Source: Lactobacillus sp. (lineage in GTDB: Bacteria > Bacillota > Bacilli > Lactobacillales > Lactobacillaceae). From it: a DNA stretch of 64,000 bases. The notes under the pieces are model-generated. The model made no database searches. It saw only the letters and a list, made by a program, of their open reading frames with translations, and was not told where the DNA came from. The position numbers and the translations under genes are program-made. Shown piece after piece: positions 1 to 64,000 of this stretch (position 1 is its first letter; the number at the start of each line of letters is the position of its first letter). The stretch covers positions 52,398-116,397 of the forward strand of contig JAUMUC010000005.1 of NCBI GenBank assembly GCA_030530865.1, given 5' to 3'.

Positions 1-1068
1 AATCACGGGAACATGCAATTCTTTAGCTAATTTTTTCAATTGCCGAGAAATTGCAGAAACTTCTTGTTGTCTGGACTCAGATTTAGGGCCTTCAATCAAT
101 TGTAAGTAGTCGATGATAATTAGCCCTAGGTTATTAGTTTCTTTTGCTAAACGGCGTGATTTGGCCCGAATTTCACTCATTTTAATTCCGGGAGTATCAT
201 CAATATAAATTGATGCTTCGCCAAGTGCACCAGTTGCACTAACTAACTTGTTCCATTCTTCATCGTCTAATTGACCTGTTCGCAAGTGTTGGGAATCAAT
301 TAAACCTTCAGATGCAATCATTCTTTGAACTAATTGTTCCCCACTCATTTCTAGAGAAAAGAGTGCACAAGTTTTATCGCCTAAAATGCCAACATGTTGG
401 GCAATATTTAAGGCAAAAGCAGTTTTACCAACACCAGGACGTGCTGCAATGATAATTAATTCATCATCATGAAAACCGGTTGTCATTCTATCTAACTCAG
501 TAAATCCAGTAGCCAAACCGGTTACTTCATTACCGTCATTAGGAATATTGCTCAATTGTTGGACAGTCGCATCAACAATTTCAGAAATTCGTCTAAAATC
601 ACCAGTTTTGTTTTCAGAAGCAACACCCATGATTTTGCTTTCAGCTTCGTCTAAGATATCTGTCACATCGTCACTACTTTGAATGGCAGTAGTAATAATG
701 CTTTGACTAGCTGAAATCAATTGTCTAAGCAATGCCTTTTGGTGAACAATCTTAGCGTAATAAGTGACGTGAGCAGAAGTTGGTGTAGCCATTGCCAATT
801 CAGCAATATAACTGATGTCACCAATATCTTCTAGTTGATTTCTATTTTTTAACTCAGATTGTAAAGTTAAAATATCAATTTCATCGCCACGATCACTTAA
901 ATCTAGCATCGCTTGGAAAATAATCTGATTTGCTCTGGTATAAAAATCAGCTGGCGTCAGTTCACTACTAGCATCAGCTATGGCTTCTGGGTTAATAAAA
1001 ATTGCCCCTAAAACCGCCTTTTCAGCCTCTGCATCGTGTGGAATCTGATTTGAAATAACATTATCCAT
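1..1068 (-). CDS. dnaB: Replicative DNA helicase DnaB (5' part; 3' end outside window)
   Basis: Hexameric helicase that unwinds DNA at the replication fork. The first 356 codons are present; the rest lies beyond base 1. Reading the minus strand gives an N-terminal helical domain (start MDNVISNQIPHDAEAEKAVL), a linker, and the RecA-like ATPase core with Walker A ARPGVGKTAFALN near residues 208-220 and Walker B-like LIIIDYLQLI near residue 315. I chose the ATG at 1068 because it sits 6 bases after GAGGG; an in-frame ATG at 1071 overlaps the rplI stop codon and is the alternative. The overlap with rplI implies translational coupling in a gdpP-rplI-dnaB operon, an arrangement common in lactobacilli. 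Confidence 0.96.
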   Translation of the reverse strand, partial: MDNVISNQIPHDAEAEKAVLGAIFINPEAIADASSELTPADFYTRANQIIFQAMLDLSDRGDEIDILTLQSELKNRNQLEDIGDISYIAELAMATPTSAHVTYYAKIVHQKALLRQLISASQSIITTAIQSSDDVTDILDEAESKIMGVASENKTGDFRRISEIVDATVQQLSNIPNDGNEVTGLATGFTELDRMTTGFHDDELIIIAARPGVGKTAFALNIAQHVGILGDKTCALFSLEMSGEQLVQRMIASEGLIDSQHLRTGQLDDEEWNKLVSATGALGEASIYIDDTPGIKMSEIRAKSRRLAKETNNLGLIIIDYLQLIEGPKSESRQQEVSAISRQLKKLAKELHVPVI

Positions 1069-1070
1069 CA

Positions 1071-1526
1071 TTAACCCTCAGGTACAACGTGAATTCTAAT
1101 CGTAGCTTCTACACCTTTGAAAAGCTTAACTTTAACATTAGTGTAGCCTAAAGTCTTAACAGGTTCTGACAATTCAAGCTTACGCTTGTCGACCTTGATC
1201 TTGAATTGCTTTTCCAATTCTTCAACAATCTTCTTACTTGAAATTGAGCCGAATAAGCGAGAATCTGCACCAGCTTTGCTGGTAAATTTAACAACTGTCT
1301 TGTCATCTTCAAGTTGAGCCTTAACCTTTTCAGCATCAGCTTTTTCAGCTTCATAAGCAGCTTTTTCGTTAGCTTGAATACGAGCTAAAGTGTTTAAGTT
1401 TCCTGAGTTAGCTGGCTTTGCTAAGTTCTTTTTAAACAAAAAGTTTTGAGCGTAACCATCTGGCACTTCTTTAACTTGTCCACGTTTTCCTCTACCTCTA
1501 ACGTCTTCTGTAAAAATAACCTTCAT
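1071..1526 (-). CDS. rplI: 50S ribosomal protein L9
   Basis: Large-subunit protein that binds 23S rRNA at the base of the L1 stalk. The 151 residues match the family's usual length of about 150. The N-terminal domain MKVIFTEDVRGRGKRGQVKE with the GYAQNFL motif is typical, followed by the long charged connecting helix (about residues 41-75) and the C-terminal domain ending IHVVPEG. The start is supported by AAGGAGC upstream. It lies 14 bases after gdpP, and its stop codon touches the dnaB start. Confidence 0.98.
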   Translation of the reverse strand: MKVIFTEDVRGRGKRGQVKEVPDGYAQNFLFKKNLAKPANSGNLNTLARIQANEKAAYEAEKADAEKVKAQLEDDKTVVKFTSKAGADSRLFGSISSKKIVEELEKQFKIKVDKRKLELSEPVKTLGYTNVKVKLFKGVEATIRIHVVPEG

Positions 1527-1540
1527 AGTTGGCTCCTTTC

Positions 1541-3562
1541 TTAGTTAGATTGACTTTCAGCTAAATATTCATCAATTGCTTTGATTAAAATAGCTTTCAC
1601 TTCATCTAAACTCTTATCTTTAATTTGCGTAGCAGCGTTGGATAAGTGTCCACCACCACCTAATTTTTCCATGATTAATTGGACATTAATTTTACCCATT
1701 GATCTAGCTGAAATTCTAACCGTATCTTTAGCACTTCTAGTAATTGCAAAACTTGCTTCGACATCTTGCAAGTCCAAAGCAGTATCTGCTGCTTGTGCGG
1801 TTAAAACTTGATCGTATAATTCGGTCTCATCGCCCATTAAAACAGCCATATTTGGCTTAACCATATCTAATGTTGCAACCAAATGTGTCCGCTTCAAGAA
1901 GCTAGAAATGTCTTCTTTGAGCAATTCACTAACAACCATTGAATCAGCTCCAATTGAACGTAAGTAACTTGCTGCATCAAAAGTTCTAGTACCTGTTCTC
2001 AATGAGAATTCTTTTGAATCAACTACAATTCCGGCTAACATGGCTGTTGCATCCAAACTAGTTAAGATACGTTTTTCTTTACCAGTTTGTTGATATTCAA
2101 CCATTTCAGCTACCAATTCACAAGCTGAAGAAGCATATGGTTCAACATAGGTTAAAATTGGATTTTCAGGGAATTCTTCACCACGACGGTGGTGGTCAAT
2201 GACAATAATTCTATTTTTAAGTTTTTCATATAATGGTTGGCAGTATGAAATTGAATACTTAGAGTGATCGACCATCACTAAAATTGATCGATCGGTGGCT
2301 AAATTAATTGCATCTGCAGAATTAATTAGCACATTTTCATCTGTAGCTTTCAACTTAGTGATCAAACGAGCTACATCGTAATTATTAGATTCAGTATCTA
2401 AGACCACATTAGCATCGATGCCATTAAATTGGGCAATTTTGACAATACCTAAAGCACTACCGACTGAGTCCATGTCTGGGAATTGGTGGCCCACCACAAA
2501 TACTCTATCAGCATCTTTAAATAACTCAGTAACCGCTTGAGAAACCATGCGGGCTCTAACTCTAGTTCGCTTTTCCATTGGATTAGACTTACCACCAAAG
2601 TATTGAACTTCTTGACCTGGCACTCTGACAACTACTTGATCCCCACCACGACCTAAAGCTAAATCTAAATTAGATTGAGCTTGGGTCGCAATTTCAGGTA
2701 ATGAATTTGCACCATAAGCAATACCCACTGACAAAGTCAAAGGCATGTTTTGACGACTAGTTTCTTGACGAACGCGGTCGATAACTGAGAATTTATCTTC
2801 CTTCATTTGGTTGATACTTTCAACATAACTCAGCAAGATAAAGTGATCTTCATCAATTCGCTTCAAGTATGAATTAAACTTGCCTGCATATGCACTCAAA
2901 GTGGTTTGAATATAAGAGCTCATGTTGGCCAATTCTTGGTCTGACATAGTTTCGCTCAATTCATCATAGTTATCGATGAATATTTGAGCAATTGCAAGTC
3001 TTTCAGCATAATAGCGCTCTTCAATATTGGCATATTTAGAAATATCTAAGAGGTAAATAACGCCAAGCTCATCTTGAACCACCATTTCAAATTGGTGATC
3101 GTCCCATTCAACAACACGATTTTCTGCAGTATCAGCATTAATCGCTTCATTCAATAAGCGTTCGAGATCTTCATCGACAGATTTAATTGGATGCCCAATC
3201 AAATCATCACTCTTCAAGTACAATTGCAAATATGGATTTACCCATTGAATTTGATGATCTTTATCATAAAGTAAAATACCAAGAGGCATCTTGATTAACG
3301 CTTCTTGTTCACTTCTTTTTATTCGGTATGATAGGTTTGCTGCAAAGTTATTAGCGTTTTGTGCTAAAACATATGCCCCATAGGCTGAGATGATAATCGT
3401 AAAAATGAAGATTAACACCATTGCTATACCGTAGGTCCAGTTAATAATCAGCCCACAGACTCCGCCTAAAAACGACAAACCTATAATCAACATAATAGAA
3501 GCTGTTAGCCGAGAATCTTTTAAGAAAGTTGGCAACTCTAAGTGCTTCAATAATGATTTCAT
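1541..3562 (-). CDS. gdpP: Cyclic-di-AMP phosphodiesterase GdpP (YybT family)
   Basis: Membrane-bound phosphodiesterase that hydrolyses c-di-AMP to pApA and so tunes potassium/osmotic and cell-wall homeostasis. It has 673 residues, close to the B. subtilis GdpP length. Visible parts are two N-terminal membrane segments (about 20-65), a PAS-like region (about 90-175), a degenerate GGDEF region (about 175-310) and a DHH/DHHA1 phosphodiesterase module. The metal-binding residues are in HQFPDMDSVGSA (359-370), the DHH triad (456-458) and VVDSKEF (513-519); the DHHA1 signature GGGGHLSNAA is at 635-644. All catalytic motifs are intact. A terminator separates it from rpsR, so it probably has its own promoter. 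The start is supported by GGAAGGATC upstream. Confidence 0.96.
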   Translation of the reverse strand: MKSLLKHLELPTFLKDSRLTASIMLIIGLSFLGGVCGLIINWTYGIAMVLIFIFTIIISAYGAYVLAQNANNFAANLSYRIKRSEQEALIKMPLGILLYDKDHQIQWVNPYLQLYLKSDDLIGHPIKSVDEDLERLLNEAINADTAENRVVEWDDHQFEMVVQDELGVIYLLDISKYANIEERYYAERLAIAQIFIDNYDELSETMSDQELANMSSYIQTTLSAYAGKFNSYLKRIDEDHFILLSYVESINQMKEDKFSVIDRVRQETSRQNMPLTLSVGIAYGANSLPEIATQAQSNLDLALGRGGDQVVVRVPGQEVQYFGGKSNPMEKRTRVRARMVSQAVTELFKDADRVFVVGHQFPDMDSVGSALGIVKIAQFNGIDANVVLDTESNNYDVARLITKLKATDENVLINSADAINLATDRSILVMVDHSKYSISYCQPLYEKLKNRIIVIDHHRRGEEFPENPILTYVEPYASSACELVAEMVEYQQTGKEKRILTSLDATAMLAGIVVDSKEFSLRTGTRTFDAASYLRSIGADSMVVSELLKEDISSFLKRTHLVATLDMVKPNMAVLMGDETELYDQVLTAQAADTALDLQDVEASFAITRSAKDTVRISARSMGKINVQLIMEKLGGGGHLSNAATQIKDKSLDEVKAILIKAIDEYLAESQSN

Positions 3563-3637
3563 AGTGATCCTTCCAATTTTAAACAGAATATATCACTCTT
3601 AATTATACTAGGAAATTGATGCAAAATAAAATAAACA

Positions 3638-3668
3638 AAAAAGGAATCACCTAAGTGATTCCTTTTTA
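3638..3668 (-). terminator. Intrinsic terminator after rpsR
   Basis: A long perfect stem (AAAAGGAATCAC / GTGATTCCTTTT) with a CTAA loop and a T-run on the minus strand, starting 8 bases after the rpsR stop. It should end the rpsF-ssb-rpsR transcript. Confidence 0.9.
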
Positions 3669-3675
3669 ATCCATA

Positions 3676-3912
3676 TTAGTCTTCTGCTACGAATGGTAAC
3701 AATGCCATAATACGGGCACGCTTGATTGCATTAGCAACTAAACGTTGGTTCTTTGCACTAGTGCCAGTGACACGACGTGGTAAAATTTTACCTCTTTCTG
3801 AGATAAAACGTTTCAACAAGTCAACATCTTTGTAGTCAACGTATTCAATGTGGTTAGCTGCAATGTAGTCAACCTTACGACGGCGACGTCCGCCTCTTCT
3901 TTGTTGAGCCAT
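3676..3912 (-). CDS. rpsR: 30S ribosomal protein S18
   Basis: Small-subunit protein that forms a heterodimer with S6 on the 16S rRNA platform. It has 78 residues, with a very basic N-terminus ([11 protein letters not shown]) and the family motif [17 protein letters not shown] (about residues 27-43), followed by [11 protein letters not shown]. It is the third gene of the conserved rpsF-ssb-rpsR operon and is followed by a strong terminator. The start is preceded by GAAAGGATC. Confidence 0.98.
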
Positions 3913-3937
3913 ATCCCTAGATCCTTTCTTTTATTAA

Positions 3938-4414
3938 TTAGAATGGTAAATCATCATCTGAAATATCAAGTGAATCACCTGATCCTTTAAATGGATCTGG
4001 TGCATTCGTAGCTGATGTACCATTGTTTGATGGAGCTTGAGTAGCTGTTGGAGCTGCTGGTGATGTTGCACCACCTAATCTAGCTTCACGGCTTCTCTTT
4101 GATTCCAAGAGTGAGAAATTATCAACGACAACTTCTGTTACATAAACTCTTTGTCCATCATTGTTTTCATAGTTTCTGGTTTGGATTCGACCTTCGATTC
4201 CTACCAAGGTACCCTTGCTGGTGAAATTAGTGAAGTTTTCAGCGGATTTACGCCAAATTACACAGTTAATAAAGTCAGCTTCACGTTCACCTTGAGCGTT
4301 AGTAAACTGACGATCAACAGCAAGACTAAACGTAGCAACCGAGATTCCACTCCCAGTAGTACGTAATTCAGGATCACGTGTTAAACGACCGATTAGTACA
4401 ACTCTATTTATCAT
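3938..4414 (-). CDS. ssb: Single-stranded DNA-binding protein
   Basis: Coats single-stranded DNA during replication and repair and recruits partners through its tip. It has 158 residues. The N-terminal OB fold (about 1-105) opens with [19 protein letters not shown] Pro/Ala/Thr/Asn-rich flexible linker follows (about 112-145), and the acidic C-terminal tip ends DDDLPF, the conserved partner-binding peptide. GGAGG lies upstream of the ATG. It sits between rpsF and rpsR, as in B. subtilis. Confidence 0.98.
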
Positions 4415-4450
4415 ACTATAGTCCTCCTTTTCCTAAATCACGATATTAAA

Positions 4451-4744
4451 TTACTTGTCTAACTTTACAGTCATTGAACGCAATACTGCGCTATCAATCT
4501 TTGACAAACGAGTGAATTCGTCAACTGCTTCAGCGTTATCAGCAGTGAAAGTCATAATGTGGTATGTACCTTCACGATATTTGTTGATTTCGTATGCAAA
4601 ACGACGCTTGCCCCAGTCACTTGATTCAATCATAGTACCACCGTTATCTGCGATTACTTTATCGTAATTTTCGATAAGGCTCTTCTTAGCATCTTCTTCA
4701 AGATCAGGCTTGATGATGTAAGTTACTTCGTACTTAGTTGCCAT
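4451..4744 (-). CDS. rpsF: 30S ribosomal protein S6
   Basis: Small-subunit protein and partner of S18. The 97 residues match the family; the N-terminus [17 protein letters not shown] and the segment [20 protein letters not shown] are diagnostic. AAGGAGGTG precedes the ATG. It is the first gene of the rpsF-ssb-rpsR operon, and its 5' leader contains two small hairpins described separately. Confidence 0.98.
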
Positions 4745-4767
4745 GACTATGCACCTCCTTTTGGACT

Positions 4768-4815
4768 TAATGGTTCTTCTAATTCTAAGAACAAGGAGTA
4801 ATGTTAATTACTCAC
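4768..4815 (-). promoter_or_regulatory. Hairpins in the rpsF leader (possible S6:S18 autoregulatory site)
   Basis: Two adjacent inverted repeats lie 24-70 bases upstream of rpsF: GTTCTT (4773-4778) with AAGAAC (4787-4792), and GAGTAAT (4796-4802) with ATTACTC (4807-4813). In many bacteria the S6:S18 complex binds an RNA element in this leader and represses the operon. I see the hairpins but cannot confirm the conserved binding bulge, so the function is inferred from position. Confidence 0.4.
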
Positions 4816-4840
4816 AATTATATATTCTAGCATTAAAAGA

Positions 4841-4922
4841 AAAAATTACCAAATTTTTCACGTGATCCTGATGTGATTTTTTTCACACCTATTTATTACT
4901 TACGTAAAGATTGGTAATTTTT
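4841..4922. terminator. Widely spaced inverted repeat between rpsF and gyrA
   Basis: A perfect 12-base inverted repeat, AAAAATTACCAA (4841-4852) and TTGGTAATTTTT (4911-4922), flanks a 58-base AT-rich spacer just beyond the gyrA stop codon. A smaller GTG-rich hairpin lies inside it. It could end the gyrB-gyrA transcript on the minus strand, but the long spacer makes this an unusual terminator. Confidence 0.4.
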
Positions 4923-4938
4923 CCTAAAAAATTTATTT

Positions 4939-7410
4939 TTATTCGTTTTCTTCAGATTCTTCGTCTTCGTCAGCTTCACTTGGAATACTTACCATGCTTG
5001 ATACTTGACTATCATCAGCAAGTTTCATGATTCTGACACCTTGAGTTACCCGGTTAGTTTGAGAAATATCGTTAATCTTGAATCTGATCACAATACCGTC
5101 AGTTGTGATTACCATGATATCGTGTTCTTCGTTTACGACTGCAACTCCAGCTAATTGACCGATCTTGTCAGTAATATTAGCGGTCTTAAGTCCCTTAGTA
5201 GCACGACCCTTAATTGGGTATTCACTTGCTGGTGTTCGCTTACCGTAACCATTTTCAGTAATTACTAAAACATCATCTTCTGGCTTAAGCACACCTGAAC
5301 CAACTACGTAATCTTGATCACGTAATTCAATACCCTTCACACCTGAAGCAGTACGTCCCATAGATCTTACAGCTGTTTCACTGAATGAAGCTGCATAACC
5401 AGCGTGAGTACCGATCAAAATGTTGTCACTACCGTTAGTAGTCAAGACATCGATCAATTCATCACCTTCACGAAGAGAAATTGCGATCAAACCACTATTT
5501 CTAATCTTCTTGAATTCATCAACACTAGTACGTTTTACAATACCATTCTTAGTTACGAAGAATAGGTATGAAAGATCTTCACTATTTTCTTCAGGCAAGT
5601 TGATAATGGTTTGAATCTTTTCATTCTTGTCTAAAGTCAAAAGGTTGACTAATGGCAATCCCTTAGCAGTTCTACCATATTCTGGAATTTCGTAAGCCTT
5701 CTTTGAGTAAACCTTACCAAAGTTTGAGAAGAACAATAAGACATCGTGTGTGTTGGTGTAAATCAAGTTTTCAGTAAAGTCATCATCTTGGACACCCATA
5801 CCCTTGACACCTTTACCACCACGGTTTTGCGTCTTAAATTCTGAAACTGGCATTCTCTTGATGTAACCAGTGTGAGTCATAGTAATCAAAACATTTTGAC
5901 GTTCGATTAAATCTTCATCTTCAATTGAAGTAATTTCACTATCAGAAATTTGAGTTCTTCTTGGATCACCAAATTTATTTTGAACTTCAAGTAATTCATC
6001 GTAAATGATCTTATCAATTCGTTCTTTGTGAGCCAAAATATCCTTGTAATCAGCGATTTTTACCAATAAATCTTGATATTCAGCTTCTACCTTGTCACGT
6101 TCTAGTCCTGTCAAACGAACCAAACGCATATCCAAGATAGCTTGTGCTTGCTTATCATCAAGTTCAAAACGACTAATCAATGTAGCCTTAGCAATATCAG
6201 CATTCTTAGAACTTCTGATGATATTTACGATTTCATCAATATGGTCTAAGGCGATTCTTAAACCTTCAAGAATGTGAGCTCTTGCTTCAGCCTTTTGCAA
6301 ATCAAACTTAGTTCTTCTAGTAACAACATCTTCTTGGTGATTTAAGTAGCGGTGAAGCATGTCCTTAAGTGACAAGAAGTGTGGTGCACCATCGACAATG
6401 GCAACCATGTTGATGGCAAAGTTAGTTTGCATTTGAGTTTCTTTGAACAAATTGTTCAAAACAACGCTGGCACTGGCATCACGACGAATATCAATCGTAA
6501 TTCTCATACCTTGACGGTCAGATTCATCACGAATACCAGTAATTCCATCAATCACGTGGTCTCTAGCTAATTCGGCAATCTTTTTAACCAATTCAGCCTT
6601 GTTAACCATGAATGGAATTTCGGTTACGTAGATACGTTCGCGTCCATTCTTTTCAGTAACAATTTCCGTCTTTGAACGAACGACAACGGTACCTTTACCA
6701 CTTTCATAAGCACGTAAAATTCCACTACGGCCCATGATAATACCACCAGTTGGGAAGTCTGGACCCTTGATTGACTTCATTAAGTCAAGGGTAGAAATTT
6801 CAGGATTTTCCATCAAGGCGTGAATTCCTGAAATAACTTCATCCAAGTTGTGTGGTGGAATATTGGTGGTCATACCAACAGCGATACCGCTTGAACCATT
6901 AACCAATAAACTAGGAATTCTAGCTGGCAAAACAACTGGTTCATTTTCAGTGTCATCGTAGTTTCTTTGCCAATCAATCGTGTTCTTGTTAATGTCGCGA
7001 AGCATTTCCAAAGCAATTTTACTTAAACGTGCTTCAGTATAACGCATGGCAGCTGGGCTATCTCCATCGACAGAACCGAAGTTACCGTGTCCATCAACAA
7101 GCATGTAACGATAACTAAAGTCTTGAGCCATGTGCGTCATCGCAAAGTAAATTGAGCTATCACCGTGTGGGTGATACTTACCCATAACGTCACCAACGAT
7201 ACGAGCACTCTTCTTGTAAGGCTTGTCTGGGGTAACACCCAATTCGTTCATTCCGTACAAAATACGGCGTTGAACTGGCTTCATACCATCACGAACATCA
7301 GGAAGTGCACGAGCAACAATAACTGACATTGCGTAGTCCAAGAAAGAGGTCCGCATTGTCTTAGTTAAATCAACATCAACTATTCTGTGATCTCCAGTTT
7401 TGTTATCCAT
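4939..7410 (-). CDS. gyrA: DNA gyrase subunit A
   Basis: Cleaves and rejoins DNA in the A2B2 gyrase that introduces negative supercoils. It has 823 residues. The winged-helix core carries the catalytic tyrosine Y124 in [11 protein letters not shown], followed by the coiled-coil arm and a C-terminal beta-pinwheel with a GyrA box-like [10 protein letters not shown] and an acidic tail ([10 protein letters not shown]). The quinolone-resistance region reads [15 protein letters not shown] (80-94); phenylalanine at 89 sits where E. coli has Asp87 and most Gram-positives Glu. Its start lies 9 bases after the gyrB stop, behind AGGAGG. Confidence 0.98.
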
Positions 7411-7419
7411 TTAGACCTC

Positions 7420-10492
<3,073 letters not shown>

Positions 10493-10493
<1 letters not shown>

Positions 10494-10708
10494 TATTCAA
10501 ACTCATAAAGTTCATTATCGACTTCAAGCTTGTCTCCAGGATGCAATTTCTTGCCTCTCCGAGCTTCCAATTCGCCATTCAATTTTACGGGATTTTCACT
10601 CAAGTAAAATTTAGCTTGACCACCTGAAGCAATAATGGATTCTTCTTTCAAAAATTGGCTTAATGTTATGTATTCACCATCAATTTTGAATATTTTAATT
10701 TGACTCAC
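10493..10708 (-). CDS. yaaA: S4-domain RNA-binding protein YaaA
   Basis: A 71-residue S4-like RNA-binding protein found between dnaN and recF in most Firmicutes; in B. subtilis YaaA (RlbA) is linked to ribosome assembly. The S4 core is visible as [20 protein letters not shown], with [21 protein letters not shown] after it. The stop codon overlaps the recF start. Confidence 0.92.
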
Positions 10709-10871
10709 TTTGTTACCACTTCCTTAGAACAAATTCACTCCTTTATTATACCGTTTAAAAAGCAATTATTCAACGTAATGGCCATTTTTAAGCAATATAA
10801 GGCGTTTTTATCAAAATACATACAATTTATCCTAAAATGACAAATTTAAGCCAGATTTTTATTTAGCAAAT

Positions 10872-10900
10872 AAAAAGAGGCAAGCACGCTTGCCTCTTAA
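10872..10900 (-). terminator. Intrinsic terminator after dnaN
   Basis: A GC-rich stem (GAGGCAAG / CTTGCCTC) followed on the minus strand by a T-rich run, ending one base before the dnaN stop. It should separate dnaA-dnaN transcription from yaaA-recF-gyrBA. The remaining bases from 10709 to 10871 are AT-rich and show no further recognisable element. Confidence 0.88.
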
Positions 10901-12031
10901 TTAAAATGTTCTAACTGGAGTGATTAATTGTACAAAATCAATTTCAGCTTTATTTGGAGTCACTGTAAATGGTCTCAATGATTCAGTAAATTTCATTTCA
11001 ATTTCACTTGTTACAGATGCTCTCAATGCATCACGTAAGTAATCTGGGTTGAATGAAATTACTAAATCTTCACCAGATAAATTAGTAAATGCCAAGTTTT
11101 CTTCAACATTACCAATTTCTGGAGATTCACCAGAAATTACGACTTTTTGTTCAGTAACATTCAAGTTCAACTTAACAACGTTATTTCTACCAGCGTGCGT
11201 TAATAAACTTGCACGATCTAGGGCACTTAATAAGCCAGCTAAACTAAAGTTAACTTGCGTTGTGCTTGAATCTGGCAAAAGACGAGAAGTATCTGGGTAA
11301 TTGCCTTCCAACAATCTTGAGTAGAATGAAAGGTTGCCAATTTCAAATAAGACTTGGCTTTCACCTGGACAAATGCGAATATCAGGATCAGTTTCACCAA
11401 TAATTCTTGATAATTCTTGTAAACTCTTACCTGGAATAATTAAGTCAGTTTCTACTTCTGGACCTTTTTCAAGAGAAATAGCTCTTTGAGATAGACGGTG
11501 TGAGTCAGTCGCAATTGCTTTAATCTTATCTGAAGCAAAGTTAAAGCGTACACCAGTAAGCATGACACGACTTTCAGAAGTTGCAACTGCAAAAACAGTT
11601 TCATCGATAATTTCTCTCAAAGTTCTACCTGGTAAGTTAAATGCCTTGTCATCAGATACTTCAGGTAAACGTGGATATGAGTTTGCATCTAAACCATTGA
11701 TGGTAAATTCACTAGTTTCAGAAGAAATCTTTGTTTGGAAACCATCTAAAACATTGAATGAAAATTCTTTACCAGGTAATTTCTTGATGATTTCTGAGAA
11801 AAATCTAGCATTTAAAACAATTGTACCTGGAGTTTCAATCCGTAAATCATCACTTGCAGGAATTTTCAATTCAATAGAAATATCAGTGTCACTACCAGTC
11901 AAAGTAAGCGCATCATCAGTTAAAACTAATTTAATACCATTCAAAATTGGAATAGTAGCGCGACTAGAAATGGCTCTCATTACATTAGTTAAATTATTAA
12001 TAAATAGATTTCGATTAATCGTAAATTTCAT
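10901..12031 (-). CDS. dnaN: DNA polymerase III sliding clamp (beta subunit)
   Basis: Ring-shaped processivity clamp that tethers DNA polymerase to the template. Its 376 residues form three clamp-fold repeats, from MKFTINRNLFINNLTNVMRA to the C-terminal LITPVRTF, which resembles the family's usual ending. The internal DSHRLSQR motif is also typical. Start: CAGGAGAAC lies 5-13 bases before the ATG. It follows dnaA, separated by 157 bases that hold part of oriC. Confidence 0.98.
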   Translation of the reverse strand: MKFTINRNLFINNLTNVMRAISSRATIPILNGIKLVLTDDALTLTGSDTDISIELKIPASDDLRIETPGTIVLNARFFSEIIKKLPGKEFSFNVLDGFQTKISSETSEFTINGLDANSYPRLPEVSDDKAFNLPGRTLREIIDETVFAVATSESRVMLTGVRFNFASDKIKAIATDSHRLSQRAISLEKGPEVETDLIIPGKSLQELSRIIGETDPDIRICPGESQVLFEIGNLSFYSRLLEGNYPDTSRLLPDSSTTQVNFSLAGLLSALDRASLLTHAGRNNVVKLNLNVTEQKVVISGESPEIGNVEENLAFTNLSGEDLVISFNPDYLRDALRASVTSEIEMKFTESLRPFTVTPNKAEIDFVQLITPVRTF

Positions 12032-12059
12032 TCTAGTTCTCCTGAGATAAATCTGATTC

Positions 12060-12165
12060 TTTATATATATAATAATATATTATTTTTTATAGTAGTAGTA
12101 AGGGCTGTTAATTCTGTGGAAAAGTCCTTTTTTATTTGTTTTGAAAGAAATCCACATGTGAATAA
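12060..12165. other. oriC part 2: AT-rich unwinding region, DnaA-trio-like repeat and DnaA boxes
   Basis: Between dnaN and dnaA an AT-only stretch (12061-12091) is followed by TAGTAGTAGTAA (12090-12101), a GGGC cluster (12102-12105) and DnaA boxes at 12115-12123 (reverse of TTTTCCACA), 12148-12156 (AAATCCACA) and 12157-12165 (reverse of TTATTCACA, a full TTATNCACA match). The order AT-rich DNA, TAG repeats, GC cluster, DnaA box matches the basal unwinding module known from B. subtilis oriC, where TAG trios guide DnaA onto single-stranded DNA. The assignment is by motif and position. Confidence 0.8.
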
Positions 12166-12188
12166 CTTGTGACTAAATAAGCGACTTA

Positions 12189-13547
12189 TTAACGTTCCAA
12201 TAAATGGGTAATTTCTTCAACAGCTCGCTTTAATTCAGCATCAGTTTCTAGATCTTTTTCAATTTTAGTGCAAGCATGCATGACGGTTGTATGGTCTTTA
12301 CCGCCGAATTCTTGACCAATTTTTGGCAAACTAGCATTAGTTAAATTTCTAGATAAATACATGGCAATTTGTCTTGGGATAACAATCTGTTTTACCCGTT
12401 TTTTACCTTTAATATCTTCAGTTGAAATTCTAAAGTAATTTGCAACAAATTCAATCACTTTTGGAACTTGGATTCCACGCTTTTGGTGAACTAAATGCAA
12501 TTCAGCCAACGAACTTTTAGCTAAATCTAAAGTAATTGCTTGCTTTTTGATAGCTGCAGAAGCTTGAATCGCAGTCAAAGCACCTTCTAATTCACGCACG
12601 TTTGAATCAATTTGAGAAGCTACATATTCTAGAGTCTCAAAGTCTAAATCAAGATGATCATATTCTGATTTTTTACGTAAAATCGCAATTCTTGTTTCCA
12701 AATCTGGTGGGGTAATTTGAACTGAAAGACCCCAAGTAAAGCGAGAAACTAAACGATCTGATAGATCGCTGATTTCATTTGCTAAACGGTCGGAAGTAAG
12801 AATAATTTGCTTATTATTATTGTAAAGTGCTTCGAAAGTGTGGAAGAATTCGCCTTGAACAGACTCTTTCTTTGAGAAGAATTGAATATCGTCTACTAAT
12901 AGGTAGTCACAATGACGATATTTTTCATGGAACTTGCTGATAGTACCATTACTAATTGCTTCAATATATTCATTAAAGAAAGTTTCACTTTGAACATAAA
13001 TAATTTTGGCATCAGGATTTACTTCGAGCACTTGATTACCAACGGCTTGCATCAAGTGAGTCTTACCCAAACCAGTTTTACCGTAAATGAAAAGCGGATT
13101 GTAGAACTTGCCAGGATTTTCAGCTACGGCTAAAGCAGCACTTTGTGCCAAAGTTGAACCGTTACCTTGAATAAAGTTTTCAAAAGTATATCTAGGATTT
13201 AAGACAGAATTAGTAACTGATCTAACCTTTGGCTCAGCCTTTGGAGCTTCTTTCGGCTTTTCATCATAAAAACTTATATTAGTAGTAGGTTCTTCTCCAG
13301 ATACAACAAAAACAGGATTAATTTGAATTTGCGCATAGGCATAAGCACTTTGAATTAAAGTTGCTGAAAGCATTTTTTCCCAATAATTTTGAGAAAGCTT
13401 ATTTTGAACTGAAATGACTAATTCGTGAGAATCTTCGTCGTAACTAACTGGTTTAGTTGCTTTAAACCAAGCATTGTAAGTCACTTCATTATATTTCTGT
13501 TGCATGTCAGAGTCGAAAAATTGCCAAAAACGGTTAAAGTCAAACAT
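12189..13547 (-). CDS. dnaA: Chromosomal replication initiator DnaA
   Basis: ATP-dependent initiator that binds DnaA boxes and melts oriC. With the ATG at 13547 it has 452 residues: domain I (MFDFNRFWQFFDSDMQQKY), a short variable linker, an AAA+ core with Walker A GKTGLGKTHLM and Walker B LLVDDIQFF, and the C-terminal DNA-binding helix-turn-helix with the signature GGKDHTTVMHACTKI. An in-frame TTG lies 21 bases further upstream (13568), but the GGAAAGGAT next to it is better read as the ribosome-binding site for the 13547 ATG. It is flanked on both sides by DnaA boxes, which fits autoregulation. Confidence 0.98.
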   Translation of the reverse strand: MFDFNRFWQFFDSDMQQKYNEVTYNAWFKATKPVSYDEDSHELVISVQNKLSQNYWEKMLSATLIQSAYAYAQIQINPVFVVSGEEPTTNISFYDEKPKEAPKAEPKVRSVTNSVLNPRYTFENFIQGNGSTLAQSAALAVAENPGKFYNPLFIYGKTGLGKTHLMQAVGNQVLEVNPDAKIIYVQSETFFNEYIEAISNGTISKFHEKYRHCDYLLVDDIQFFSKKESVQGEFFHTFEALYNNNKQIILTSDRLANEISDLSDRLVSRFTWGLSVQITPPDLETRIAILRKKSEYDHLDLDFETLEYVASQIDSNVRELEGALTAIQASAAIKKQAITLDLAKSSLAELHLVHQKRGIQVPKVIEFVANYFRISTEDIKGKKRVKQIVIPRQIAMYLSRNLTNASLPKIGQEFGGKDHTTVMHACTKIEKDLETDAELKRAVEEITHLLER

Positions 13548-13589
13548 ACTTACATAAATCCTTTCCAAAAAAGTTCAGTTAATTTTAGC

Positions 13590-13860
13590 ATTTATTGTGG
13601 AAGCTTTCCACATGTTGATAACTTTAGTTCAGAAATTAACACTATGTGGAAAATGTGATCGCAGATATCCACATTCTATGAAAAAATATGACAAAAAATG
13701 GAGATGTTAACAAGATATCTGTGGATAGATAAACATTGCTGTATCAATAATACTTGCTAATTTTCAAAAGTTATACACAACCATGTGCACAAATAAATTC
13801 ACACGATGTGTATTGTGGAAAAAGATGTGTGTAAAACTGTGGATTGTGGATAAGCCAAAA
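13590..13860. other. oriC part 1: DnaA-box cluster between dnaA and rpmH
   Basis: At least eight DnaA-box-like 9-mers lie here. Full matches to TTATNCACA are TTATACACA (13771-13779) and the reverse box TGTGGATAA (13845-13853). One-mismatch copies include ATATCCACA (13665-13673), TGTGGATAG (13720-13728), TGTGGAAAA (13814-13822) and TGTGGATTG (13838-13846); weaker ones are TTTCCACA near 13606 and TGTGCACAA at 13784. Gene orientation changes here, with minus-strand genes to the left and plus-strand genes to the right, so the replication forks diverge from this point. Confidence 0.92.
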
Positions 13861-13899
13861 TCTTAATCCAGAGGATATCAACAAAATTGTCAATAGGTC

Positions 13900-13928
13900 T
13901 TGGTTTTTAGGTACATTCGTGCTATCAT
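13900..13928 (+). promoter_or_regulatory. Probable rpmH promoter
   Basis: TTGGTT (13900-13905) and TATCAT (13923-13928) are separated by 17 bases and lie about 50 bases upstream of rpmH. Transcription would start just after the DnaA-box cluster. Confidence 0.5.
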
Positions 13929-13981
13929 GGTTAGGACAATGTGCAGTTAGCACACAAACTTTTATGGAGGTGCAACTAAAT

Positions 13982-14122
13982 ATGACTACAAAGAGAACTT
14001 ACCAACCTAAGAAGCGTCACCGTCAACGCGTTCACGGATTCATGAAGCGGATGAGCACATCAAACGGACGTAAAGTTTTAGCTAGACGTCGCGCTAAGGG
14101 TAGAAAAGTCTTATCTGCTTAA
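13982..14122 (+). CDS. rpmH: 50S ribosomal protein L34
   Basis: Small basic large-subunit protein of 46 residues, [20 protein letters not shown] at the N-terminus and ending GRKVLSA, the family's standard form. I chose the ATG at 13982 because TGGAGGTG lies just upstream; the reading frame stays open back to 13844 but those extra codons lie in oriC and look non-coding. It starts the rpmH-rnpA-yidC cluster. Confidence 0.98.
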
Positions 14123-14151
14123 ACCACTTAACAATTTAGGTGGTTTTTTTA
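14121..14151 (+). terminator. Hairpin with T-run after rpmH
   Basis: AAACCAC (14121-14127) and GTGGTTT (14140-14146) form a stem that includes the rpmH stop codon, followed by a T-run. It may act as a partial terminator that lets rpmH be made in excess over rnpA. Confidence 0.65.
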
Positions 14152-14177
14152 TTATGTTTAGAGTGGAATGAAGCATC

Positions 14178-14573
14178 TTGAGAAAATCATATCGTGTTAA
14201 GTCTGAAAAAGAATTTCAACGAGTTTTTGAAAATGGAGAATCAATGGCCAACAGGGCATTTGTAATCCATAAGTTACCTAATGATAAAATTGCGCATTTT
14301 AGAGTAGGTATTTCAGTCGGTAAAAAAGTCGGGCACACGGCAGTAGTTCGTAATCGCTTGAAGAGATATATCAGACAAACTTTAACTGAATATAAGACTC
14401 AAATTGATCCAAAGTATGACTTCGTGGTCATTACCAGACCTTACGCACGTGATTTTGATATGAAGACAGTTCGAGAAAATTTAGTCCATGTATTAAAGAA
14501 AAGCGAACTGATAAGCTCTGACATAGAAAAAAATGAGGAAAATAATAACGATGAAAGCAATGTTGAAGAATAA
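14178..14573 (+). CDS. rnpA: Ribonuclease P protein component
   Basis: Protein cofactor of RNase P, which matures the 5' ends of tRNAs. The core (about residues 1-115) carries [17 protein letters not shown] and the RNR-type motif [12 protein letters not shown] (about 57-68). The start is TTG at 14178, chosen because family members begin with this same MRKSYRVK; the ribosome-binding site is weak (GTGGAATGAAG). Unusually, the C-terminus is an acidic, Asn-rich extension ([15 protein letters not shown]), and its last 23 bases overlap yidC. Confidence 0.95.
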
Positions 14574-15414
14574 AAAAATAAAATTGGCATTAGTTATAAT
14601 GACAGTTTTAATTGCCTCAGTCGTTTTGACTGGTTGTGCAAGTAGTACAACTATGAAGCCTATTTCTCACAGCAACGGAAGCTGGTGGGATCGCTGGATA
14701 ATTTACTACTTCTCAGAATTTATTTTGTTTATTGCTAAAATTTTTGGCAATAATTATGGTATCGCAATAATTGCCTTTACAATTTTGATTAAAGCGATCT
14801 TGATCCCATTGAATGCAATTTCGATCAAGAGCAACACTAAGATGCAAGCAATTCAGCCACAAATTAAGGCTTTGCAACAAAAGTATTCAAGTAGAGATGC
14901 TGAAACGCAACAAATTCTACGTGAAGAAACTAGCAAGCTTTATAAAGAAGCGGGTGTAAATCCTTACGCTGGATGCTTACCATTGTTAATCCAAATGCCA
15001 GTATTGATCGTGCTTTACCAAGCAATTTTGCGTACACCACAATTACAAACTGGTAAATTCTTATGGATGAATCTAGGAAAGCCAGACCCATACTATGTAA
15101 TGGCAATCCTAGCAGCTGTATTTACATTCTTGTCATCATATATCGCACAATTATCAACTCCTAAGTCAGCTCAAAATGGGATGACTAAGAGCATGACGTA
15201 CATCATGGCTGTGATGGTTGGTTTTTGGGCAATCTACTTCCAATCAGCTATTTCACTTTATTGGGTAGTGTCAAACTTGTTCCAAATGGTACAAACTTTT
15301 GTCTTGCAAAACCCAATTAAGTACCGTCAAGAACAAGCACGGAAAGCTGAACTTGAAAAGGAAGTTCAACGCAAATTACGCAAAGCTCGTAAGCGTGCAA
15401 CTAAACGTAAATAA
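14551..15414 (+). CDS. yidC: Membrane protein insertase YidC (lipoprotein type)
   Basis: Inserts proteins into the cytoplasmic membrane alone or with SecYEG. From the ATG at 14551 it has 287 residues. The signal peptide ends in a lipobox, LTGC, with Cys29. The core shows the typical helices, with [27 protein letters not shown] and [20 protein letters not shown], and a basic C-terminal tail ([14 protein letters not shown]) that can contact the ribosome. I preferred 14551 over the upstream in-frame start at 14533 because GAGGAAA precedes it. It overlaps the end of rnpA. The jag gene that often follows yidC is absent. Confidence 0.95.
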
Positions 15415-15442
15415 ATCTAATTTTATGTTAGATAAAGTAGTG

Positions 15443-15489
15443 AAAGTGCTTTATCCACCATTCATTGGTGGTATTGCGCTTTTTTTATT
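15443..15489 (+). terminator. Intrinsic terminator after yidC
   Basis: A two-part hairpin: outer stem AAAGTGC/GCGCTTT and inner stem CCACCA/TGGTGG, followed by a T-run. It ends the rpmH-rnpA-yidC unit, and mnmE starts 16 bases later. Confidence 0.8.
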
Positions 15490-15504
15490 AGAAAGAAAAG
15501 GACA

Positions 15505-16884
15505 ATGGGAAAGAGACTAACAGAATTCGATACGATTGCAGCGATCTCAACACCAGTAGGTGAGGGTGGTATTTCGATAGTTAGACTTTCAGGTGAAGAT
15601 GCTGTCGCAATCGCCAATCGTGTTTTTCAGAAAAAAGATTTAAGTAAGGTAGCCAGCCATACGATTCATTATGGTCATATTGTTGATCCAACTACTAATG
15701 AAGTAATCGATGAAGTTATGGTATCAGTGATGCTGGCACCTAAAACTTATACTCGTGAAGATGTCATTGAAATCAATAGCCATGGTGGAATGATTGTCAC
15801 AAACCGCGTTTTACAAGTACTTTTGCAAAATGGCGCTAGAATGGCGGAACCTGGAGAATTTACCAAACGTGCCTTTATGAATGGACGAATTGATTTAACT
15901 CAAGCTGAAGGGGTTATGGATTTAATTCGTGCAAAAACTGAAAAAGCTAGTCAGGTAGCAAGTAATCAGTTACAAGGTGCTTTGACTAAGGCAGTTAAGG
16001 CATTGAGACAAGAAATCTTAGATACTTTAGCCAATGTTGAAGTAAATATCGATTACCCAGAATACGATGCTGAAACCGTTACAGCAGGTCAAATGCAAGA
16101 AACTAGCCAAAGTGTGATTGATAAAATTGATGAATTGCTGAAAACTTCAAGTGAGGGAACGATTTTAAGAAACGGCTTGAAGACTGCCATTATCGGTCGG
16201 CCAAACGTTGGAAAATCATCCTTACTGAATTATTTAGCTAAAAGTGATAAAGCGATTGTGACTGATATTGCTGGTACTACAAGAGATACGCTGGAAGAAT
16301 ATGTTTCAGTAAATGGAGTACCGCTTCGGTTGATCGACACGGCTGGGATTCGTGAGACGTCCGATCTCGTTGAAAAAATTGGGGTAGAGCGTTCTAAAAA
16401 AGCGTTGAGTGAAGCAGATTTGGTTTTCTTATTGATCAATAGTAGTGAAAAATTGACTGAAGAAGATCGTGAATTGTTAGCTCTTACTCAAGATAAAAAG
16501 CGGATTATCGTTTTGAATAAGACCGATTTACCTCGACAAGTAGACAGCTCGGATTTAGCTACGGATAGCCCAATTGTTGAAGTTTCAATTTTGAATGGTG
16601 ATAATGTCAAAGAAATTGGTGAACTTTTGCAAAAGCTTTTCTTCAGTGGTATTCGCAATTCAGCTGATGAAGCAATGGTAACGAATCAGCGACAAATTAG
16701 TTTGTTAAATAAAGCAAAAATGCAATTGCAAGAAGCAATCGATGCAGTTGATAATGGGGTTCCACTTGATATTGCTCAAATTGATTTCACTGGTGCCTGG
16801 GAAACATTAGGTGAAATTACTGGAGAAAGTGCACCAGATGAGTTAATTACTACATTATTCAGTCAATTCTGTTTAGGAAAATAG
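15505..16884 (+). CDS. mnmE: tRNA modification GTPase MnmE
   Basis: With MnmG it makes the 5-carboxymethylaminomethyl modification on U34 of certain tRNAs. The 459 residues contain an N-terminal tetrahydrofolate-binding domain ([35 protein letters not shown]) and a helical domain interrupted by a G domain with G1 [13 protein letters not shown]2 AGTTRDT, G3 DTAG and G4 NKTD. The protein ends with FCLGK, the conserved catalytic CxGK motif. AAAGGA precedes the ATG. mnmG begins 9 bases after the stop, so the two partners are co-transcribed. Confidence 0.98.
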
Positions 16885-16893
16885 GAGCAAAAG

Positions 16894-18792
16894 ATGAAAA
16901 CATATGTATCTTCTGAATATGATGTCATTGTTGTTGGAGCAGGACATGCTGGCTGTGAAGCTGCTTTAGCTAGTGCTCGACTTGGTATGAAAACTTTGGT
17001 TGTTACCATTGGACTTGATATGGTTGCTTTTATGCCATGTAATCCGTCAGTTGGTGGTCCGGCTAAGGGTACCGTAGTTAGAGAAATTGATGCCCTTGGT
17101 GGGGAAATGGGACGTAATATCGATAAGACTTACATCCAAATGCGTATGCTTAATACTAGTAAAGGCCCAGCAGTTAGAGCTTTACGTGCACAAGCAGATA
17201 AAAATGCGTACCATGAAAAAATGAAAGAAACGATTGAAAGTACTCCAAATTTAACTTTGCGTCAGGCGATTGTCGATGAGTTAGTAGTTGAAGATGGCAA
17301 ATGCCGTGGAGTAATCACCAATACTGGTGCAAAATATTTAGCAAAAAGTGTGGTTTTGACTACTGGTACAGCAGCTAGAGGTAAGATTTTTATCGGTGAA
17401 TTATCATATTCTGCTGGTCCTAATAACACAACGCCTGCTATGAAACTTTCTGAAAATTTGGAAGAACTTGGTTTCAAATTGCGTCGTTTTAAGACCGGTA
17501 CACCACCTCGTGTTAATGCAAATACTATCGATTTTTCAAAAACTGAAGAAGAGCCTGGCGACAAAACGCCACGTCATTTTTCATATGAAAGTAGCGATCT
17601 TGATTACTTGCGTGATCAAATTTCTTGCTGGATGACCTATACAAATGAAAATACGCACGCAGTTATTAGAGAAAATCTTGATCGAGCACCAATGTTCAGT
17701 GGCCTAATTAAAGGGGTTGGACCTCGTTACTGCCCTTCAATTGAAGACAAGGTGGTTAGATTTGCTGACAAGAATCGCCACCAAATTTTCCTTGAACCTG
17801 AAGGTCGCAAGACGCGTGAATATTATGTCGGTGATTTTTCTACATCAATGCCAGAAGAAGTTCAGTTAAAGATGCTTCACACCATTTCAGGACTTGAAAA
17901 GGTTGAAATGATGCGTCCTGGTTATGCGATTGAATATGATGTCATCGAACCTTGGCAATTGCGTCATACCTTGGAAACAAAGAATGTTGAAAACTTATTC
18001 ACTGCTGGGCAAATGAACGGAACTAGTGGTTATGAAGAAGCTGCTGGTCAAGGATTGGTTGCCGGAATTAACGCTGCACTTAAGGCACAAAATAAGCCTG
18101 GTTTCACTTTGGGTAGAGATGAAGCTTATATCGGTGTTTTGATTGATGATTTGGTAACTAAAGGTACTAATGAACCATATCGTTTATTGACTAGCCGGGC
18201 AGAATATCGCTTGATTTTGCGTCATGATAATGCCGATATGCGTTTGACTGAAAAAGGACATGAACTAGGCTTAATTAATGAGCAACGCTACCATGAATTT
18301 TTAGCTAAAAAGCAAGCAATCAAAGACCTGGCTGAAGAATTAAAAACAGTTAGAGTAACTGCTAGTGATGATGTGCAAGTATATCTAGTTGCAAAAGGCT
18401 TGTCACCATTGGCAGAAACTTGCAAAGCTAATGCTTTCTTAAAACGTCCCGGTATCACTATCGATATGATTGAAGAATTAACTCATCATAAATTTGATTA
18501 TGATCGCTATGTGAAAGAGCAAGTTGAAATCATCACGAAGTATGATGGCTACATCAAGAAGCAAGAAATTGAAATTGCTCGTTTGAAGCGCCAAGAAGCT
18601 AAACGAATCCCTAAGGATCTCGATTACGATCAAATTGCTGGCTTAGCGACTGAAGCACGTCAAAAATTTGCTAAGATCCGTCCAGAGACTTTAGCTCAAG
18701 CTGAACGAATTTCTGGAGTAAATCCAGCTGACTTGGCAATTTTGAGTGTTTATTTGCAAAATGGTCGTTATGAATTAAAAAATAACGAATAA
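16894..18792 (+). CDS. mnmG: tRNA uridine-5-carboxymethylaminomethyl modification enzyme MnmG
   Basis: FAD-dependent partner of MnmE in U34 modification. The 632 residues match the family. The FAD-binding N-terminus reads [20 protein letters not shown]; other signatures are [18 protein letters not shown] and the C-terminal [20 protein letters not shown]. The helical C-terminal domain that binds MnmE and tRNA is present. AGGAGC lies upstream. About 200 bases separate it from the pyruvate oxidase gene. Confidence 0.98.
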
Positions 18793-18899
18793 ATTTTATT
18801 TCAACCATAAAAAAAGAAAGCGACTTTTTTCACAAATGATTACACTTGTAAATAAAGACTTTTGCAAGACTTTTAATAACTTTGTGAAATAATTAATTA

Positions 18900-18913
18900 A
18901 GAAAACGCTAACA
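18900..18913 (+). promoter_or_regulatory. cre-like site upstream of pyruvate oxidase
   Basis: AGAAAACGCTAACA matches the CcpA consensus TGWAANCGNTNWCA at 13 of 14 positions (first base differs). It lies about 30 bases upstream of the -35 box, a place where CcpA can activate rather than repress, so the direction of control is uncertain. Confidence 0.6.
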
Positions 18914-18940
18914 CCACTGTTAACATACAGATGTTTACGC

Positions 18941-18970
18941 TTGCATTTGTGAATTAAGAGTGCATATAAT
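18941..18970 (+). promoter_or_regulatory. Promoter of the pyruvate oxidase gene
   Basis: TTGCAT (18941-18946) and a perfect TATAAT (18965-18970) with an 18-base spacer. AAGGAGATG follows before the ATG at 18999. Confidence 0.75.
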
Positions 18971-18998
18971 GATCCTATAAGTAAGGAGATGCACAATT

Positions 18999-20828
18999 AT
19001 GGCAAAAATTAAAGGCGCAAATGCAATGTTACAAGTGCTCGTAGACTGGGGAATTGATCACATTTATGGTTATCCTGGTGGTTCATTTGACTCAACTATG
19101 AACGCTTTGCACGAAATGCAAAACAAGATCAAATTTATTGAAGTAAGACATGAAGAAGCAGCATCTTTGGCAGCTTCATCTGAATACAAGATCAGCGGTA
19201 AAGTTGGTGTTTGCTTTGGCTCAGCCGGTCCTGGTGCAGTTCACTTGATGACTGGACTTTACGATGCTAAGTACGATGGCGTTCCAATGGTTGCCATTGT
19301 TGCTAACGTTCCAACTACCAAGCAAGACATTAATTTCTTCCAAGCATTCGATGAACAACCTTGGTTTAGAGATGTCGCTGTTTGGGTTCACCAAGCTAAG
19401 ACTAAGGAAGCTCTTCCAGTATTGATGGATGAAGCTATTCGTCAAGCATATGCTAAGAAGGGACCAGCAATCTTAATTATTCCTAAGGACTTTGGTTGGC
19501 AAGAAATCAACGACAATTTCCGTGTTAATGCAAATTGTCACGTTGCACCAAATCATCCAGAACCAACACATGAATCAATTGAACATGCAATGGAATTGAT
19601 TAAGGAAGCTAAGAACCCTGTAGTATACTTCGGTATCGGATGCAAGGGTGCAGGCAAGGAACTTAAATTATTCTCAGAAAAATACAAGATGCCTTTGATG
19701 TCATCAGTTATCGCTAAAGGTATCGTTGAAGATAAGTTCCCAGCATACTTGGGCTCAATTGGTCGTTGTGCTCCTAAGGCTAGTGACGACATTCAAACTT
19801 ATGCCGACTTAGTACTTTGGATTGGTAACAACTCACCATTCTCAGTCTTCTTCTTTAACCCTAAGGCAAAGGTAATCCAAGTTGATGTTGACCCAGTTAA
19901 ATTGGGTAAGCGTCATGCAGTAGATGTGCCAATTTTGGCTGATGCTAAAAAGACGTTGCAAGCCATGCTTGAAGCTGGTGAACCTCGTGAAGAATCACCT
20001 ATTTATAAAGCTGGCCTTGAAGACCGTAAGAACTGGGATGAATGGCAAGACAGCTTTAAGGATGATCATTTGAAAGATGATGGTCGGGTAAGAAGCGAAC
20101 CTATCTTTGATGTCATTAACAAGTACGCTGCAGACGATGCAATCTTCGCTGTTGATGTTGGTAACACTAACGTTAACTTCACTAGATTGATGAACTTGCA
20201 CGATGCTCAACAATGGTCAACTTCAGGTTTGTTTGCAACTATGGGTTACGGTGCTCCAGCAGCACTCGCTGCAGCTGAAATGTATCCTAACCGTGAAGTT
20301 TGGAACTTAGCTGGTGATGGTGCCTTTGCTATGATGAACCAAGAATTATTGACTATGGCAAGATACAACCAACATGTTTTGAACGTAGTCTTCACGAATG
20401 AAACTTTAGGATTCATCGAAGCAGAACAAGTTGACCAATCACACCAACCATTGTCAGGTGTTATTATGCCAGACAACGATTGGGCTAAAGTAGCTGAAGG
20501 TATGAATGTGAAGGGCGTTACCGTAACTAACAAGGCTGAATTTGAAGCTGCTGTTAAGGAATGGAAGAATATGCAAGGCCCAATGTTGATTGATGTTAAA
20601 TTGACTAAGAAGATGCCATATTCAACTGAATTGAACACTTTGGACGATCCAGCATTCGTTGAAAAGTATCATGCACAAGCATTGAAGCCATTCAGTTACT
20701 TTGCTGAAAAGTACGGTTTGACTAAGATGAAAGAACATGTTCATGAACATGAAGAAGTTCAAGTAGTAGAACATGTTGGACATCACGTAGCACATGTCGA
20801 TGCAATCTCCGGTGCATCAGAACACTAA
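18999..20828 (+). CDS. spxB: Pyruvate oxidase
   Basis: Thiamine diphosphate/FAD enzyme: pyruvate + phosphate + O2 gives acetyl phosphate, CO2 and H2O2. In lactobacilli this yields extra ATP through acetate kinase and makes peroxide. The 609 residues show the three ThDP-fold domains: N-terminal Pyr domain with the catalytic glutamate in IEVRHEEAAS, a central FAD-binding domain, and the C-terminal PP domain with the ThDP motif GDGAFAMMNQELLTMARYNQ. The last 30 or so residues are unusually His- and Glu-rich (EHVHEHEEVQVVEHVGHHVAH; eight histidines in the tail). It is a single-gene unit with its own promoter, cre-like site and terminator. Confidence 0.95.
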   Translation: MAKIKGANAMLQVLVDWGIDHIYGYPGGSFDSTMNALHEMQNKIKFIEVRHEEAASLAASSEYKISGKVGVCFGSAGPGAVHLMTGLYDAKYDGVPMVAIVANVPTTKQDINFFQAFDEQPWFRDVAVWVHQAKTKEALPVLMDEAIRQAYAKKGPAILIIPKDFGWQEINDNFRVNANCHVAPNHPEPTHESIEHAMELIKEAKNPVVYFGIGCKGAGKELKLFSEKYKMPLMSSVIAKGIVEDKFPAYLGSIGRCAPKASDDIQTYADLVLWIGNNSPFSVFFFNPKAKVIQVDVDPVKLGKRHAVDVPILADAKKTLQAMLEAGEPREESPIYKAGLEDRKNWDEWQDSFKDDHLKDDGRVRSEPIFDVINKYAADDAIFAVDVGNTNVNFTRLMNLHDAQQWSTSGLFATMGYGAPAALAAAEMYPNREVWNLAGDGAFAMMNQELLTMARYNQHVLNVVFTNETLGFIEAEQVDQSHQPLSGVIMPDNDWAKVAEGMNVKGVTVTNKAEFEAAVKEWKNMQGPMLIDVKLTKKMPYSTELNTLDDPAFVEKYHAQALKPFSYFAEKYGLTKMKEHVHEHEEVQVVEHVGHHVAHVDAISGASEH

Positions 20829-20841
20829 TAATTTTTAACAA

Positions 20842-20874
20842 AAAATCTGGTCTCAATTGAGATCAGATTTTTTT
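20842..20874 (+). terminator. Intrinsic terminator after pyruvate oxidase
   Basis: Stem AAATCTGGTCTC / GAGATCAGATTT with an AATT loop (one G-T pair), followed by a T-run 14 bases after the stop codon. Confidence 0.9.
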
Positions 20875-20944
20875 ATTTCGCAAATTATGAATTTCCTTGG
20901 TAAACAAGTATAATAATATATGATGTTTTAATGGAGGGATGAAG

Positions 20945-22333
20945 ATGCAACAATTTGGTGTAATTGGTTTATCCGTTATGGGTAAGAACCTAGCGTTGAA
21001 TATTAAAAGCCATGGCTTTTCTGTGGCAGCATTTAGTATCGACAAGCCTGAAGTTGATGCGATGCAAAAGTACGCTGATGATAGCCTTTTGCCAGTATAT
21101 ACTTGGGAAGACTTAGTTAAGAATCTAGAAAAGCCACGTAAAATTTTGGTGATGATTCAAGCCGGAAAGCCTGTTGATTTAACTTTAGACAAACTTTCTA
21201 CTTTACTTGAACCGGGTGATATTGTCATCGATGGTGGTAACTCAAACTATCACGACACTAATCGCCGTGTTAAGGCAATGAAAGAAAAGGGAATTGATTT
21301 CATTGGAATGGGCGTTTCTGGTGGTGAAACAGGTGCTTTAAATGGCCCAGCTTTAATGCCTGGTGGTGACGAAGCAGCCTACAAGCGTGTGCAACCAATT
21401 GTTGAAGCAATCGCTGCTAAGACTGATGACGGCCGTCCATGTGTTAGCTACATTGGACCAGAAGGTAGTGGTCACTATGTAAAAATGGTGCACAATGGTA
21501 TCGAATATGCCATTATGCAAGTCTTAGCTGAAGTTTACGACTTAATGAGAACTGTGGGCCATATGGATAATAAGGCGATGAGCCAAACTTTTGCTGACTG
21601 GTACCATGATAAAGTTGATGCTTACTTAGTAGAAATTTCTGCTAAAGTTTTAGCACAAAAAGATGACTTAACTGATGATGACGTAATTGATCACATCTTA
21701 AATGTTGCATCATACAAGGGTACTGGTAACTGGATGCTTGAAGATGGTATTGTGTTAGGTGCTCCAATTAGTATGATTGCTGAAGCAGTTATTGGACGTT
21801 TCATGAGTAAGCAAACTTTACGCTTAGGCCAAGCACCTGTAAGCGATGAAAAAGTTCCTGATAACTTTGTTAGCAATCTACAAGATGCCTTGAACTTGGC
21901 TCAAGCTGTAGCCTATGCTCAAGGATTTGGTCAATTACATTTGGCCGCAGAAGCCTATGATTGGGACTTGAGATACTCAGCTATTGCTCAAAACTGGGAA
22001 GCTGGTTGTATCATTCGTTCAGGTATGTTGAAACAAATTGAAAAAGCCTTTGACAATGCTAAGGCACCTGTTAAGACTTTGTTCCAAACTCCTGAATTCG
22101 CTAAGCAATTGAAAGATGAATTGCCAGCATTACGTAAAATGGTAGCTTTAGGAGCACAAGCTGGTGTTCCTGTGCCAACTTTGTCTGCTGCTTTGACTTA
22201 CTTAGATTCAATTTTCAACCCACGCTTACCACAAAACTTGATCCAAGGACAACGTGATTACTTCGGTGCTCACACTTACTTAAGAAACGACCGTGAAGGT
22301 GTCTACCACACCGAATGGTACGAAGAAAAGTAA
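20945..22333 (+). CDS. gnd: 6-phosphogluconate dehydrogenase (decarboxylating)
   Basis: Converts 6-phosphogluconate and NADP+ to ribulose 5-phosphate, CO2 and NADPH in the oxidative pentose phosphate branch. From the ATG at 20945 it has 462 residues. The Rossmann motif VIGLSVMGKNLALNI, the substrate-binding signatures DGGNSNYHDTNRR and GVSGGETGALNGPALMPGG, and the catalytic KMVHNGIEY are all intact. I chose 20945 rather than the in-frame ATG at 20939, because GGAGGG (20933-20938) abuts the latter and is correctly spaced for the former. The ClC antiporter gene begins 7 bases downstream. Confidence 0.97.
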   Translation: MQQFGVIGLSVMGKNLALNIKSHGFSVAAFSIDKPEVDAMQKYADDSLLPVYTWEDLVKNLEKPRKILVMIQAGKPVDLTLDKLSTLLEPGDIVIDGGNSNYHDTNRRVKAMKEKGIDFIGMGVSGGETGALNGPALMPGGDEAAYKRVQPIVEAIAAKTDDGRPCVSYIGPEGSGHYVKMVHNGIEYAIMQVLAEVYDLMRTVGHMDNKAMSQTFADWYHDKVDAYLVEISAKVLAQKDDLTDDDVIDHILNVASYKGTGNWMLEDGIVLGAPISMIAEAVIGRFMSKQTLRLGQAPVSDEKVPDNFVSNLQDALNLAQAVAYAQGFGQLHLAAEAYDWDLRYSAIAQNWEAGCIIRSGMLKQIEKAFDNAKAPVKTLFQTPEFAKQLKDELPALRKMVALGAQAGVPVPTLSAALTYLDSIFNPRLPQNLIQGQRDYFGAHTYLRNDREGVYHTEWYEEK

Positions 22334-22334
22334 T

Positions 22335-22350
22335 TGTTTCATGTGGAACA
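22335..22350. other. parS-like palindrome (candidate ParB/Spo0J site)
   Basis: TGTTTCATGTGGAACA differs at one base from TGTTTCACGTGGAACA, a natural variant of the Firmicute parS consensus TGTTNCACGTGAAACA. It lies about 8.5 kb from oriC, where parS sites usually cluster, and overlaps the ATG of the ClC gene. ParB itself is not encoded in this window. Confidence 0.6.
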
Positions 22351-23894
22351 AAATTTTAACGCTAAAAAAAGACCGTTCAATTAACGTCAAACTATTAGCT
22401 CAATCATTAGTCGTTGGAGCAATAGTTGGCTTAGTTGTCGGCTTTTTTAGATACGGAATAGGACAAGTCAGTTTATTGTGGTTAAAGGCTTTTCAAGCAG
22501 CACACGATGCTAATTGGCTTTTAATTCCAATTTTTCTTGGCTTGTGTTTAACTGTGGTAATTGTTGGCTTTTTGGTTAAACAAGAACCACACGTTGGTGG
22601 CTCCGGGATTCCGGAAGTTAAGTTGCAATTACGTGGAAAATTGGAATTAACTTGGTATCGCATTTTATGGCGAAAATTAATTGGCGGTATCGCTATCATC
22701 GGGACAGGATTGTTTCTTGGACCAGAAGGACCGGCATTACAACTTGGATCTACGGTTGGACAAGGTGTAGGCGAAAAAGATCCTTCTAAGTCAAATCAAC
22801 GTGTCTTATTAGCAACTGGTGCTGCTAGTGGGTTGGCAGCAGCTTTTGGGGCACCGTTAGCTGGAGCACTTTTCGTTTTGGAAGAAGTGTTTCATAACTT
22901 TTCATCTAAGGTTTGGTTAAATGCATTGCTTGGTGCTTTGACTGCGGATTATGTGGTAACCAATATTTTTGGACAAAAACATGCCTTAGAATTAACTTAT
23001 CAGCATTCATTTCCTACCAATTATTATTGGCAATTAATTGTCTTGGGAATTTTAATTGGATTGCTTGGACACTTTTATAAAAAGTTCTTATTTGCGGGCA
23101 AGGACGCATTTAGTCATGTTCCATTGCCACGCTGGCTACATGGATTAGTACCAATTATTTTCTTGCTACCAATTATGTATTACGTACCAGTAGTTTCAGG
23201 CCCTGGTCATAACATGATTATGTCACTACCAAAGATGATTTTGACACCTAGCTGGGGCTTAGCTACGACTTTACTGGGCTTCTTATTACTACGTTTTGCA
23301 TATTCAATTATGTGTTACGATACAGGATTGCCAAGTGGTATATTTTTACCAATTCTAACAATGGGAAGCTTGATCGGTGCTTTATTTGGTGTTGTTTGTG
23401 TTGAATTACATTTATTGCCAAAAGAATTGATCATTAACTTGATCATTTTCTCAATGGCAGGAATGTTCGCTTCAATTATTCGGGCACCATTTACTGCCAT
23501 CATTTTAATTACCGAAATGGTCGGATCGTTATTACATTTGATGCCATTGGCTGTAGTTGCCTTTTTCGCAATCTTAGTTGATATGGCACTAGGCGGTAGT
23601 CCAATTTACGATTTGTTAGCGAATGCAATGGATACTGAAAAAGCTACCAATTTATCAGGACAAGAAGATGAGGTCAGAATTGCGATTGTCGATGACAGTC
23701 AATTGATTGATCATACGATCAGTGAAATTAACTGGCCTAAAAATACGCTCGTTAGAGTGATCGTTAGGGGAGGATTGGAGGTAATTCCTAACGGACAGAC
23801 GCGAATCGAACCTGGAGATGAACTGATTTTAGCAGTTGATCATTCTCAAATCGGAAATGTTTATGATGAAATGCAAGCATTACAAAAGCCATGA
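22341..23894 (+). CDS. ClC-family chloride/proton antiporter with C-terminal TrkA-C domain
   Basis: Membrane protein of 517 residues from the ATG at 22341. The Cl- selectivity signatures are present: GSGIPEVK, GPEGPALQLGS (the glutamate is the gating Glu148 equivalent of E. coli ClcA) and GLPSGIFLPILTMG. The LFVLEEVF segment carries a glutamate at the position of the E. coli proton glutamate (Glu203), so exchange rather than channel activity is likely. The last 75 or so residues resemble a TrkA-C/RCK-C ligand-binding domain rather than CBS domains. Its start codon lies inside a parS-like palindrome, and the ribosome-binding site is weak (GAAAAG), so it may depend on coupling with gnd just upstream. 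Confidence 0.9.
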   Translation: MWNKILTLKKDRSINVKLLAQSLVVGAIVGLVVGFFRYGIGQVSLLWLKAFQAAHDANWLLIPIFLGLCLTVVIVGFLVKQEPHVGGSGIPEVKLQLRGKLELTWYRILWRKLIGGIAIIGTGLFLGPEGPALQLGSTVGQGVGEKDPSKSNQRVLLATGAASGLAAAFGAPLAGALFVLEEVFHNFSSKVWLNALLGALTADYVVTNIFGQKHALELTYQHSFPTNYYWQLIVLGILIGLLGHFYKKFLFAGKDAFSHVPLPRWLHGLVPIIFLLPIMYYVPVVSGPGHNMIMSLPKMILTPSWGLATTLLGFLLLRFAYSIMCYDTGLPSGIFLPILTMGSLIGALFGVVCVELHLLPKELIINLIIFSMAGMFASIIRAPFTAIILITEMVGSLLHLMPLAVVAFFAILVDMALGGSPIYDLLANAMDTEKATNLSGQEDEVRIAIVDDSQLIDHTISEINWPKNTLVRVIVRGGLEVIPNGQTRIEPGDELILAVDHSQIGNVYDEMQALQKP

Positions 23895-23914
23895 TTTTAA
23901 AATCATGGCTTTTT
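23885..23914. terminator. Bidirectional terminator between the ClC gene and copA
   Basis: A near-perfect palindrome, AAAGCCATGATTTT / AAAATCATGGCTTT, contains the ClC stop codon and ends inside the copA stop region. T-runs are present in both directions, so it can serve both converging genes. Confidence 0.9.
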
Positions 23915-25678
23915 GAGTGTTAAAGAATTTAAAACGACTGACACCGAACTTAGTGCCATCGCTAAACTTGCAATTACTGGCGACAGGGTGAAGATTGCCG
24001 CAATTGGAATGCCGATTAAATTATAGATTGATGCCCAGAAGAGGTTAAGTTTGATTTTCTGAAAAACTCGTTTAGATATATCTAGGGCACGCTTTATTTG
24101 ATGGAGATTATTATTAGTAATGATAATGTCACCTGACTCTAGAGCGATCTCAGAACCGCTTCCCATCACAATTCCAAGCTTTGCTACAGATAATGCAGGT
24201 GCATCGTTAATGCCGTCGCCAACAAAAGCGACGTTCGATAATTTCTGAATGTGTTCGGCTTTATCTTGAGGTAATTGGTTGGCGTAAAATTCTGTGATAC
24301 CAACACTATCGGCAATTTCCTTGGCAATTCTTTCGTTATCGCCAGTCATCATAACTTTTCGATATGGTAGTTGTGCCAATGCGGATTTTGCTTCGCTCTT
24401 GGGCATGTCTTCCAGTTTAATAGTGCCGATTAATTGATGGTCTATCCCAACAAAGATTCGATCATCATTTGGTCGGTCGAAGAATTTGGCATTTCCCGCC
24501 ATTAAAAGGTGTCCATTTTGCTTGGCGGTAACACCTAAACCTGGGACAGTCTTAAAGTCTGAAACTGGTCGAGGATGCTGATCCTTGAGAATGGCTCGAG
24601 CAATTGGGTGTTCCGAATATTGCTCCAAATCGGCAGCTACTTGCAAAGTGTTTTCACCAGTCACTTCTTTCACGGATAAGTCCCCAGTAGTCAATGTACC
24701 AGTTTTATCAAAAACAACGGTTTCGATATTATTAGCCTTCTCTAGGCTAGTACCATTCTTGATTAAAATTCCTAATTTGGCAGCTTGACCAATTCCCACA
24801 ATCATTGCTGTAGGTGTTGCTAGTCCTAATGCACAAGGGCAAGCGATGATAATTACTGCGATACTTCTTTCAAGGGCTTGGGCAGGCTCAATCATTGACC
24901 AGGCCCAGAAAGTGATGATACCTATGATTAACACGATTGGGACAAAATAATTGGCAACTCGGTCGGTTAACTTTTGAATTGGAGCTTTACTGGTTTGAGC
25001 TTTTCTAACAAAGGAAACGATTTGAGCTAAGACCGTTTCTTTTGAAGTTTTAGTAACTCGTAAAATGAAAGCCCCAGTCGTATTAACGGTGGCTCCATAT
25101 ACTTGATCACCAATGCCTTTGACCTGCAGTTTACTTTCTCCAGTAATTGCTGCTTCATTGACTTCTGACTTACCTTCAACAATTTCACCATCAATCGGAA
25201 TACGATCTCCAGGACGTACTTGGACCAAATCACCGATTTTAATTTCGTCGATTGGAAGGTCGACAAATTTATCATCACGTTTCACAAGAGCGTGATTAGC
25301 TTGCAATTTCAATAATTCTGATAATGAATCAGACGCTTGCGAACGCATTTTTTCTTCTAACATATCACCTAAAAGCATGAAGACGGTGATAAAAGCAGCA
25401 CTTTCAAAGTAGACATCTTTTCCATTGAAAAAAGCGTAAAGGCTATATAAATAAGTTACACCTGTTCCGATAGCGATTAAGCTATTCATATTAGCTTGAT
25501 GATGCAAAAAAGCATGCCACGCACTTTGATAGTAGCCACTAGCCCCGATAATTAAGATCAAAGTTGTTAAAACGGCACCATGATCTGGAAGCATTATGTG
25601 AAAGGGCATGAGGAACATCGTGATCAAGATTGGCAATGCTAAGATTGCACAAGTCCAAAAGCGACGCTTAGTAGACAT
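23903..25678 (-). CDS. copA: Copper-exporting P-type ATPase lacking an N-terminal metal-binding domain
   Basis: Cu+ exporter of the P1B-1 type. The 591 residues start directly with membrane helices and lack the N-terminal heavy-metal-associated domain usual in CopA. Motifs are intact: TGES in the actuator domain, CPCALGLATPTAM in helix 6, phosphorylation site DKTGTLT, nucleotide-domain SEHPIA, and GDGINDAPAL. The Cu+-specific residues YN (ASIYNLIGIP) and MxxSS (MALSSVS) are visible in the last helices. The ATG overlaps the stop of the cupredoxin gene (TAATG), so the two proteins are made together; the small protein may supply the missing metal-delivery domain. Confidence 0.93.
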   Translation of the reverse strand: MSTKRRFWTCAILALPILITMFLMPFHIMLPDHGAVLTTLILIIGASGYYQSAWHAFLHHQANMNSLIAIGTGVTYLYSLYAFFNGKDVYFESAAFITVFMLLGDMLEEKMRSQASDSLSELLKLQANHALVKRDDKFVDLPIDEIKIGDLVQVRPGDRIPIDGEIVEGKSEVNEAAITGESKLQVKGIGDQVYGATVNTTGAFILRVTKTSKETVLAQIVSFVRKAQTSKAPIQKLTDRVANYFVPIVLIIGIITFWAWSMIEPAQALERSIAVIIIACPCALGLATPTAMIVGIGQAAKLGILIKNGTSLEKANNIETVVFDKTGTLTTGDLSVKEVTGENTLQVAADLEQYSEHPIARAILKDQHPRPVSDFKTVPGLGVTAKQNGHLLMAGNAKFFDRPNDDRIFVGIDHQLIGTIKLEDMPKSEAKSALAQLPYRKVMMTGDNERIAKEIADSVGITEFYANQLPQDKAEHIQKLSNVAFVGDGINDAPALSVAKLGIVMGSGSEIALESGDIIITNNNLHQIKRALDISKRVFQKIKLNLFWASIYNLIGIPIAAIFTLSPVIASLAMALSSVSVVLNSLTLKKP

Positions 25679-26040
25679 TATTTAATAATTACCTTTCCAT
25701 GAAACATATTCATTCCGCAGGCAAAGCCAAGTTCTTGGGCCTTGTCAGTAGGAACGCTAATGACATTTTTACCTGGATGCAATTCTTGATTAATACCCAG
25801 TTCGTCAAAAGCAATGCTTGATAAACAAGCAGTTGAGTCTTGTAAATCAAAATCTAATTCAGCCGGAATCCCTTTTTTCAAGACAATAACGTTAGGGGCA
25901 TAGCCACCTTTAACAATGACTTTTTGAAATTGTTTTTTACCTGAAATTTTGGCTTTTTCTTGATCATCATGACCAGTCATAAACCAAATGGCGATTGCCA
26001 CGATCAAAATAATACAAATAAAAGTAATAATAATCTTCAT
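25678..26040 (-). CDS. cupA: Membrane-anchored cupredoxin-like copper chaperone (CupA-like)
   Basis: A 120-residue protein with one N-terminal membrane segment (residues 2-20) and a cupredoxin-like domain (about 38-120). Cys72 lies in STACLSS, and the sequence CGMNM at 108-112 followed by FHG gives a CxMxM copper site. The same residue pattern forms the Cu(I) site of pneumococcal CupA, which hands copper to CopA; the role here is inferred from that. It is the first gene of a two-gene operon with copA and is preceded by an exact CopY-type operator 17 bases before the ATG. GGAGGG lies between operator and start. Confidence 0.85.
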   Translation of the reverse strand: MKIIITFICIILIVAIAIWFMTGHDDQEKAKISGKKQFQKVIVKGGYAPNVIVLKKGIPAELDFDLQDSTACLSSIAFDELGINQELHPGKNVISVPTDKAQELGFACGMNMFHGKVIIK

Positions 26041-26056
26041 TTCAATCCCTCCTGTT

Positions 26057-26066
26057 TACAATTGTA
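26057..26066. promoter_or_regulatory. CopY/CopR-type cop box upstream of cupA-copA
   Basis: TACAATTGTA is an exact match to the CopY operator core TACAnnTGTA, extended as TTTACAATTGTAAAT. It lies between the probable promoter and the cupA ribosome-binding site. The copper-sensing repressor is not in this window and must be encoded elsewhere. Confidence 0.82.
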
Positions 26067-26094
26067 AATTATTTTTCGAGTAATCATACCTTTT

Positions 26095-26125
26095 TTGCTT
26101 ACTTTTTTCGTGAAAGCGCTATAAT
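26095..26125 (+). promoter_or_regulatory. Promoter with overlapping cre site for the FAD oxidase
   Basis: TTGCTT (26095-26100) and TATAAT (26120-26125) form a promoter with a 19-base spacer. The 14-mer TGAAAGCGCTATAA (26111-26124) matches the CcpA consensus at 13 of 14 positions and covers most of the -10 box, so CcpA binding would block transcription when preferred sugars are present. Confidence 0.75.
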
Positions 26126-26148
26126 GATTTTATAAGGAGATATTGATT

Positions 26149-27561
26149 ATGCTAAAAACAGACTACAATAAATTAACAATGACCGACATCGCTGAATTGC
26201 GGACCTACATTGCTGATCCTGATAGATTCATTACTAAGCCAACTGAACACTGGGATCACGACCAAATGAAGCAAGTTCGTGCGATGCCTTCATTAGTTAT
26301 TCAACCAGTAAACAATGAAGAAGTTATGAAGGTCGTTAAGTATGCAAATGATCACCGCATTCCACTAGTTCCAAGAGGTAACTCAACTGGTTTAATGGGT
26401 GCAAATTTGACTGTACATAAGGGAATTTCTCTTGATATGGTGAAAATGAACAAGGTTCTTGATTACGATCCAGGTTCATTGACCATGACAGTGCAAGCAG
26501 GTATTCGTTTGAATGATATGGATAAGTTTTTGGCAGATAAACCATTTACTTATATGCCAGCTCCAGCAATGCACTGGGCAACTATCGGTGGTAACGTCAA
26601 TACTAATGCCGGTGGTTTAAAGGCCATTAAATATGGTGTCACAAGAGAACACATTCGTGAATTGAAGGTTGTTTTAGCTGCCGGTAAGCTTTACCACTTT
26701 GGTTCAAAGGCTGTTAAAGCAAGTTCAGGCTATTCACTTAAGGACTTAATTATTGGCTCTGAAGGTACTTTGGGCGTTGTTACTGAAGTAACAGTTCGTT
26801 TGTATCCACGTCCAAAGGAAACCATTAATGCGGTAATTCCATTCGATACTTTGGATCATGCTATTGAATCAGTACCCGCTATTCAAGCGTCTGGTGTTGT
26901 ACCAACGACTGTAGAATTTATGGGTAGAAAAGTTTTGAACCTTTGGGAAAAGACTTATGAAGATCATTTTCCAATTGAAAATGGTGATGGCTTTATCATT
27001 ATCGGCTTAGATGCGTTTACTAAAGAAGAATTGAAGGCACAAATGGATGCCATTGAAAAGGTAACTAGTCAAATGCATGGTGAAAAGCCAATCGTTATGG
27101 AAGCAGATAGCCCTGAAGCTAAGAAGATTTGGGAAGCTCGTGAATCATTGCTATTTGCAATTCAAAAATCAACTCCTCAAATGGATGAAATCGACGTTAG
27201 TGTGCCAATTAATCACATTCCAGACGTGTTGCATCGCATTAACGAATTGGAAAAAGAAGAAAATATTAGAATTCCAAACTTTGGTCACGCAGGTGATGGT
27301 AACTTGCACATCTACGTATGTTCAGATGAAATGACGCCTGACGAATTTAACAAGAAGATGAATAAAGTCGTCAGCGAATTGTACAAAGTTGCCAGAAATG
27401 TTGATGGTAACATGTCTGGTGAACATGGTGTAGGCTATGCTCGGAAAGACTTCTTTGAACAATTTTACGGTAAAGATATGTTGGAATTGATGCGTAAAAT
27501 TAAGAGAACTTTGGATCCTCATGGCATTATCAATCCTGACAAGATTTTCCCAATTAAATAA
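26149..27561 (+). CDS. FAD-binding oxidoreductase of the D-lactate/glycolate oxidase family
   Basis: GlcD-type flavoprotein of 470 residues from the ATG at 26149, which sits 9 bases after AAGGAG; a TTG two codons upstream is less likely. The PCMH-type FAD domain shows PRGNSTGLMGAN, TIGGNVNTNAGGLKAIKYG and GSEGTLGVVTEVTVRLYP; the C-terminal substrate domain shows FGHAGDGNLHIYV and SGEHGVGYAR. Family members oxidise D-lactate, glycolate or 2-hydroxyglutarate to the 2-oxo acid. With pyruvate oxidase nearby and cre-like sites before both, D-lactate to pyruvate is my preferred reading, but the substrate cannot be settled from sequence. Confidence 0.88.
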   Translation: MLKTDYNKLTMTDIAELRTYIADPDRFITKPTEHWDHDQMKQVRAMPSLVIQPVNNEEVMKVVKYANDHRIPLVPRGNSTGLMGANLTVHKGISLDMVKMNKVLDYDPGSLTMTVQAGIRLNDMDKFLADKPFTYMPAPAMHWATIGGNVNTNAGGLKAIKYGVTREHIRELKVVLAAGKLYHFGSKAVKASSGYSLKDLIIGSEGTLGVVTEVTVRLYPRPKETINAVIPFDTLDHAIESVPAIQASGVVPTTVEFMGRKVLNLWEKTYEDHFPIENGDGFIIIGLDAFTKEELKAQMDAIEKVTSQMHGEKPIVMEADSPEAKKIWEARESLLFAIQKSTPQMDEIDVSVPINHIPDVLHRINELEKEENIRIPNFGHAGDGNLHIYVCSDEMTPDEFNKKMNKVVSELYKVARNVDGNMSGEHGVGYARKDFFEQFYGKDMLELMRKIKRTLDPHGIINPDKIFPIK

Positions 27562-27592
27562 AAAAAGACCGATAGAATTTCTATCGGTTTTT
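27561..27592. terminator. Bidirectional terminator between two converging genes
   Basis: Stem ACCGATAG / CTATCGGT with A-run before and T-run after, so it can end the FAD oxidase transcript and that of the NCS2 permease gene on the other strand. Confidence 0.9.
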
Positions 27593-27598
27593 TATTGC

Positions 27599-28909
27599 TT
27601 AAATATTGATCATCCAAAGATAAATCAAGAAGATGAAGAATAAGATGTACATAATTGGTGATACTTCTTTTCCACGCTTAGAAAAAATCATGGTAATTGG
27701 GTAAGTGATGATACCTAAAGCCAAACCATCTGAAATTGAGTAAGTTAGTGGCATACCTAAAACAATCATGAATGCTGGAAGTGCCATTTCGAATTTATCC
27801 CAAGAAATTTTTGCTAAGTTTGAAGCCATCAAGACACCGACAATGATTAAGGCAGGTGCAGTAACAGTTGTTGGAATGATGGTCAACAATGGGCTGAAGA
27901 ACATTGCGATTAATAAGAAAAATCCGGTAAAGACAGCAGTTAAACCAGTTCTACCACCCATAGCGATACCGCTACTTGATTCAACGGTTGTACCTAATGG
28001 TGATACACCGCAAATTGAACTAACGATCATACCTAATGAGTCTGATAAAAGAGCACGACCGATCCGTGGAATTTTTCCATCCTTATCAACGATACCAGCT
28101 TGTTGCGTCATTCCGATTAAAGTTCCAGCAGTATCAAAGAAAGTTACCAATAAGAAAGTTATGACCACAATCAACATATTAATGGTATTAACATCTTTTA
28201 AATGGAAAATGGCTTGACCAAAAGATGGAGCAAGTGAAGGTGGCAAAGAAATAATTTCTTTAGGTAATGGAATTTGATGAAGCACAATTCCAAAAATAGC
28301 GGTACAGATCATACCGATGAAAATTGATCCTGGAACATTCAAGCACATCAAGATAATGGTTAAAATCAAACCAAAAGTGGCGATCCAAATACCAGCACTC
28401 TTGAAGCTCCCTAGAGCAACCATTGTTGAAGATGATGGCACAATGATGTGAGCATTTCTTAAACCGATGAAGGCAATGAAAATTCCGATACCGGCTGAAA
28501 TAGCGTATTTCAAGTCTTGTGGAATGGCATCGATCACTAATTCGCGTAATTTTAAGACAGTAATCAAAACGAAGATGATTGAAGCAACTAAAACGCCAGA
28601 TAAAGCGGTTTGCCAGTTTATATGCATTCCTTGACATACAGTGTAAGCAAAAAATGAAGCACTACCTAAAGTTGGTGCTAGGATGATAGGGTAGTTAGCT
28701 AAAAATCCCATGATGAAGGAACCGATCGCACTTGAAATTACTAATGCGGTAAAAATAGTTCCTTGTTTCATACCTGAAGCACTTAAAATGCTTGGAATAA
28801 CGAATAACATGTAGCTGATGCTAACGAAAGTAGTTAAAGCAGCAATTAATTCTTGTTTAACAGAAGAATTTGCTTCTTTTAACTTGAAAATCTTTTCAAT
28901 AGTTTCCAT
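27599..28909 (-). CDS. NCS2-family nucleobase permease (AzgA-type, probably adenine/guanine/hypoxanthine)
   Basis: Proton symporter with 436 residues and about 12-14 membrane helices. Sequence hallmarks of the AzgA branch include the N-terminal KQELIAALTTFVSISYMLFV, the substrate-region motif FDTAGTLIG, and SPLGTTVESSSGIAMGGRTG. TTAGGAGAC precedes the ATG. It is a single-gene unit and has a close paralogue at 34013-35320. The upstream 140 bases are AT-rich, with an 8-base inverted repeat (GATTTATA/TATAAATC at 28938-28965) but no purine riboswitch that I can recognise. Confidence 0.92.
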   Translation of the reverse strand: METIEKIFKLKEANSSVKQELIAALTTFVSISYMLFVIPSILSASGMKQGTIFTALVISSAIGSFIMGFLANYPIILAPTLGSASFFAYTVCQGMHINWQTALSGVLVASIIFVLITVLKLRELVIDAIPQDLKYAISAGIGIFIAFIGLRNAHIIVPSSSTMVALGSFKSAGIWIATFGLILTIILMCLNVPGSIFIGMICTAIFGIVLHQIPLPKEIISLPPSLAPSFGQAIFHLKDVNTINMLIVVITFLLVTFFDTAGTLIGMTQQAGIVDKDGKIPRIGRALLSDSLGMIVSSICGVSPLGTTVESSSGIAMGGRTGLTAVFTGFFLLIAMFFSPLLTIIPTTVTAPALIIVGVLMASNLAKISWDKFEMALPAFMIVLGMPLTYSISDGLALGIITYPITMIFSKRGKEVSPIMYILFFIFLIYLWMINI

Positions 28910-29076
28910 ATTGTCTCCTAAAAATATATAGTTTTTGGATTTATATATTATATTCTGTATAAATCTATTAATGAATAGTTTATCATTTTAAGTTTTTCTT
29001 GCAAATATGAAAATTATTGTTTAAAATAAATCCATCTTACTAAAAGTAAGTGGAAAATATTGTTGGAGGTAAAAAT

Positions 29077-29802
29077 ATGACTAAACCAATTATTGGAATT
29101 TCCGGTTCAGAACTGATTGATCAATCTGCTCCGTTTCCTGGTTATCGACGTAGTTATGTTAACGAAGATTATGTTGATTCAGTCGTTCAAAATGGTGGTG
29201 TGCCATTTATCATCCCATTTATTGAAGACGACGATGTTATTCGTGAACAAATGGAACATGTCGATGCGTTAATTTTGTCTGGTGGACATGATGTTGATCC
29301 CGCTTTATATGGCGAGGAACCAGAACAAAAATTAGGCGAAATTTGGCCAGCACGTGATCATTTTGATGGAAAATTGTTGGAATTTGCTGAAGAAAAGAAA
29401 ATCCCGGTATTGGGAGTCTGTCGGGGCCTTCAATTAATTAATGTTTTGCATGGCGGTAGTTTATATCAAGACTTATCTTATCGGTCTGAAAAGACTTTAA
29501 AGCATAGTCAAAACCATACCCCATCATTACCTACTCATGGTGTAAAAATCGAAAAAGACAGTAAATTATATGATATTTATGGCAAGAGCGAACTTCGTGT
29601 AAATTCTTTCCACCATCAATTGATTAAAAAGGTAGCACCTGACTTAAAGGCGGTAGCTACAGCTAGCGACGGTGTTGTCGAAGGTGTTGAAAGTGAAGAT
29701 GGATTAGTAATGGGTGTGCAATGGCACCCTGAAATGCTACATCGCTCAGTAGATTTGCAAAATAATATCTTCAAAAATCTAATTAAGAGGGCAAATAAGT
29801 AA
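29077..29802 (+). CDS. Class I glutamine amidotransferase / gamma-glutamyl hydrolase (PuuD-like, peptidase C26)
   Basis: A 241-residue alpha/beta hydrolase of the C26 family, which cleaves gamma-glutamyl bonds as in PuuD. Motifs: N-terminal KPIIGISG, ALILSGGHDVDPALYG, the nucleophile cysteine in VLGVCRGLQLINV, and the His-Glu pair in GVQWHPEM. Start ATG at 29077 follows GGAGGT; the frame is open to 29050 but without a ribosome-binding site. It heads a run with three amino-acid transporters (the next starts 1 base after its stop), which suggests it releases an amino acid or amine that the transporters handle. The exact substrate is unknown. Confidence 0.85.
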   Translation: MTKPIIGISGSELIDQSAPFPGYRRSYVNEDYVDSVVQNGGVPFIIPFIEDDDVIREQMEHVDALILSGGHDVDPALYGEEPEQKLGEIWPARDHFDGKLLEFAEEKKIPVLGVCRGLQLINVLHGGSLYQDLSYRSEKTLKHSQNHTPSLPTHGVKIEKDSKLYDIYGKSELRVNSFHHQLIKKVAPDLKAVATASDGVVEGVESEDGLVMGVQWHPEMLHRSVDLQNNIFKNLIKRANK

Positions 29803-29803
29803 A

Positions 29804-31189
29804 ATGAATGATAAAAATAAGTTAGGATTTTGGTCAATTGTCTTATTGGCAATTAACTCAATCATTGGATCAGGTATCTTTTTAACTCCTGGTAGTGTTG
29901 TTGCCAGAGCTGGAGATAAAGCTTTGATCGTCTATTTAATTGCAGCGATCTTTGCCAGCATTTTGGCAATCAGTTTTGCATCAGCAGCAAAATATGTTTC
30001 TAAATCTGGTGCAGCATATGCTTATAGTAAAGCAGCATTTGGTGATGGCGTCGGCTTCTATATGGGAGTTTTGCGTTACTTTTCAGCTAGTGTAGCTTGG
30101 GGAGTAATGGCTGTAGCCGTAATCAAATCGACTATTGCTATTTTTGGCGGTGACCCTAACAACTTTGCTACCGTGACTTGGGGCTTTGTGCTATTGATGG
30201 CAATTATTTTGATCATCAACATTTTTGGTCAAAATGTCGTTAAGTACGTGATGAATTTATCAACTATTGGTAAGTTATTAGCTTTAGGATTGGTAATTGT
30301 TGCTGGATTTGTTGTTTTGATGACCACTGGTCAAAATCATTTTTCTGAATTAGGTGCATTGCAAAAGAGCATGCCAAATAGCCAACCAATCACTACTAGT
30401 GCTTTAGTAATGGCTGTTGTCTCAGCATTCTACGCTTTCACCGGATTTGAAGCAGTCGCAAGTGGTTCAGAAGATATGAAGGAACCTGAAAAGAACTTGC
30501 CTAGAGCTATCCCATTAGCAATTTTGATTATTACTCTTATTTATATTGGGGTAGTCGGCATTGTCATGGTTATTGATCCTCGTTCACTCTTTTACACTAA
30601 ACAAGTTGTTGCCGTAGCAGCAGCTTTCAACAACAAGATTATTCAAAATCTAATTTTGGCTGGTGCTTTAGTTTCAATGTTTGGTATTAACGTAGCTTCA
30701 AGTTTCCACGCTCCCCGTGTATTGGAAGCTATGGCTCGTGAAAATCAATTCTCAAGTTACTTAACTAAACGTACTAAGCGTGACTTCCCAGTTAGAACGT
30801 TTACCATTACCTTGATTTTGGCAATTTTAATTCCAATGGCTTTCCAATACTCAACTGATAACTTAATTATTTTGAGTGCGACCGTTAGATTTATTGGATT
30901 TATCATTGTTCCTTGGGGCGTTATTAAGTTTTACTATGGCAAGAGTAAGGAAGCAATTCTTGATGCGAAAAAGAATTGGTTTACTGATGTTTTATTGCCA
31001 ATTTTATCAATTGTTTTGACATTGTTCTTACTTTACAAGTATGATTGGGTAAGCGTATTTAGCATTGCTCAAGGTAAGACTATGGTAATGAATTGGTATG
31101 CAATTGGTTCACTTATCTTTGGTGCAGTCTTTTTACCAGCAATTTTATGGATGATAACAAGATTCGAACAAAGAAATGGAAAAGCTTAG
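29804..31189 (+). CDS. APC-superfamily amino-acid permease
   Basis: A 461-residue transporter with about 12 membrane helices. The first helix carries the APC motif SIIGSGIFLTPG, and the sixth-helix region has FYAFTGFEAVASGSEDMKEP, typical of LAT/YfnA-like members. It starts 1 base after the amidotransferase stop and overlaps the next transporter by 14 bases. The substrate is unknown; the neighbour suggests glutamate, a gamma-glutamyl product or a related amino acid. Confidence 0.88.
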   Translation: MNDKNKLGFWSIVLLAINSIIGSGIFLTPGSVVARAGDKALIVYLIAAIFASILAISFASAAKYVSKSGAAYAYSKAAFGDGVGFYMGVLRYFSASVAWGVMAVAVIKSTIAIFGGDPNNFATVTWGFVLLMAIILIINIFGQNVVKYVMNLSTIGKLLALGLVIVAGFVVLMTTGQNHFSELGALQKSMPNSQPITTSALVMAVVSAFYAFTGFEAVASGSEDMKEPEKNLPRAIPLAILIITLIYIGVVGIVMVIDPRSLFYTKQVVAVAAAFNNKIIQNLILAGALVSMFGINVASSFHAPRVLEAMARENQFSSYLTKRTKRDFPVRTFTITLILAILIPMAFQYSTDNLIILSATVRFIGFIIVPWGVIKFYYGKSKEAILDAKKNWFTDVLLPILSIVLTLFLLYKYDWVSVFSIAQGKTMVMNWYAIGSLIFGAVFLPAILWMITRFEQRNGKA

Positions 31190-32564
31190 TAAAAGAGAAT
31201 TAATTGCAATAATAGTCAGCTCTAGTTTAGGAGCTGGAATCTACGGAATAGTTAAGAATATGGCTCAAGCAGCGGGTCCAGGACCTGCAATTATGGCTTG
31301 GGCTTTTTCTGCTGTTGGGATACTTTTATTAGTACTGTGTTTGAATAACCTGTCACAAAAGCGTCCTGATCTAGATGGCGGTATCTTTAGTTATGCTGGA
31401 GCAGGCTTTGGAAAGATTGGCGAATTTCTGGCAGGCTGGTCATATTGGCTAGCTGCTTGGATGGGGAATATTGCTTTTGCCACAATGTTAATGAGTACTT
31501 TAGGAACTTATTTTCCATCTTTTGGAAATGGACAAAATATTCAGTCGATTATTGTTTCTATCGCCTTATGTTGGGGATTGGCTTTTTTAGTGAATTTAGG
31601 GATTAAAACCGCTTCAGTTATCAATGCTATTGGGACTATTTTCAAAATTGTGCCTTTAATTATTTTTGCGATTGTCGCAGTATTAGCCTTTAAGACACCA
31701 ATTTTTACTGCAGATTTCTGGGGTAGAGCAATTCATAATGGTGTTGTAAGTGGCTCTAGTTTTTCACAAGTTAATGCGGCTTTAATGACAATTATTTGGG
31801 TATTCATGGGGATTGAAGGGGCTAGCATTATGTCTAGCCGTGCTCAAAGTCGAAAAGAAGCAGAGCAAGCAACAATCATTGGCTTTATATTTTTAGTATT
31901 AATCTATATGGTCATTTCAATTCTGCCATATGGGACGCTTTCTAGAGCAAGCCTAGCAAATTTGAAACAGCCAGCAATTGCTTCTGTATTGCAACATTTG
32001 GTTGGTTCTTGGGGTGCTTTTTTCATTAACATCGGCTTGATGATTTCATCCTTCATCTCTTGGTTATCTTGGACAATGCTGCCAGCTGAAACTACCAATA
32101 TTTTGGCAAAAGATCGCGTTTTACCAGCCTTTTGGGGCAAGCAAAATAGTAAGCAAGCACCCACAAGTTCATTGTTCATTGTTGCTGCATTACAGACGAT
32201 TGTGCTAATTTCATTGCTATTTACTTCAGATGCATATACTTTTGTGTATTCACTTTGTGCTGCATCGATTTTGATCGCTTATATCTTTGTGTGCTGCTAT
32301 CAGATCAAGTACAGCTGGGAACGAAAAGAAAAGATGCAATTAGTTATCGGTATTTTGGCTCTTAGCTTTCAATTAGTTTGTGCGTTATTAGCTGGCTTTA
32401 AACAAGTATTGATGGTATCTTTAACTTTTATACCTGGACTTGCAGTCTATTATGAAAGTGTGAGAGAAGATAATCGAAAATTGAATAAAAATGAAAAGTT
32501 AGTTTTCATTTTAGTCTTGATCTTCTGTATTTTTGCTATCTGGATTTTATTTCCCGGGAAATAA
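31176..32564 (+). CDS. APC-family antiporter, basic amino acid/polyamine type (ArcD-like)
   Basis: A 462-residue protein with about 12-13 membrane helices. The beginning, KRELIAIIVSSSLGAGIYGI, and the long motif GGIFSYAGAGFGKIGEFLAGW resemble bacterial arginine/ornithine and related basic amino-acid antiporters. It overlaps the end of the preceding permease by 14 bases, and a clearly related copy follows 26 bases downstream. No arginine deiminase genes are nearby, so the name ArcD is not used as a gene symbol. Substrate assignment is tentative. Confidence 0.82.
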   Translation: MEKLSKRELIAIIVSSSLGAGIYGIVKNMAQAAGPGPAIMAWAFSAVGILLLVLCLNNLSQKRPDLDGGIFSYAGAGFGKIGEFLAGWSYWLAAWMGNIAFATMLMSTLGTYFPSFGNGQNIQSIIVSIALCWGLAFLVNLGIKTASVINAIGTIFKIVPLIIFAIVAVLAFKTPIFTADFWGRAIHNGVVSGSSFSQVNAALMTIIWVFMGIEGASIMSSRAQSRKEAEQATIIGFIFLVLIYMVISILPYGTLSRASLANLKQPAIASVLQHLVGSWGAFFINIGLMISSFISWLSWTMLPAETTNILAKDRVLPAFWGKQNSKQAPTSSLFIVAALQTIVLISLLFTSDAYTFVYSLCAASILIAYIFVCCYQIKYSWERKEKMQLVIGILALSFQLVCALLAGFKQVLMVSLTFIPGLAVYYESVREDNRKLNKNEKLVFILVLIFCIFAIWILFPGK

Positions 32565-32590
32565 AACACTTAATTGAGAGGAATTAAGCA

Positions 32591-33985
32591 ATGGAGAAAA
32601 AAGCAGTTAAAAGTGAACTGATAGCCTTAATTGTTAGCTCTTGTATCGGAACTGGTGCATTTGGGATTACTCAAAATTTAGCTTCAGTTTCGGCTCCAGG
32701 ACCAGCACTTTTGGCATGGATTTTTGCAGGCTTTGGATTTTTGATGTTAGTCTTATCGATTAACAATTTATCTAGAAAACATCCTGAACTTGATGCGGGG
32801 ATTTTTAGCTATGCTGGAGCAGGCTTTGGACCTTTAGGTGAATTTATCTCTGGCTGGTTTTATTGGCTGTCAGCATGGCTAGGAAGTATCGCATTTGCAA
32901 CGATGATGATGGATGCGTTAGGAACTTTTCTACCCATTTTTAAAAATCCAGTGATTGCAATTGTAGGTGCTATCTTCTTTTGCTGGCTTTTAACTTACAT
33001 TGTTAACTGTGGTATTGAAGAGGCCATGCTTATTAATCAGATTGCGACGATTTTTAAAGTCTTACCACTTATATTATTTATCGTCATTATGATCATTTCG
33101 TTTAAGGCCAATGTTTTCTCACATGATTTCTGGGGCAACTTAGTAACTAATCTTCATGGTCATGTATCAGTTTTTGATCAAATGAAGAAATGCCTCTTTA
33201 CACTGATCTGGGTAACGATTGGGATTGAAAGTGCCAATGTTATGGCAAGCAAAGCGAAAAGCAGAAGAGATGCTGAACAAGCTACCATTATGGCTTTGAT
33301 CTTTTTGATGATTATTTATGTTTTGATTTCAATTCTGCCGTATGGAGTTTTGACTAAGACAGAACTAGCTAAAATGCCACAACCTGCTTTAGGTTATGTC
33401 TTAGAAAAAGTAGTCGGCCATTGGGGTGCAATTATTATTAATGCTGGACTTGTTGTCTCATCTGCGATTGCATGGCTATCATGGACGATGTTACCAGCTG
33501 AAACAGCTTCTTTATTAGCCAATGACAAGGTTATGCCTCAATATTGGAAAAAAGAGAATAAACACGGTTCGCCAACAACTGCTTTAGTAATTACTGGAAT
33601 TTTCGAAACAATTTTCTTACTAACACTCTTTTTTACCAAAGATGCATATATTTTCGCCTATTCATTATGTTCATCAGCGATCTTGTTCTCATATTTGTTT
33701 GTAGGTCTTTACCAAATTAAGAAGGCTTATCAAGATAAAGAGTATGGACAACTGCTGATTGGAATATTGGCATCAGGCTTTCAAATAGCCTTCATGCTAC
33801 TAGCGGGATGGCAAACAGTTTTGCTTGTTTGGATTAGCGTGATTCCAGGATTCTTTATCTTCTGGCACAGCTCAAAAGAGGCCAAAAGAGCAATTACTAG
33901 CCATCAGAAAGTTTCCATGGGTATTTTATCGTTGATCGGCTTAATTGCACTGGTAATGCTTTTAACAGGGAAAATTAGCATATAA
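32591..33985 (+). CDS. APC-family antiporter, paralogue of the preceding gene
   Basis: A 464-residue transporter that shares layout and many segments with the preceding gene (for example AGIFSYAGAGFGPLGEFISGW and SWTMLPAETASLLANDKVMP), so the pair arose by tandem duplication. The ribosome-binding site is GAGAGGAA. It is the last gene of the amidotransferase-transporter run and is followed by a terminator. The two copies may differ in substrate or exchange direction. Confidence 0.82.
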   Translation: MEKKAVKSELIALIVSSCIGTGAFGITQNLASVSAPGPALLAWIFAGFGFLMLVLSINNLSRKHPELDAGIFSYAGAGFGPLGEFISGWFYWLSAWLGSIAFATMMMDALGTFLPIFKNPVIAIVGAIFFCWLLTYIVNCGIEEAMLINQIATIFKVLPLILFIVIMIISFKANVFSHDFWGNLVTNLHGHVSVFDQMKKCLFTLIWVTIGIESANVMASKAKSRRDAEQATIMALIFLMIIYVLISILPYGVLTKTELAKMPQPALGYVLEKVVGHWGAIIINAGLVVSSAIAWLSWTMLPAETASLLANDKVMPQYWKKENKHGSPTTALVITGIFETIFLLTLFFTKDAYIFAYSLCSSAILFSYLFVGLYQIKKAYQDKEYGQLLIGILASGFQIAFMLLAGWQTVLLVWISVIPGFFIFWHSSKEAKRAITSHQKVSMGILSLIGLIALVMLLTGKISI

Positions 33986-34011
33986 AAAAAGCACCGTATG
34001 GTGCTTTTTGT
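33986..34011. terminator. Bidirectional terminator
   Basis: AAAAAGCACC / GGTGCTTTTT with a GTAT loop lies just after the APC transporter stop and before the stop of the converging NCS2 permease gene. It can end both transcripts. Confidence 0.9.
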
Positions 34012-34012
34012 T

Positions 34013-35320
34013 TTACACATTTAAAACCCACAAGAAGATAATAAAGATTACAAAGAGAATCCACATCATTGGGGTAATTTCTTTAGTACGCTTAGCAGCG
34101 ATCATTGAGATAGGGTATGAAATCATTCCCCAAGCTAGACCATCAGAAATTGAGTAAGTTAATGGCATACCTACAACGATCAAGAATGCAGGAACTGCAA
34201 TTTCTAATTTAGTCCAATCAACTTTTGCTAAGTTTTGAGCCATTAATACACCAACAACGATCAAAGCTGGAGCAGTAACTTGGCTAGAAACGATAGCTAA
34301 TAATGGACTGAAGATAGTACTAATTAAGAATAAGATACCAACAACCACTGCAGTTAAACCGCTTCGGCCACCTACAGCGATACCACTACTTGATTCAACG
34401 TAGGCACCGACTGGAGAAGTACCGAAAACTGATCCAGCCATCATTGCAGTAGAATCGGCTGCAAGAGCTTTACCAACTCGAGGCAATTTATTGTCTTTCA
34501 TAAAGCCGGCTTGTTGAGCACAACCGATTAAAGTACCGGTAGTATCAAAGAAAGTAACTAACAAGAAGGTTAAAATAATGACGACCATCTGCATGCTATT
34601 TAAATCGCCTAGATGCATGATAGCTTTACCAAAAGTTGGTGCCATACTTGGAGCGGTAGAAACAAAGGTAGTTGGAATTTTAATTTGACCAATGGCAATA
34701 CCGAAAATAGTTGAAAGCACCATTCCGATAAAGATTGAGCCGGGAACCTTTTTAATCATTAAAACGATAGTAACGAAAAGTCCAAAAATTGTGATCCAAA
34801 CAAGTGGATTTTTCAATGAACCAACAGTTACTAAAGTATCTTTTGATCCTTGAACTAATTGACCATTTTGCAAGCCCAAGAAAGCAATGAAGATACCGAT
34901 ACCACTACTAATTGCACATTTTAGATCATGTGGAATCGCATCGATAATTTTTTCTCTCAATTTGAAGAAAGTAATTAAGATGAAAATGACACTAGCAGCG
35001 AAAACAGCAGCTAAAGCAGTTTCCCACTTAACGTGCATTTGCAAACATGCGGTATAAGCGAAGAATGCGTTAATACCAAGGGCAGGTGCTGTGGCGATAG
35101 GGTAGTTAGCGACAATACCCATTACCAAACATCCAAAAGCACTGGCTAAAGCGGTAGCAGTGAAGACAGCTCCTTTGTCCATGCCACTTGCACCAAGAAC
35201 GTTCGGATTTACGAATAAAATGTAGGACATACTGATAAAAGTAGTAAGACCTGCCAAAAGTTCAGTCTTAATATTTGTATTAAGACTATCTAACTGAAAG
35301 TATTTTTTTAGAAAACTCAT
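34013..35320 (-). CDS. NCS2-family nucleobase permease (AzgA-type), second copy
   Basis: A 435-residue proton symporter and clear paralogue of the permease at 27599-28909, sharing TELLAGLTTFISMSYILFV, FDTTGTLIGCAQQAG and SPVGAYVESSSGIAVGGRSG. It has about 12-14 membrane helices. GGAGGAAAT precedes the ATG. An inverted CGAA/TTCG repeat upstream may be a PurR-type operator, as noted separately. It lies beside the deoxynucleoside kinase genes, which fits a purine salvage role. Confidence 0.92.
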   Translation of the reverse strand: MSFLKKYFQLDSLNTNIKTELLAGLTTFISMSYILFVNPNVLGASGMDKGAVFTATALASAFGCLVMGIVANYPIATAPALGINAFFAYTACLQMHVKWETALAAVFAASVIFILITFFKLREKIIDAIPHDLKCAISSGIGIFIAFLGLQNGQLVQGSKDTLVTVGSLKNPLVWITIFGLFVTIVLMIKKVPGSIFIGMVLSTIFGIAIGQIKIPTTFVSTAPSMAPTFGKAIMHLGDLNSMQMVVIILTFLLVTFFDTTGTLIGCAQQAGFMKDNKLPRVGKALAADSTAMMAGSVFGTSPVGAYVESSSGIAVGGRSGLTAVVVGILFLISTIFSPLLAIVSSQVTAPALIVVGVLMAQNLAKVDWTKLEIAVPAFLIVVGMPLTYSISDGLAWGMISYPISMIAAKRTKEITPMMWILFVIFIIFLWVLNV

Positions 35321-35336
35321 ATTTCCTCCTAAAACA

Positions 35337-35358
35337 CGAACAATAATTGAATTATTCG
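35337..35358. promoter_or_regulatory. Inverted CGAA repeat upstream of the NCS2 permease (possible PurBox)
   Basis: CGAACAAT (35337-35344) and ATTATTCG (35351-35358) form an imperfect 22-base palindrome about 20 bases before the permease ATG. PurR of Firmicutes binds elements with a CGAA core. The spacing is shorter than in the B. subtilis sites, so this is only a candidate. Confidence 0.35.
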
Positions 35359-35401
35359 CTATTACGTTCCCTAATGTAACACTTTAAAAAATGATTGTAA
35401 A

Positions 35402-35433
35402 CAAAAAACTGACCAAATAAGGTCAGTTTTTTC
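35402..35433 (-). terminator. Intrinsic terminator after the deoxynucleoside kinases
   Basis: Stem AAAACTGACC / GGTCAGTTTT with an AAATAA loop and T-runs on both strands, placed just beyond the stop of the second kinase gene. Confidence 0.9.
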
Positions 35434-35434
35434 A

Positions 35435-36106
35435 TTAAGCATTCTTTGGTTGCCAGTCTGTAGGCAATTTGCCAAGCTCTTTTAATTTTGCAACGATCAT
35501 ATCTAGAATTTCTTGACGATCGGCATCACTTGCCATGAAGTCCAACTTATCGCCATCAATTTTAATCTTTGGAGAATAATCATAATGTTCGTACCAAGGC
35601 TTGTAGTAATCCAACAAGCTTTGGTAGTAATCAGCCAGGCTTGGATCATAAGATAATTGTTCAAATGAACGACCACGTTTTTTGATTCGCTTAAGCATGG
35701 TGTCATATGATACGTCGATGTGTACTAGTAAGTCAGGCGTCTTTTTAGGCATTTTTTCCAATTGACCCATCATTGTGGCTAGTAATTCATCATATGTATC
35801 AATTTCTTCTTTAGTAGCTCTACCCATGTCCGCATTCATGTGGAAAAAGAGTGAATCTTCATAGATAGAACGGTCAAGCACATTGTTATCATCGCTTAAG
35901 GCAGCTTTGATACTGTGAAAACGTGTATTTAAGAAGAAAATTTGCAATAAAAATGCGTATTTCTTTGGATCTTTGTAGAAAAGTGGCAATACAGGGTTAT
36001 TGTCGACACTTTCATAGAAAGGCTTAGTGCCAATGTAATCAGATAAAATTTCGGTTAAACTGGATTTACCGGCTCCAATGGGCCCGCTCAATACAATAAC
36101 TGTCAT
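35435..36106 (-). CDS. Deoxynucleoside kinase (dGK/dAK subunit type), downstream copy
   Basis: Phosphorylates salvaged deoxynucleosides with ATP. It has 223 residues from the ATG at 36106. P-loop [14 protein letters not shown] (about 8-21), NNPVLPLFY, the catalytic/substrate motif DRSIYED, and the lid region [13 protein letters not shown] match the paired kinases of L. acidophilus R-26, which work as dAK/dGK and dAK/dCK heterodimers. I chose the ATG because it overlaps the stop of the upstream gene (TGATG); a GTG lies one codon further up. A C-terminal extension (PTDWQPKNA) is present. I cannot say which subunit is which. Confidence 0.9.
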   Translation of the reverse strand: MTVIVLSGPIGAGKSSLTEILSDYIGTKPFYESVDNNPVLPLFYKDPKKYAFLLQIFFLNTRFHSIKAALSDDNNVLDRSIYEDSLFFHMNADMGRATKEEIDTYDELLATMMGQLEKMPKKTPDLLVHIDVSYDTMLKRIKKRGRSFEQLSYDPSLADYYQSLLDYYKPWYEHYDYSPKIKIDGDKLDFMASDADRQEILDMIVAKLKELGKLPTDWQPKNA

Positions 36107-36765
36107 CACTTTCCTTCTTTTTCAATTTCATGCAAACGTTCTTCAACCAACTTCAATACAGCGTCACGGTCTGCTTCGTTTTCAACGAAATTGTACTTGT
36201 CACCATCAATTCTCATCTTTGGTGATTCGCTGTATTTTTTGTACCAAGGTTGGTAGTATTCACGTAACTTTTCGTAGTAAGCCTTAAGCTTAGGATCGGT
36301 GTCTAGCTGTTCAAACTTACGACCACGCTTCTTGATTCGCTTAAGCATTGTGTCTAAAGATACATCAATGTAAATTAGCAAATCTGGCTTTTTGTGTGGG
36401 TTACCTGGCACATCTTCCATCATGTTGTGTACCAAGTCAGTATAGATGTCACATTCAGTTTCATTTGCTACGCCACTATCTGCGTTCATACGGAAAAAGA
36501 GGGCGTCTTCGTAAATAGAACGATCGATGACATCGTATTTATTCTTTGAACTAACTGCTTGGTCAATTTGTGCCAAGCGTTTATTCAAAAGATAAGTGTT
36601 CAAAAGAAAGGTGTAGCGGTTCATGTCTTGGTAGTAGAGGGGCAAGACTGGATTTTCGGCTACATCTTCGTAAAATGCTTCTGTGCCAAAATGATTGGCT
36701 AAAATTTCGGTTAAACTGGATTTACCGGCTCCAATAGGCCCGCTCAAGACAATAACTGTAATCAC
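36106..36765 (-). CDS. Deoxynucleoside kinase (dAK/dGK subunit type), upstream copy
   Basis: The 219-residue partner of the kinase just downstream, with the same P-loop [34 protein letters not shown] and [13 protein letters not shown]. The two proteins are similar along their full length but differ in the middle, where substrate choice is set in this family. The start is GTG at 36765, preceded by AGAAAGAG. The stop overlaps the next start as TGATG, which favours equal amounts of the two subunits. Both lie next to a purine permease and near a nucleoside ABC importer. Confidence 0.9.
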
Positions 36766-36827
36766 ACTCTTTCTACAATATATAGTTAATTTCTGTTTAC
36801 TTTAACAATGATATAACAATATCTTGT

Positions 36828-36863
36828 ATAAAAATAGACTTGACTTTATAAAAAGTCAAGTCT
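36828..36863 (-). terminator. Intrinsic terminator after nagB
   Basis: A perfect 12-base stem, AGACTTGACTTT (36836-36847) and AAAGTCAAGTCT (36852-36863), followed by a T-rich run on the minus strand. Confidence 0.88.
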
Positions 36864-36878
36864 TGTATTTAAGAATTA

Positions 36879-37583
36879 TTACTTAAGCTTTTTAGCAGCT
36901 ATTTCATCGCAAATTACAGTTACATCTGGGTGTTTTTGCAAAACAGATGCAGGTACATCTTCGGTAATTGGACCTTCAATCATGCCTTTTAAAGCATCTT
37001 GCTTGTTTTCACCAAAGGCACAAAGCAAAATCTTTTTAGCAGACATAATTGACGCAATTCCCATACAAATAGCACTCTTTGGAACTTCGTCAATGTTATC
37101 GAAGAAACGAGAATTTGCTTCAATAGTGCTTTGTGACAATTTAACTTCGTGAGTCACGCTGTCGAAACTGGTTCCTGGTTCATTGAAAGCAATGTGACCG
37201 TTGCGTCCAATACCGAGCAATTGTAAATCAATTGGATTTTCTTTAATAATTTTGTTGTAATGGGCAATTTCTTGAGCAACATCTTTGGTTTCACCATCTG
37301 GAACGTAAGACTTCTTAAATGGCTTTTTGCTGAAAAGATGTTGATTCATAAAGTAGTGGTAACTTTGAGAATTAGTAGGCTTCAAACCAACGTATTCATC
37401 GAGGTTGATACTAGTACAGTCTGAAAAGTCAAGATCACTGTTAGTTAATTCGTTGTAAAGTGAAATTGGGCTAGATCCAGTTGCTAAACCGAATACTTTA
37501 GCACCGTTGTTAAGTTCTTCTTTAAAGATTTCGAAAGCCTTTTTACCAGCTTCAGCTTGGTTTTTAACGATAATTAATTTCAT
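36879..37583 (-). CDS. nagB: Glucosamine-6-phosphate deaminase
   Basis: Converts glucosamine 6-phosphate to fructose 6-phosphate and ammonia, bringing amino sugars into glycolysis. The 234 residues fit the short Gram-positive form. Motifs: [15 protein letters not shown], the active-site region INLDEYVGL, and the signature [16 protein letters not shown]. It is a single-gene unit with its own promoter lying between two NagR-like operator halves, and with its own terminator. No nagA gene is adjacent. Confidence 0.97.
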
Positions 37584-37601
37584 AAAACTTGCCCTCCTTA
37601 A

Positions 37602-37635
37602 TTGGTCTATTCCAGTATAAATCGGAATAGACCAA
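37602..37635. promoter_or_regulatory. Paired NagR (GntR-family) dre-like operators over the nagB promoter
   Basis: A perfect 12-base inverted repeat, TTGGTCTATTCC (37602-37613) and GGAATAGACCAA (37624-37635), is separated by 10 bases that contain a minus-strand -10 box TATACT (37614-37619); TTTACT at 37637-37642 could be the -35. Each arm resembles the dre element (TGGTCTAGACCA) bound by NagR/DasR-type regulators, so glucosamine-derived signals probably relieve repression of nagB. Confidence 0.7.
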
Positions 37636-37654
37636 AAGTAAAGAAAGAAGTTTC

Positions 37655-37930
37655 TTAAAACAAGTTATCGATAGATTTTAAATTCAATTCAGTTGAAGTA
37701 TTAGGTAATAATCCTTCTTCTTCAGCCAATGAACGAATTAGAGCTTTTCTAGTTTCATCATTAAATTTAACTTTTTCTGTAATTTCGAATGGCACGCGTC
37801 CTTGAATTAAGAACTGCTTGGCAGCTAATAAGAAATATTCGTCTAACGTTAAACCTATTTGACTTAGTTTTTCGGTTAGTTCTCTTTGTAAATTTTCATC
37901 TAAGTTGATAGTTTTACTAACTTTTCTCAT
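37655..37930 (-). CDS. RelB/DinJ-family antitoxin-like protein, no toxin adjacent
   Basis: A 91-residue protein whose N-terminus ([21 protein letters not shown], about 7-27) matches the ribbon-helix-helix DNA-binding domain of RelB/DinJ antitoxins, followed by a hydrophobic helix ([22 protein letters not shown]) also typical of DinJ. GGAGGTAAT precedes the ATG. In complete type II modules a YafQ/RelE toxin gene follows within a few bases, but here the next gene downstream is nagB. It may be a solitary antitoxin, a remnant, or a repressor that acts elsewhere. Confidence 0.75.
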
Positions 37931-37991
37931 AATTATTACCTCCTTGATTTTTGCTTATAAAATTATATTATACCCAGGAGTATTTATTTGA

Positions 37992-38030
37992 TATAAAAAA
38001 TACCCGCAGTCTGATTAGACAACGGGTATT
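37992..38030 (-). terminator. Terminator of the nucleoside ABC importer operon
   Basis: Outer stem AATACCCG/CGGGTATT and inner stem GTCT/AGAC, followed on the minus strand by a T-run. It lies 26 bases after the stop of the last permease gene. Confidence 0.88.
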
Positions 38031-38056
38031 TTATTACCTGGGAAATAATATCCAAA

Positions 38057-39013
38057 TTATTTTGATTTAATGTAGTTTTGACCGTCGGCAGCAGGTGCTA
38101 CGGCTTTACCGAAGAATACTACCAAAACAATGATTGTCAAAACATAAGGTGCAATTTGCAAGTATACTGATGGCAAGGCAGAAATGCCTGGGAGTTGCGC
38201 ACCAATAATACTTAAACTTTGAGCAAAACCAAAGAATAATGATGAAAGCATTGCACCGATTGGGTTCCATTTACCGAAGATTAAGGCAGCTAATGACATG
38301 AAACCTTGACCAACGATAGTTGAAACTGAGAAGTTAGCGGAAATAGCTTGTGCGAAAACTGCACCACCGATACCGCCTAAGAATCCAGAAATCAAAACGC
38401 CAGTGTAGCGCATCTTGTAAACGTTGATTCCCATTGTGTCAGCAGCTTTTGGATTTTCACCAGCAGAACGTAATCTTAATCCGAATCTAGTTTTGTATAA
38501 AACCCAAGCTAGAACAAATGCCAAGATAATTGCTAACCAAGCAGGAGCAGAAGTGTCTTGGAAAAAGATTTTACCGATGAAAGGAATATTTGATAAAACT
38601 GGAACGTTCCAGTAACCGAATGTTGCTGAAATGTTATCGGTTTGACCTTTATCGTAGATTGCTTTGATTAAAAAGACGCCTAGAGGGGCTGCCATTAAGT
38701 TTAATACAGTACCTGAGATAATGTGATCTGCACGCCAAGATACGGTTGCTACGGCGTGTAAAATTGAGAATAATAGGCCGGCTACTCCTCCAACTAGTAA
38801 ACCTAACCATGGCGTCATTGAACCGAAGTCTTTAGCAAAAGTAAGGTTAAAGACTACACTTGCAAATGCTCCGATCGTCATGATTCCTTCAAGCCCAACG
38901 TTTACAATCCCACTATGTTCACTGAAAGTTCCGCCAAGTGCTGTAAAAATTAGCGGAGCTGAATAAGTTAATGTTGAAGACACAATAAGTGCCAGCATAG
39001 TTGTTAAATTCAT
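38057..39013 (-). CDS. nupQ: Nucleoside ABC transporter permease (NupQ/YufQ type)
   Basis: Inner-membrane subunit of a BMP-type nucleoside importer (BPD_transp_2 family). It has 318 residues and about 8-9 membrane helices, with FTALGGTFSEHSGIVNVGLEG near the N-terminus and the cytoplasmic coupling segment GENPKAADTMGINV (about 190). Its start coincides with the stop of the upstream permease (one shared base), so the two are translationally coupled. It is the last gene of the operon. Confidence 0.9.
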   Translation of the reverse strand: MNLTTMLALIVSSTLTYSAPLIFTALGGTFSEHSGIVNVGLEGIMTIGAFASVVFNLTFAKDFGSMTPWLGLLVGGVAGLLFSILHAVATVSWRADHIISGTVLNLMAAPLGVFLIKAIYDKGQTDNISATFGYWNVPVLSNIPFIGKIFFQDTSAPAWLAIILAFVLAWVLYKTRFGLRLRSAGENPKAADTMGINVYKMRYTGVLISGFLGGIGGAVFAQAISANFSVSTIVGQGFMSLAALIFGKWNPIGAMLSSLFFGFAQSLSIIGAQLPGISALPSVYLQIAPYVLTIIVLVVFFGKAVAPAADGQNYIKSK

Positions 39014-40155
39014 TATACTTCTCCCTCCCGACCAATCTTTACTGCGGGTCCATCGACCCCATTATTGGAAATCTTAGCAATTTTTTCTGGTTGATCGTAA
39101 TTGTGCTTTTTGTCTTTGAACATTAATTCAACAACGTATCGAATTCCGACAAAGAAGATAATTGCAGCGATTACGATTGAAACAATTTCATAAGGAATAC
39201 CAGCTAAAGTTTGCATTCCTAAGCCACCGATCTTCAAGATAGAGAAGAGTAGGGAAGCTAATAAAATACCGATTGCAGTTCCTGTTCCAAGCAAGGCAAC
39301 TGACATACCATCGAATCCGATATCAAGGCTGGCGGTTTGCGTGAAGTAGTTTAAGTAAGTACCTAAACCTTGTACGACACCACCCATTCCAGCAAAAGCC
39401 CCGGATAGAAGCATTGAGACGATGATGTTCTTTTTATCTGACATACCAGCGTAACGGCTGGCAAATGGGTTCAAACCGACTGAACGAATTTCAAAACCAG
39501 CAACAGTCTTTTTCATTAAGAACCAGAAAGCTACGAGGGCGATTAGTGCCATGAAGATACCAGAGTTAATTCTGGCACCGTTAAACATGTTGGTTAACCA
39601 ATCTAGTCTTAAGCTACCGTTTGAAATGTTGTTGGTAGCATCAGTAGAAACACGTAAGTTTTTGTTCATGACAACTTGCATTAAGTATTGGCAAGAATAC
39701 AAAACAATGTAGTTCATCATGATAGTTACGATAACTTCGTTAGTACCAAAATATGCTCTTAAAACACCGGCGATACCAGCGATAATTGCACCTGCTAACA
39801 CACCAGCGATGATTGCCATTGGCAAGACAATGTAGCCTGGCAAGTTTTTAAAGGCTAAAGCTACCCAAATTGAAGCTAACCAACCAGCTTGTGCTTGTCC
39901 AGATAAACCAATGTTGAAGAATCCGGCTGCACTGGCAATTTGGAAACCGATAGCTGTAAAAATTAATGGAGTTGCTGCCCGGATAGTTTCACCAATCCCG
40001 TTGGTGTTTCCTAGAGCACTTGAAAGTAGGGAACTGTAAGCTGCAACTGGGTCATATCCCCAAGCTAGCATGATCAAAGCCCCGACAATCAAACCTGCGA
40101 TTACAGCAACGACTGGTACGAGGATATTTTTAGTCTTTTTATCAACTTTAAACAT
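39013..40155 (-). CDS. nupP: Nucleoside ABC transporter permease (NupP/YufP type)
   Basis: Second permease of the nucleoside importer, 380 residues with about 9-10 membrane helices. Family signatures are TAIGFQIASAAGFFNIGLSGQ and the coupling motif VGLNPFASRYAGM. It begins directly after the ATPase stop (adjacent bases) and overlaps the next permease by one base, which is the common yufOPQ arrangement. Confidence 0.9.
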   Translation of the reverse strand: MFKVDKKTKNILVPVVAVIAGLIVGALIMLAWGYDPVAAYSSLLSSALGNTNGIGETIRAATPLIFTAIGFQIASAAGFFNIGLSGQAQAGWLASIWVALAFKNLPGYIVLPMAIIAGVLAGAIIAGIAGVLRAYFGTNEVIVTIMMNYIVLYSCQYLMQVVMNKNLRVSTDATNNISNGSLRLDWLTNMFNGARINSGIFMALIALVAFWFLMKKTVAGFEIRSVGLNPFASRYAGMSDKKNIIVSMLLSGAFAGMGGVVQGLGTYLNYFTQTASLDIGFDGMSVALLGTGTAIGILLASLLFSILKIGGLGMQTLAGIPYEIVSIVIAAIIFFVGIRYVVELMFKDKKHNYDQPEKIAKISNNGVDGPAVKIGREGEV

Positions 40156-41670
40156 TTAGACACCTTCCTTTATACCGGTCATAAGTAAACCTAATTCTTG
40201 TTCGTTGGTAGTTTCAGGAGAAACTTCACCTGATTTTTGACCATCGTGTAAAACGAGAATTCGGTCTGATAATTGCATAATTTCATCTAATTCATAAGAT
40301 ACAAGCAAGACAGCTTTTCCAGCATCACGCTGTGCTAATAATTGCTTATGAATGTATTCAATCGCACCTACGTCCAAACCACGAGTAGGTTGGAAAACAA
40401 CGATTAAGTCACTGTTCAAATCTAATTCTCTGGCGATGATAGCCTTTTGTTGGTTACCACCTGAAAGTTCACCAGCAGGCAAATCTTCACTAGCAGTTCT
40501 AACATCAAACTTCTTGATTAATTCTAGTGCGTGACTACGCATAGCTTTGTCATTGATAATACCATGCTTAGAAAAAGGAGCCTTGTAGTAAGTTTGCAAA
40601 GCAATGTTTTGGTATAAAGGAAAGCTGAGGATTAAACCAAACTTTTGACGGTCACTTGGAACGTGAGCAACACCTAATTCAGTGATATCACGGACTTTCA
40701 TACCGGCAATATTCTTGTTCTTGATTGCAATTTCACCACTATAAATCTTAGTTAAACCAGTGATGGCAGCTACTAATTCATCTTGACCGTTACCGTCAAT
40801 ACCAGCGATTCCTAAGATTTCGCCTTTATGAACGTTGAAAGAAAGTCCTTTAACAGTCATAGCACCGCGATCGTCTTTAACTTTCAAGTCTTTGACAGAA
40901 AGGACGACATCGCCTTGATGCATTGGTTCCTTTTCAAGATTGAAATTAACATGACGACCAACCATTTTATCTGCCATTTCTTCATTTGAGGCATTTGCTA
41001 CGTCTAGCGTATCAATGGTTTCACCACGACGAATAATTGTAACTCTGTCAGCACTTGCTTTGATTTCGTCTAATTTGTGAGTGATCAAGATGATAGACTT
41101 TCCTTCGTTACGAAGATTCTTCATAATCTTGATGAATTCAACGATTTCTTGTGGTGTTAAAACGGCAGTAGGTTCATCAAAAATGAGGACGTCAGCACCA
41201 CGATAGAGCACTTTAAGAATTTCTACACGTTGTTGTTGAGCGACGGTAATATCTCTTACTTTGGCGTCTGGATCAATGGCAAGACCATAGTGATCTGACA
41301 ACGCCATGATTTCTTTACGAGCTTTTTTGAAGTTTAAGCGTCCAAACTTAGTTTGTTCGTGTCCGAGCATAATGTTTTCTAAAACGGTGAAAGCATCAGC
41401 AAGCATAAAGTGTTGGTGCACCATACCGATTCCTAATTTACCAGCTGCGAGTGGACCGTTAATTTTTACTTGCTTGCCTTTGACTAGGATTTCACCACTA
41501 GTTGGTTGTAATAGTCCAGACAAAATACTCATTAGAGTAGATTTACCAGCACCATTTTCACCGAGCAATGCCAAGATTTCGCCTTTTCTTAAGCTAATAT
41601 TGATATCGTTATTAGCTTTGAAACCGTTGAAATCTTTGACAATGTGTCGCATTTCAATGATATTTTCCAT
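40156..41670 (-). CDS. nupO: Nucleoside ABC transporter ATPase (NupO/YufO type, two cassettes)
   Basis: A 504-residue protein with two ABC domains. The first has Walker A GENGAGKSTLM, a degenerate signature (VAQQQRVEIL) and Walker B VLIFDEPTAVL. The second has a degenerate Walker A (GIAGIDGNGQDEL), an intact signature LSGGNQQKAI and Walker B region LIVVFQPTRGLD. This asymmetry is normal for sugar- and nucleoside-type double ATPases (RbsA/YufO). A terminator-like hairpin separates it from the upstream lipoprotein gene. Confidence 0.93.
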   Translation of the reverse strand: MENIIEMRHIVKDFNGFKANNDINISLRKGEILALLGENGAGKSTLMSILSGLLQPTSGEILVKGKQVKINGPLAAGKLGIGMVHQHFMLADAFTVLENIMLGHEQTKFGRLNFKKARKEIMALSDHYGLAIDPDAKVRDITVAQQQRVEILKVLYRGADVLIFDEPTAVLTPQEIVEFIKIMKNLRNEGKSIILITHKLDEIKASADRVTIIRRGETIDTLDVANASNEEMADKMVGRHVNFNLEKEPMHQGDVVLSVKDLKVKDDRGAMTVKGLSFNVHKGEILGIAGIDGNGQDELVAAITGLTKIYSGEIAIKNKNIAGMKVRDITELGVAHVPSDRQKFGLILSFPLYQNIALQTYYKAPFSKHGIINDKAMRSHALELIKKFDVRTASEDLPAGELSGGNQQKAIIARELDLNSDLIVVFQPTRGLDVGAIEYIHKQLLAQRDAGKAVLLVSYELDEIMQLSDRILVLHDGQKSGEVSPETTNEQELGLLMTGIKEGV

Positions 41671-41700
41671 AAATAGCTTTCCTTTTGTTTATATTTGTAG

Positions 41701-41728
41701 AAAAAGGCACTTATTAAAGTGCCTTTTT
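41701..41728 (-). terminator. Hairpin terminator inside the nucleoside importer operon
   Basis: Stem AAAAAGGCACTT / AAGTGCCTTTTT lies 3 bases after the stop of the third BMP lipoprotein gene and 30 bases before nupO. Read-through would give fewer copies of the ATPase and permeases than of the binding proteins. Confidence 0.85.
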
Positions 41729-41730
41729 AA

Positions 41731-42801
41731 TTACTTAACTGTAGTTGGAACAGTTATCTTGCCATCGATGATTTCTTGACGAGCTTTTTCAGCAGCATTC
41801 CATGCCTTATCTGATAAGTAACCCTTAGTCAATGAAACACCTTTGTTCTTCAAATCGAAGACTAAATGCTTACCACCGGGGAATTTGCCTTGGTATGCAT
41901 CGTTAGCGATATCCTTAACAGCAGTACCAACTTCTTTAAGAACTGAAGTTAAAGTGAAGTTTGATTTTTCTCCGCCTTTAGCAGTGTATTTACCTTGTGA
42001 TGATTGGTCGATATCAACACCGATTACCCAAACTTTCTTATTAGCAGGTTGAGCTTGGTTCAAAACCTTGGCTTCTTGGAAGACACCGTTACCGGCACCA
42101 CCAGCTGCTTGATAGATGATGTCAGCGTTCTTAGCGTACATTGATTGAGCAATTGATTTTGCTTTATCAGTACTGGTGAAGTTACCAACGTATTGATCTA
42201 AAACAGTAATCTTCTTACCAAGTTGCTTGGCACCATCTTTAACACCCTTGAGGTATCCAGCTTCAAAGGCTGAGATAACAGTACCTTTAGCACCACCGAT
42301 AAATCCGACTGTATTAGTCTTAGTAGTGTAAGCTGCTGCGATACCAGCTAAGTATGATGATTCATTACTCTTGAAAGTAGCACTAGCTGCGTTCTTTACA
42401 CCGGTAATTACATCATCAACGATTACAAAGTTCGTCTTTGGATTCTTCTTAGCAGCATCCTTAATTGCGTCAGTTAACATGTAACCAATTCCGAACACTG
42501 TCTTATATCCTGCGTTAACAGCTTGAGTGATGTTTGGATCAAAGTCAGCTGCTGAGTTTGATTGGAAATATTGATATCCGCCACGGCCACGCTTGAGGTT
42601 ATGTTCCTTACCATAAGCTAAGAAACCGGTCCAAGCTGATTGTTGGAATGAGTGGTCATCAACACCGTTATCATCAGTAATCAAAGCAACGGTACCTTTG
42701 GTGTTGCTATTGCTAGAACTAGATTTGTGCTTGGCACCACATCCTACTAATACTAATCCAGCAAAACTGATGGTTAGAGCAGATAAAATTTTTTTGTTCA
42801 T
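41731..42801 (-). CDS. BMP-family nucleoside-binding lipoprotein (third copy)
   Basis: Substrate-binding lipoprotein of 356 residues that captures nucleosides outside the membrane for the ABC importer. The signal peptide ends in lipobox LVGC, followed by a polar Ser/Asn linker. The BMP domain shows VALITDDNGVDDHSFQQSAW, VGFIGGAKGTV and VWVIGVDIDQSSQGKY. It is one of three tandem paralogues; this copy is nearest to the ATPase gene. AGGGGGAT-like purines upstream form the ribosome-binding site. Confidence 0.92.
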   Translation of the reverse strand: MNKKILSALTISFAGLVLVGCGAKHKSSSSNSNTKGTVALITDDNGVDDHSFQQSAWTGFLAYGKEHNLKRGRGGYQYFQSNSAADFDPNITQAVNAGYKTVFGIGYMLTDAIKDAAKKNPKTNFVIVDDVITGVKNAASATFKSNESSYLAGIAAAYTTKTNTVGFIGGAKGTVISAFEAGYLKGVKDGAKQLGKKITVLDQYVGNFTSTDKAKSIAQSMYAKNADIIYQAAGGAGNGVFQEAKVLNQAQPANKKVWVIGVDIDQSSQGKYTAKGGEKSNFTLTSVLKEVGTAVKDIANDAYQGKFPGGKHLVFDLKNKGVSLTKGYLSDKAWNAAEKARQEIIDGKITVPTTVK

Positions 42802-42949
42802 AAAAAATCCCCCGAATACAATTAAACGAACATTTACCTTTTAATCTTACCAAATCATTTGTTAAAGAACAATTAATGTGGGGAAATAAGTTATTAAGAA
42901 AGTTTAAAATAGGCAAAATGCAAACAATTAATTTCGGAGGGATTGTTTA

Positions 42950-44023
42950 TTAGTTAGATTTTGGGTGGATGGCTACAGAAACTTTCTTGTTAATGACATC
43001 GTTTCTTGCAGTTCTAGTTGCTGACCAAGCTTTGTCATTAATGTAACCACGAGTGATTGAAACACCGTTAGTCTTTAAGCCGTAAACTAAGTTTTGACCA
43101 CCTGGGAATTTACCTTCGTAAGCACGATCAGCAATATCCTTAACGGCTACGTTAACACCAGTAATAACTGAAGTTAAAGTGAAGTTTGACTTCTTGCCGT
43201 CTTTTGAAGTGTATTTACCCAATGAAGATTGATCGATATCAACACCGATTACCCAAACTTTATCTTTTTCAGCCTTAGTTTGGTTAATAGCCTTAGCAGC
43301 TTGGAATAAACCACTACCAGCACCACCAGCGGCGTGCATGATGATATCAGCCTTCTTAGCGTACATTGATTGAGCAATTGACTTAGCCTTATCACTTGAA
43401 GTGAAGTTACCAATGTATTGGTTCAAAACAGTAATGTTCTTGTGAAGCTTCTTAGCGGTATCCTTAACACCTTGAGTGAAACCAGCGTCGAATAAGTCAA
43501 CGATGTCACCGTGAGCACCACCGATGAAACCTACAGTATTAGTCTTAGTAGTGTAAGCAGCAGCGACACCAGCTAAGTAAGCTGCTTCGTTACTTTGGAA
43601 GTTAGCTGAAACTACGTTCTTTTGACCTTTGATAACGTCATCGATAATTGCAAAGTTAGTCTTAGGGTACTTCTTAGCTGCAGAAGCTACGGCATCCTTC
43701 AATTCGTAACCAACACCAATGATAGTCTTGTAGTTTGCGTTAACAGCTTGTTCAAAGTTCGGAGCAAAGTCAGCAGCACTTGATGATGCAAAGTATTGGT
43801 ATCCGCCTTTACCTTTTTGAAGGTTGTGTTCCTTACCGTAAGCCATGAAACCATTCCATGCTGATTGGTTGAATGAGTTGTCGTTAACACCGGCACCATC
43901 AGTAATTAAAGCGATTGAACCTTTGCTGTTTTTAGTTGTTTTGTGTGAGTGATTTCCACATGCTGCTAAAGTTAATCCAGCGATTGCAATGCTGGCACCT
44001 GCAAGAATTTTCTTAATCTTCAT
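42950..44023 (-). CDS. BMP-family nucleoside-binding lipoprotein (second copy)
   Basis: A 357-residue paralogue with lipobox LAAC and linker CGNHSHKTTKN. Domain motifs SIALITDGAGVNDNSFNQSA, VGFIGGAHGDIVDLFDAGF and VWVIGVDIDQSSLGKY are shared with the other two copies. The 148 bases between it and the third copy are AT-rich and contain ACGAACATTT (near 42826), which could be a PurBox-like half site or part of a secondary promoter; I see no terminator there. Confidence 0.92.
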   Translation of the reverse strand: MKIKKILAGASIAIAGLTLAACGNHSHKTTKNSKGSIALITDGAGVNDNSFNQSAWNGFMAYGKEHNLQKGKGGYQYFASSSAADFAPNFEQAVNANYKTIIGVGYELKDAVASAAKKYPKTNFAIIDDVIKGQKNVVSANFQSNEAAYLAGVAAAYTTKTNTVGFIGGAHGDIVDLFDAGFTQGVKDTAKKLHKNITVLNQYIGNFTSSDKAKSIAQSMYAKKADIIMHAAGGAGSGLFQAAKAINQTKAEKDKVWVIGVDIDQSSLGKYTSKDGKKSNFTLTSVITGVNVAVKDIADRAYEGKFPGGQNLVYGLKTNGVSITRGYINDKAWSATRTARNDVINKKVSVAIHPKSN

Positions 44024-44044
44024 TTATCTAAATTTCCTCTATTT

Positions 44045-45115
44045 CTATGGTTTTGTGGCAACTGTAATTTTGTTGTCGATAATTTGTTGTTTTGCAGTGT
44101 TTACTGCTTTCCAAGCTGCACTGTTGATGTAGCCCTTAAGTAAGTAAGTACCGTCACCTTTAAGTCCGAATACTAAGTGCTTACCACCAGGGAATTTACC
44201 TTCGTGACTTTGAACAGCGATTTCGTAACAAGCCTTGCCGATACCTTTCATAACTGAAGATAAAGTTAAGTTGCTTGCAGTACCGTTCTTCATCTTGTAC
44301 TTACCTAATGAAGATTGGTCACTATCAACACCGATTACCCAAACCTTACCGTTTTCGTTGGTCTTTTGGTCAATTGCCTTAGCTGCTTGGAAAACACCTT
44401 CACCAGCAGTTGCAGCTGCGTGATAGATGATATCAGCGTTGTTTGAGTACATACTCTTGGCAATCATTTGTGCCTTATCAGTACTTGAGAAGTTACCAAC
44501 GTATTGATTTAAAACTTTAATCTTCTTGTGTAACTTCTTGGCTGCGTCTTTAACACCTTGAGTAAATCCGGCATCAAATAAGTCAACGATAACGTTGTGA
44601 GCACCACCGATAAAACCAACAGTATTAGTCTTCGTTGAGTAAGCAGCAGCCACACCAGCTAAGTATGAAGCGTCTTGACTCTTGAAAGTAGCACTAACTA
44701 CATTTTTACGGTTGATAGTGTTATCAATCATGATGAAGTTAGTATTAGGATGCTTCTTAGATTCACTGTTAATAGCATCACCTAATTCGTAACCAACACC
44801 AACGATCATCTTGTACTTAGCACTGATAGCTTGTTCAATGTTAGGAACGTGATCACTTGCTGAAGATGATTCGAAGTAGTTATAACCACCGTTACCCTTG
44901 GAAAGGCCGAATTTCTTACCATATTTTTGTAAACCATTCCAAGCTGATTGGTTAAATGAATGATCATCGACACCAGTATTGTTTGTAATGAGGGCAATAC
45001 TATATTTTGTGTCTTTACTATTTGAGGACTTACTATGATGTGTGCCACAAGCTGTTAAAAGTAGAGCAGCAGAAATAGTCGCAACACCAGTAGTAAAGGC
45101 GTTCTTGAAATTCAT
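44045..45115 (-). CDS. BMP-family nucleoside-binding lipoprotein (first copy)
   Basis: A 356-residue paralogue with lipobox LTAC and a His/Ser-rich linker (CGTHHSKSSNS). Motifs SIALITNNTGVDDHSFNQSA, VGFIGGAHNVIVDLFDAGF and VWVIGVDSDQSSLGKY. The domain differs from the others at several positions in the ligand region (for example DSDQ instead of DIDQ), so it may prefer other nucleosides. It is the first gene of the operon, only 21 bases before the second copy. Confidence 0.92.
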   Translation of the reverse strand: MNFKNAFTTGVATISAALLLTACGTHHSKSSNSKDTKYSIALITNNTGVDDHSFNQSAWNGLQKYGKKFGLSKGNGGYNYFESSSASDHVPNIEQAISAKYKMIVGVGYELGDAINSESKKHPNTNFIMIDNTINRKNVVSATFKSQDASYLAGVAAAYSTKTNTVGFIGGAHNVIVDLFDAGFTQGVKDAAKKLHKKIKVLNQYVGNFSSTDKAQMIAKSMYSNNADIIYHAAATAGEGVFQAAKAIDQKTNENGKVWVIGVDSDQSSLGKYKMKNGTASNLTLSSVMKGIGKACYEIAVQSHEGKFPGGKHLVFGLKGDGTYLLKGYINSAAWKAVNTAKQQIIDNKITVATKP

Positions 45116-45267
45116 ATTATCTCCCTTATTCCTGAAATTTTTAAAGATTACAGTAAATAAAACTAACGCAAAATCTTGTGGTTGTCAAAATTTCAAAAAG
45201 CTTGATTTAATAGGCTTTTTGAAGATGAAAAGAGCCATAAAGCCCGATAGAATAGGAAAGTAAAATA

Positions 45268-45315
45268 AATACAATATATTGAATTTTTTTGAAACGAAAT
45301 CAAGATATTGTATTT
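45268..45315. promoter_or_regulatory. Inverted repeat between divergent promoters (nucleoside importer and CPBP protease)
   Basis: A perfect 11-base inverted repeat, AAATACAATAT (45268-45278) and ATATTGTATTT (45305-45315), lies in the 243-base region between the two divergent genes. A TATAAT for the protease gene follows at 45328-45333. It could be an operator, but I recognise no known regulator consensus. Confidence 0.4.
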
Positions 45316-45358
45316 AGAGTAATTTGTTATAATGTTGTTAACGAAAGGAGAAAATTGT

Positions 45359-46009
45359 ATGAAAAAAGCAAAAGTAATTATTATCAAACTGCTTACGATA
45401 GTAGTAACTTTTTTCCTGTACGCATTAATGCAATTTGTTTACTTCAAACGACTTAAGGTAAACGCAGAGATTATGTCTCTGATCACACTTTTTGCAGTTG
45501 AATTAGTCTGGTATTTCTACCACCGTTTTTTGAAAAATTCGAACAAATGGCAATTTAGTTACAAAGATCGCATTAAATTAAAAAAGGTTTTAGTCTCCAT
45601 CTTAGGCTGGATCTTGATGCTGGCTGCTAATATTGTGCTGAATTTGTTTATTTACAAGGGCGGTTCATCTGCTAATGAAGAAGCATTAAATGCAATTTTG
45701 AAAAATGCCAATCCAGTTTTCTTCCATCTATTTGTCATTATTGGAGCACCATTTTTTGAAGAAATTATGTTTCGGGGGATGCTCTTTAACTTGTTCGATG
45801 ATTTAAAAAAGAACACGAAAAATAAAATCTTTTTAATCCTGCTTAGTGGCTTTTTGTTCGGATTCTGTCATGATCCAAATTTAACACCATACTTCTTGGT
45901 TTACTTTGCAATGGGTTCTATTTTAGCTAGCGTTTACACAATTACCGGTGATATTCGCTATTCAATGTTGTCACACGGTATGCTTAACCTAATAGCAAGT
46001 TTAGGATAA
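45359..46009 (+). CDS. CPBP-family intramembrane metalloprotease (CAAX/Abi type)
   Basis: A 216-residue membrane protein with about 6-7 helices. All three CPBP motifs are visible: EEIMFRG (EExxxR), FLFGFCHD (FxxxH) and HGMLN (HxxxN), which bind the catalytic metal. The ATG at 45359 is preceded by AAAGGAG. Relatives in lactobacilli include bacteriocin self-immunity and maturation proteins, but no bacteriocin gene is near, so the substrate is unknown. It is a single-gene unit with its own promoter and terminator. Confidence 0.88.
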   Translation: MKKAKVIIIKLLTIVVTFFLYALMQFVYFKRLKVNAEIMSLITLFAVELVWYFYHRFLKNSNKWQFSYKDRIKLKKVLVSILGWILMLAANIVLNLFIYKGGSSANEEALNAILKNANPVFFHLFVIIGAPFFEEIMFRGMLFNLFDDLKKNTKNKIFLILLSGFLFGFCHDPNLTPYFLVYFAMGSILASVYTITGDIRYSMLSHGMLNLIASLG

Positions 46010-46011
46010 AT

Positions 46012-46039
46012 AAAAAAGAGGTCAATCGACCTCTTTTTT
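46012..46039. terminator. Bidirectional terminator
   Basis: AAAAAAGAGGTC / GACCTCTTTTTT with an AATC loop lies between the converging protease and asnA genes and can end both. Confidence 0.92.
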
Positions 46040-46051
46040 ATTTATGGTTGT

Positions 46052-47059
46052 TTATAGTAACTTCATACCAGCTTTTTCACAGGCAGCAACCATGTCATCT
46101 GGCCAGACACTAGCTTGAACTTCACCGATGTGAGCTTTTCCAAGCAAAAGCATGCATAGACGAGATTGGCCAATACCACCACCGATTGTGTATGGCAATT
46201 TGCCAGCTAATAATTCTTTATGGAATGGAAGGGCTTCACGGTCTTCGCAACCAGCTTTCTTCAATTGTTCTTTCAATGATTCAGGACTAACTCTAATTCC
46301 CATGCTAGAAATTTCCAAGCGACGCTTTAATGGCTCAAACCAGAAGAGTAGGTCGCCGTTAAGTGCCCAGTCGTCGTAGTCTGGTGCACGGCCATCATGA
46401 GGCTCGCCACTCTTTTTAAGTTTGTCACCGATCTTCATTAAAAAGACAACTTTTTCTTTTTCACAGATCTTACTTTCACGTTCTTCTGGTGATAATTCTG
46501 GATACATATCTTCCAATTCTTGAGTTGTTAAGAAAGTGATCTTTTCAGGTAAACGAGTAGTAGATCCAGGATATTTAGCGATTAAAGCTTTTTCAGTTTC
46601 TTTAATTGCTGAAAAAATACGTTTAACAGTTTCCTTTAAGTATTCTTCAGTACGGTCTTCTTTAGAAATTACTTTTTCCCAATCCCATTGATCAACATAA
46701 ATTGAGTGGAAGTTATCAAGATCTTCATCACGACGAATAGCGTTCATGTTAGTGTAAAGACCTTCGTGCATACCAAATTTGTACTTCTTAAGAGCCCATC
46801 GTTTCCATTTAGCAAGTGAGTGGACTACTTCGATTTCGTCAGGCATGGCTTTCATGTCAAAAGCTACTGGACGTTCAACACCGTTTAAGTTGTCGTTTAA
46901 ACCAGTTGATTTCTTCAAAAACATTGGAGCTGACATTCTTTGTAAAGCCAAGGCATCTGATAATTCGCTTTGGAATGTTTCACGTGTAAACGCAATGGCA
47001 GCTTCAGTGTCACGAATTGAAAGAGTTGGGTGATAGTCTTTAGGTAAAATTAAAGTCAT
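46052..47059 (-). CDS. asnA: Aspartate-ammonia ligase (asparagine synthetase A)
   Basis: Makes asparagine from aspartate, ammonia and ATP; structurally related to class II aminoacyl-tRNA synthetases. From the ATG at 47059 it has 335 residues, close to the E. coli AsnA length of 330. Motifs: [18 protein letters not shown] (N-terminal), [21 protein letters not shown] and the C-terminal [14 protein letters not shown]. The frame stays open upstream to 47176, but those codons lie inside the T-box leader; GGAG at the proper spacing supports 47059. It is controlled by an asparagine tRNA T-box. Confidence 0.97.
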
Positions 47060-47084
47060 AGTATTTTCTCCTATATTCTTTAGG

Positions 47085-47300
47085 GAAAAAGAAAAGCCCT
47101 CAATCCCAAAATTATTTATGGGACGAAAGGCTTTTTTCCGCGGTGCCACCCAAATTGTCATAAAGACCGACTCCAAGTAGCGTAACGTGCTAACGACGAT
47201 TTAGCTCAAAGGTGTTTTTCGACATTTCAGGGTCTGCTGGCTTCGCACTAGCACCAACTCACTGTAAGAATGAAAGGTTTACTCGTCTTCTCATTGCTAA
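47085..47300 (-). promoter_or_regulatory. T-box riboswitch leader of asnA (tRNA-Asn)
   Basis: The minus strand contains the conserved T-box sequence GGGTGGCACCGCGG (47138-47151), followed by a terminator hairpin and T-run (47091-47136), and a Stem I-like region before it. The UGGC in the T-box would pair with a GCCA acceptor end, and bacterial tRNA-Asn has discriminator G, in agreement. An AAC triplet at 47214-47216 in GAAAAACACC is a reasonable specifier codon. Uncharged tRNA-Asn would therefore prevent termination and turn on asnA. Confidence 0.93.
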
Positions 47301-47360
47301 ATATTTTTATTTTTAACAATATTAACACGTTCCTTAATAAAATCAATATAAATTTAATAA

Positions 47361-48728
47361 TTATTTTATTTTCTTTAATCCGATACCCGTTAAACCGCTC
47401 AAGATCGAGAAAATTGGTGAGAATAAACTAAAGAAAACGAATGGTAAAAAGTGCATGACAGGTGTTCCTAAAGTTGCAGCGACGAATGAACCAGCAACAC
47501 CCCAAGGAATGATGTAATTAATTACACTACCACCATCCTCAAGCGTTCTAGATAATGCTAGGGGACTTAGATTGTTTTTAGCAAAAACTGGCTTAAAGGC
47601 GTTACCAGGAAGAATTACTGACAAGTATTGTTCACCAACGAAGAGGTTGATACCAATTCCTGACAAAATAGTTGCAGTAATTGTGGATAATGGGGAACGA
47701 AGACGCTTGGTCAAAGGTTCCATTGCCTTACTGATAATCCCTTGGTCCATTAGAATTCCACCTAAAGCCAAAGTTAAAATGATCAATGAAATAGTGCCCA
47801 TCATAGAGCTGATTCCACCACGAGTCATCAAACTATCAACTACTTGATTATGAGTTTTTGAAACAAAACCGTTTTGCAATAAATCAGCTAATTGCTTAAA
47901 TGAAAAGTGTGGATCAGAGAATTTGATTAAACCTGCAGTTAGCCAAATATTTAAAAGCAATGATGGAATAGCAGGTACTTTTATAATTGAAAAGACGAGC
48001 ATGACCAAAATTGGTACTAAAGCTAAGAACGAAATATGGAAATGACTATTTAAAACGGCAGTTGTTTGATTAATTTGTTGTAATGAAGCTGAATGACTAT
48101 TGTAGCCAAGCAATGCAAATAGTAAAAGTGAGCATAAAAAAGCGGGAATAGTTGACCACATCATATTTTGAATGTGATCAAAAAGATCTACTTCTCCAAT
48201 TGCACTAGCTAAGTTGGTTGAGTCAGAAATTGGGGACATTTTATCACCAAAAACGGCACCAGAAACGATTGCACCACAAGTTAATGCAGGATTAATGCCT
48301 AAAGTCATACCCATACCCAAAAGGGCAATACCGATAGTTGAAACGGTAGTAAAACCGGATCCGATTGCTAAACCAACAATTGAACAAACAATGAAGACAC
48401 TTGGTACAAAGAAGTGAACGCTAATCATGTGGAAAGCGGCAACCATCATTGATGGAATAATACCAGATTGAATCCAGACAGCGATTAACGCACCAATCAA
48501 AATAAAGATAAAAATTGGCACAATGGCTGTTTTGATACCGTTGACAATGGAATCAGAAATAGCGTCAAAACTGACTTTTTTGATTAAAGCAAGCCAGAAA
48601 ATTAAGGCACTAATAACAATTAAAACTGGAATTTGAGGCATTAAGCCGTATCCGATAACGCTGATTCCTAAAAAAGCAATCATCAATACTAAGACAATAA
48701 AGGCCTCACCAAAACGTAGATTTTTCAT
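47361..48728 (-). CDS. NhaC-family Na+/H+ antiporter
   Basis: Membrane antiporter of 455 residues from the ATG at 48728 (AGGGGGAC upstream; the open frame extends 18 codons further but without a ribosome-binding site). It has about 11-12 helices. Signatures of the NhaC family are ALLGMGMTLGINPALTCGAI, SGAVFGDKMSPISDSTNLAS and the C-terminal LSRTLEDGGSVINYIIPWG. Members exchange sodium and protons, or malate/lactate with sodium in the MleN branch, so the exact ions and substrates are not settled. It is a single-gene unit. Confidence 0.88.
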   Translation of the reverse strand: MKNLRFGEAFIVLVLMIAFLGISVIGYGLMPQIPVLIVISALIFWLALIKKVSFDAISDSIVNGIKTAIVPIFIFILIGALIAVWIQSGIIPSMMVAAFHMISVHFFVPSVFIVCSIVGLAIGSGFTTVSTIGIALLGMGMTLGINPALTCGAIVSGAVFGDKMSPISDSTNLASAIGEVDLFDHIQNMMWSTIPAFLCSLLLFALLGYNSHSASLQQINQTTAVLNSHFHISFLALVPILVMLVFSIIKVPAIPSLLLNIWLTAGLIKFSDPHFSFKQLADLLQNGFVSKTHNQVVDSLMTRGGISSMMGTISLIILTLALGGILMDQGIISKAMEPLTKRLRSPLSTITATILSGIGINLFVGEQYLSVILPGNAFKPVFAKNNLSPLALSRTLEDGGSVINYIIPWGVAGSFVAATLGTPVMHFLPFVFFSLFSPIFSILSGLTGIGLKKIK

Positions 48729-48794
48729 ATACAGTCCCCCTTGAATACAGGTAAATATATCATCAATTATTATTAAAGACAACTTAAAACAATC

Positions 48795-48822
48795 AAAAAG
48801 CCCCTCATTTGAGGAGCTTTTT
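48795..48822 (-). terminator. Intrinsic terminator after the CPA2 antiporter
   Basis: Stem AAAAAGCnCCTC / GAGGnGCTTTTT overlapping the gene's stop region, with T-runs on both strands. Confidence 0.88.
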
Positions 48823-49972
48823 AGTTAGCTTTTTTAATGAAATAGTTCAATACAAACGGTGAAATCACCGTAGTAATGATGATAATCAAGATTAAGCTAG
48901 AATAAATATCCTTTGGGAAAAGGTGATAGCCAATTCCGATTTGGGCTACGATTAAGGCAACTTCGCCTCTTGATACCATCCCGGCACCAACCATGGATGC
49001 TTCCAAATTGTCGAAGCCAAAGAACTTACTGGTGTATTTTCCAGCCCAGAATTTTGAGAAAAAGGCCAAAATACTGAGGATAATGATGAAACTAAGATCT
49101 TTGAAGAAACTGCTGAAAGTCATCACGAGACCGATGTTTGCTAAGAAAACGGGGATGAAGAAGGTGTAACCGATAATTGATACCGAACTATGGACCTCTT
49201 CAAATTGGTCGGTTTGGCGAATTGCTAACCCGCCAAAAAAGGCACCAACAACTTCGCTTAGGCCGACAATTTCAGCTGCCCAGGCTAAACTGAACGCCAA
49301 AATTAATGAACAAATGACAACTGCATAATCAATTTCAATTTTTTTGGCAAATTTGATTAAAATTGGTGCAACATAGCGAAATACTAGCCAAATTGCGACA
49401 AAATAAACAATTTGAATCAAAAAGTTTAAGCCTAAATTATTAGTTAGACCACTTTGGCCACCTTCATGACTAAATGAAGTGAAAAGTGACAAAGTGATCA
49501 CAGCTAAAATGTCGTCCACAACGGCAGCCCCAAGAATAGCCATCCCAGCTTGTGAATTCAATTTATCAGCTTCTTTTAAAACCATTACTGAGATTGAAAC
49601 ACTCGTTGCTGCAAAAACGATTCCGATAAATAGTGCTTCTAAAAACTTCATTTTAAAAGCTAAGCAAGCCAATCCAATAAAGGTAACTGGCAAAATAACT
49701 CCGATTCCGGCGACAGCAAAACTTAATTTGAAGTGCTTTTTTAACAGATCAAGATCAGATTCCAAACCTGCTAAGAACATCAAGAGAGTTACACCGATTT
49801 CGGAAAATAGCGTAATTGTATTGCTAGGATGTACTAATCCCAGGATGGCTGGGCCCAAGATAATACCACTCAATAATTGGCCAATAACTGCTGGAAGATT
49901 CAATCTAGTACAGATTTGGCCACACATAGTGGTGAAAATTAGGATTAAGATGAGCTCTTTTAGAAAATGCAT
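48821..49972 (-). CDS. CPA2-family cation/proton antiporter (KefB/NapA-like)
   Basis: A 383-residue membrane protein with about 12 helices. The typical start (LPAVIGQLLSGIILGPAILG) and the segment AILGAAVVDDILAVITLSLF, whose paired aspartates form the ion-binding DD motif of electrogenic NapA-like antiporters, are clear. It lacks the C-terminal TrkA-N domain of Kef channels. It starts 12 bases after the stop of the P-type ATPase gene, so the two are probably co-transcribed. Confidence 0.88.
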   Translation of the reverse strand: MHFLKELILILIFTTMCGQICTRLNLPAVIGQLLSGIILGPAILGLVHPSNTITLFSEIGVTLLMFLAGLESDLDLLKKHFKLSFAVAGIGVILPVTFIGLACLAFKMKFLEALFIGIVFAATSVSISVMVLKEADKLNSQAGMAILGAAVVDDILAVITLSLFTSFSHEGGQSGLTNNLGLNFLIQIVYFVAIWLVFRYVAPILIKFAKKIEIDYAVVICSLILAFSLAWAAEIVGLSEVVGAFFGGLAIRQTDQFEEVHSSVSIIGYTFFIPVFLANIGLVMTFSSFFKDLSFIIILSILAFFSKFWAGKYTSKFFGFDNLEASMVGAGMVSRGEVALIVAQIGIGYHLFPKDIYSSLILIIIITTVISPFVLNYFIKKAN

Positions 49973-49984
49973 AGGAAACTCTTT

Positions 49985-51814
49985 CTATTTTTTAGGTTCA
50001 ATACCTGCGATCAAGGCTAATGAGATAGCAGTCAAATCGACAGCTTCTTGTAAAATTGCCCCACCAAATGCAGGAATAATACCAGTTGAAGCAATCAATT
50101 CAAGGACTAAGACAACAGCCATTGCGATTAAGACATCGACCTTGGCAACTTTTAAAGTCCACTTAGCGATTCTAACGGCATCGCTAACCTTACTCAAATC
50201 ATCAACTAAGATGACGGCATCGGCACTTTCTGAAGCTGCAGTTGCTTCTTTAGCACCCATAGCGATACCTACATCGGCAGCGGTTAAACTAGGTGAGTCA
50301 TTAACTCCGTCACCAACCATCACAACTGGACGATGCTTAGCACTTTTAATAGCTTGAATTTTTTCTCCAGGTAATAATTCATATTTGACAGTGCCCACGC
50401 CACTTTCTTTACCAATGGCTTCAGCAACTTCTTTTTTATCACCAGTTAACATCATAATGTGTTGAATACCAAGTTCCTTTAAATCTTGAATGGTACTTGG
50501 CGTTTCTGGACGCAATTGGTCCTTTAGAGTAATCACACCAGCATATTTATCATCAATTGCGACATAAACAGCGGTAGTAGTGGCAAGTTCGATTTTATCA
50601 TCTGTCACAAAGCTTGCTTTCCCAATTTTGAGCTTGTGACCATCAACTTCAGCTGTTAAACCTTGACCAGCAATTTCTTGTACGTTTGTAGCTGGTAAAA
50701 GCTTTTCATCACTACTTTTTACAATTGAATTAGCAATGATGTGATTACTGTGACTTTCAGCACTTCTAGTTAGTAAAAGCACTTGATCCTTAGTGAAATC
50801 AGTCGTTGCCAATTTGATTTGATCAATGACTAGACTGTTTTTAGTTAAAGTTCCAGTTTTATCGAAGGCAAAAGTCTTTGCTCGGCCCAATTTTTCAATC
50901 GTAGGACCAGACTTAACTTGTACTTGGTGACGGCTCATATTACTCATTCCTGAAAGGAAAGCAACAGGAGCTGCGATTAATAGTGGACATGGGCTAGCCA
51001 CAACCATAACTTGTGCAAAACGCATAAAGTGTACTGACCAAGCAGCTGATGGATTATTGTGCATTGATATACCCATTGCCACAAAACCAATAATTAAGGA
51101 AATAATTGTAAAAGGTACGGCATAACGATCAGCTAATTTAACAAAGCGAGCAGGTTGTGCTTGAGCTGATTTAACCAAGTTAACAATTGTTTGGTATTCA
51201 GATTCAGCAGCTAACTTAGTAACTTTTGCTTTTACAGCATAGTCACCATTTACTGAACCTGAGAATAAGTCATCACCAATTTTCTTTGGCACAGGTAAAC
51301 TTTCACCAGTAATTGATGATTCATCAAATTGTGAGTCACCAGAAATGATTTGGCAGTCAACAGGTACTTGGTCGCCTGGGTTAATCACAATTAAGTCACC
51401 AACTGCGACTTGATCAACGCTGATATTTTCAATGCTTCCATTATCAAGCAACTTGTGAGCAAAACGTGGAGCATTATTCAACAAGGCTTTCAAATCCTTG
51501 TCAGCTTGACTGGTTGCATAATCTTCAAGTGATTCACCACCAGTTAACATGACTAGGATCATCCATTCTGCCCAAATATCGTTAACAAAAATCATTGAGG
51601 GAATTGCTACAACCGCAAGAACGTCGACACCCCAACGACCTTCCTTAAAGGTTTCAATCATCTCTTTGATCATTTCAAGTGCAAATAGGACACCGATTAC
51701 ACAGAGAATAACTGCAGTAACCGTTTGATCCTTATTTAAAATGGTCAAAATTCCATGGATAGCACCTAGAACTAAGACTAAATAAAATTTCCAATATTTC
51801 TTAAGCCAATTCAT
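49985..51814 (-). CDS. Heavy-metal P-type ATPase with SPC motif, no N-terminal metal-binding domain
   Basis: A 609-residue P1B-type ATPase. TGES in the actuator domain, DKTGTLT, SHNH-containing nucleotide domain (ESHSNHIIA) and GDGVNDSPSLTAAD are intact. The membrane metal motif is SPCPLL instead of the CPC of copper and zinc pumps. SPC is known from the P1B-4 group, whose members export cobalt or iron(II). The last helix reads GGAILQEAVDLTAI and lacks the HEGGT motif of typical P1B-4 pumps, so the metal is uncertain. It shares an operon with the CPA2 antiporter. Its -10 box TATAAT is at 51846-51851. Confidence 0.88.
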   Translation of the reverse strand: MNWLKKYWKFYLVLVLGAIHGILTILNKDQTVTAVILCVIGVLFALEMIKEMIETFKEGRWGVDVLAVVAIPSMIFVNDIWAEWMILVMLTGGESLEDYATSQADKDLKALLNNAPRFAHKLLDNGSIENISVDQVAVGDLIVINPGDQVPVDCQIISGDSQFDESSITGESLPVPKKIGDDLFSGSVNGDYAVKAKVTKLAAESEYQTIVNLVKSAQAQPARFVKLADRYAVPFTIISLIIGFVAMGISMHNNPSAAWSVHFMRFAQVMVVASPCPLLIAAPVAFLSGMSNMSRHQVQVKSGPTIEKLGRAKTFAFDKTGTLTKNSLVIDQIKLATTDFTKDQVLLLTRSAESHSNHIIANSIVKSSDEKLLPATNVQEIAGQGLTAEVDGHKLKIGKASFVTDDKIELATTTAVYVAIDDKYAGVITLKDQLRPETPSTIQDLKELGIQHIMMLTGDKKEVAEAIGKESGVGTVKYELLPGEKIQAIKSAKHRPVVMVGDGVNDSPSLTAADVGIAMGAKEATAASESADAVILVDDLSKVSDAVRIAKWTLKVAKVDVLIAMAVVLVLELIASTGIIPAFGGAILQEAVDLTAISLALIAGIEPKK

Positions 51815-51871
51815 CTTAATCCTCCCTTTATTAACTACAGTATATATTATAATGTTCTAAATTTTTTTAAT

Positions 51872-51900
51872 AAAGAAAAAGACCTGCAAAGTTGCAGGCC
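51872..51900 (-). terminator. Terminator hairpin upstream of the P-type ATPase promoter
   Basis: CCTGCA / TGCAGG with an AAGT loop (extended by flanking G-C) is followed on the minus strand by TCTTTTTCTTTATT. It lies upstream of the ATPase promoter and has no gene before it on that strand, so it may end a small RNA. Confidence 0.65.
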
Positions 51901-52118
51901 TGGATATCTTTCATCTACTTTGGAGGAGTAAGAATGAATGAATGAAATAAAAAAGTGGGAGTAATGTAACAAGTTTTGTGGGCTTGTTACAAGTATGTAT
52001 ATTACGGCATAATTTTGAAGAAAATGAATAGAAAATATTATGAAAGTCTTAAGGTTATTGAGTAAATTAAAATATTGCATGTATGGTAACATAAAAATCG
52101 GTAGAAAGGAGACAAAGA
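51900..52118. other. Gene-poor spacer with hairpins between ATPase and envelope genes
   Basis: No convincing gene lies here. It holds a 9-base inverted repeat TGTAACAAG (51965-51973) / CTTGTTACA (51983-51991), a short GAATGAATGAATGAA repeat near 51932-51947, and a possible plus-strand promoter TTGAGT (52058-52063) / TATGGT (52082-52087) with 18-base spacing for the gene at 52119. AAAGGAG at 52106 is that gene's ribosome-binding site. Confidence 0.5.
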
Positions 52119-53252
52119 GTGAGGGGAATCGTAAAATACATAGTAGAACTAATTATTTTAGCGATTGCTTTGCTACTAATTGGTCTAGGTGCATTTTTTG
52201 GATATCACTGGTATGAAAATTATCAATTCAAAAAACATCGACCACAGATTGTCATGCAAGGTAATACGAATATTAGTCCTGCTTTTCAAACAGACAAGAT
52301 ATATAAGAAGAGACTTAATCGCGATTACGATTTCATTTTCAGAGTTTCCTATTTAACTCCACCTAAGACATGGGATGGATATAATGCGGTAATTCCAGGC
52401 TTACGTGCAACTAAAGCTTACGATTTTGAAAAGAAAAAGTACACTCAAACAGACACGATGACGCCTCAAGGGATAACGATTGCTGGTAAATTCTTGTTAA
52501 TTACGGCATATGATGGTGAGCACAAACGTAACTCAGTCATTTATGTATTAGATAAGAAAACAAATAAATTTATCAAAACGATCCAAGTCCCTAAAAAACC
52601 TCACCTGGGTGGAATTACTTATGATCCGGTGGCCAAGAATATTTGGATAACTGGTTCAGTTGGTGGAAAATCAGCTCTTCAGTCATTTTCAATGAAAAGC
52701 TTAAAAGCTTATCCCAAGAAGAGTTTGATACCTATTCAATATAATCACACAGTGATCATTCCTTCGATGCCCAAAGCATCAACTGTCACATATTATGGTG
52801 GAAATTTATTAGTTGGTTATTTTGATTTAAGAAAAAGAGGTACAGTTTCTTCCTTTAGAATATCTCGTTCTGGAAAGTACAAGAATTCGATTGGTGTGAA
52901 GGAGGTCGCTACAAAAACTGGTAACGCAATTTATTCAGATCCTGATGGACAAACTAGCATGGATGAGAAGATTCAAGGAATCGCGGTTTATGATGATAAG
53001 ATTTTCTTAAGTCAGTCATATGGGAGCCAGAGTTCCAAGCTGTATGTTTTCCCAATTTCGGCGATCAATGCCTTAAGTGAGCAAAACGCTGAGTTGGTAA
53101 TAAAAATGCCACCTTATTTGGAACAAATTACGGCTTATAAAGGCCAACTTTTATGTATTTTTGAATCTGCAGCAAGTCAGTATGCAAATCCAGATATAGT
53201 GATCATGGATCGCATATTATCAATGAACATCAACGGTTTGTTTAGTAAGTAG
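52119..53252 (+). CDS. Membrane-anchored extracytoplasmic protein, probable beta-propeller, upstream of dlt
   Basis: I recognise no named family with certainty. The 377-residue protein has one N-terminal membrane segment (about 8-30) and a large extracytoplasmic part with recurring beta-rich blades (MTPQGITIAGKFLLITAYDG, HLGGITYDPVAKNIWITGS, EKIQGIAVYDDKIFLSQSYG), which looks like a YncE/SMP-30-type propeller. The start is GTG at 52119, with AAAGGAG 8 bases before. Only 68 bases separate it from dltX and no terminator lies between, so it is likely expressed with dltXABCD. A scaffold or ligand-sensing role for teichoic acid modification is a guess. Confidence 0.7.
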   Translation: MRGIVKYIVELIILAIALLLIGLGAFFGYHWYENYQFKKHRPQIVMQGNTNISPAFQTDKIYKKRLNRDYDFIFRVSYLTPPKTWDGYNAVIPGLRATKAYDFEKKKYTQTDTMTPQGITIAGKFLLITAYDGEHKRNSVIYVLDKKTNKFIKTIQVPKKPHLGGITYDPVAKNIWITGSVGGKSALQSFSMKSLKAYPKKSLIPIQYNHTVIIPSMPKASTVTYYGGNLLVGYFDLRKRGTVSSFRISRSGKYKNSIGVKEVATKTGNAIYSDPDGQTSMDEKIQGIAVYDDKIFLSQSYGSQSSKLYVFPISAINALSEQNAELVIKMPPYLEQITAYKGQLLCIFESAASQYANPDIVIMDRILSMNINGLFSK

Positions 53253-53320
53253 AAGCTAATTTTACAATTGTGTTACAAAATGGTATCATTTCACAGTATA
53301 GAAAAGGCGAGGATGGTTCG

Positions 53321-53467
53321 ATGACAGAAAAAACTCAAAACAGAAGTCATGGAATTGGCATGTTTGCTCTTAAAACAGTGTGTTACGCGTTAATTCTGTT
53401 AGGCTTATTATACTTATATCAATATAGTGGACTTTCATCTGTACACTTTATTTACAACGAATTTTAA
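53321..53467 (+). CDS. dltX: Teichoic acid D-alanylation protein DltX
   Basis: A 48-residue single-pass membrane protein that takes part in passing D-alanine to teichoic acid. The central hydrophobic helix (FALKTVCYALILLGLLYLYQ, about 14-33) and the C-terminal FIYNEF, the conserved end of DltX, identify it. The ATG at 53321 follows GGCGAGGATGG; the frame extends upstream to 53270 but into non-conserved sequence. It is placed directly before dltA, as in other Firmicutes. Confidence 0.93.
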   Translation: MTEKTQNRSHGIGMFALKTVCYALILLGLLYLYQYSGLSSVHFIYNEF

Positions 53468-53493
53468 TTAAAAGAACTGTAGAGGGATAAATT

Positions 53494-55005
53494 ATGATTA
53501 TTAAAGATGTAATCAAGAGCATTGATCAAATTGCTGAAAAAGATCCCAGTCGCGTTTGCTACGACTACTTGGGTGAAACAAGTACATATGGTGAATTAAA
53601 GGCACGTTCAGATGCATGGGCTAGTTACATTGCTAGTAGCAATGTCCCAGCTGGTGAACCTATCTTAATTTGGGGTGACCAAAGCTTTGAAATGGTTGCT
53701 AGTTTTTTAGGATGCGTAAAAAGTGGACATGCATATGTGCCGATAGCTAGTTATTCAAATGCTGAAAGATTAACTTTGATTCAAGAAGTTTCAGAGGCTA
53801 GCTTTGTAATCGCAATTAATGATTTACCTGATGTTGACCTCTCAAAGTTAACTGTGCTTAAGCCTAGTGCAGTTACTGATGGAGCAAGTGTTTCTGAAGA
53901 TAGCTTTGTTGAAGGTGATGAAAACTACTACATCATCTTTACTTCAGGAACTACAGGTAAGCCAAAAGGTGTACAAATCAGCCATGACAACTTATTAAGC
54001 TTTATTAATTGGGAATTGAAAGACTTCAAATTGCCAGAACATCCTGCATTTTTGGCACAAGCACCTTACTCATTTGACTTGTCAGTTATGAGCTTATATC
54101 CAGCTTTAGTAACTGGTGGTAAGTTGGTTGTTTTGCCTCATGAAGTTTGCGAAAACTTTGGTAAATTGTTCCAAGTTTTACCAACAATTGACTTTAATGT
54201 CTGGGTTTCTACACCTTCATTTGCTCAATTATGCTTCTTAGATAAGACTTTTGATTCAGAACATCACCCTGAATTGACTCACTTCTTATTCTGTGGTGAA
54301 GAATTACCTCATAGTGAAGTTGATACTTTGAAGAGTCGTTTCCCAGGATCACATATTTTCAACACTTATGGACCAACTGAAGCAACGGTTGCTGTAACCC
54401 AAGTTGAAATCACAGATGAAATCTTGGCTAAATATGACCGTTTGCCAATTGGTATAGCTAAGGAAGATACCATTATCACTATTGATGAAAGTTCTGGTGA
54501 AAAGCCAGGCGAAGGTGAAATCCTATTGAATGGTCCAAGTGTTTCAAAGGGTTACTTGAACAATCCTGAAAAGACCGAGGCTGCCTTTTTCAAGGGAAAA
54601 AATGGTTATCAAAGTTATCGCACTGGGGATGCAGGTTTCTTAGATAGAGACATGCTATTCTACCGTGGACGAATTGACTTCCAAATCAAGTTTAACGGTT
54701 ACCGAATCGAACTTGAAGAAATCAACTTCTACTTAAGTAAGAACGAATTCGTACGTTACGGAGTTGTAGCTCCTAAGTACGACAAGGATCATAAGGTTAA
54801 GCAATTAATCGCCCAAATCGAATTAAATGATGGCGTGTTAGACAATCACACTGAAAAGGAAGTTACTGCATCAATCCGCAAAGACTTAACTGAAAACGTG
54901 ATGCCTTACATGATGCCACAAAGATTTGTCTTTAGAGACGCTTTACCAATCAGTCAAAACGGTAAAGTAGACATTAAGGCGGTTATTAGCGAGGTGAATA
55001 GCTAG
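53494..55005 (+). CDS. dltA: D-alanine-carrier protein ligase DltA
   Basis: Adenylates D-alanine and loads it onto the carrier DltC in the cytoplasm. The 503 residues carry the AMP-binding P-loop YYIIFTSGTTGKPKG, FNTYGPTEATVAV, the YRTGDAG hinge region and the C-terminal catalytic lysine in ISQNGKVDIKAV. AGAGGGAT precedes the ATG. The stop overlaps the start of dltB by one base. Confidence 0.97.
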   Translation: MIIKDVIKSIDQIAEKDPSRVCYDYLGETSTYGELKARSDAWASYIASSNVPAGEPILIWGDQSFEMVASFLGCVKSGHAYVPIASYSNAERLTLIQEVSEASFVIAINDLPDVDLSKLTVLKPSAVTDGASVSEDSFVEGDENYYIIFTSGTTGKPKGVQISHDNLLSFINWELKDFKLPEHPAFLAQAPYSFDLSVMSLYPALVTGGKLVVLPHEVCENFGKLFQVLPTIDFNVWVSTPSFAQLCFLDKTFDSEHHPELTHFLFCGEELPHSEVDTLKSRFPGSHIFNTYGPTEATVAVTQVEITDEILAKYDRLPIGIAKEDTIITIDESSGEKPGEGEILLNGPSVSKGYLNNPEKTEAAFFKGKNGYQSYRTGDAGFLDRDMLFYRGRIDFQIKFNGYRIELEEINFYLSKNEFVRYGVVAPKYDKDHKVKQLIAQIELNDGVLDNHTEKEVTASIRKDLTENVMPYMMPQRFVFRDALPISQNGKVDIKAVISEVNS

Positions 55006-56231
55006 TGATTAATTTGCAACCTTATTCTAATCCGCAATATTTTATCTATTTATTATTGGCATTATGCCCAATCATGATCGGATTATACTTTGGAAAACGT
55101 TTTGTTCATTATGAAGCAATCTTTTCATTCGTTTTCCTAGTATTAACTTTTGGAGGAGACCATTGGCAACAAGGGGTCTTCTTAATAGGATATCTGATCT
55201 ATCAATGCTTGATTACTTTTATTTATCAGCATTATCGAAAAGCAGGCAACAACAGTACCGGTATCTTTTGCTTGTTCGTCATTCTTGCAATTTTGCCACT
55301 AACGGCAAGTAAGGTGACCGCAGCAATGCCAAGCAAGACGGTACCATTTGTTGTGGGATTTTTAGGACTTTCTTACATCACTTTCAAATCGGTACAAGTG
55401 ATTATGGAATTGCGTGATGGTACAATTAAAGAGGTTAATCCAGAGATTTATCTGAGATTCTTGCTCTTTTTCCCAACAATTTCATCAGGACCGATCGATA
55501 GATACCGTAGATTTGCCAAGGACTTTACTAAAGCCCCTGAAAGATCAGCCTATCTAGATGATCTTGAAATTGGTGTGAGATACCTATTCCAAGGATTTTT
55601 ATATAAATTCATTTTGGGTTGGCTATTTGGTACACACTGGTTGCCAGAAATCGAAAGAATGGCTCTGGCAGTCGGAAATGCCAATGGTGGACTTAAACTT
55701 TCATGGTGGGTAGTGCTTTACATGTACTGCTACTCAATGTATCTATTCTTTGACTTTGCTGGATATTCATTGTTTGCTGTTTCAATTTCTTACTTTATGG
55801 GAATTAAGACGCCAATGAACTTCAACAAGCCATTTAGTTCACCAAATATCAAAGAATTCTGGAACCGTTGGCACATTACTTTGTCATACTGGTTCAGAGA
55901 CTTTATCTACATGCGATTCACTTTCTGGTCCATGAAGAAAAAGTTGATCAAGAACAGAATTCGTTTATCACAAGTCGCATACCTTGTTGACTTCCTAGTA
56001 ATGGGTTTTTGGCATGGATTAACTTGGTACTACATTGTTTATGGTATCTACCACGCTTTAGCCATCATTATCAATGATATTTGGTTACGATTTAAGAAAA
56101 AGCATAAGGGTCAGCTTCCACAAAATCAATTTACTAAGTGGCTGGCAATAGTAATTACTTTCCACGTGGTTTGCTTCAGTTTCTTAATTTTCTCAGGCTT
56201 CTTAAGCAAGCTATGGTTCGGATGGTTATAA
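55005..56231 (+). CDS. dltB: D-alanyl transfer protein DltB (MBOAT family)
   Basis: Multi-pass membrane acyltransferase that takes D-alanine from DltC and moves it across the membrane. The 408 residues form about 11-12 helices, with the MBOAT core (NIKEFWNRWHITLSYWFRDF) and the catalytic histidine in GFWHGLTWYYIVYG (about residue 336). The start is GTG at 55005, immediately overlapping the dltA stop. dltC begins 14 bases after. Confidence 0.97.
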   Translation: MINLQPYSNPQYFIYLLLALCPIMIGLYFGKRFVHYEAIFSFVFLVLTFGGDHWQQGVFLIGYLIYQCLITFIYQHYRKAGNNSTGIFCLFVILAILPLTASKVTAAMPSKTVPFVVGFLGLSYITFKSVQVIMELRDGTIKEVNPEIYLRFLLFFPTISSGPIDRYRRFAKDFTKAPERSAYLDDLEIGVRYLFQGFLYKFILGWLFGTHWLPEIERMALAVGNANGGLKLSWWVVLYMYCYSMYLFFDFAGYSLFAVSISYFMGIKTPMNFNKPFSSPNIKEFWNRWHITLSYWFRDFIYMRFTFWSMKKKLIKNRIRLSQVAYLVDFLVMGFWHGLTWYYIVYGIYHALAIIINDIWLRFKKKHKGQLPQNQFTKWLAIVITFHVVCFSFLIFSGFLSKLWFGWL

Positions 56232-56245
56232 TTTAGGAGGATATT

Positions 56246-56485
56246 ATGGACGTAAAAGCAACTGTATTAAGCATTTTAGAAGATTTAACAGGTGAAGATT
56301 TATCAAGCAAGATGGATGAAAATATTTTTGATTCAGGTTTGCTCGATTCAATGGCAAGTGTACAAATGTTATTAAACATTCAAGAAGAACTTGACGTTGA
56401 AGTTCCAGTATCAGAATTTGACCGTGAAGAATGGTCAACTCTAAATAAGATTATTGCAAAGGTAGAGAGCTTGAAGAATGACTAA
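56246..56485 (+). CDS. dltC: D-alanyl carrier protein DltC
   Basis: Acyl-carrier-like protein of 79 residues that holds D-alanine on a phosphopantetheine arm. The attachment site is Ser35 in DSGLLDSMASV. AGGAGGAT precedes the ATG. It overlaps the start of the next gene by 8 bases, which couples their translation. Confidence 0.97.
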   Translation: MDVKATVLSILEDLTGEDLSSKMDENIFDSGLLDSMASVQMLLNIQEELDVEVPVSEFDREEWSTLNKIIAKVESLKND

Positions 56486-58661
56486 TAAACAAAGACTTTG
56501 GCACATTTTTGGTCCTGTAATTTGTGCGATTGTCTTGGTTCTTGGAATTCTCCAAATTCCATGGGATCGGACTTTTAGTAAAGAGTCCATTTTCCAAGCT
56601 GCAAACTCACAATCTACGACCATTTTTAAAGGTGTACAAATGAAAAGGGATGCTTTCGCTTATGGCTATGTCCCTTTTTATGGATCTAGTGAATTATCAA
56701 GATTTGATGCTTTGCACCCAAGTGTGTTGGCTTACAAGTATCACCGTAAGTACAAGCCATTTCTTTTAGGTGGACCTGGTAGTCAATCATTAGCCCAATT
56801 TATCGGCATGCAAGGTACCGAATCACAATTAAAGAATAAAAAAGCAGTGATGATTATTTCACCACAATGGTTTACAAAACAAGGTCAAAATCCAATGGCC
56901 TTCCAATTGTATTACTCACCATTGGAAACAATCCTCTTTGCTTTAAATGCCAAAAATACCGTGGCTGATAGATATGCAGCTAAGCGTCTTTTAACCATGC
57001 CATCAGTTAGAGGTAGCATTAAAGACGCATTAGTGAGTGTCTCAAAGGGACAAAAGATCAATTCATTCACTAAATTTGTCATCAAGAGAAAGTTAGCAAT
57101 GCTTTCTAGTGAAGATAATTTCTTCAGTGCATGGCAATTACGTGATCGAATCGATTTAATTAAGAGAAAGGCAAAAGAATTGCCTACGCCTTACTCAGCA
57201 GCTAAGCTAGATCGACTTGGCTTTAAGTTGGGTAAAAAGCATACAACTTCAAACAAGTTTGGTATTAACAACCGCTTCTACAGAACTCGTTTTACTAAGA
57301 GCATCCTTAAGAAGTTGAAGGGAAGCCAAAAGAAGTTTGACTATGTTAAATCACCAGAATATGGTGACTTTGAATTAGTTTTGACTAAATTTGCTTCTCA
57401 AGGTACTAATGTTCAATTTGTGATTCCACCAGTAAACCACAAATGGGCTAAGTACACTGGCCTGTCAATGAAGATGTATGAAACTTCAGTTGCTAAGATT
57501 AAGCGTCAATTGACTACTCAAGGATTTACTAACGTTCTTGACTTAAGTCACTACGGTAAAAAGAAATACTTCATGGAAGATACCATCCACATTGGTTGGC
57601 GTGGTTGGGCTAAGATGGATCAAACCATTCGTGCATTCATGAAGCAACCTAATAAAGCACAACATTACAAGTTGAGCAATTACTACTTCACTAAGAAGTG
57701 GGCTAATAAGCGTAATGTCTCAATGCCTTTTTATGAAAATAAAAAGAATATTAAGGACAAGCAATTAGTTGCTAAACTTAAGAAGACTGGCTTTAACGGT
57801 GAATTTTACATTGTAAAAAATGGAAAGTTTTTAGGAGAATTTAGTTCTCAAAAGACTTTTTCAAATATGTATCTGGTTAACTCTGTGCAAAAGTCAATGA
57901 CTGCTGCCATGGTAATGAAACAGATCCAAAACAAGAAGCTTAGTCTTTCAACTAAACTTGCTAAGTTTTATCCAAATATTCCAGGCAGCAATAAAGTTAC
58001 CATTAACAATTTGTTGAATATGACCTCAGGTTTAGTAATCAAGTCTGTGGATACTAATTATTCTTCAGATGCGAAAACAATTGAGTTTGATGCAAATCAT
58101 ACTAAATTCAATTCAAAATTGTATGGTAAATGGAATTACACATCATTGAACTATGTTTTATTGAGTGGAATTCTTTCTAAGTTGACCCATAAGAGTTATG
58201 AAAAACTCTTTACCCAAACATTTATTGATCGACTTAACCTTAAGAATACTGAGTTCTTATGGAATTTAAATCAAAATGACAATTTCCAAGCCGGTAGTGA
58301 GTTTGGAAATAAGGTTAGCCTCAAGACGGCTATTTTAGCAGCACATAATGACTTAGGAGCTGGCTCTGTTGTCATGAGTTCAGCAGACCTAGCCAAGGTT
58401 GAAAAAGATATCTTATCTGGTAGTTGGTTATCTGATAAGACTCGTTCACAAATCTTTTTGGATAATGCAACTTATTCAGCTGGTTTATACAATGAAGGAC
58501 TTTTCCGCTCAGCTAACGGTGCAGGCTCAGGCTTCTACACCTTCTTGAGAATTAGTCCTGATGGCAAAACTGTCTTAGTTGCACAGACAAATTCTGTTCA
58601 AGCAGGTTTCAGTACTTTGAAACTTCAAATGGATGGAATTATAAAATATCTTTTAAAATGA
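56478..58661 (+). CDS. dltD: DltD fused to a C-terminal serine hydrolase (beta-lactamase/DltE-like) domain
   Basis: A 727-residue protein, about 300 residues longer than ordinary DltD. Residues 1-415 are DltD: a membrane anchor (8-27), the catalytic serine motif GSSELS (69-74) and the DTIHIGWRGW stretch with its Asp-His pair (368-371). From about 430 to the end a second extracytoplasmic enzyme follows in the same frame. It has SVQK (469-472, an SxxK nucleophile), NNLLNMTSGLV (510-520), NYTSLNYVLLSG (553-564, a YxN-like motif) and ANGAGSGF (679-686) where the H/KxG motif should be. This is the class C beta-lactamase/D,D-peptidase fold, which also includes the D-alanyl esterase DltE (PbpX2) of L. 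plantarum. Confidence 0.9.
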   Translation: MTNKQRLWHIFGPVICAIVLVLGILQIPWDRTFSKESIFQAANSQSTTIFKGVQMKRDAFAYGYVPFYGSSELSRFDALHPSVLAYKYHRKYKPFLLGGPGSQSLAQFIGMQGTESQLKNKKAVMIISPQWFTKQGQNPMAFQLYYSPLETILFALNAKNTVADRYAAKRLLTMPSVRGSIKDALVSVSKGQKINSFTKFVIKRKLAMLSSEDNFFSAWQLRDRIDLIKRKAKELPTPYSAAKLDRLGFKLGKKHTTSNKFGINNRFYRTRFTKSILKKLKGSQKKFDYVKSPEYGDFELVLTKFASQGTNVQFVIPPVNHKWAKYTGLSMKMYETSVAKIKRQLTTQGFTNVLDLSHYGKKKYFMEDTIHIGWRGWAKMDQTIRAFMKQPNKAQHYKLSNYYFTKKWANKRNVSMPFYENKKNIKDKQLVAKLKKTGFNGEFYIVKNGKFLGEFSSQKTFSNMYLVNSVQKSMTAAMVMKQIQNKKLSLSTKLAKFYPNIPGSNKVTINNLLNMTSGLVIKSVDTNYSSDAKTIEFDANHTKFNSKLYGKWNYTSLNYVLLSGILSKLTHKSYEKLFTQTFIDRLNLKNTEFLWNLNQNDNFQAGSEFGNKVSLKTAILAAHNDLGAGSVVMSSADLAKVEKDILSGSWLSDKTRSQIFLDNATYSAGLYNEGLFRSANGAGSGFYTFLRISPDGKTVLVAQTNSVQAGFSTLKLQMDGIIKYLLK

Positions 58662-58690
58662 TTGTTATTAACTAATGCTAGTGATAAAAT
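58662..58690 (+). promoter_or_regulatory. Promoter of the structured leader and EIIC-like gene
   Basis: TTGTTA (58662-58667) and TAAAAT (58685-58690) are separated by exactly 17 bases and begin directly after the dltD stop. The predicted start site (about 58697) coincides with the first base of the leader's closing stem. Confidence 0.72.
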
Positions 58691-58696
58691 AAGTCT

Positions 58697-58834
58697 GTAT
58701 CGTCAAGGTAGTTAACTATTTTCCCCGGTAGTGAAAATGTTATCTTCTATCTATATTTATTTATGTGGTCAAAAAGCGACGATACTAAAACACTATGTGA
58801 GCCTAGTTCCTTGTTGGTGGAATTAGGCTTTTTT
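58697..58834 (+). promoter_or_regulatory. Structured 5' leader with terminator (riboswitch candidate)
   Basis: An 8-base closing stem GTATCGTC (58697-58704) / GACGATAC (58778-58785) encloses a hairpin TAACTATTTTC (58713-58723) / GAAAATGTTA (58733-58742, one bulge). TAGTG (58729-58733), in and beside the hairpin loop, is complementary to CACTA (58791-58795) just after the closing stem, a possible pseudoknot. An intrinsic terminator, GCCTAGTTCC (58801-58810) / GGAATTAGGC (58819-58828) plus six T, follows 22 bases before the gene's ATG. The layout is that of a transcription-attenuating riboswitch, but it matches none of the classes I know by motif. Confidence 0.65.
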
Positions 58835-58855
58835 GATAGAAAAATAGGTGAAATT

Positions 58856-60097
58856 ATGAGTGAATTATTTTACCGCTTAAGAAAGACACATTTAATCAGA
58901 ATTATTGAAAAAAGCATGCTGTCAATGATGCCCATTTTGATGATTGGTGCATATGCAGATGTATTAGCAACTAGTTTTGTCAGCTATGATAGCTGGTTTA
59001 TCAATGTTTTTAATTTAACGTACAAGATTAACGAAGTTTTTGAAGTCAGAACTTTGGCCTTTTTGCATGCGATTCAATTTGCGACAACCGGTATTTCAGG
59101 CTTGCTTTTAGCGTATTTTATTGCTAGTTTCACGGCAAAAAAGCGTGATGGAGCCGGAATTACCGCGATTTCTGTTTTGCTGATGTTGAGCTTTAAAAAT
59201 AACTTAGCTGATAATAAGACAATGCCCTTTAAGACGACAGTTTTGAACTATAATTTCATTCTGTTTTCTTTAGTAGTCGGATTGATTGTCGGCTATATTT
59301 TTAATCGCTGGGGCACTGATATTGCAGATGATTTTGAAGAAAGAGTTTGGAACATTTTCAAACCCATTTTCATCTCTTTTGTATTAGCAGTGATTATTGC
59401 TTTTGCTATTTTGATGTTTAAGGTGAAAGCAACTAATGCGGTCTTTGACGGCTTAATTAAGCAACTACAGAATGCCAATGATTATGTCAGCGATTTGATT
59501 TGGTATGCTTTTGCGATTGTGCTCTATTTAATTGGTTTACCATATCCGATTCAAACCCTCTATTCATCAAGTGGTAGTGTGCAAGAAATGACTAATTTCA
59601 ACTATGCCTTGTTACATAATGGTAGTTGGAAAGTGCCATATCGCTTTTTAGGATCAGAAATTTTCACCAGTTATGCTGGTTTAATGGGCTTAGTTGCTTT
59701 GGCCTTAGTTATTACGATTCTTTTATTTAGTCAATTCCACCGTAGAAGAACAATTGCAATTTTGTCGCTATTTCCAACGATTTTTGGTAATCCAATCGGT
59801 TTATTCATGGGAATTGCGGTCTTCTTCAATCCAGTTTGGATTTTAGGAATTTTATCAGTTTCAATCGTGAATATTACGGTAGTAACCATCTTAATCGCTA
59901 TCAAGTTTATTCCACCACTTGCTTATGCTAGTTTATGGGGGATGCCAGATATTTTATCACCATTCGTTGGAACCAACGGAAACTGGGGTGCTTTATTAGT
60001 AACCTTAGTCTTATTATTCGTTGATGTATTAATCTTTAAATATTGGCTTAAATTAGATGAAAAGATCTTACGGAGGGTCAACGATGAAGAAAAATAA
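58856..60097 (+). CDS. Orphan PTS EIIC-like membrane protein (lactose/cellobiose type)
   Basis: A 413-residue membrane protein with about 10 helices, similar to the EIIC subunits of lactose/cellobiose PTS transporters (MSELFYRLRKTHLIRIIEKS at the N-terminus; VFFNPVWILGI and IPPLAYASLWGMPDILSPF near the C-terminus). The usual EIIC core segments are recognisable, yet no EIIA, EIIB or glycosidase gene is near, so it may not be a normal PTS transporter. The ATG at 58856 follows AGGTGA. It overlaps the next gene by 14 bases and is controlled by the structured leader. Confidence 0.8.
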   Translation: MSELFYRLRKTHLIRIIEKSMLSMMPILMIGAYADVLATSFVSYDSWFINVFNLTYKINEVFEVRTLAFLHAIQFATTGISGLLLAYFIASFTAKKRDGAGITAISVLLMLSFKNNLADNKTMPFKTTVLNYNFILFSLVVGLIVGYIFNRWGTDIADDFEERVWNIFKPIFISFVLAVIIAFAILMFKVKATNAVFDGLIKQLQNANDYVSDLIWYAFAIVLYLIGLPYPIQTLYSSSGSVQEMTNFNYALLHNGSWKVPYRFLGSEIFTSYAGLMGLVALALVITILLFSQFHRRRTIAILSLFPTIFGNPIGLFMGIAVFFNPVWILGILSVSIVNITVVTILIAIKFIPPLAYASLWGMPDILSPFVGTNGNWGALLVTLVLLFVDVLIFKYWLKLDEKILRRVNDEEK

Positions 60098-60947
60098 ATA
60101 CTGGTTAGGAGCGATTTTGGCCATTATCTTGCTGACAGCGATGACCATTCCAACTGCTAAATGGATGACAAGTAACAACAAGACAATGAGTCAACGTCGT
60201 CAATCAAAAATGACGCCGTTAATCATGATCCCCGGTAGTTCAGCTACTGCTAATCGATTTGATGGTTTAATCAAGATTTTGAATAAGACCAAAGATCAAA
60301 AGCACAGTGTTTTACGGATTACGGTTAATGAAAATAATACAATGACTTTTGATGGCTCAATCTCTAAAGGGGATGAAGAGCCAATTATCGTTGTTGGTTT
60401 TAAAAATAATTCAGATGGTTATACCAATATCAAACGCCAAGCGGATTGGTTCGATCAAGCTTTTTACCAAATTATGCAAGACTTCCATTTCCACAAATTC
60501 AAGGCTTTCGGCCACTCTAACGGTGGCTTAGTTTGGACATATTGGCTAGAGCATTACTACTCATCATATAGTTCTGAAATTAAGGTTACTAAGTTAATGA
60601 CGCTTGGTTCGCCATACAACTTTAAAGAAACTAGTTACACGATGAAGACGCAAATGTTTTCAGATTTCTTGAAGTACAAGAAGAACTTGCCTAAGAGCTT
60701 AATTGTTTATAGTTTGCTTGGTGGTAAAACTTACACTTCAGATGGATTGGTTCCAGAAGGGTCAGTTTTGGCTGGAAAATATATTTTCCAAAATCAAGTT
60801 AAAAATTACATGTCAATCAACGTCACAGGGACTGATGCCCAACACTCAAAATTGGTAGAAAATCCTCAAGTTGTGAAGTTGATTAAGGAATATTTGCTGA
60901 AAAACAATAATCGAAGAGATCTAATGCGTAAAGGACCTAGAAATTAA
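60084..60947 (+). CDS. Secreted or membrane-anchored alpha/beta hydrolase (DUF915-like)
   Basis: A 287-residue protein with an N-terminal membrane segment or signal peptide (about 6-25) and an alpha/beta hydrolase fold outside the membrane. The nucleophile elbow is GHSNGG (serine), with MIPGSSATANRF forming the oxyanion region, an aspartate in TSDGLVPEGS and the histidine in DAQHSKL. This is typical of lactobacillus DUF915 esterase/lipase-like proteins. GGAGGG precedes the ATG at 60084, and the gene overlaps the EIIC-like gene, so they act together. The substrate is unknown. Confidence 0.85.
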   Translation: MKKNKYWLGAILAIILLTAMTIPTAKWMTSNNKTMSQRRQSKMTPLIMIPGSSATANRFDGLIKILNKTKDQKHSVLRITVNENNTMTFDGSISKGDEEPIIVVGFKNNSDGYTNIKRQADWFDQAFYQIMQDFHFHKFKAFGHSNGGLVWTYWLEHYYSSYSSEIKVTKLMTLGSPYNFKETSYTMKTQMFSDFLKYKKNLPKSLIVYSLLGGKTYTSDGLVPEGSVLAGKYIFQNQVKNYMSINVTGTDAQHSKLVENPQVVKLIKEYLLKNNNRRDLMRKGPRN

Positions 60948-61004
60948 CCTTTTTTTAATGTATAATAATTCTTATTTTTCATTTTTATGATAGGAGGCGA
61001 AGTT

Positions 61005-62408
61005 ATGAAAAATTTGCTAAAAAAAGCCAGTGTTGATAAGTATTTAGACGCTGATCAACGTTTAGAAAGAACCCTAACTGCGAAGGACTTGCTCTTTTTG
61101 GGAGTAGGTGCAGTTATCGGTACTGGAATCTTCATTCTTCCTGGACATGAAGCAGCTGCTCATGCCGGACCTGCGGTGAGCATCGCCTTTTTGGTGGCAG
61201 CATTACTTTCAGGTATTGTAGGGATGGCTTACGCAGAATTTTCATCCGCTATGCCAATTGCTGGATCAGGTTACACTTATGGTTCAGTAATCTATGGTGA
61301 ATTAGTCGGATGGATTCTTGGCTGGTGCTTAATTATTGAATATATGCTTGCTGTATCAGCAGAAGCGACAGGGTTTGCGGCTTATTTTAACAATAATATT
61401 CTAACGAGCCTTGGCGTTCATTTACCCGCATCTTTAACTAATGGTCCGCTTCAAGGAGGCGGAGTTAATTTAACTGCCATTATCATTATGCTAATTATTG
61501 GTGCCATTTTGTTAGGTGGTGCGAAGATTTCTACTAGGGTAGAAAATAACTTGGTTATTTTGAAAATTTCCATCATTTTACTATTTATTGTGGTGGGTGC
61601 TTTCTTCATTAAGCCAAGCAATTATGTTCCATTTTATCCAAAAGAATTTCAATCTGGATTATGGGGCTTAGGCGGTATTTCAACTGCCACTGCGACTGTT
61701 TTCTTTGCATTTTTAGGATTCGATGGTTTAGCTGCTAATTCAGCTGAAACAAAAGATCCGCAAAAGAATGTTGCTAAAGGAATTATCGGTACCGTAATTG
61801 TTTCTACAGTGCTTTACGTAGTATTCTCACTTGTTTTAGTGGGGATGGTTAACTACAAGCTATTAGGTGTAGATGACCCTGCTGCATTTGCATTTAAGGT
61901 TTTGCACTCAATTATGTGGAATAAATTGATCACAATTGGTGCCTTAATCGGTATTTTTACAGCGTTACTATCAACTACTTTAGCAACTAGTCGAATTATT
62001 TACGCATTTGGTAGAGATCACTTGATCTTCCCAGCTTTAGGAAAAGTTGATCAAAAGAGCAAATTACCAATTAACAGTTTAGTAACTACTGTGATTATTG
62101 CGACTGTTTTAGCTGGATTTGTACCATTGGATAATTTGTTGCAATTGGTTAATGCCGGAACTTTAGTTGCCTTTGTCTTGATTCCATTAGGAATTATTCC
62201 ACTTAGAAGACGGAAGGATATTGTCAACGAAGGCTTCAAGATGCCAGGCTATCCTGTTTTACCAATACTTGCTGCTTTAGCTAGTTTGTATTATTTGCTT
62301 GTTTTGCCAAATGAAACCAAAATTTTAACCTCAATTTGGATAATTATTGGTATATTAGTATATATATTCTATGGATCAAAACATTCAAAAATTACAAATG
62401 GCAAGTAA
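61005..62408 (+). CDS. APC-family amino-acid permease (cationic amino acid/YfnA type)
   Basis: A 467-residue transporter of about 12 helices. The N-terminus LTAKDLLFLGVGAVIGTGIF and motifs PGHEAAAHAGPAVSIAFLVA, FFAFLGFDGLAANSAETKDP are typical of the CAT/YfnA branch of the APC family. The ATG at 61005 follows TAGGAGG. A TATAAT at 60961-60966 is a probable -10 box. The next permease begins 9 bases after the stop, so they form a pair. Confidence 0.88.
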   Translation: MKNLLKKASVDKYLDADQRLERTLTAKDLLFLGVGAVIGTGIFILPGHEAAAHAGPAVSIAFLVAALLSGIVGMAYAEFSSAMPIAGSGYTYGSVIYGELVGWILGWCLIIEYMLAVSAEATGFAAYFNNNILTSLGVHLPASLTNGPLQGGGVNLTAIIIMLIIGAILLGGAKISTRVENNLVILKISIILLFIVVGAFFIKPSNYVPFYPKEFQSGLWGLGGISTATATVFFAFLGFDGLAANSAETKDPQKNVAKGIIGTVIVSTVLYVVFSLVLVGMVNYKLLGVDDPAAFAFKVLHSIMWNKLITIGALIGIFTALLSTTLATSRIIYAFGRDHLIFPALGKVDQKSKLPINSLVTTVIIATVLAGFVPLDNLLQLVNAGTLVAFVLIPLGIIPLRRRKDIVNEGFKMPGYPVLPILAALASLYYLLVLPNETKILTSIWIIIGILVYIFYGSKHSKITNGK

Positions 62409-62417
62409 GAGGAGTAT

Positions 62418-63797
62418 ATGGGAGAAAAGAAACATCTAAAACGTTCCATGACATCAGGCCAAATGGAGATGATTTCTCTAGGTGGAGCTATTGGTGTCGG
62501 CCTATTTATGGGGGCAGCCTCAACCATTAAATGGACTGGACCCTCAGTAATTTTGGCCTATGCTTTTATGGGCTGTATTTTGTACATTGTGATGAGAGCT
62601 CTAGGAGAAATGTTGTACATCAATCCTGGTACGGGCTCTTTTGTTGACTATGCTACAAATCATGTACACCCAGTAGCTGGTTATTTAGCACAATGGGCTA
62701 ATATTTTTCAATATATCGTGGTAGGCATTTCAGAAGTTGTTGCCACCACAGAATACTTGCGATTTTGGTGGAAAGATTCTAGCGATTGGATTGCTGGAAT
62801 TATCATCATTTTCGCCTTGTTGATTGCCAATCTATTATCTGCTAAAGCATATGCTTCATTAGAATTTTGGTTTAGCATGGTAAAAGTAGTCACGATCATT
62901 TTTATGATTGTCTTAGGTTGCTTGATGATCTTTTTGGGATTCGGTAATCATGGACATGCCATTGGGTTATCTAACTTGTGGAAACACGGTGGGTTCTTTA
63001 CTGGTGGCTGGACCGGTTTTGCATTTGCAATGACGCTTGTGGCTGGTTCTTATCAAGGAATTGAATTGATCGGGGTATCAGCTGGGGAAGCTGCCAATCC
63101 GAAGAATGCGATTGTCAAAAGTGTTAAAAGTGTTTTATGGCGGATTTTGATTTTTTATGTTGGTGCGATCTTTGTCATCGTAACAATTTATCCTTGGAAT
63201 AAGATTGGTTTAATCGGTTCACCATTTACTAACACTTTTGCTAAAGTCGGTATTACTGCTGCAGCAGGAATTATCAATGTTGTCGTTTTAACTGCTGCTT
63301 TATCTGGAGCAAATTCAGGTATTTATTCAGCAAGTCGTATGCTTTATAAACTAGGTCGAGATGGAAAAGCACCTAAGATATTAGGTAATGTTTCTAAACA
63401 CCGAGTTCCAAATTTTGCCATTATTGCAGTAACTGGCAGTATTTTGATCGGATTCTTGATAAACGTTGTTGTGCAATTAGCTAAAGTGCCATTGGGCAAT
63501 GTTTTCGTAATTATCTATTCTTCATCTGTTTTGCCAGGAATGGTTGCTTGGTTTGTGATTTTACTAGCAGAATTGAAGTTTAGAAAGAAACACCCAGAAG
63601 CGATGGAAGGGCACCCATTTAAGTTGCCGCTATATCCATATTCAAACTATTTTGCACTCTTGATGTTGACTTTGATTTTAGTCTTTATGTTTATCAATAC
63701 TGAAACTAGAATTTCAGCTATTGTTGGTGCTCTAGTTTTGATTTTCTTTACAATCTTATACTTTGTAAAACACCATAATAAAAAAGCCGAGAATTAA
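62418..63797 (+). CDS. APC-family amino-acid permease (AAT type, GabP/ProY/CycA-like)
   Basis: A 459-residue proton symporter of the AAT branch with about 12 helices. The N-terminus KRSMTSGQMEMISLGGAIGV and the signature GTGSFVDYATNHVHPVAGYL are diagnostic; the usual polar segment GIELIGVSAGEAANPKNAI follows in helix 6. It follows the other permease by 9 bases with AAGAGGAG upstream. Substrates in this branch include GABA, proline, D-alanine/D-serine and aromatic residues; I cannot choose. Confidence 0.88.
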   Translation: MGEKKHLKRSMTSGQMEMISLGGAIGVGLFMGAASTIKWTGPSVILAYAFMGCILYIVMRALGEMLYINPGTGSFVDYATNHVHPVAGYLAQWANIFQYIVVGISEVVATTEYLRFWWKDSSDWIAGIIIIFALLIANLLSAKAYASLEFWFSMVKVVTIIFMIVLGCLMIFLGFGNHGHAIGLSNLWKHGGFFTGGWTGFAFAMTLVAGSYQGIELIGVSAGEAANPKNAIVKSVKSVLWRILIFYVGAIFVIVTIYPWNKIGLIGSPFTNTFAKVGITAAAGIINVVVLTAALSGANSGIYSASRMLYKLGRDGKAPKILGNVSKHRVPNFAIIAVTGSILIGFLINVVVQLAKVPLGNVFVIIYSSSVLPGMVAWFVILLAELKFRKKHPEAMEGHPFKLPLYPYSNYFALLMLTLILVFMFINTETRISAIVGALVLIFFTILYFVKHHNKKAEN

Positions 63798-63812
63798 TTC
63801 TCGGCTTTTTCT
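63780..63812 (+). terminator. Intrinsic terminator after the permease pair
   Basis: Perfect stem AAAAAGCCGAGAATT / AATTCTCGGCTTTTT beside the stop codon, followed by T-rich sequence. It also works on the other strand, as the tRNA genes beyond it point towards it. Confidence 0.92.
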
Positions 63813-63847
63813 ATAGCAGACAAGTATTACTTGTCCTTTTTAATATA

Positions 63848-63921
63848 TCGGGAAGACAGGATTCGAACCTGCGACCCCCTGGTCCCAAACCAGGTGCTCT
63901 ACCAAGCTGAGCCACTTCCCG
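63848..63921 (-). tRNA. tRNA-Pro (anticodon TGG)
   Basis: A 74-base cloverleaf on the minus strand: acceptor CGGGAAG/CTTCCCG with discriminator A, D-arm with GGCTCAGCTTGGTAGAGC, anticodon stem CCTGG / CCAGG with loop TTTGGGA (anticodon TGG), and TTCGAATC T-loop. CCA is not encoded. Confidence 0.95.
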
Positions 63922-63925
63922 CACA

Positions 63926-63999
63926 TGCACCCAGTAGGAGTCGAACCTACAACCTTCTGATTCGTAGTCAGACACTCTATCCAGTTGCGCTATGGGTGC
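63926..63999 (-). tRNA. tRNA-Arg (anticodon ACG)
   Basis: A 74-base cloverleaf on the minus strand: acceptor GCACCCA/TGGGTGC with discriminator A, anticodon stem CTGA/TCAG with loop CTACGAA (anticodon ACG, normally edited to ICG), and TTCGACTC T-loop. It lies 4 bases before tRNA-Pro on the same strand, so they belong to one tRNA cluster that continues outside the window. Confidence 0.95.
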
Positions 64000-64000
64000 A

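Follow-up and report, generated by a model that had tools for sequence, protein, structure and literature searches.

A single open frame at the end of a Lactobacillus sp. dlt operon joins a DltD to a DltE-like serine hydrolase domain. The frame lies within a 64,000-nucleotide stretch of DNA (the window), and comparison with other dltD loci makes it likely that this ORF is a hard-wired DltD–DltE fusion, and that most other sampled Lactobacillus make the same chain by programmed −1 frameshifting. With somewhat less assurance, we propose that across the genus one gene gives both DltD alone and DltD–DltE, the ribosome setting the ratio between them, with repeated switching between the frameshift-limited and the fused state.

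The fusion gene and its two domains

The ORF list, Pfam and NCBIfam together gave the gene order dltX, dltA, dltB, dltC and then the fusion ORF, with the following features.

53270..53467, + strand: dltX; the Pfam DltX match covers residues 28-65, and the ATG at 53321 is the likelier start
53494..55005, + strand: dltA (NCBIfam)
55005..56231, + strand: dltB (NCBIfam)
56246..56485, + strand: dltC, whose 3' end overlaps the fusion ORF (ORF list, NCBIfam)
56478..58661, + strand: dltD::dltE fusion ORF, 727 aa, ATG start, without internal stop
56496..56552, + strand: N-terminal membrane anchor common to both domains, about residues 7-25; the sole strongly hydrophobic segment in a hydropathy scan
56604..57644, + strand: DltD domain, residues 43-389 (Pfam; NCBIfam TIGR04092; PDB 7dxm, 6pfx, 6o93, 3bma)
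56682..56693, + strand: GSSE, DltD serine motif, residues 69-72 (position in the translation)
57579..57590, + strand: DTIH, DltD Asp/His motif, residues 368-371 (position in the translation)
57687..57770, + strand: linker, about residues 404-431 (alignment, hydropathy)
57753..58658, + strand: predicted DltE-like serine esterase domain, about residues 426-727 (PDB 8agr match; PF00144 at 464-708)
57882..57893, + strand: SVQK, residues 469-472, with Ser469/Lys472 on DltE Ser128/Lys131 (alignment)
58134..58145, + strand: NYTS, with Tyr554 on DltE Tyr213; YTS is residues 554-556 (alignment)
58488..58490, + strand: Tyr671, on the ligand-contacting Tyr338 of DltE (alignment)
58515..58526, + strand: NGAG, residues 680-683, the altered third motif, where DltE has HGL 347-349 (alignment)

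The original prediction of a single 727-residue frame in which a complete DltD is followed by an SxxK serine-hydrolase domain was confirmed by Pfam, NCBIfam and the PDB search, and the positions it gave for GSSE, DxxH (here DTIH), SxxK (here SVQK) and YTS were all correct. The gene itself is a single open frame in which two overlapping frames are absent, and we read it as the hard-wired version of DltD–DltE. A second DltD was not found in the window's genome, which is only about 82% complete. The 377-aa gene upstream in the window gave no Pfam or NCBIfam match; its PDB matches were antibody light chains over a short stretch and were taken as spurious.

Judged by sequence, the first ~410 residues of the fusion form a complete DltD. 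Pfam DltD matched residues 43–389 (E 8.7e-118), and the NCBIfam equivalog model TIGR04092 (LTA_DltD) scored 426.9 bits against a cut-off of 150. The best PDB matches of this part were the four DltD sequences listed above. The protein carries both GSSE, which we take to be the DltD active-site serine motif, and the Asp-x-x-His sequence DTIH, presumably the DltD Asp/His catalytic motif. It thus resembles known DltD in its complete domain, in both motifs and in its place after dltC; dltD of unfused loci in the genus encodes about 425-438 aa, whereas the window protein runs for another 300 residues. The single N-terminal membrane anchor of a DltD was also found, by hydropathy: mean values above 1.6 occurred only in 19-residue windows starting at residues 6–14 of the fusion. 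Since no other part of the protein is hydrophobic enough for a membrane span, both domains should be extracellular on one anchor. The earlier suggestion that attachment and removal of D-alanine share one anchor thus stands in its architecture, a true DltD joined to a DltE-like domain behind a single N-terminal anchor, with the removal step a predicted activity.

For the second domain, the Beta-lactamase family PF00144 matched residues 464–708 (E 8.2e-28). Its best solved relative was 8agr (E 2e-38 over residues 407–707, and E 6.5e-39 in a second comparison), entitled 'Beta-lactamase family protein', which we take to be L. plantarum DltE. The next, far weaker, was FmtA 5zh8 (E 5.3e-10). FmtA of Staphylococcus aureus, a D-amino esterase of teichoic acids, has the same fold family as the second domain but is encoded apart from dlt and has a residual beta-lactam interaction (PMC10241514, available text). 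The domain belongs to the broad PF00144 superfamily and not to class C beta-lactamases proper, whose model NF033085 gave 29.1 bits against a cut-off of 415; in place of the class C third motif, H/K-x-G, it has NGA. The sequence GAG is present twice, at 681–683 and at 627–629, and it is N680-G681-A682 that aligns on H347-G348-L349 of DltE.

The altered third motif had led to the suggestion that the domain is a non-catalytic sensor of teichoic acid or D-Ala, for which NGA/GAG instead of H/K-x-G is the supporting observation. This suggestion finds no support in the comparison with L. plantarum DltE, an active esterase whose own third motif is likewise altered (H347-G348-L349) and whose catalytic residues are Ser128, Lys131 and Tyr213, with Tyr338 contacting the ligand (PMC10241514, available text). 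Ser469, Lys472 and Tyr554 are invariant in all 63 homologues from the genus; so are Tyr671 and Gly681 in 62/62, one of the 63 rows being too short. Because an active DltE also departs from the canonical motif, and Ser, Lys and Tyr are conserved, the doubt raised by GAG falls away and a sensor role appears very improbable. We infer that the second domain is DltE-like, a predicted D-Ala-LTA esterase. With DltE (formerly PbpX2, Lactiplantibacillus plantarum, 8agr) it shares the SxxK Ser/Lys, the catalytic Tyr, an altered third motif with a conserved Gly, the Tyr338 equivalent and the dlt operon context (PMC10241514, available text). The organisation differs: L. plantarum DltE, whose extracellular construct comprised residues 34-397, is its own gene at the head of the operon pbpX2-dltXABCD, whereas here the domain is the C-terminal part of DltD without an anchor of its own (same source, available text). 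The absence here of the separate-gene-first arrangement limits only the claim of a same organisation, not that of a same chemistry.

Fused and unfused dltD loci in the genus

The original prediction had proposed comparing DltD length and domain content across Lactobacillus. We searched 75 Lactobacillus genomes, of which 72 gave a match; on reading the list by hand, 67 had dltD and the other five only weak DltE-like matches. The dltD loci of all 67, the window's own included, were examined. An in-frame DltD–DltE fusion was present in 11 of the 67 genomes, counting the window's. A stop codon lost near codon 425 by sequencing error, which had been raised as a way in which the fusion could be false, is unlikely because ten other genomes of the genus carry in-frame fusions (in one of them, G038, the frame reaches the contig end). 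In 51/67 genomes (52 loci, two of them from G033), dltD is followed directly by a separate DltE frame, and one genome (G030) carries a fused copy beside an unfused one. No DltE adjoins dltD in six genomes (G001, G011, G012, G032, G061 and G074; that of G032 is a contig fragment), nor does it adjoin the second dltD that G041 and G057 each carry. A first contig search with only the domain from the window as query returned no relative.

The separate DltE frame is shifted by −1 relative to dltD in 49 of the 52 unfused loci, and in these 49 it opens just 13–58 nt ahead of where the dltD stop ends. In all 52 the frame lacks a hydrophobic export segment, the best 19-residue hydropathy before SxxK being 0.15–1.19. 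Its dN/dS is 0.025–0.44 in 11 near pairs and no more than 0.12 in nine of them. In one gasseri-like clade, recognised by a run of A at the end of dltD (the A-run clade), six of eight loci have no ATG, GTG or TTG start near the beginning of the domain. The overlapping −1 frames and the slippery heptamer described below, found in most sampled members of the genus, had been missed by the original prediction.

The slippery heptamer at the end of dltD

An in-phase canonical XXXYYYZ heptamer lies in the last three positions of dltD in 47 of the 52 unfused loci, compared with about 0.75 loci expected from the rate in the body of dltD (104/21,564 positions); the loci are related by descent, and these counts are not independent trials. 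The heptamer is TTTAAAA in 37 loci, AAAAAAC in eight, and AAAAAAA and AAAAAAG in one each (the locus scored as AAAAAAG, L096, carries TTTAAAA as well), and it finishes 3–9 nt short of where the dltD stop ends. Control gene ends in the same loci had such heptamers in 0/50 (dltA), 0/50 (dltB) and 4/51 (dltC, all AAAAAAT). Leu-Lys elsewhere in these dltD genes is written T_TTA_AAA in only 2/163 cases, and the junction heptamer is preceded by seven different codons, every one ending in T. Among the 32 distinct TTTAAAA junctions, TTTAAAAG, A at position 12, TAGTGCG at 14–20, C at 22 and a single T at 29 and at 38 are invariant; many neighbours vary.

The virtual −1 product aligns with the natural fusions across the junction, for example at SLKRQ in L036 and in the fused L073, and residues 426-431 of the window's linker (KDKQLV) align with (L)KRQLV of the virtual product of unfused relatives. 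Two fused loci nested in the frameshift clade (L077 and L081) have retained Leu-Lys with the heptamer gone (CTA AAA and CTG AAA), and the fused L076 has retained the letters TTTAAAA out of slippery phase.

The conserved TAGTGCG offers a different reading of the unfused loci, in which translation of dltD would end at TAG and begin again at the GTG that overlaps it (TAGTG); DltE would then be a protein of its own and the window's fusion incidental. Forty of the 52 loci have TAGTGCG right at their dltD stop, and in one more it is displaced by TAA. Its GTG is invariant in the 32 distinct junctions although GTG encodes just 23% of the valines in these ORFs, so that it may be kept for some other reason, for example as a restart codon. 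A reinitiated DltE, however, would have no export signal, while its substrate LTA is extracellular. There is also no strong Shine-Dalgarno sequence before the GTG (mean −3.36 kcal/mol; the dltD ATG has −7.2 and random sites −2.85), a GTG of this kind is missing from the A-run clade, and reinitiation leaves the in-phase heptamer of 47/52 loci unexplained. We therefore regard reinitiation as unlikely and favour −1 frameshifting.

The A-run clade could be explained in still another way, by transcriptional slippage at its run of about nine A, which would make the fusion there, with ribosomal frameshifting elsewhere. Its eight loci read ATA AAA AAA AAC TAG, and in Thermus dnaX a run of nine A reportedly acts through transcriptional slippage (PMC3711429, available text). 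The TTTAAAA of the other clades, however, includes no run of such length, and in the A-run loci themselves the A_AAA_AAC heptamer sits in phase at the same place, which leaves this explanation with little probability beside ribosomal slippage throughout. An A-run heptamer, recognised by eye, also ends two of the eight dltD genes without an adjoining DltE (L056 and the fragment L108); we take these two as chance.

Five of the 52 loci carry no canonical heptamer. Two (L046 and L084) have the −1 frame, and three (L061, L069 and L070) form a clade with the DltE frame at +1, in which no convincing shift site was found by eye. Stimulatory elements were sought around the junction. No conserved downstream stem-loop was found (mean z −0.38, compared with −0.27 in control windows), RNAalifold gave a consensus energy of 0 over 29 distinct junctions, and no upstream Shine-Dalgarno-like stimulator was found (−2.89 kcal/mol, against −2.85 at random sites). 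A long-range partner of TAGTGCGCC was also considered; the best site was inconsistent between loci and fell on a mostly conserved Gly-Ala codon pair, and the candidate was dropped. Stimulatory RNA elements are not required in every case of frameshifting, and their absence here weakens the frameshift claim.

The proposed shift resembles dnaX-type programmed −1 frameshifting in its in-phase heptamer and in a short and a long product sharing their N-terminus; in some bacteria it is apparently the longer dnaX product that arises by the shift (PMC5009743 and PMC3711429, available text). Unlike the dnaX type, it concerns a secreted cell-envelope enzyme pair, and no Shine-Dalgarno or stem-loop stimulator was found. 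Lactobacilli also provide phage A2 of L. casei, with −1 frameshifting of head and tail genes (PMC5009743, available text); those are phage structural genes, whereas dltD–dltE is chromosomal.

Evolution of the joined form and its biological meaning

Outside the genus, 397 genomes of the family were searched with the fusion and, among the matches listed, full-length in-frame matches occurred only in Lactobacillus; one full-length match from elsewhere (G146) turned out to be two separate genes. We sampled 40 further family loci, of which 13 were picked because their open frames were long and most of the others to cover different genera. None of the 13 long-frame candidates (779–842 aa), among the matches listed, proved to join DltD to DltE: dltD is 416–428 aa long in 12, and the thirteenth (L117) has a DltE-like ORF with its own ATG and hydrophobic N-terminus. 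A DltE-like ORF lies 3' of dltD on the same strand, in some cases at a distance, in 20 of the 40 loci. All 20 begin with a hydrophobic segment: their first 60 residues score 1.63–2.72, compared with 0.15–1.19 for Lactobacillus, where a somewhat different stretch was scored. A canonical heptamer occupies the last three dltD positions in 4/39 loci outside the genus (three A-run, one AAATTTG), one of the 40 having been skipped, with TTTAAAA in none. Within this sample, both the lost DltE anchor and the link to DltD look like traits of the genus.

Fused and unfused states are interleaved on a quick DltD tree with long branches, the window's among them. The fewest changes needed are eight, at least six of them forced by the starred branches, and the fused label is loosely clustered (7/500 shuffles were as low). 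The window groups with L084 and the fusions of G041/G057 (97, SH-aLRT), both the window and the G041/G057 pair lying on long branches.

In the proposed mechanism, the signal anchor of DltD would carry both domains across the membrane and the DltD step (with DltB and DltX, D-Ala onto lipoteichoic acid) and the DltE step (D-Ala off) would sit on one polypeptide at a fixed 1:1. A stable complex of DltB, DltD and DltX has been reported (PMC11035591, available text). In other members of the genus the ribosome would slip by −1 at the heptamer, usually T_TTA_AAA and an A-run in one clade, a few nucleotides before the dltD stop. Such species would make plain DltD together with DltD–DltE, and the efficiency of slippage would set the eraser-bearing share of DltD; in the window species all DltD would carry the eraser. 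The fusion would place the eraser, DltE, at the writer, DltD, and this coupling may help to redistribute D-Ala along LTA chains.

For these species we would expect current annotation to show a signal-less serine hydrolase after dltD. Neither a DltD–DltE fusion nor dltD frameshifting was found in the literature, among the matches listed, although supplementary cluster lists may hold an unnamed prediction. In the available text of two frameshift papers, dlt and teichoic do not appear in PMC3711429, nor dltD and teichoic in PMC5009743. DltD, DltE and −1 frameshifting are each known already; their combination in one polypeptide across a genus, whether fused or made by slippage, appeared in none of the literature listed.

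D-alanylation alters the charge of the envelope. In L. plantarum, D-alanylated LTA is a direct cue to the Drosophila host (PMC10241514, available text). DltE removes D-Ala, yet D-Ala on LTA falls by about 70% in a dltE deletion and by about 93% in an S128A mutant; its authors note the discrepancy and posit control of D-Ala distribution (same source, available text). The natural joining of DltD to DltE says that writer and eraser act together, and a frameshift metering the joined form would make their coupling testable by silent mutations. If our reading is true, a conserved chromosomal −1 frameshift sets the ratio of writer to writer–eraser of lipoteichoic acid.

The gene upstream of dltX

Upstream of dltX in the window lies a gene whose product has, judged by eye, a hydrophobic stretch at its N-terminus:

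52119-53252, + strand, 377-aa gene upstream of dltX

Searches of this gene against Pfam and NCBIfam returned no match; relatives with 44-61% identity occupy the same position in many dlt loci of the genus.

Genomes with two dltD copies

Two genomes, G041 and G057, carry a fused dltD–dltE copy (loci L073 and L075) and each hold a second dltA-dltB-dltD set elsewhere:

L073, 6006-8162, + strand, fused copy
L075, 3073-5229, - strand, fused copy

Both fused copies have GTSE in place of the DltD active-site motif GSSE, and dltB was not found in the operon stretch around them. The DltD part of these fusions may act only as a carrier. A hard-wired (in-frame) fusion (L077) and a frameshift-type operon copy (L049) are present together in the L. 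kullabergensis genome G030; the hard-wired copy adjoins a dltB, and neither dltA nor dltC was found in the surrounding stretch.

Loci with a +1 DltE frame or no DltE

The DltE frame is +1 relative to dltD at three loci, L061, L069 (L. rodentium) and L070, with no export segment on that frame and no recognisable shift site. An ATG lies within the overlap in L061 and a TTG further in in L069; L070 has none. A four-genome clade (L056, L059, L063, L071) has dltD with no detectable DltE adjoining it.

Junctions of unfused loci and linkers of fused genes

The TAGTGCG at the dltD stop did not vary across 32 distinct TTTAAAA junctions of unfused loci (for example, L085 around 3956), an invariance that seemingly exceeds coding need. 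The linkers of some fused genes (L077, L079, L081) contain A_AAA_AAG in frame, where a -1 slip could give a short DltD, the reverse of what is usual, in which slippage would yield the long form.
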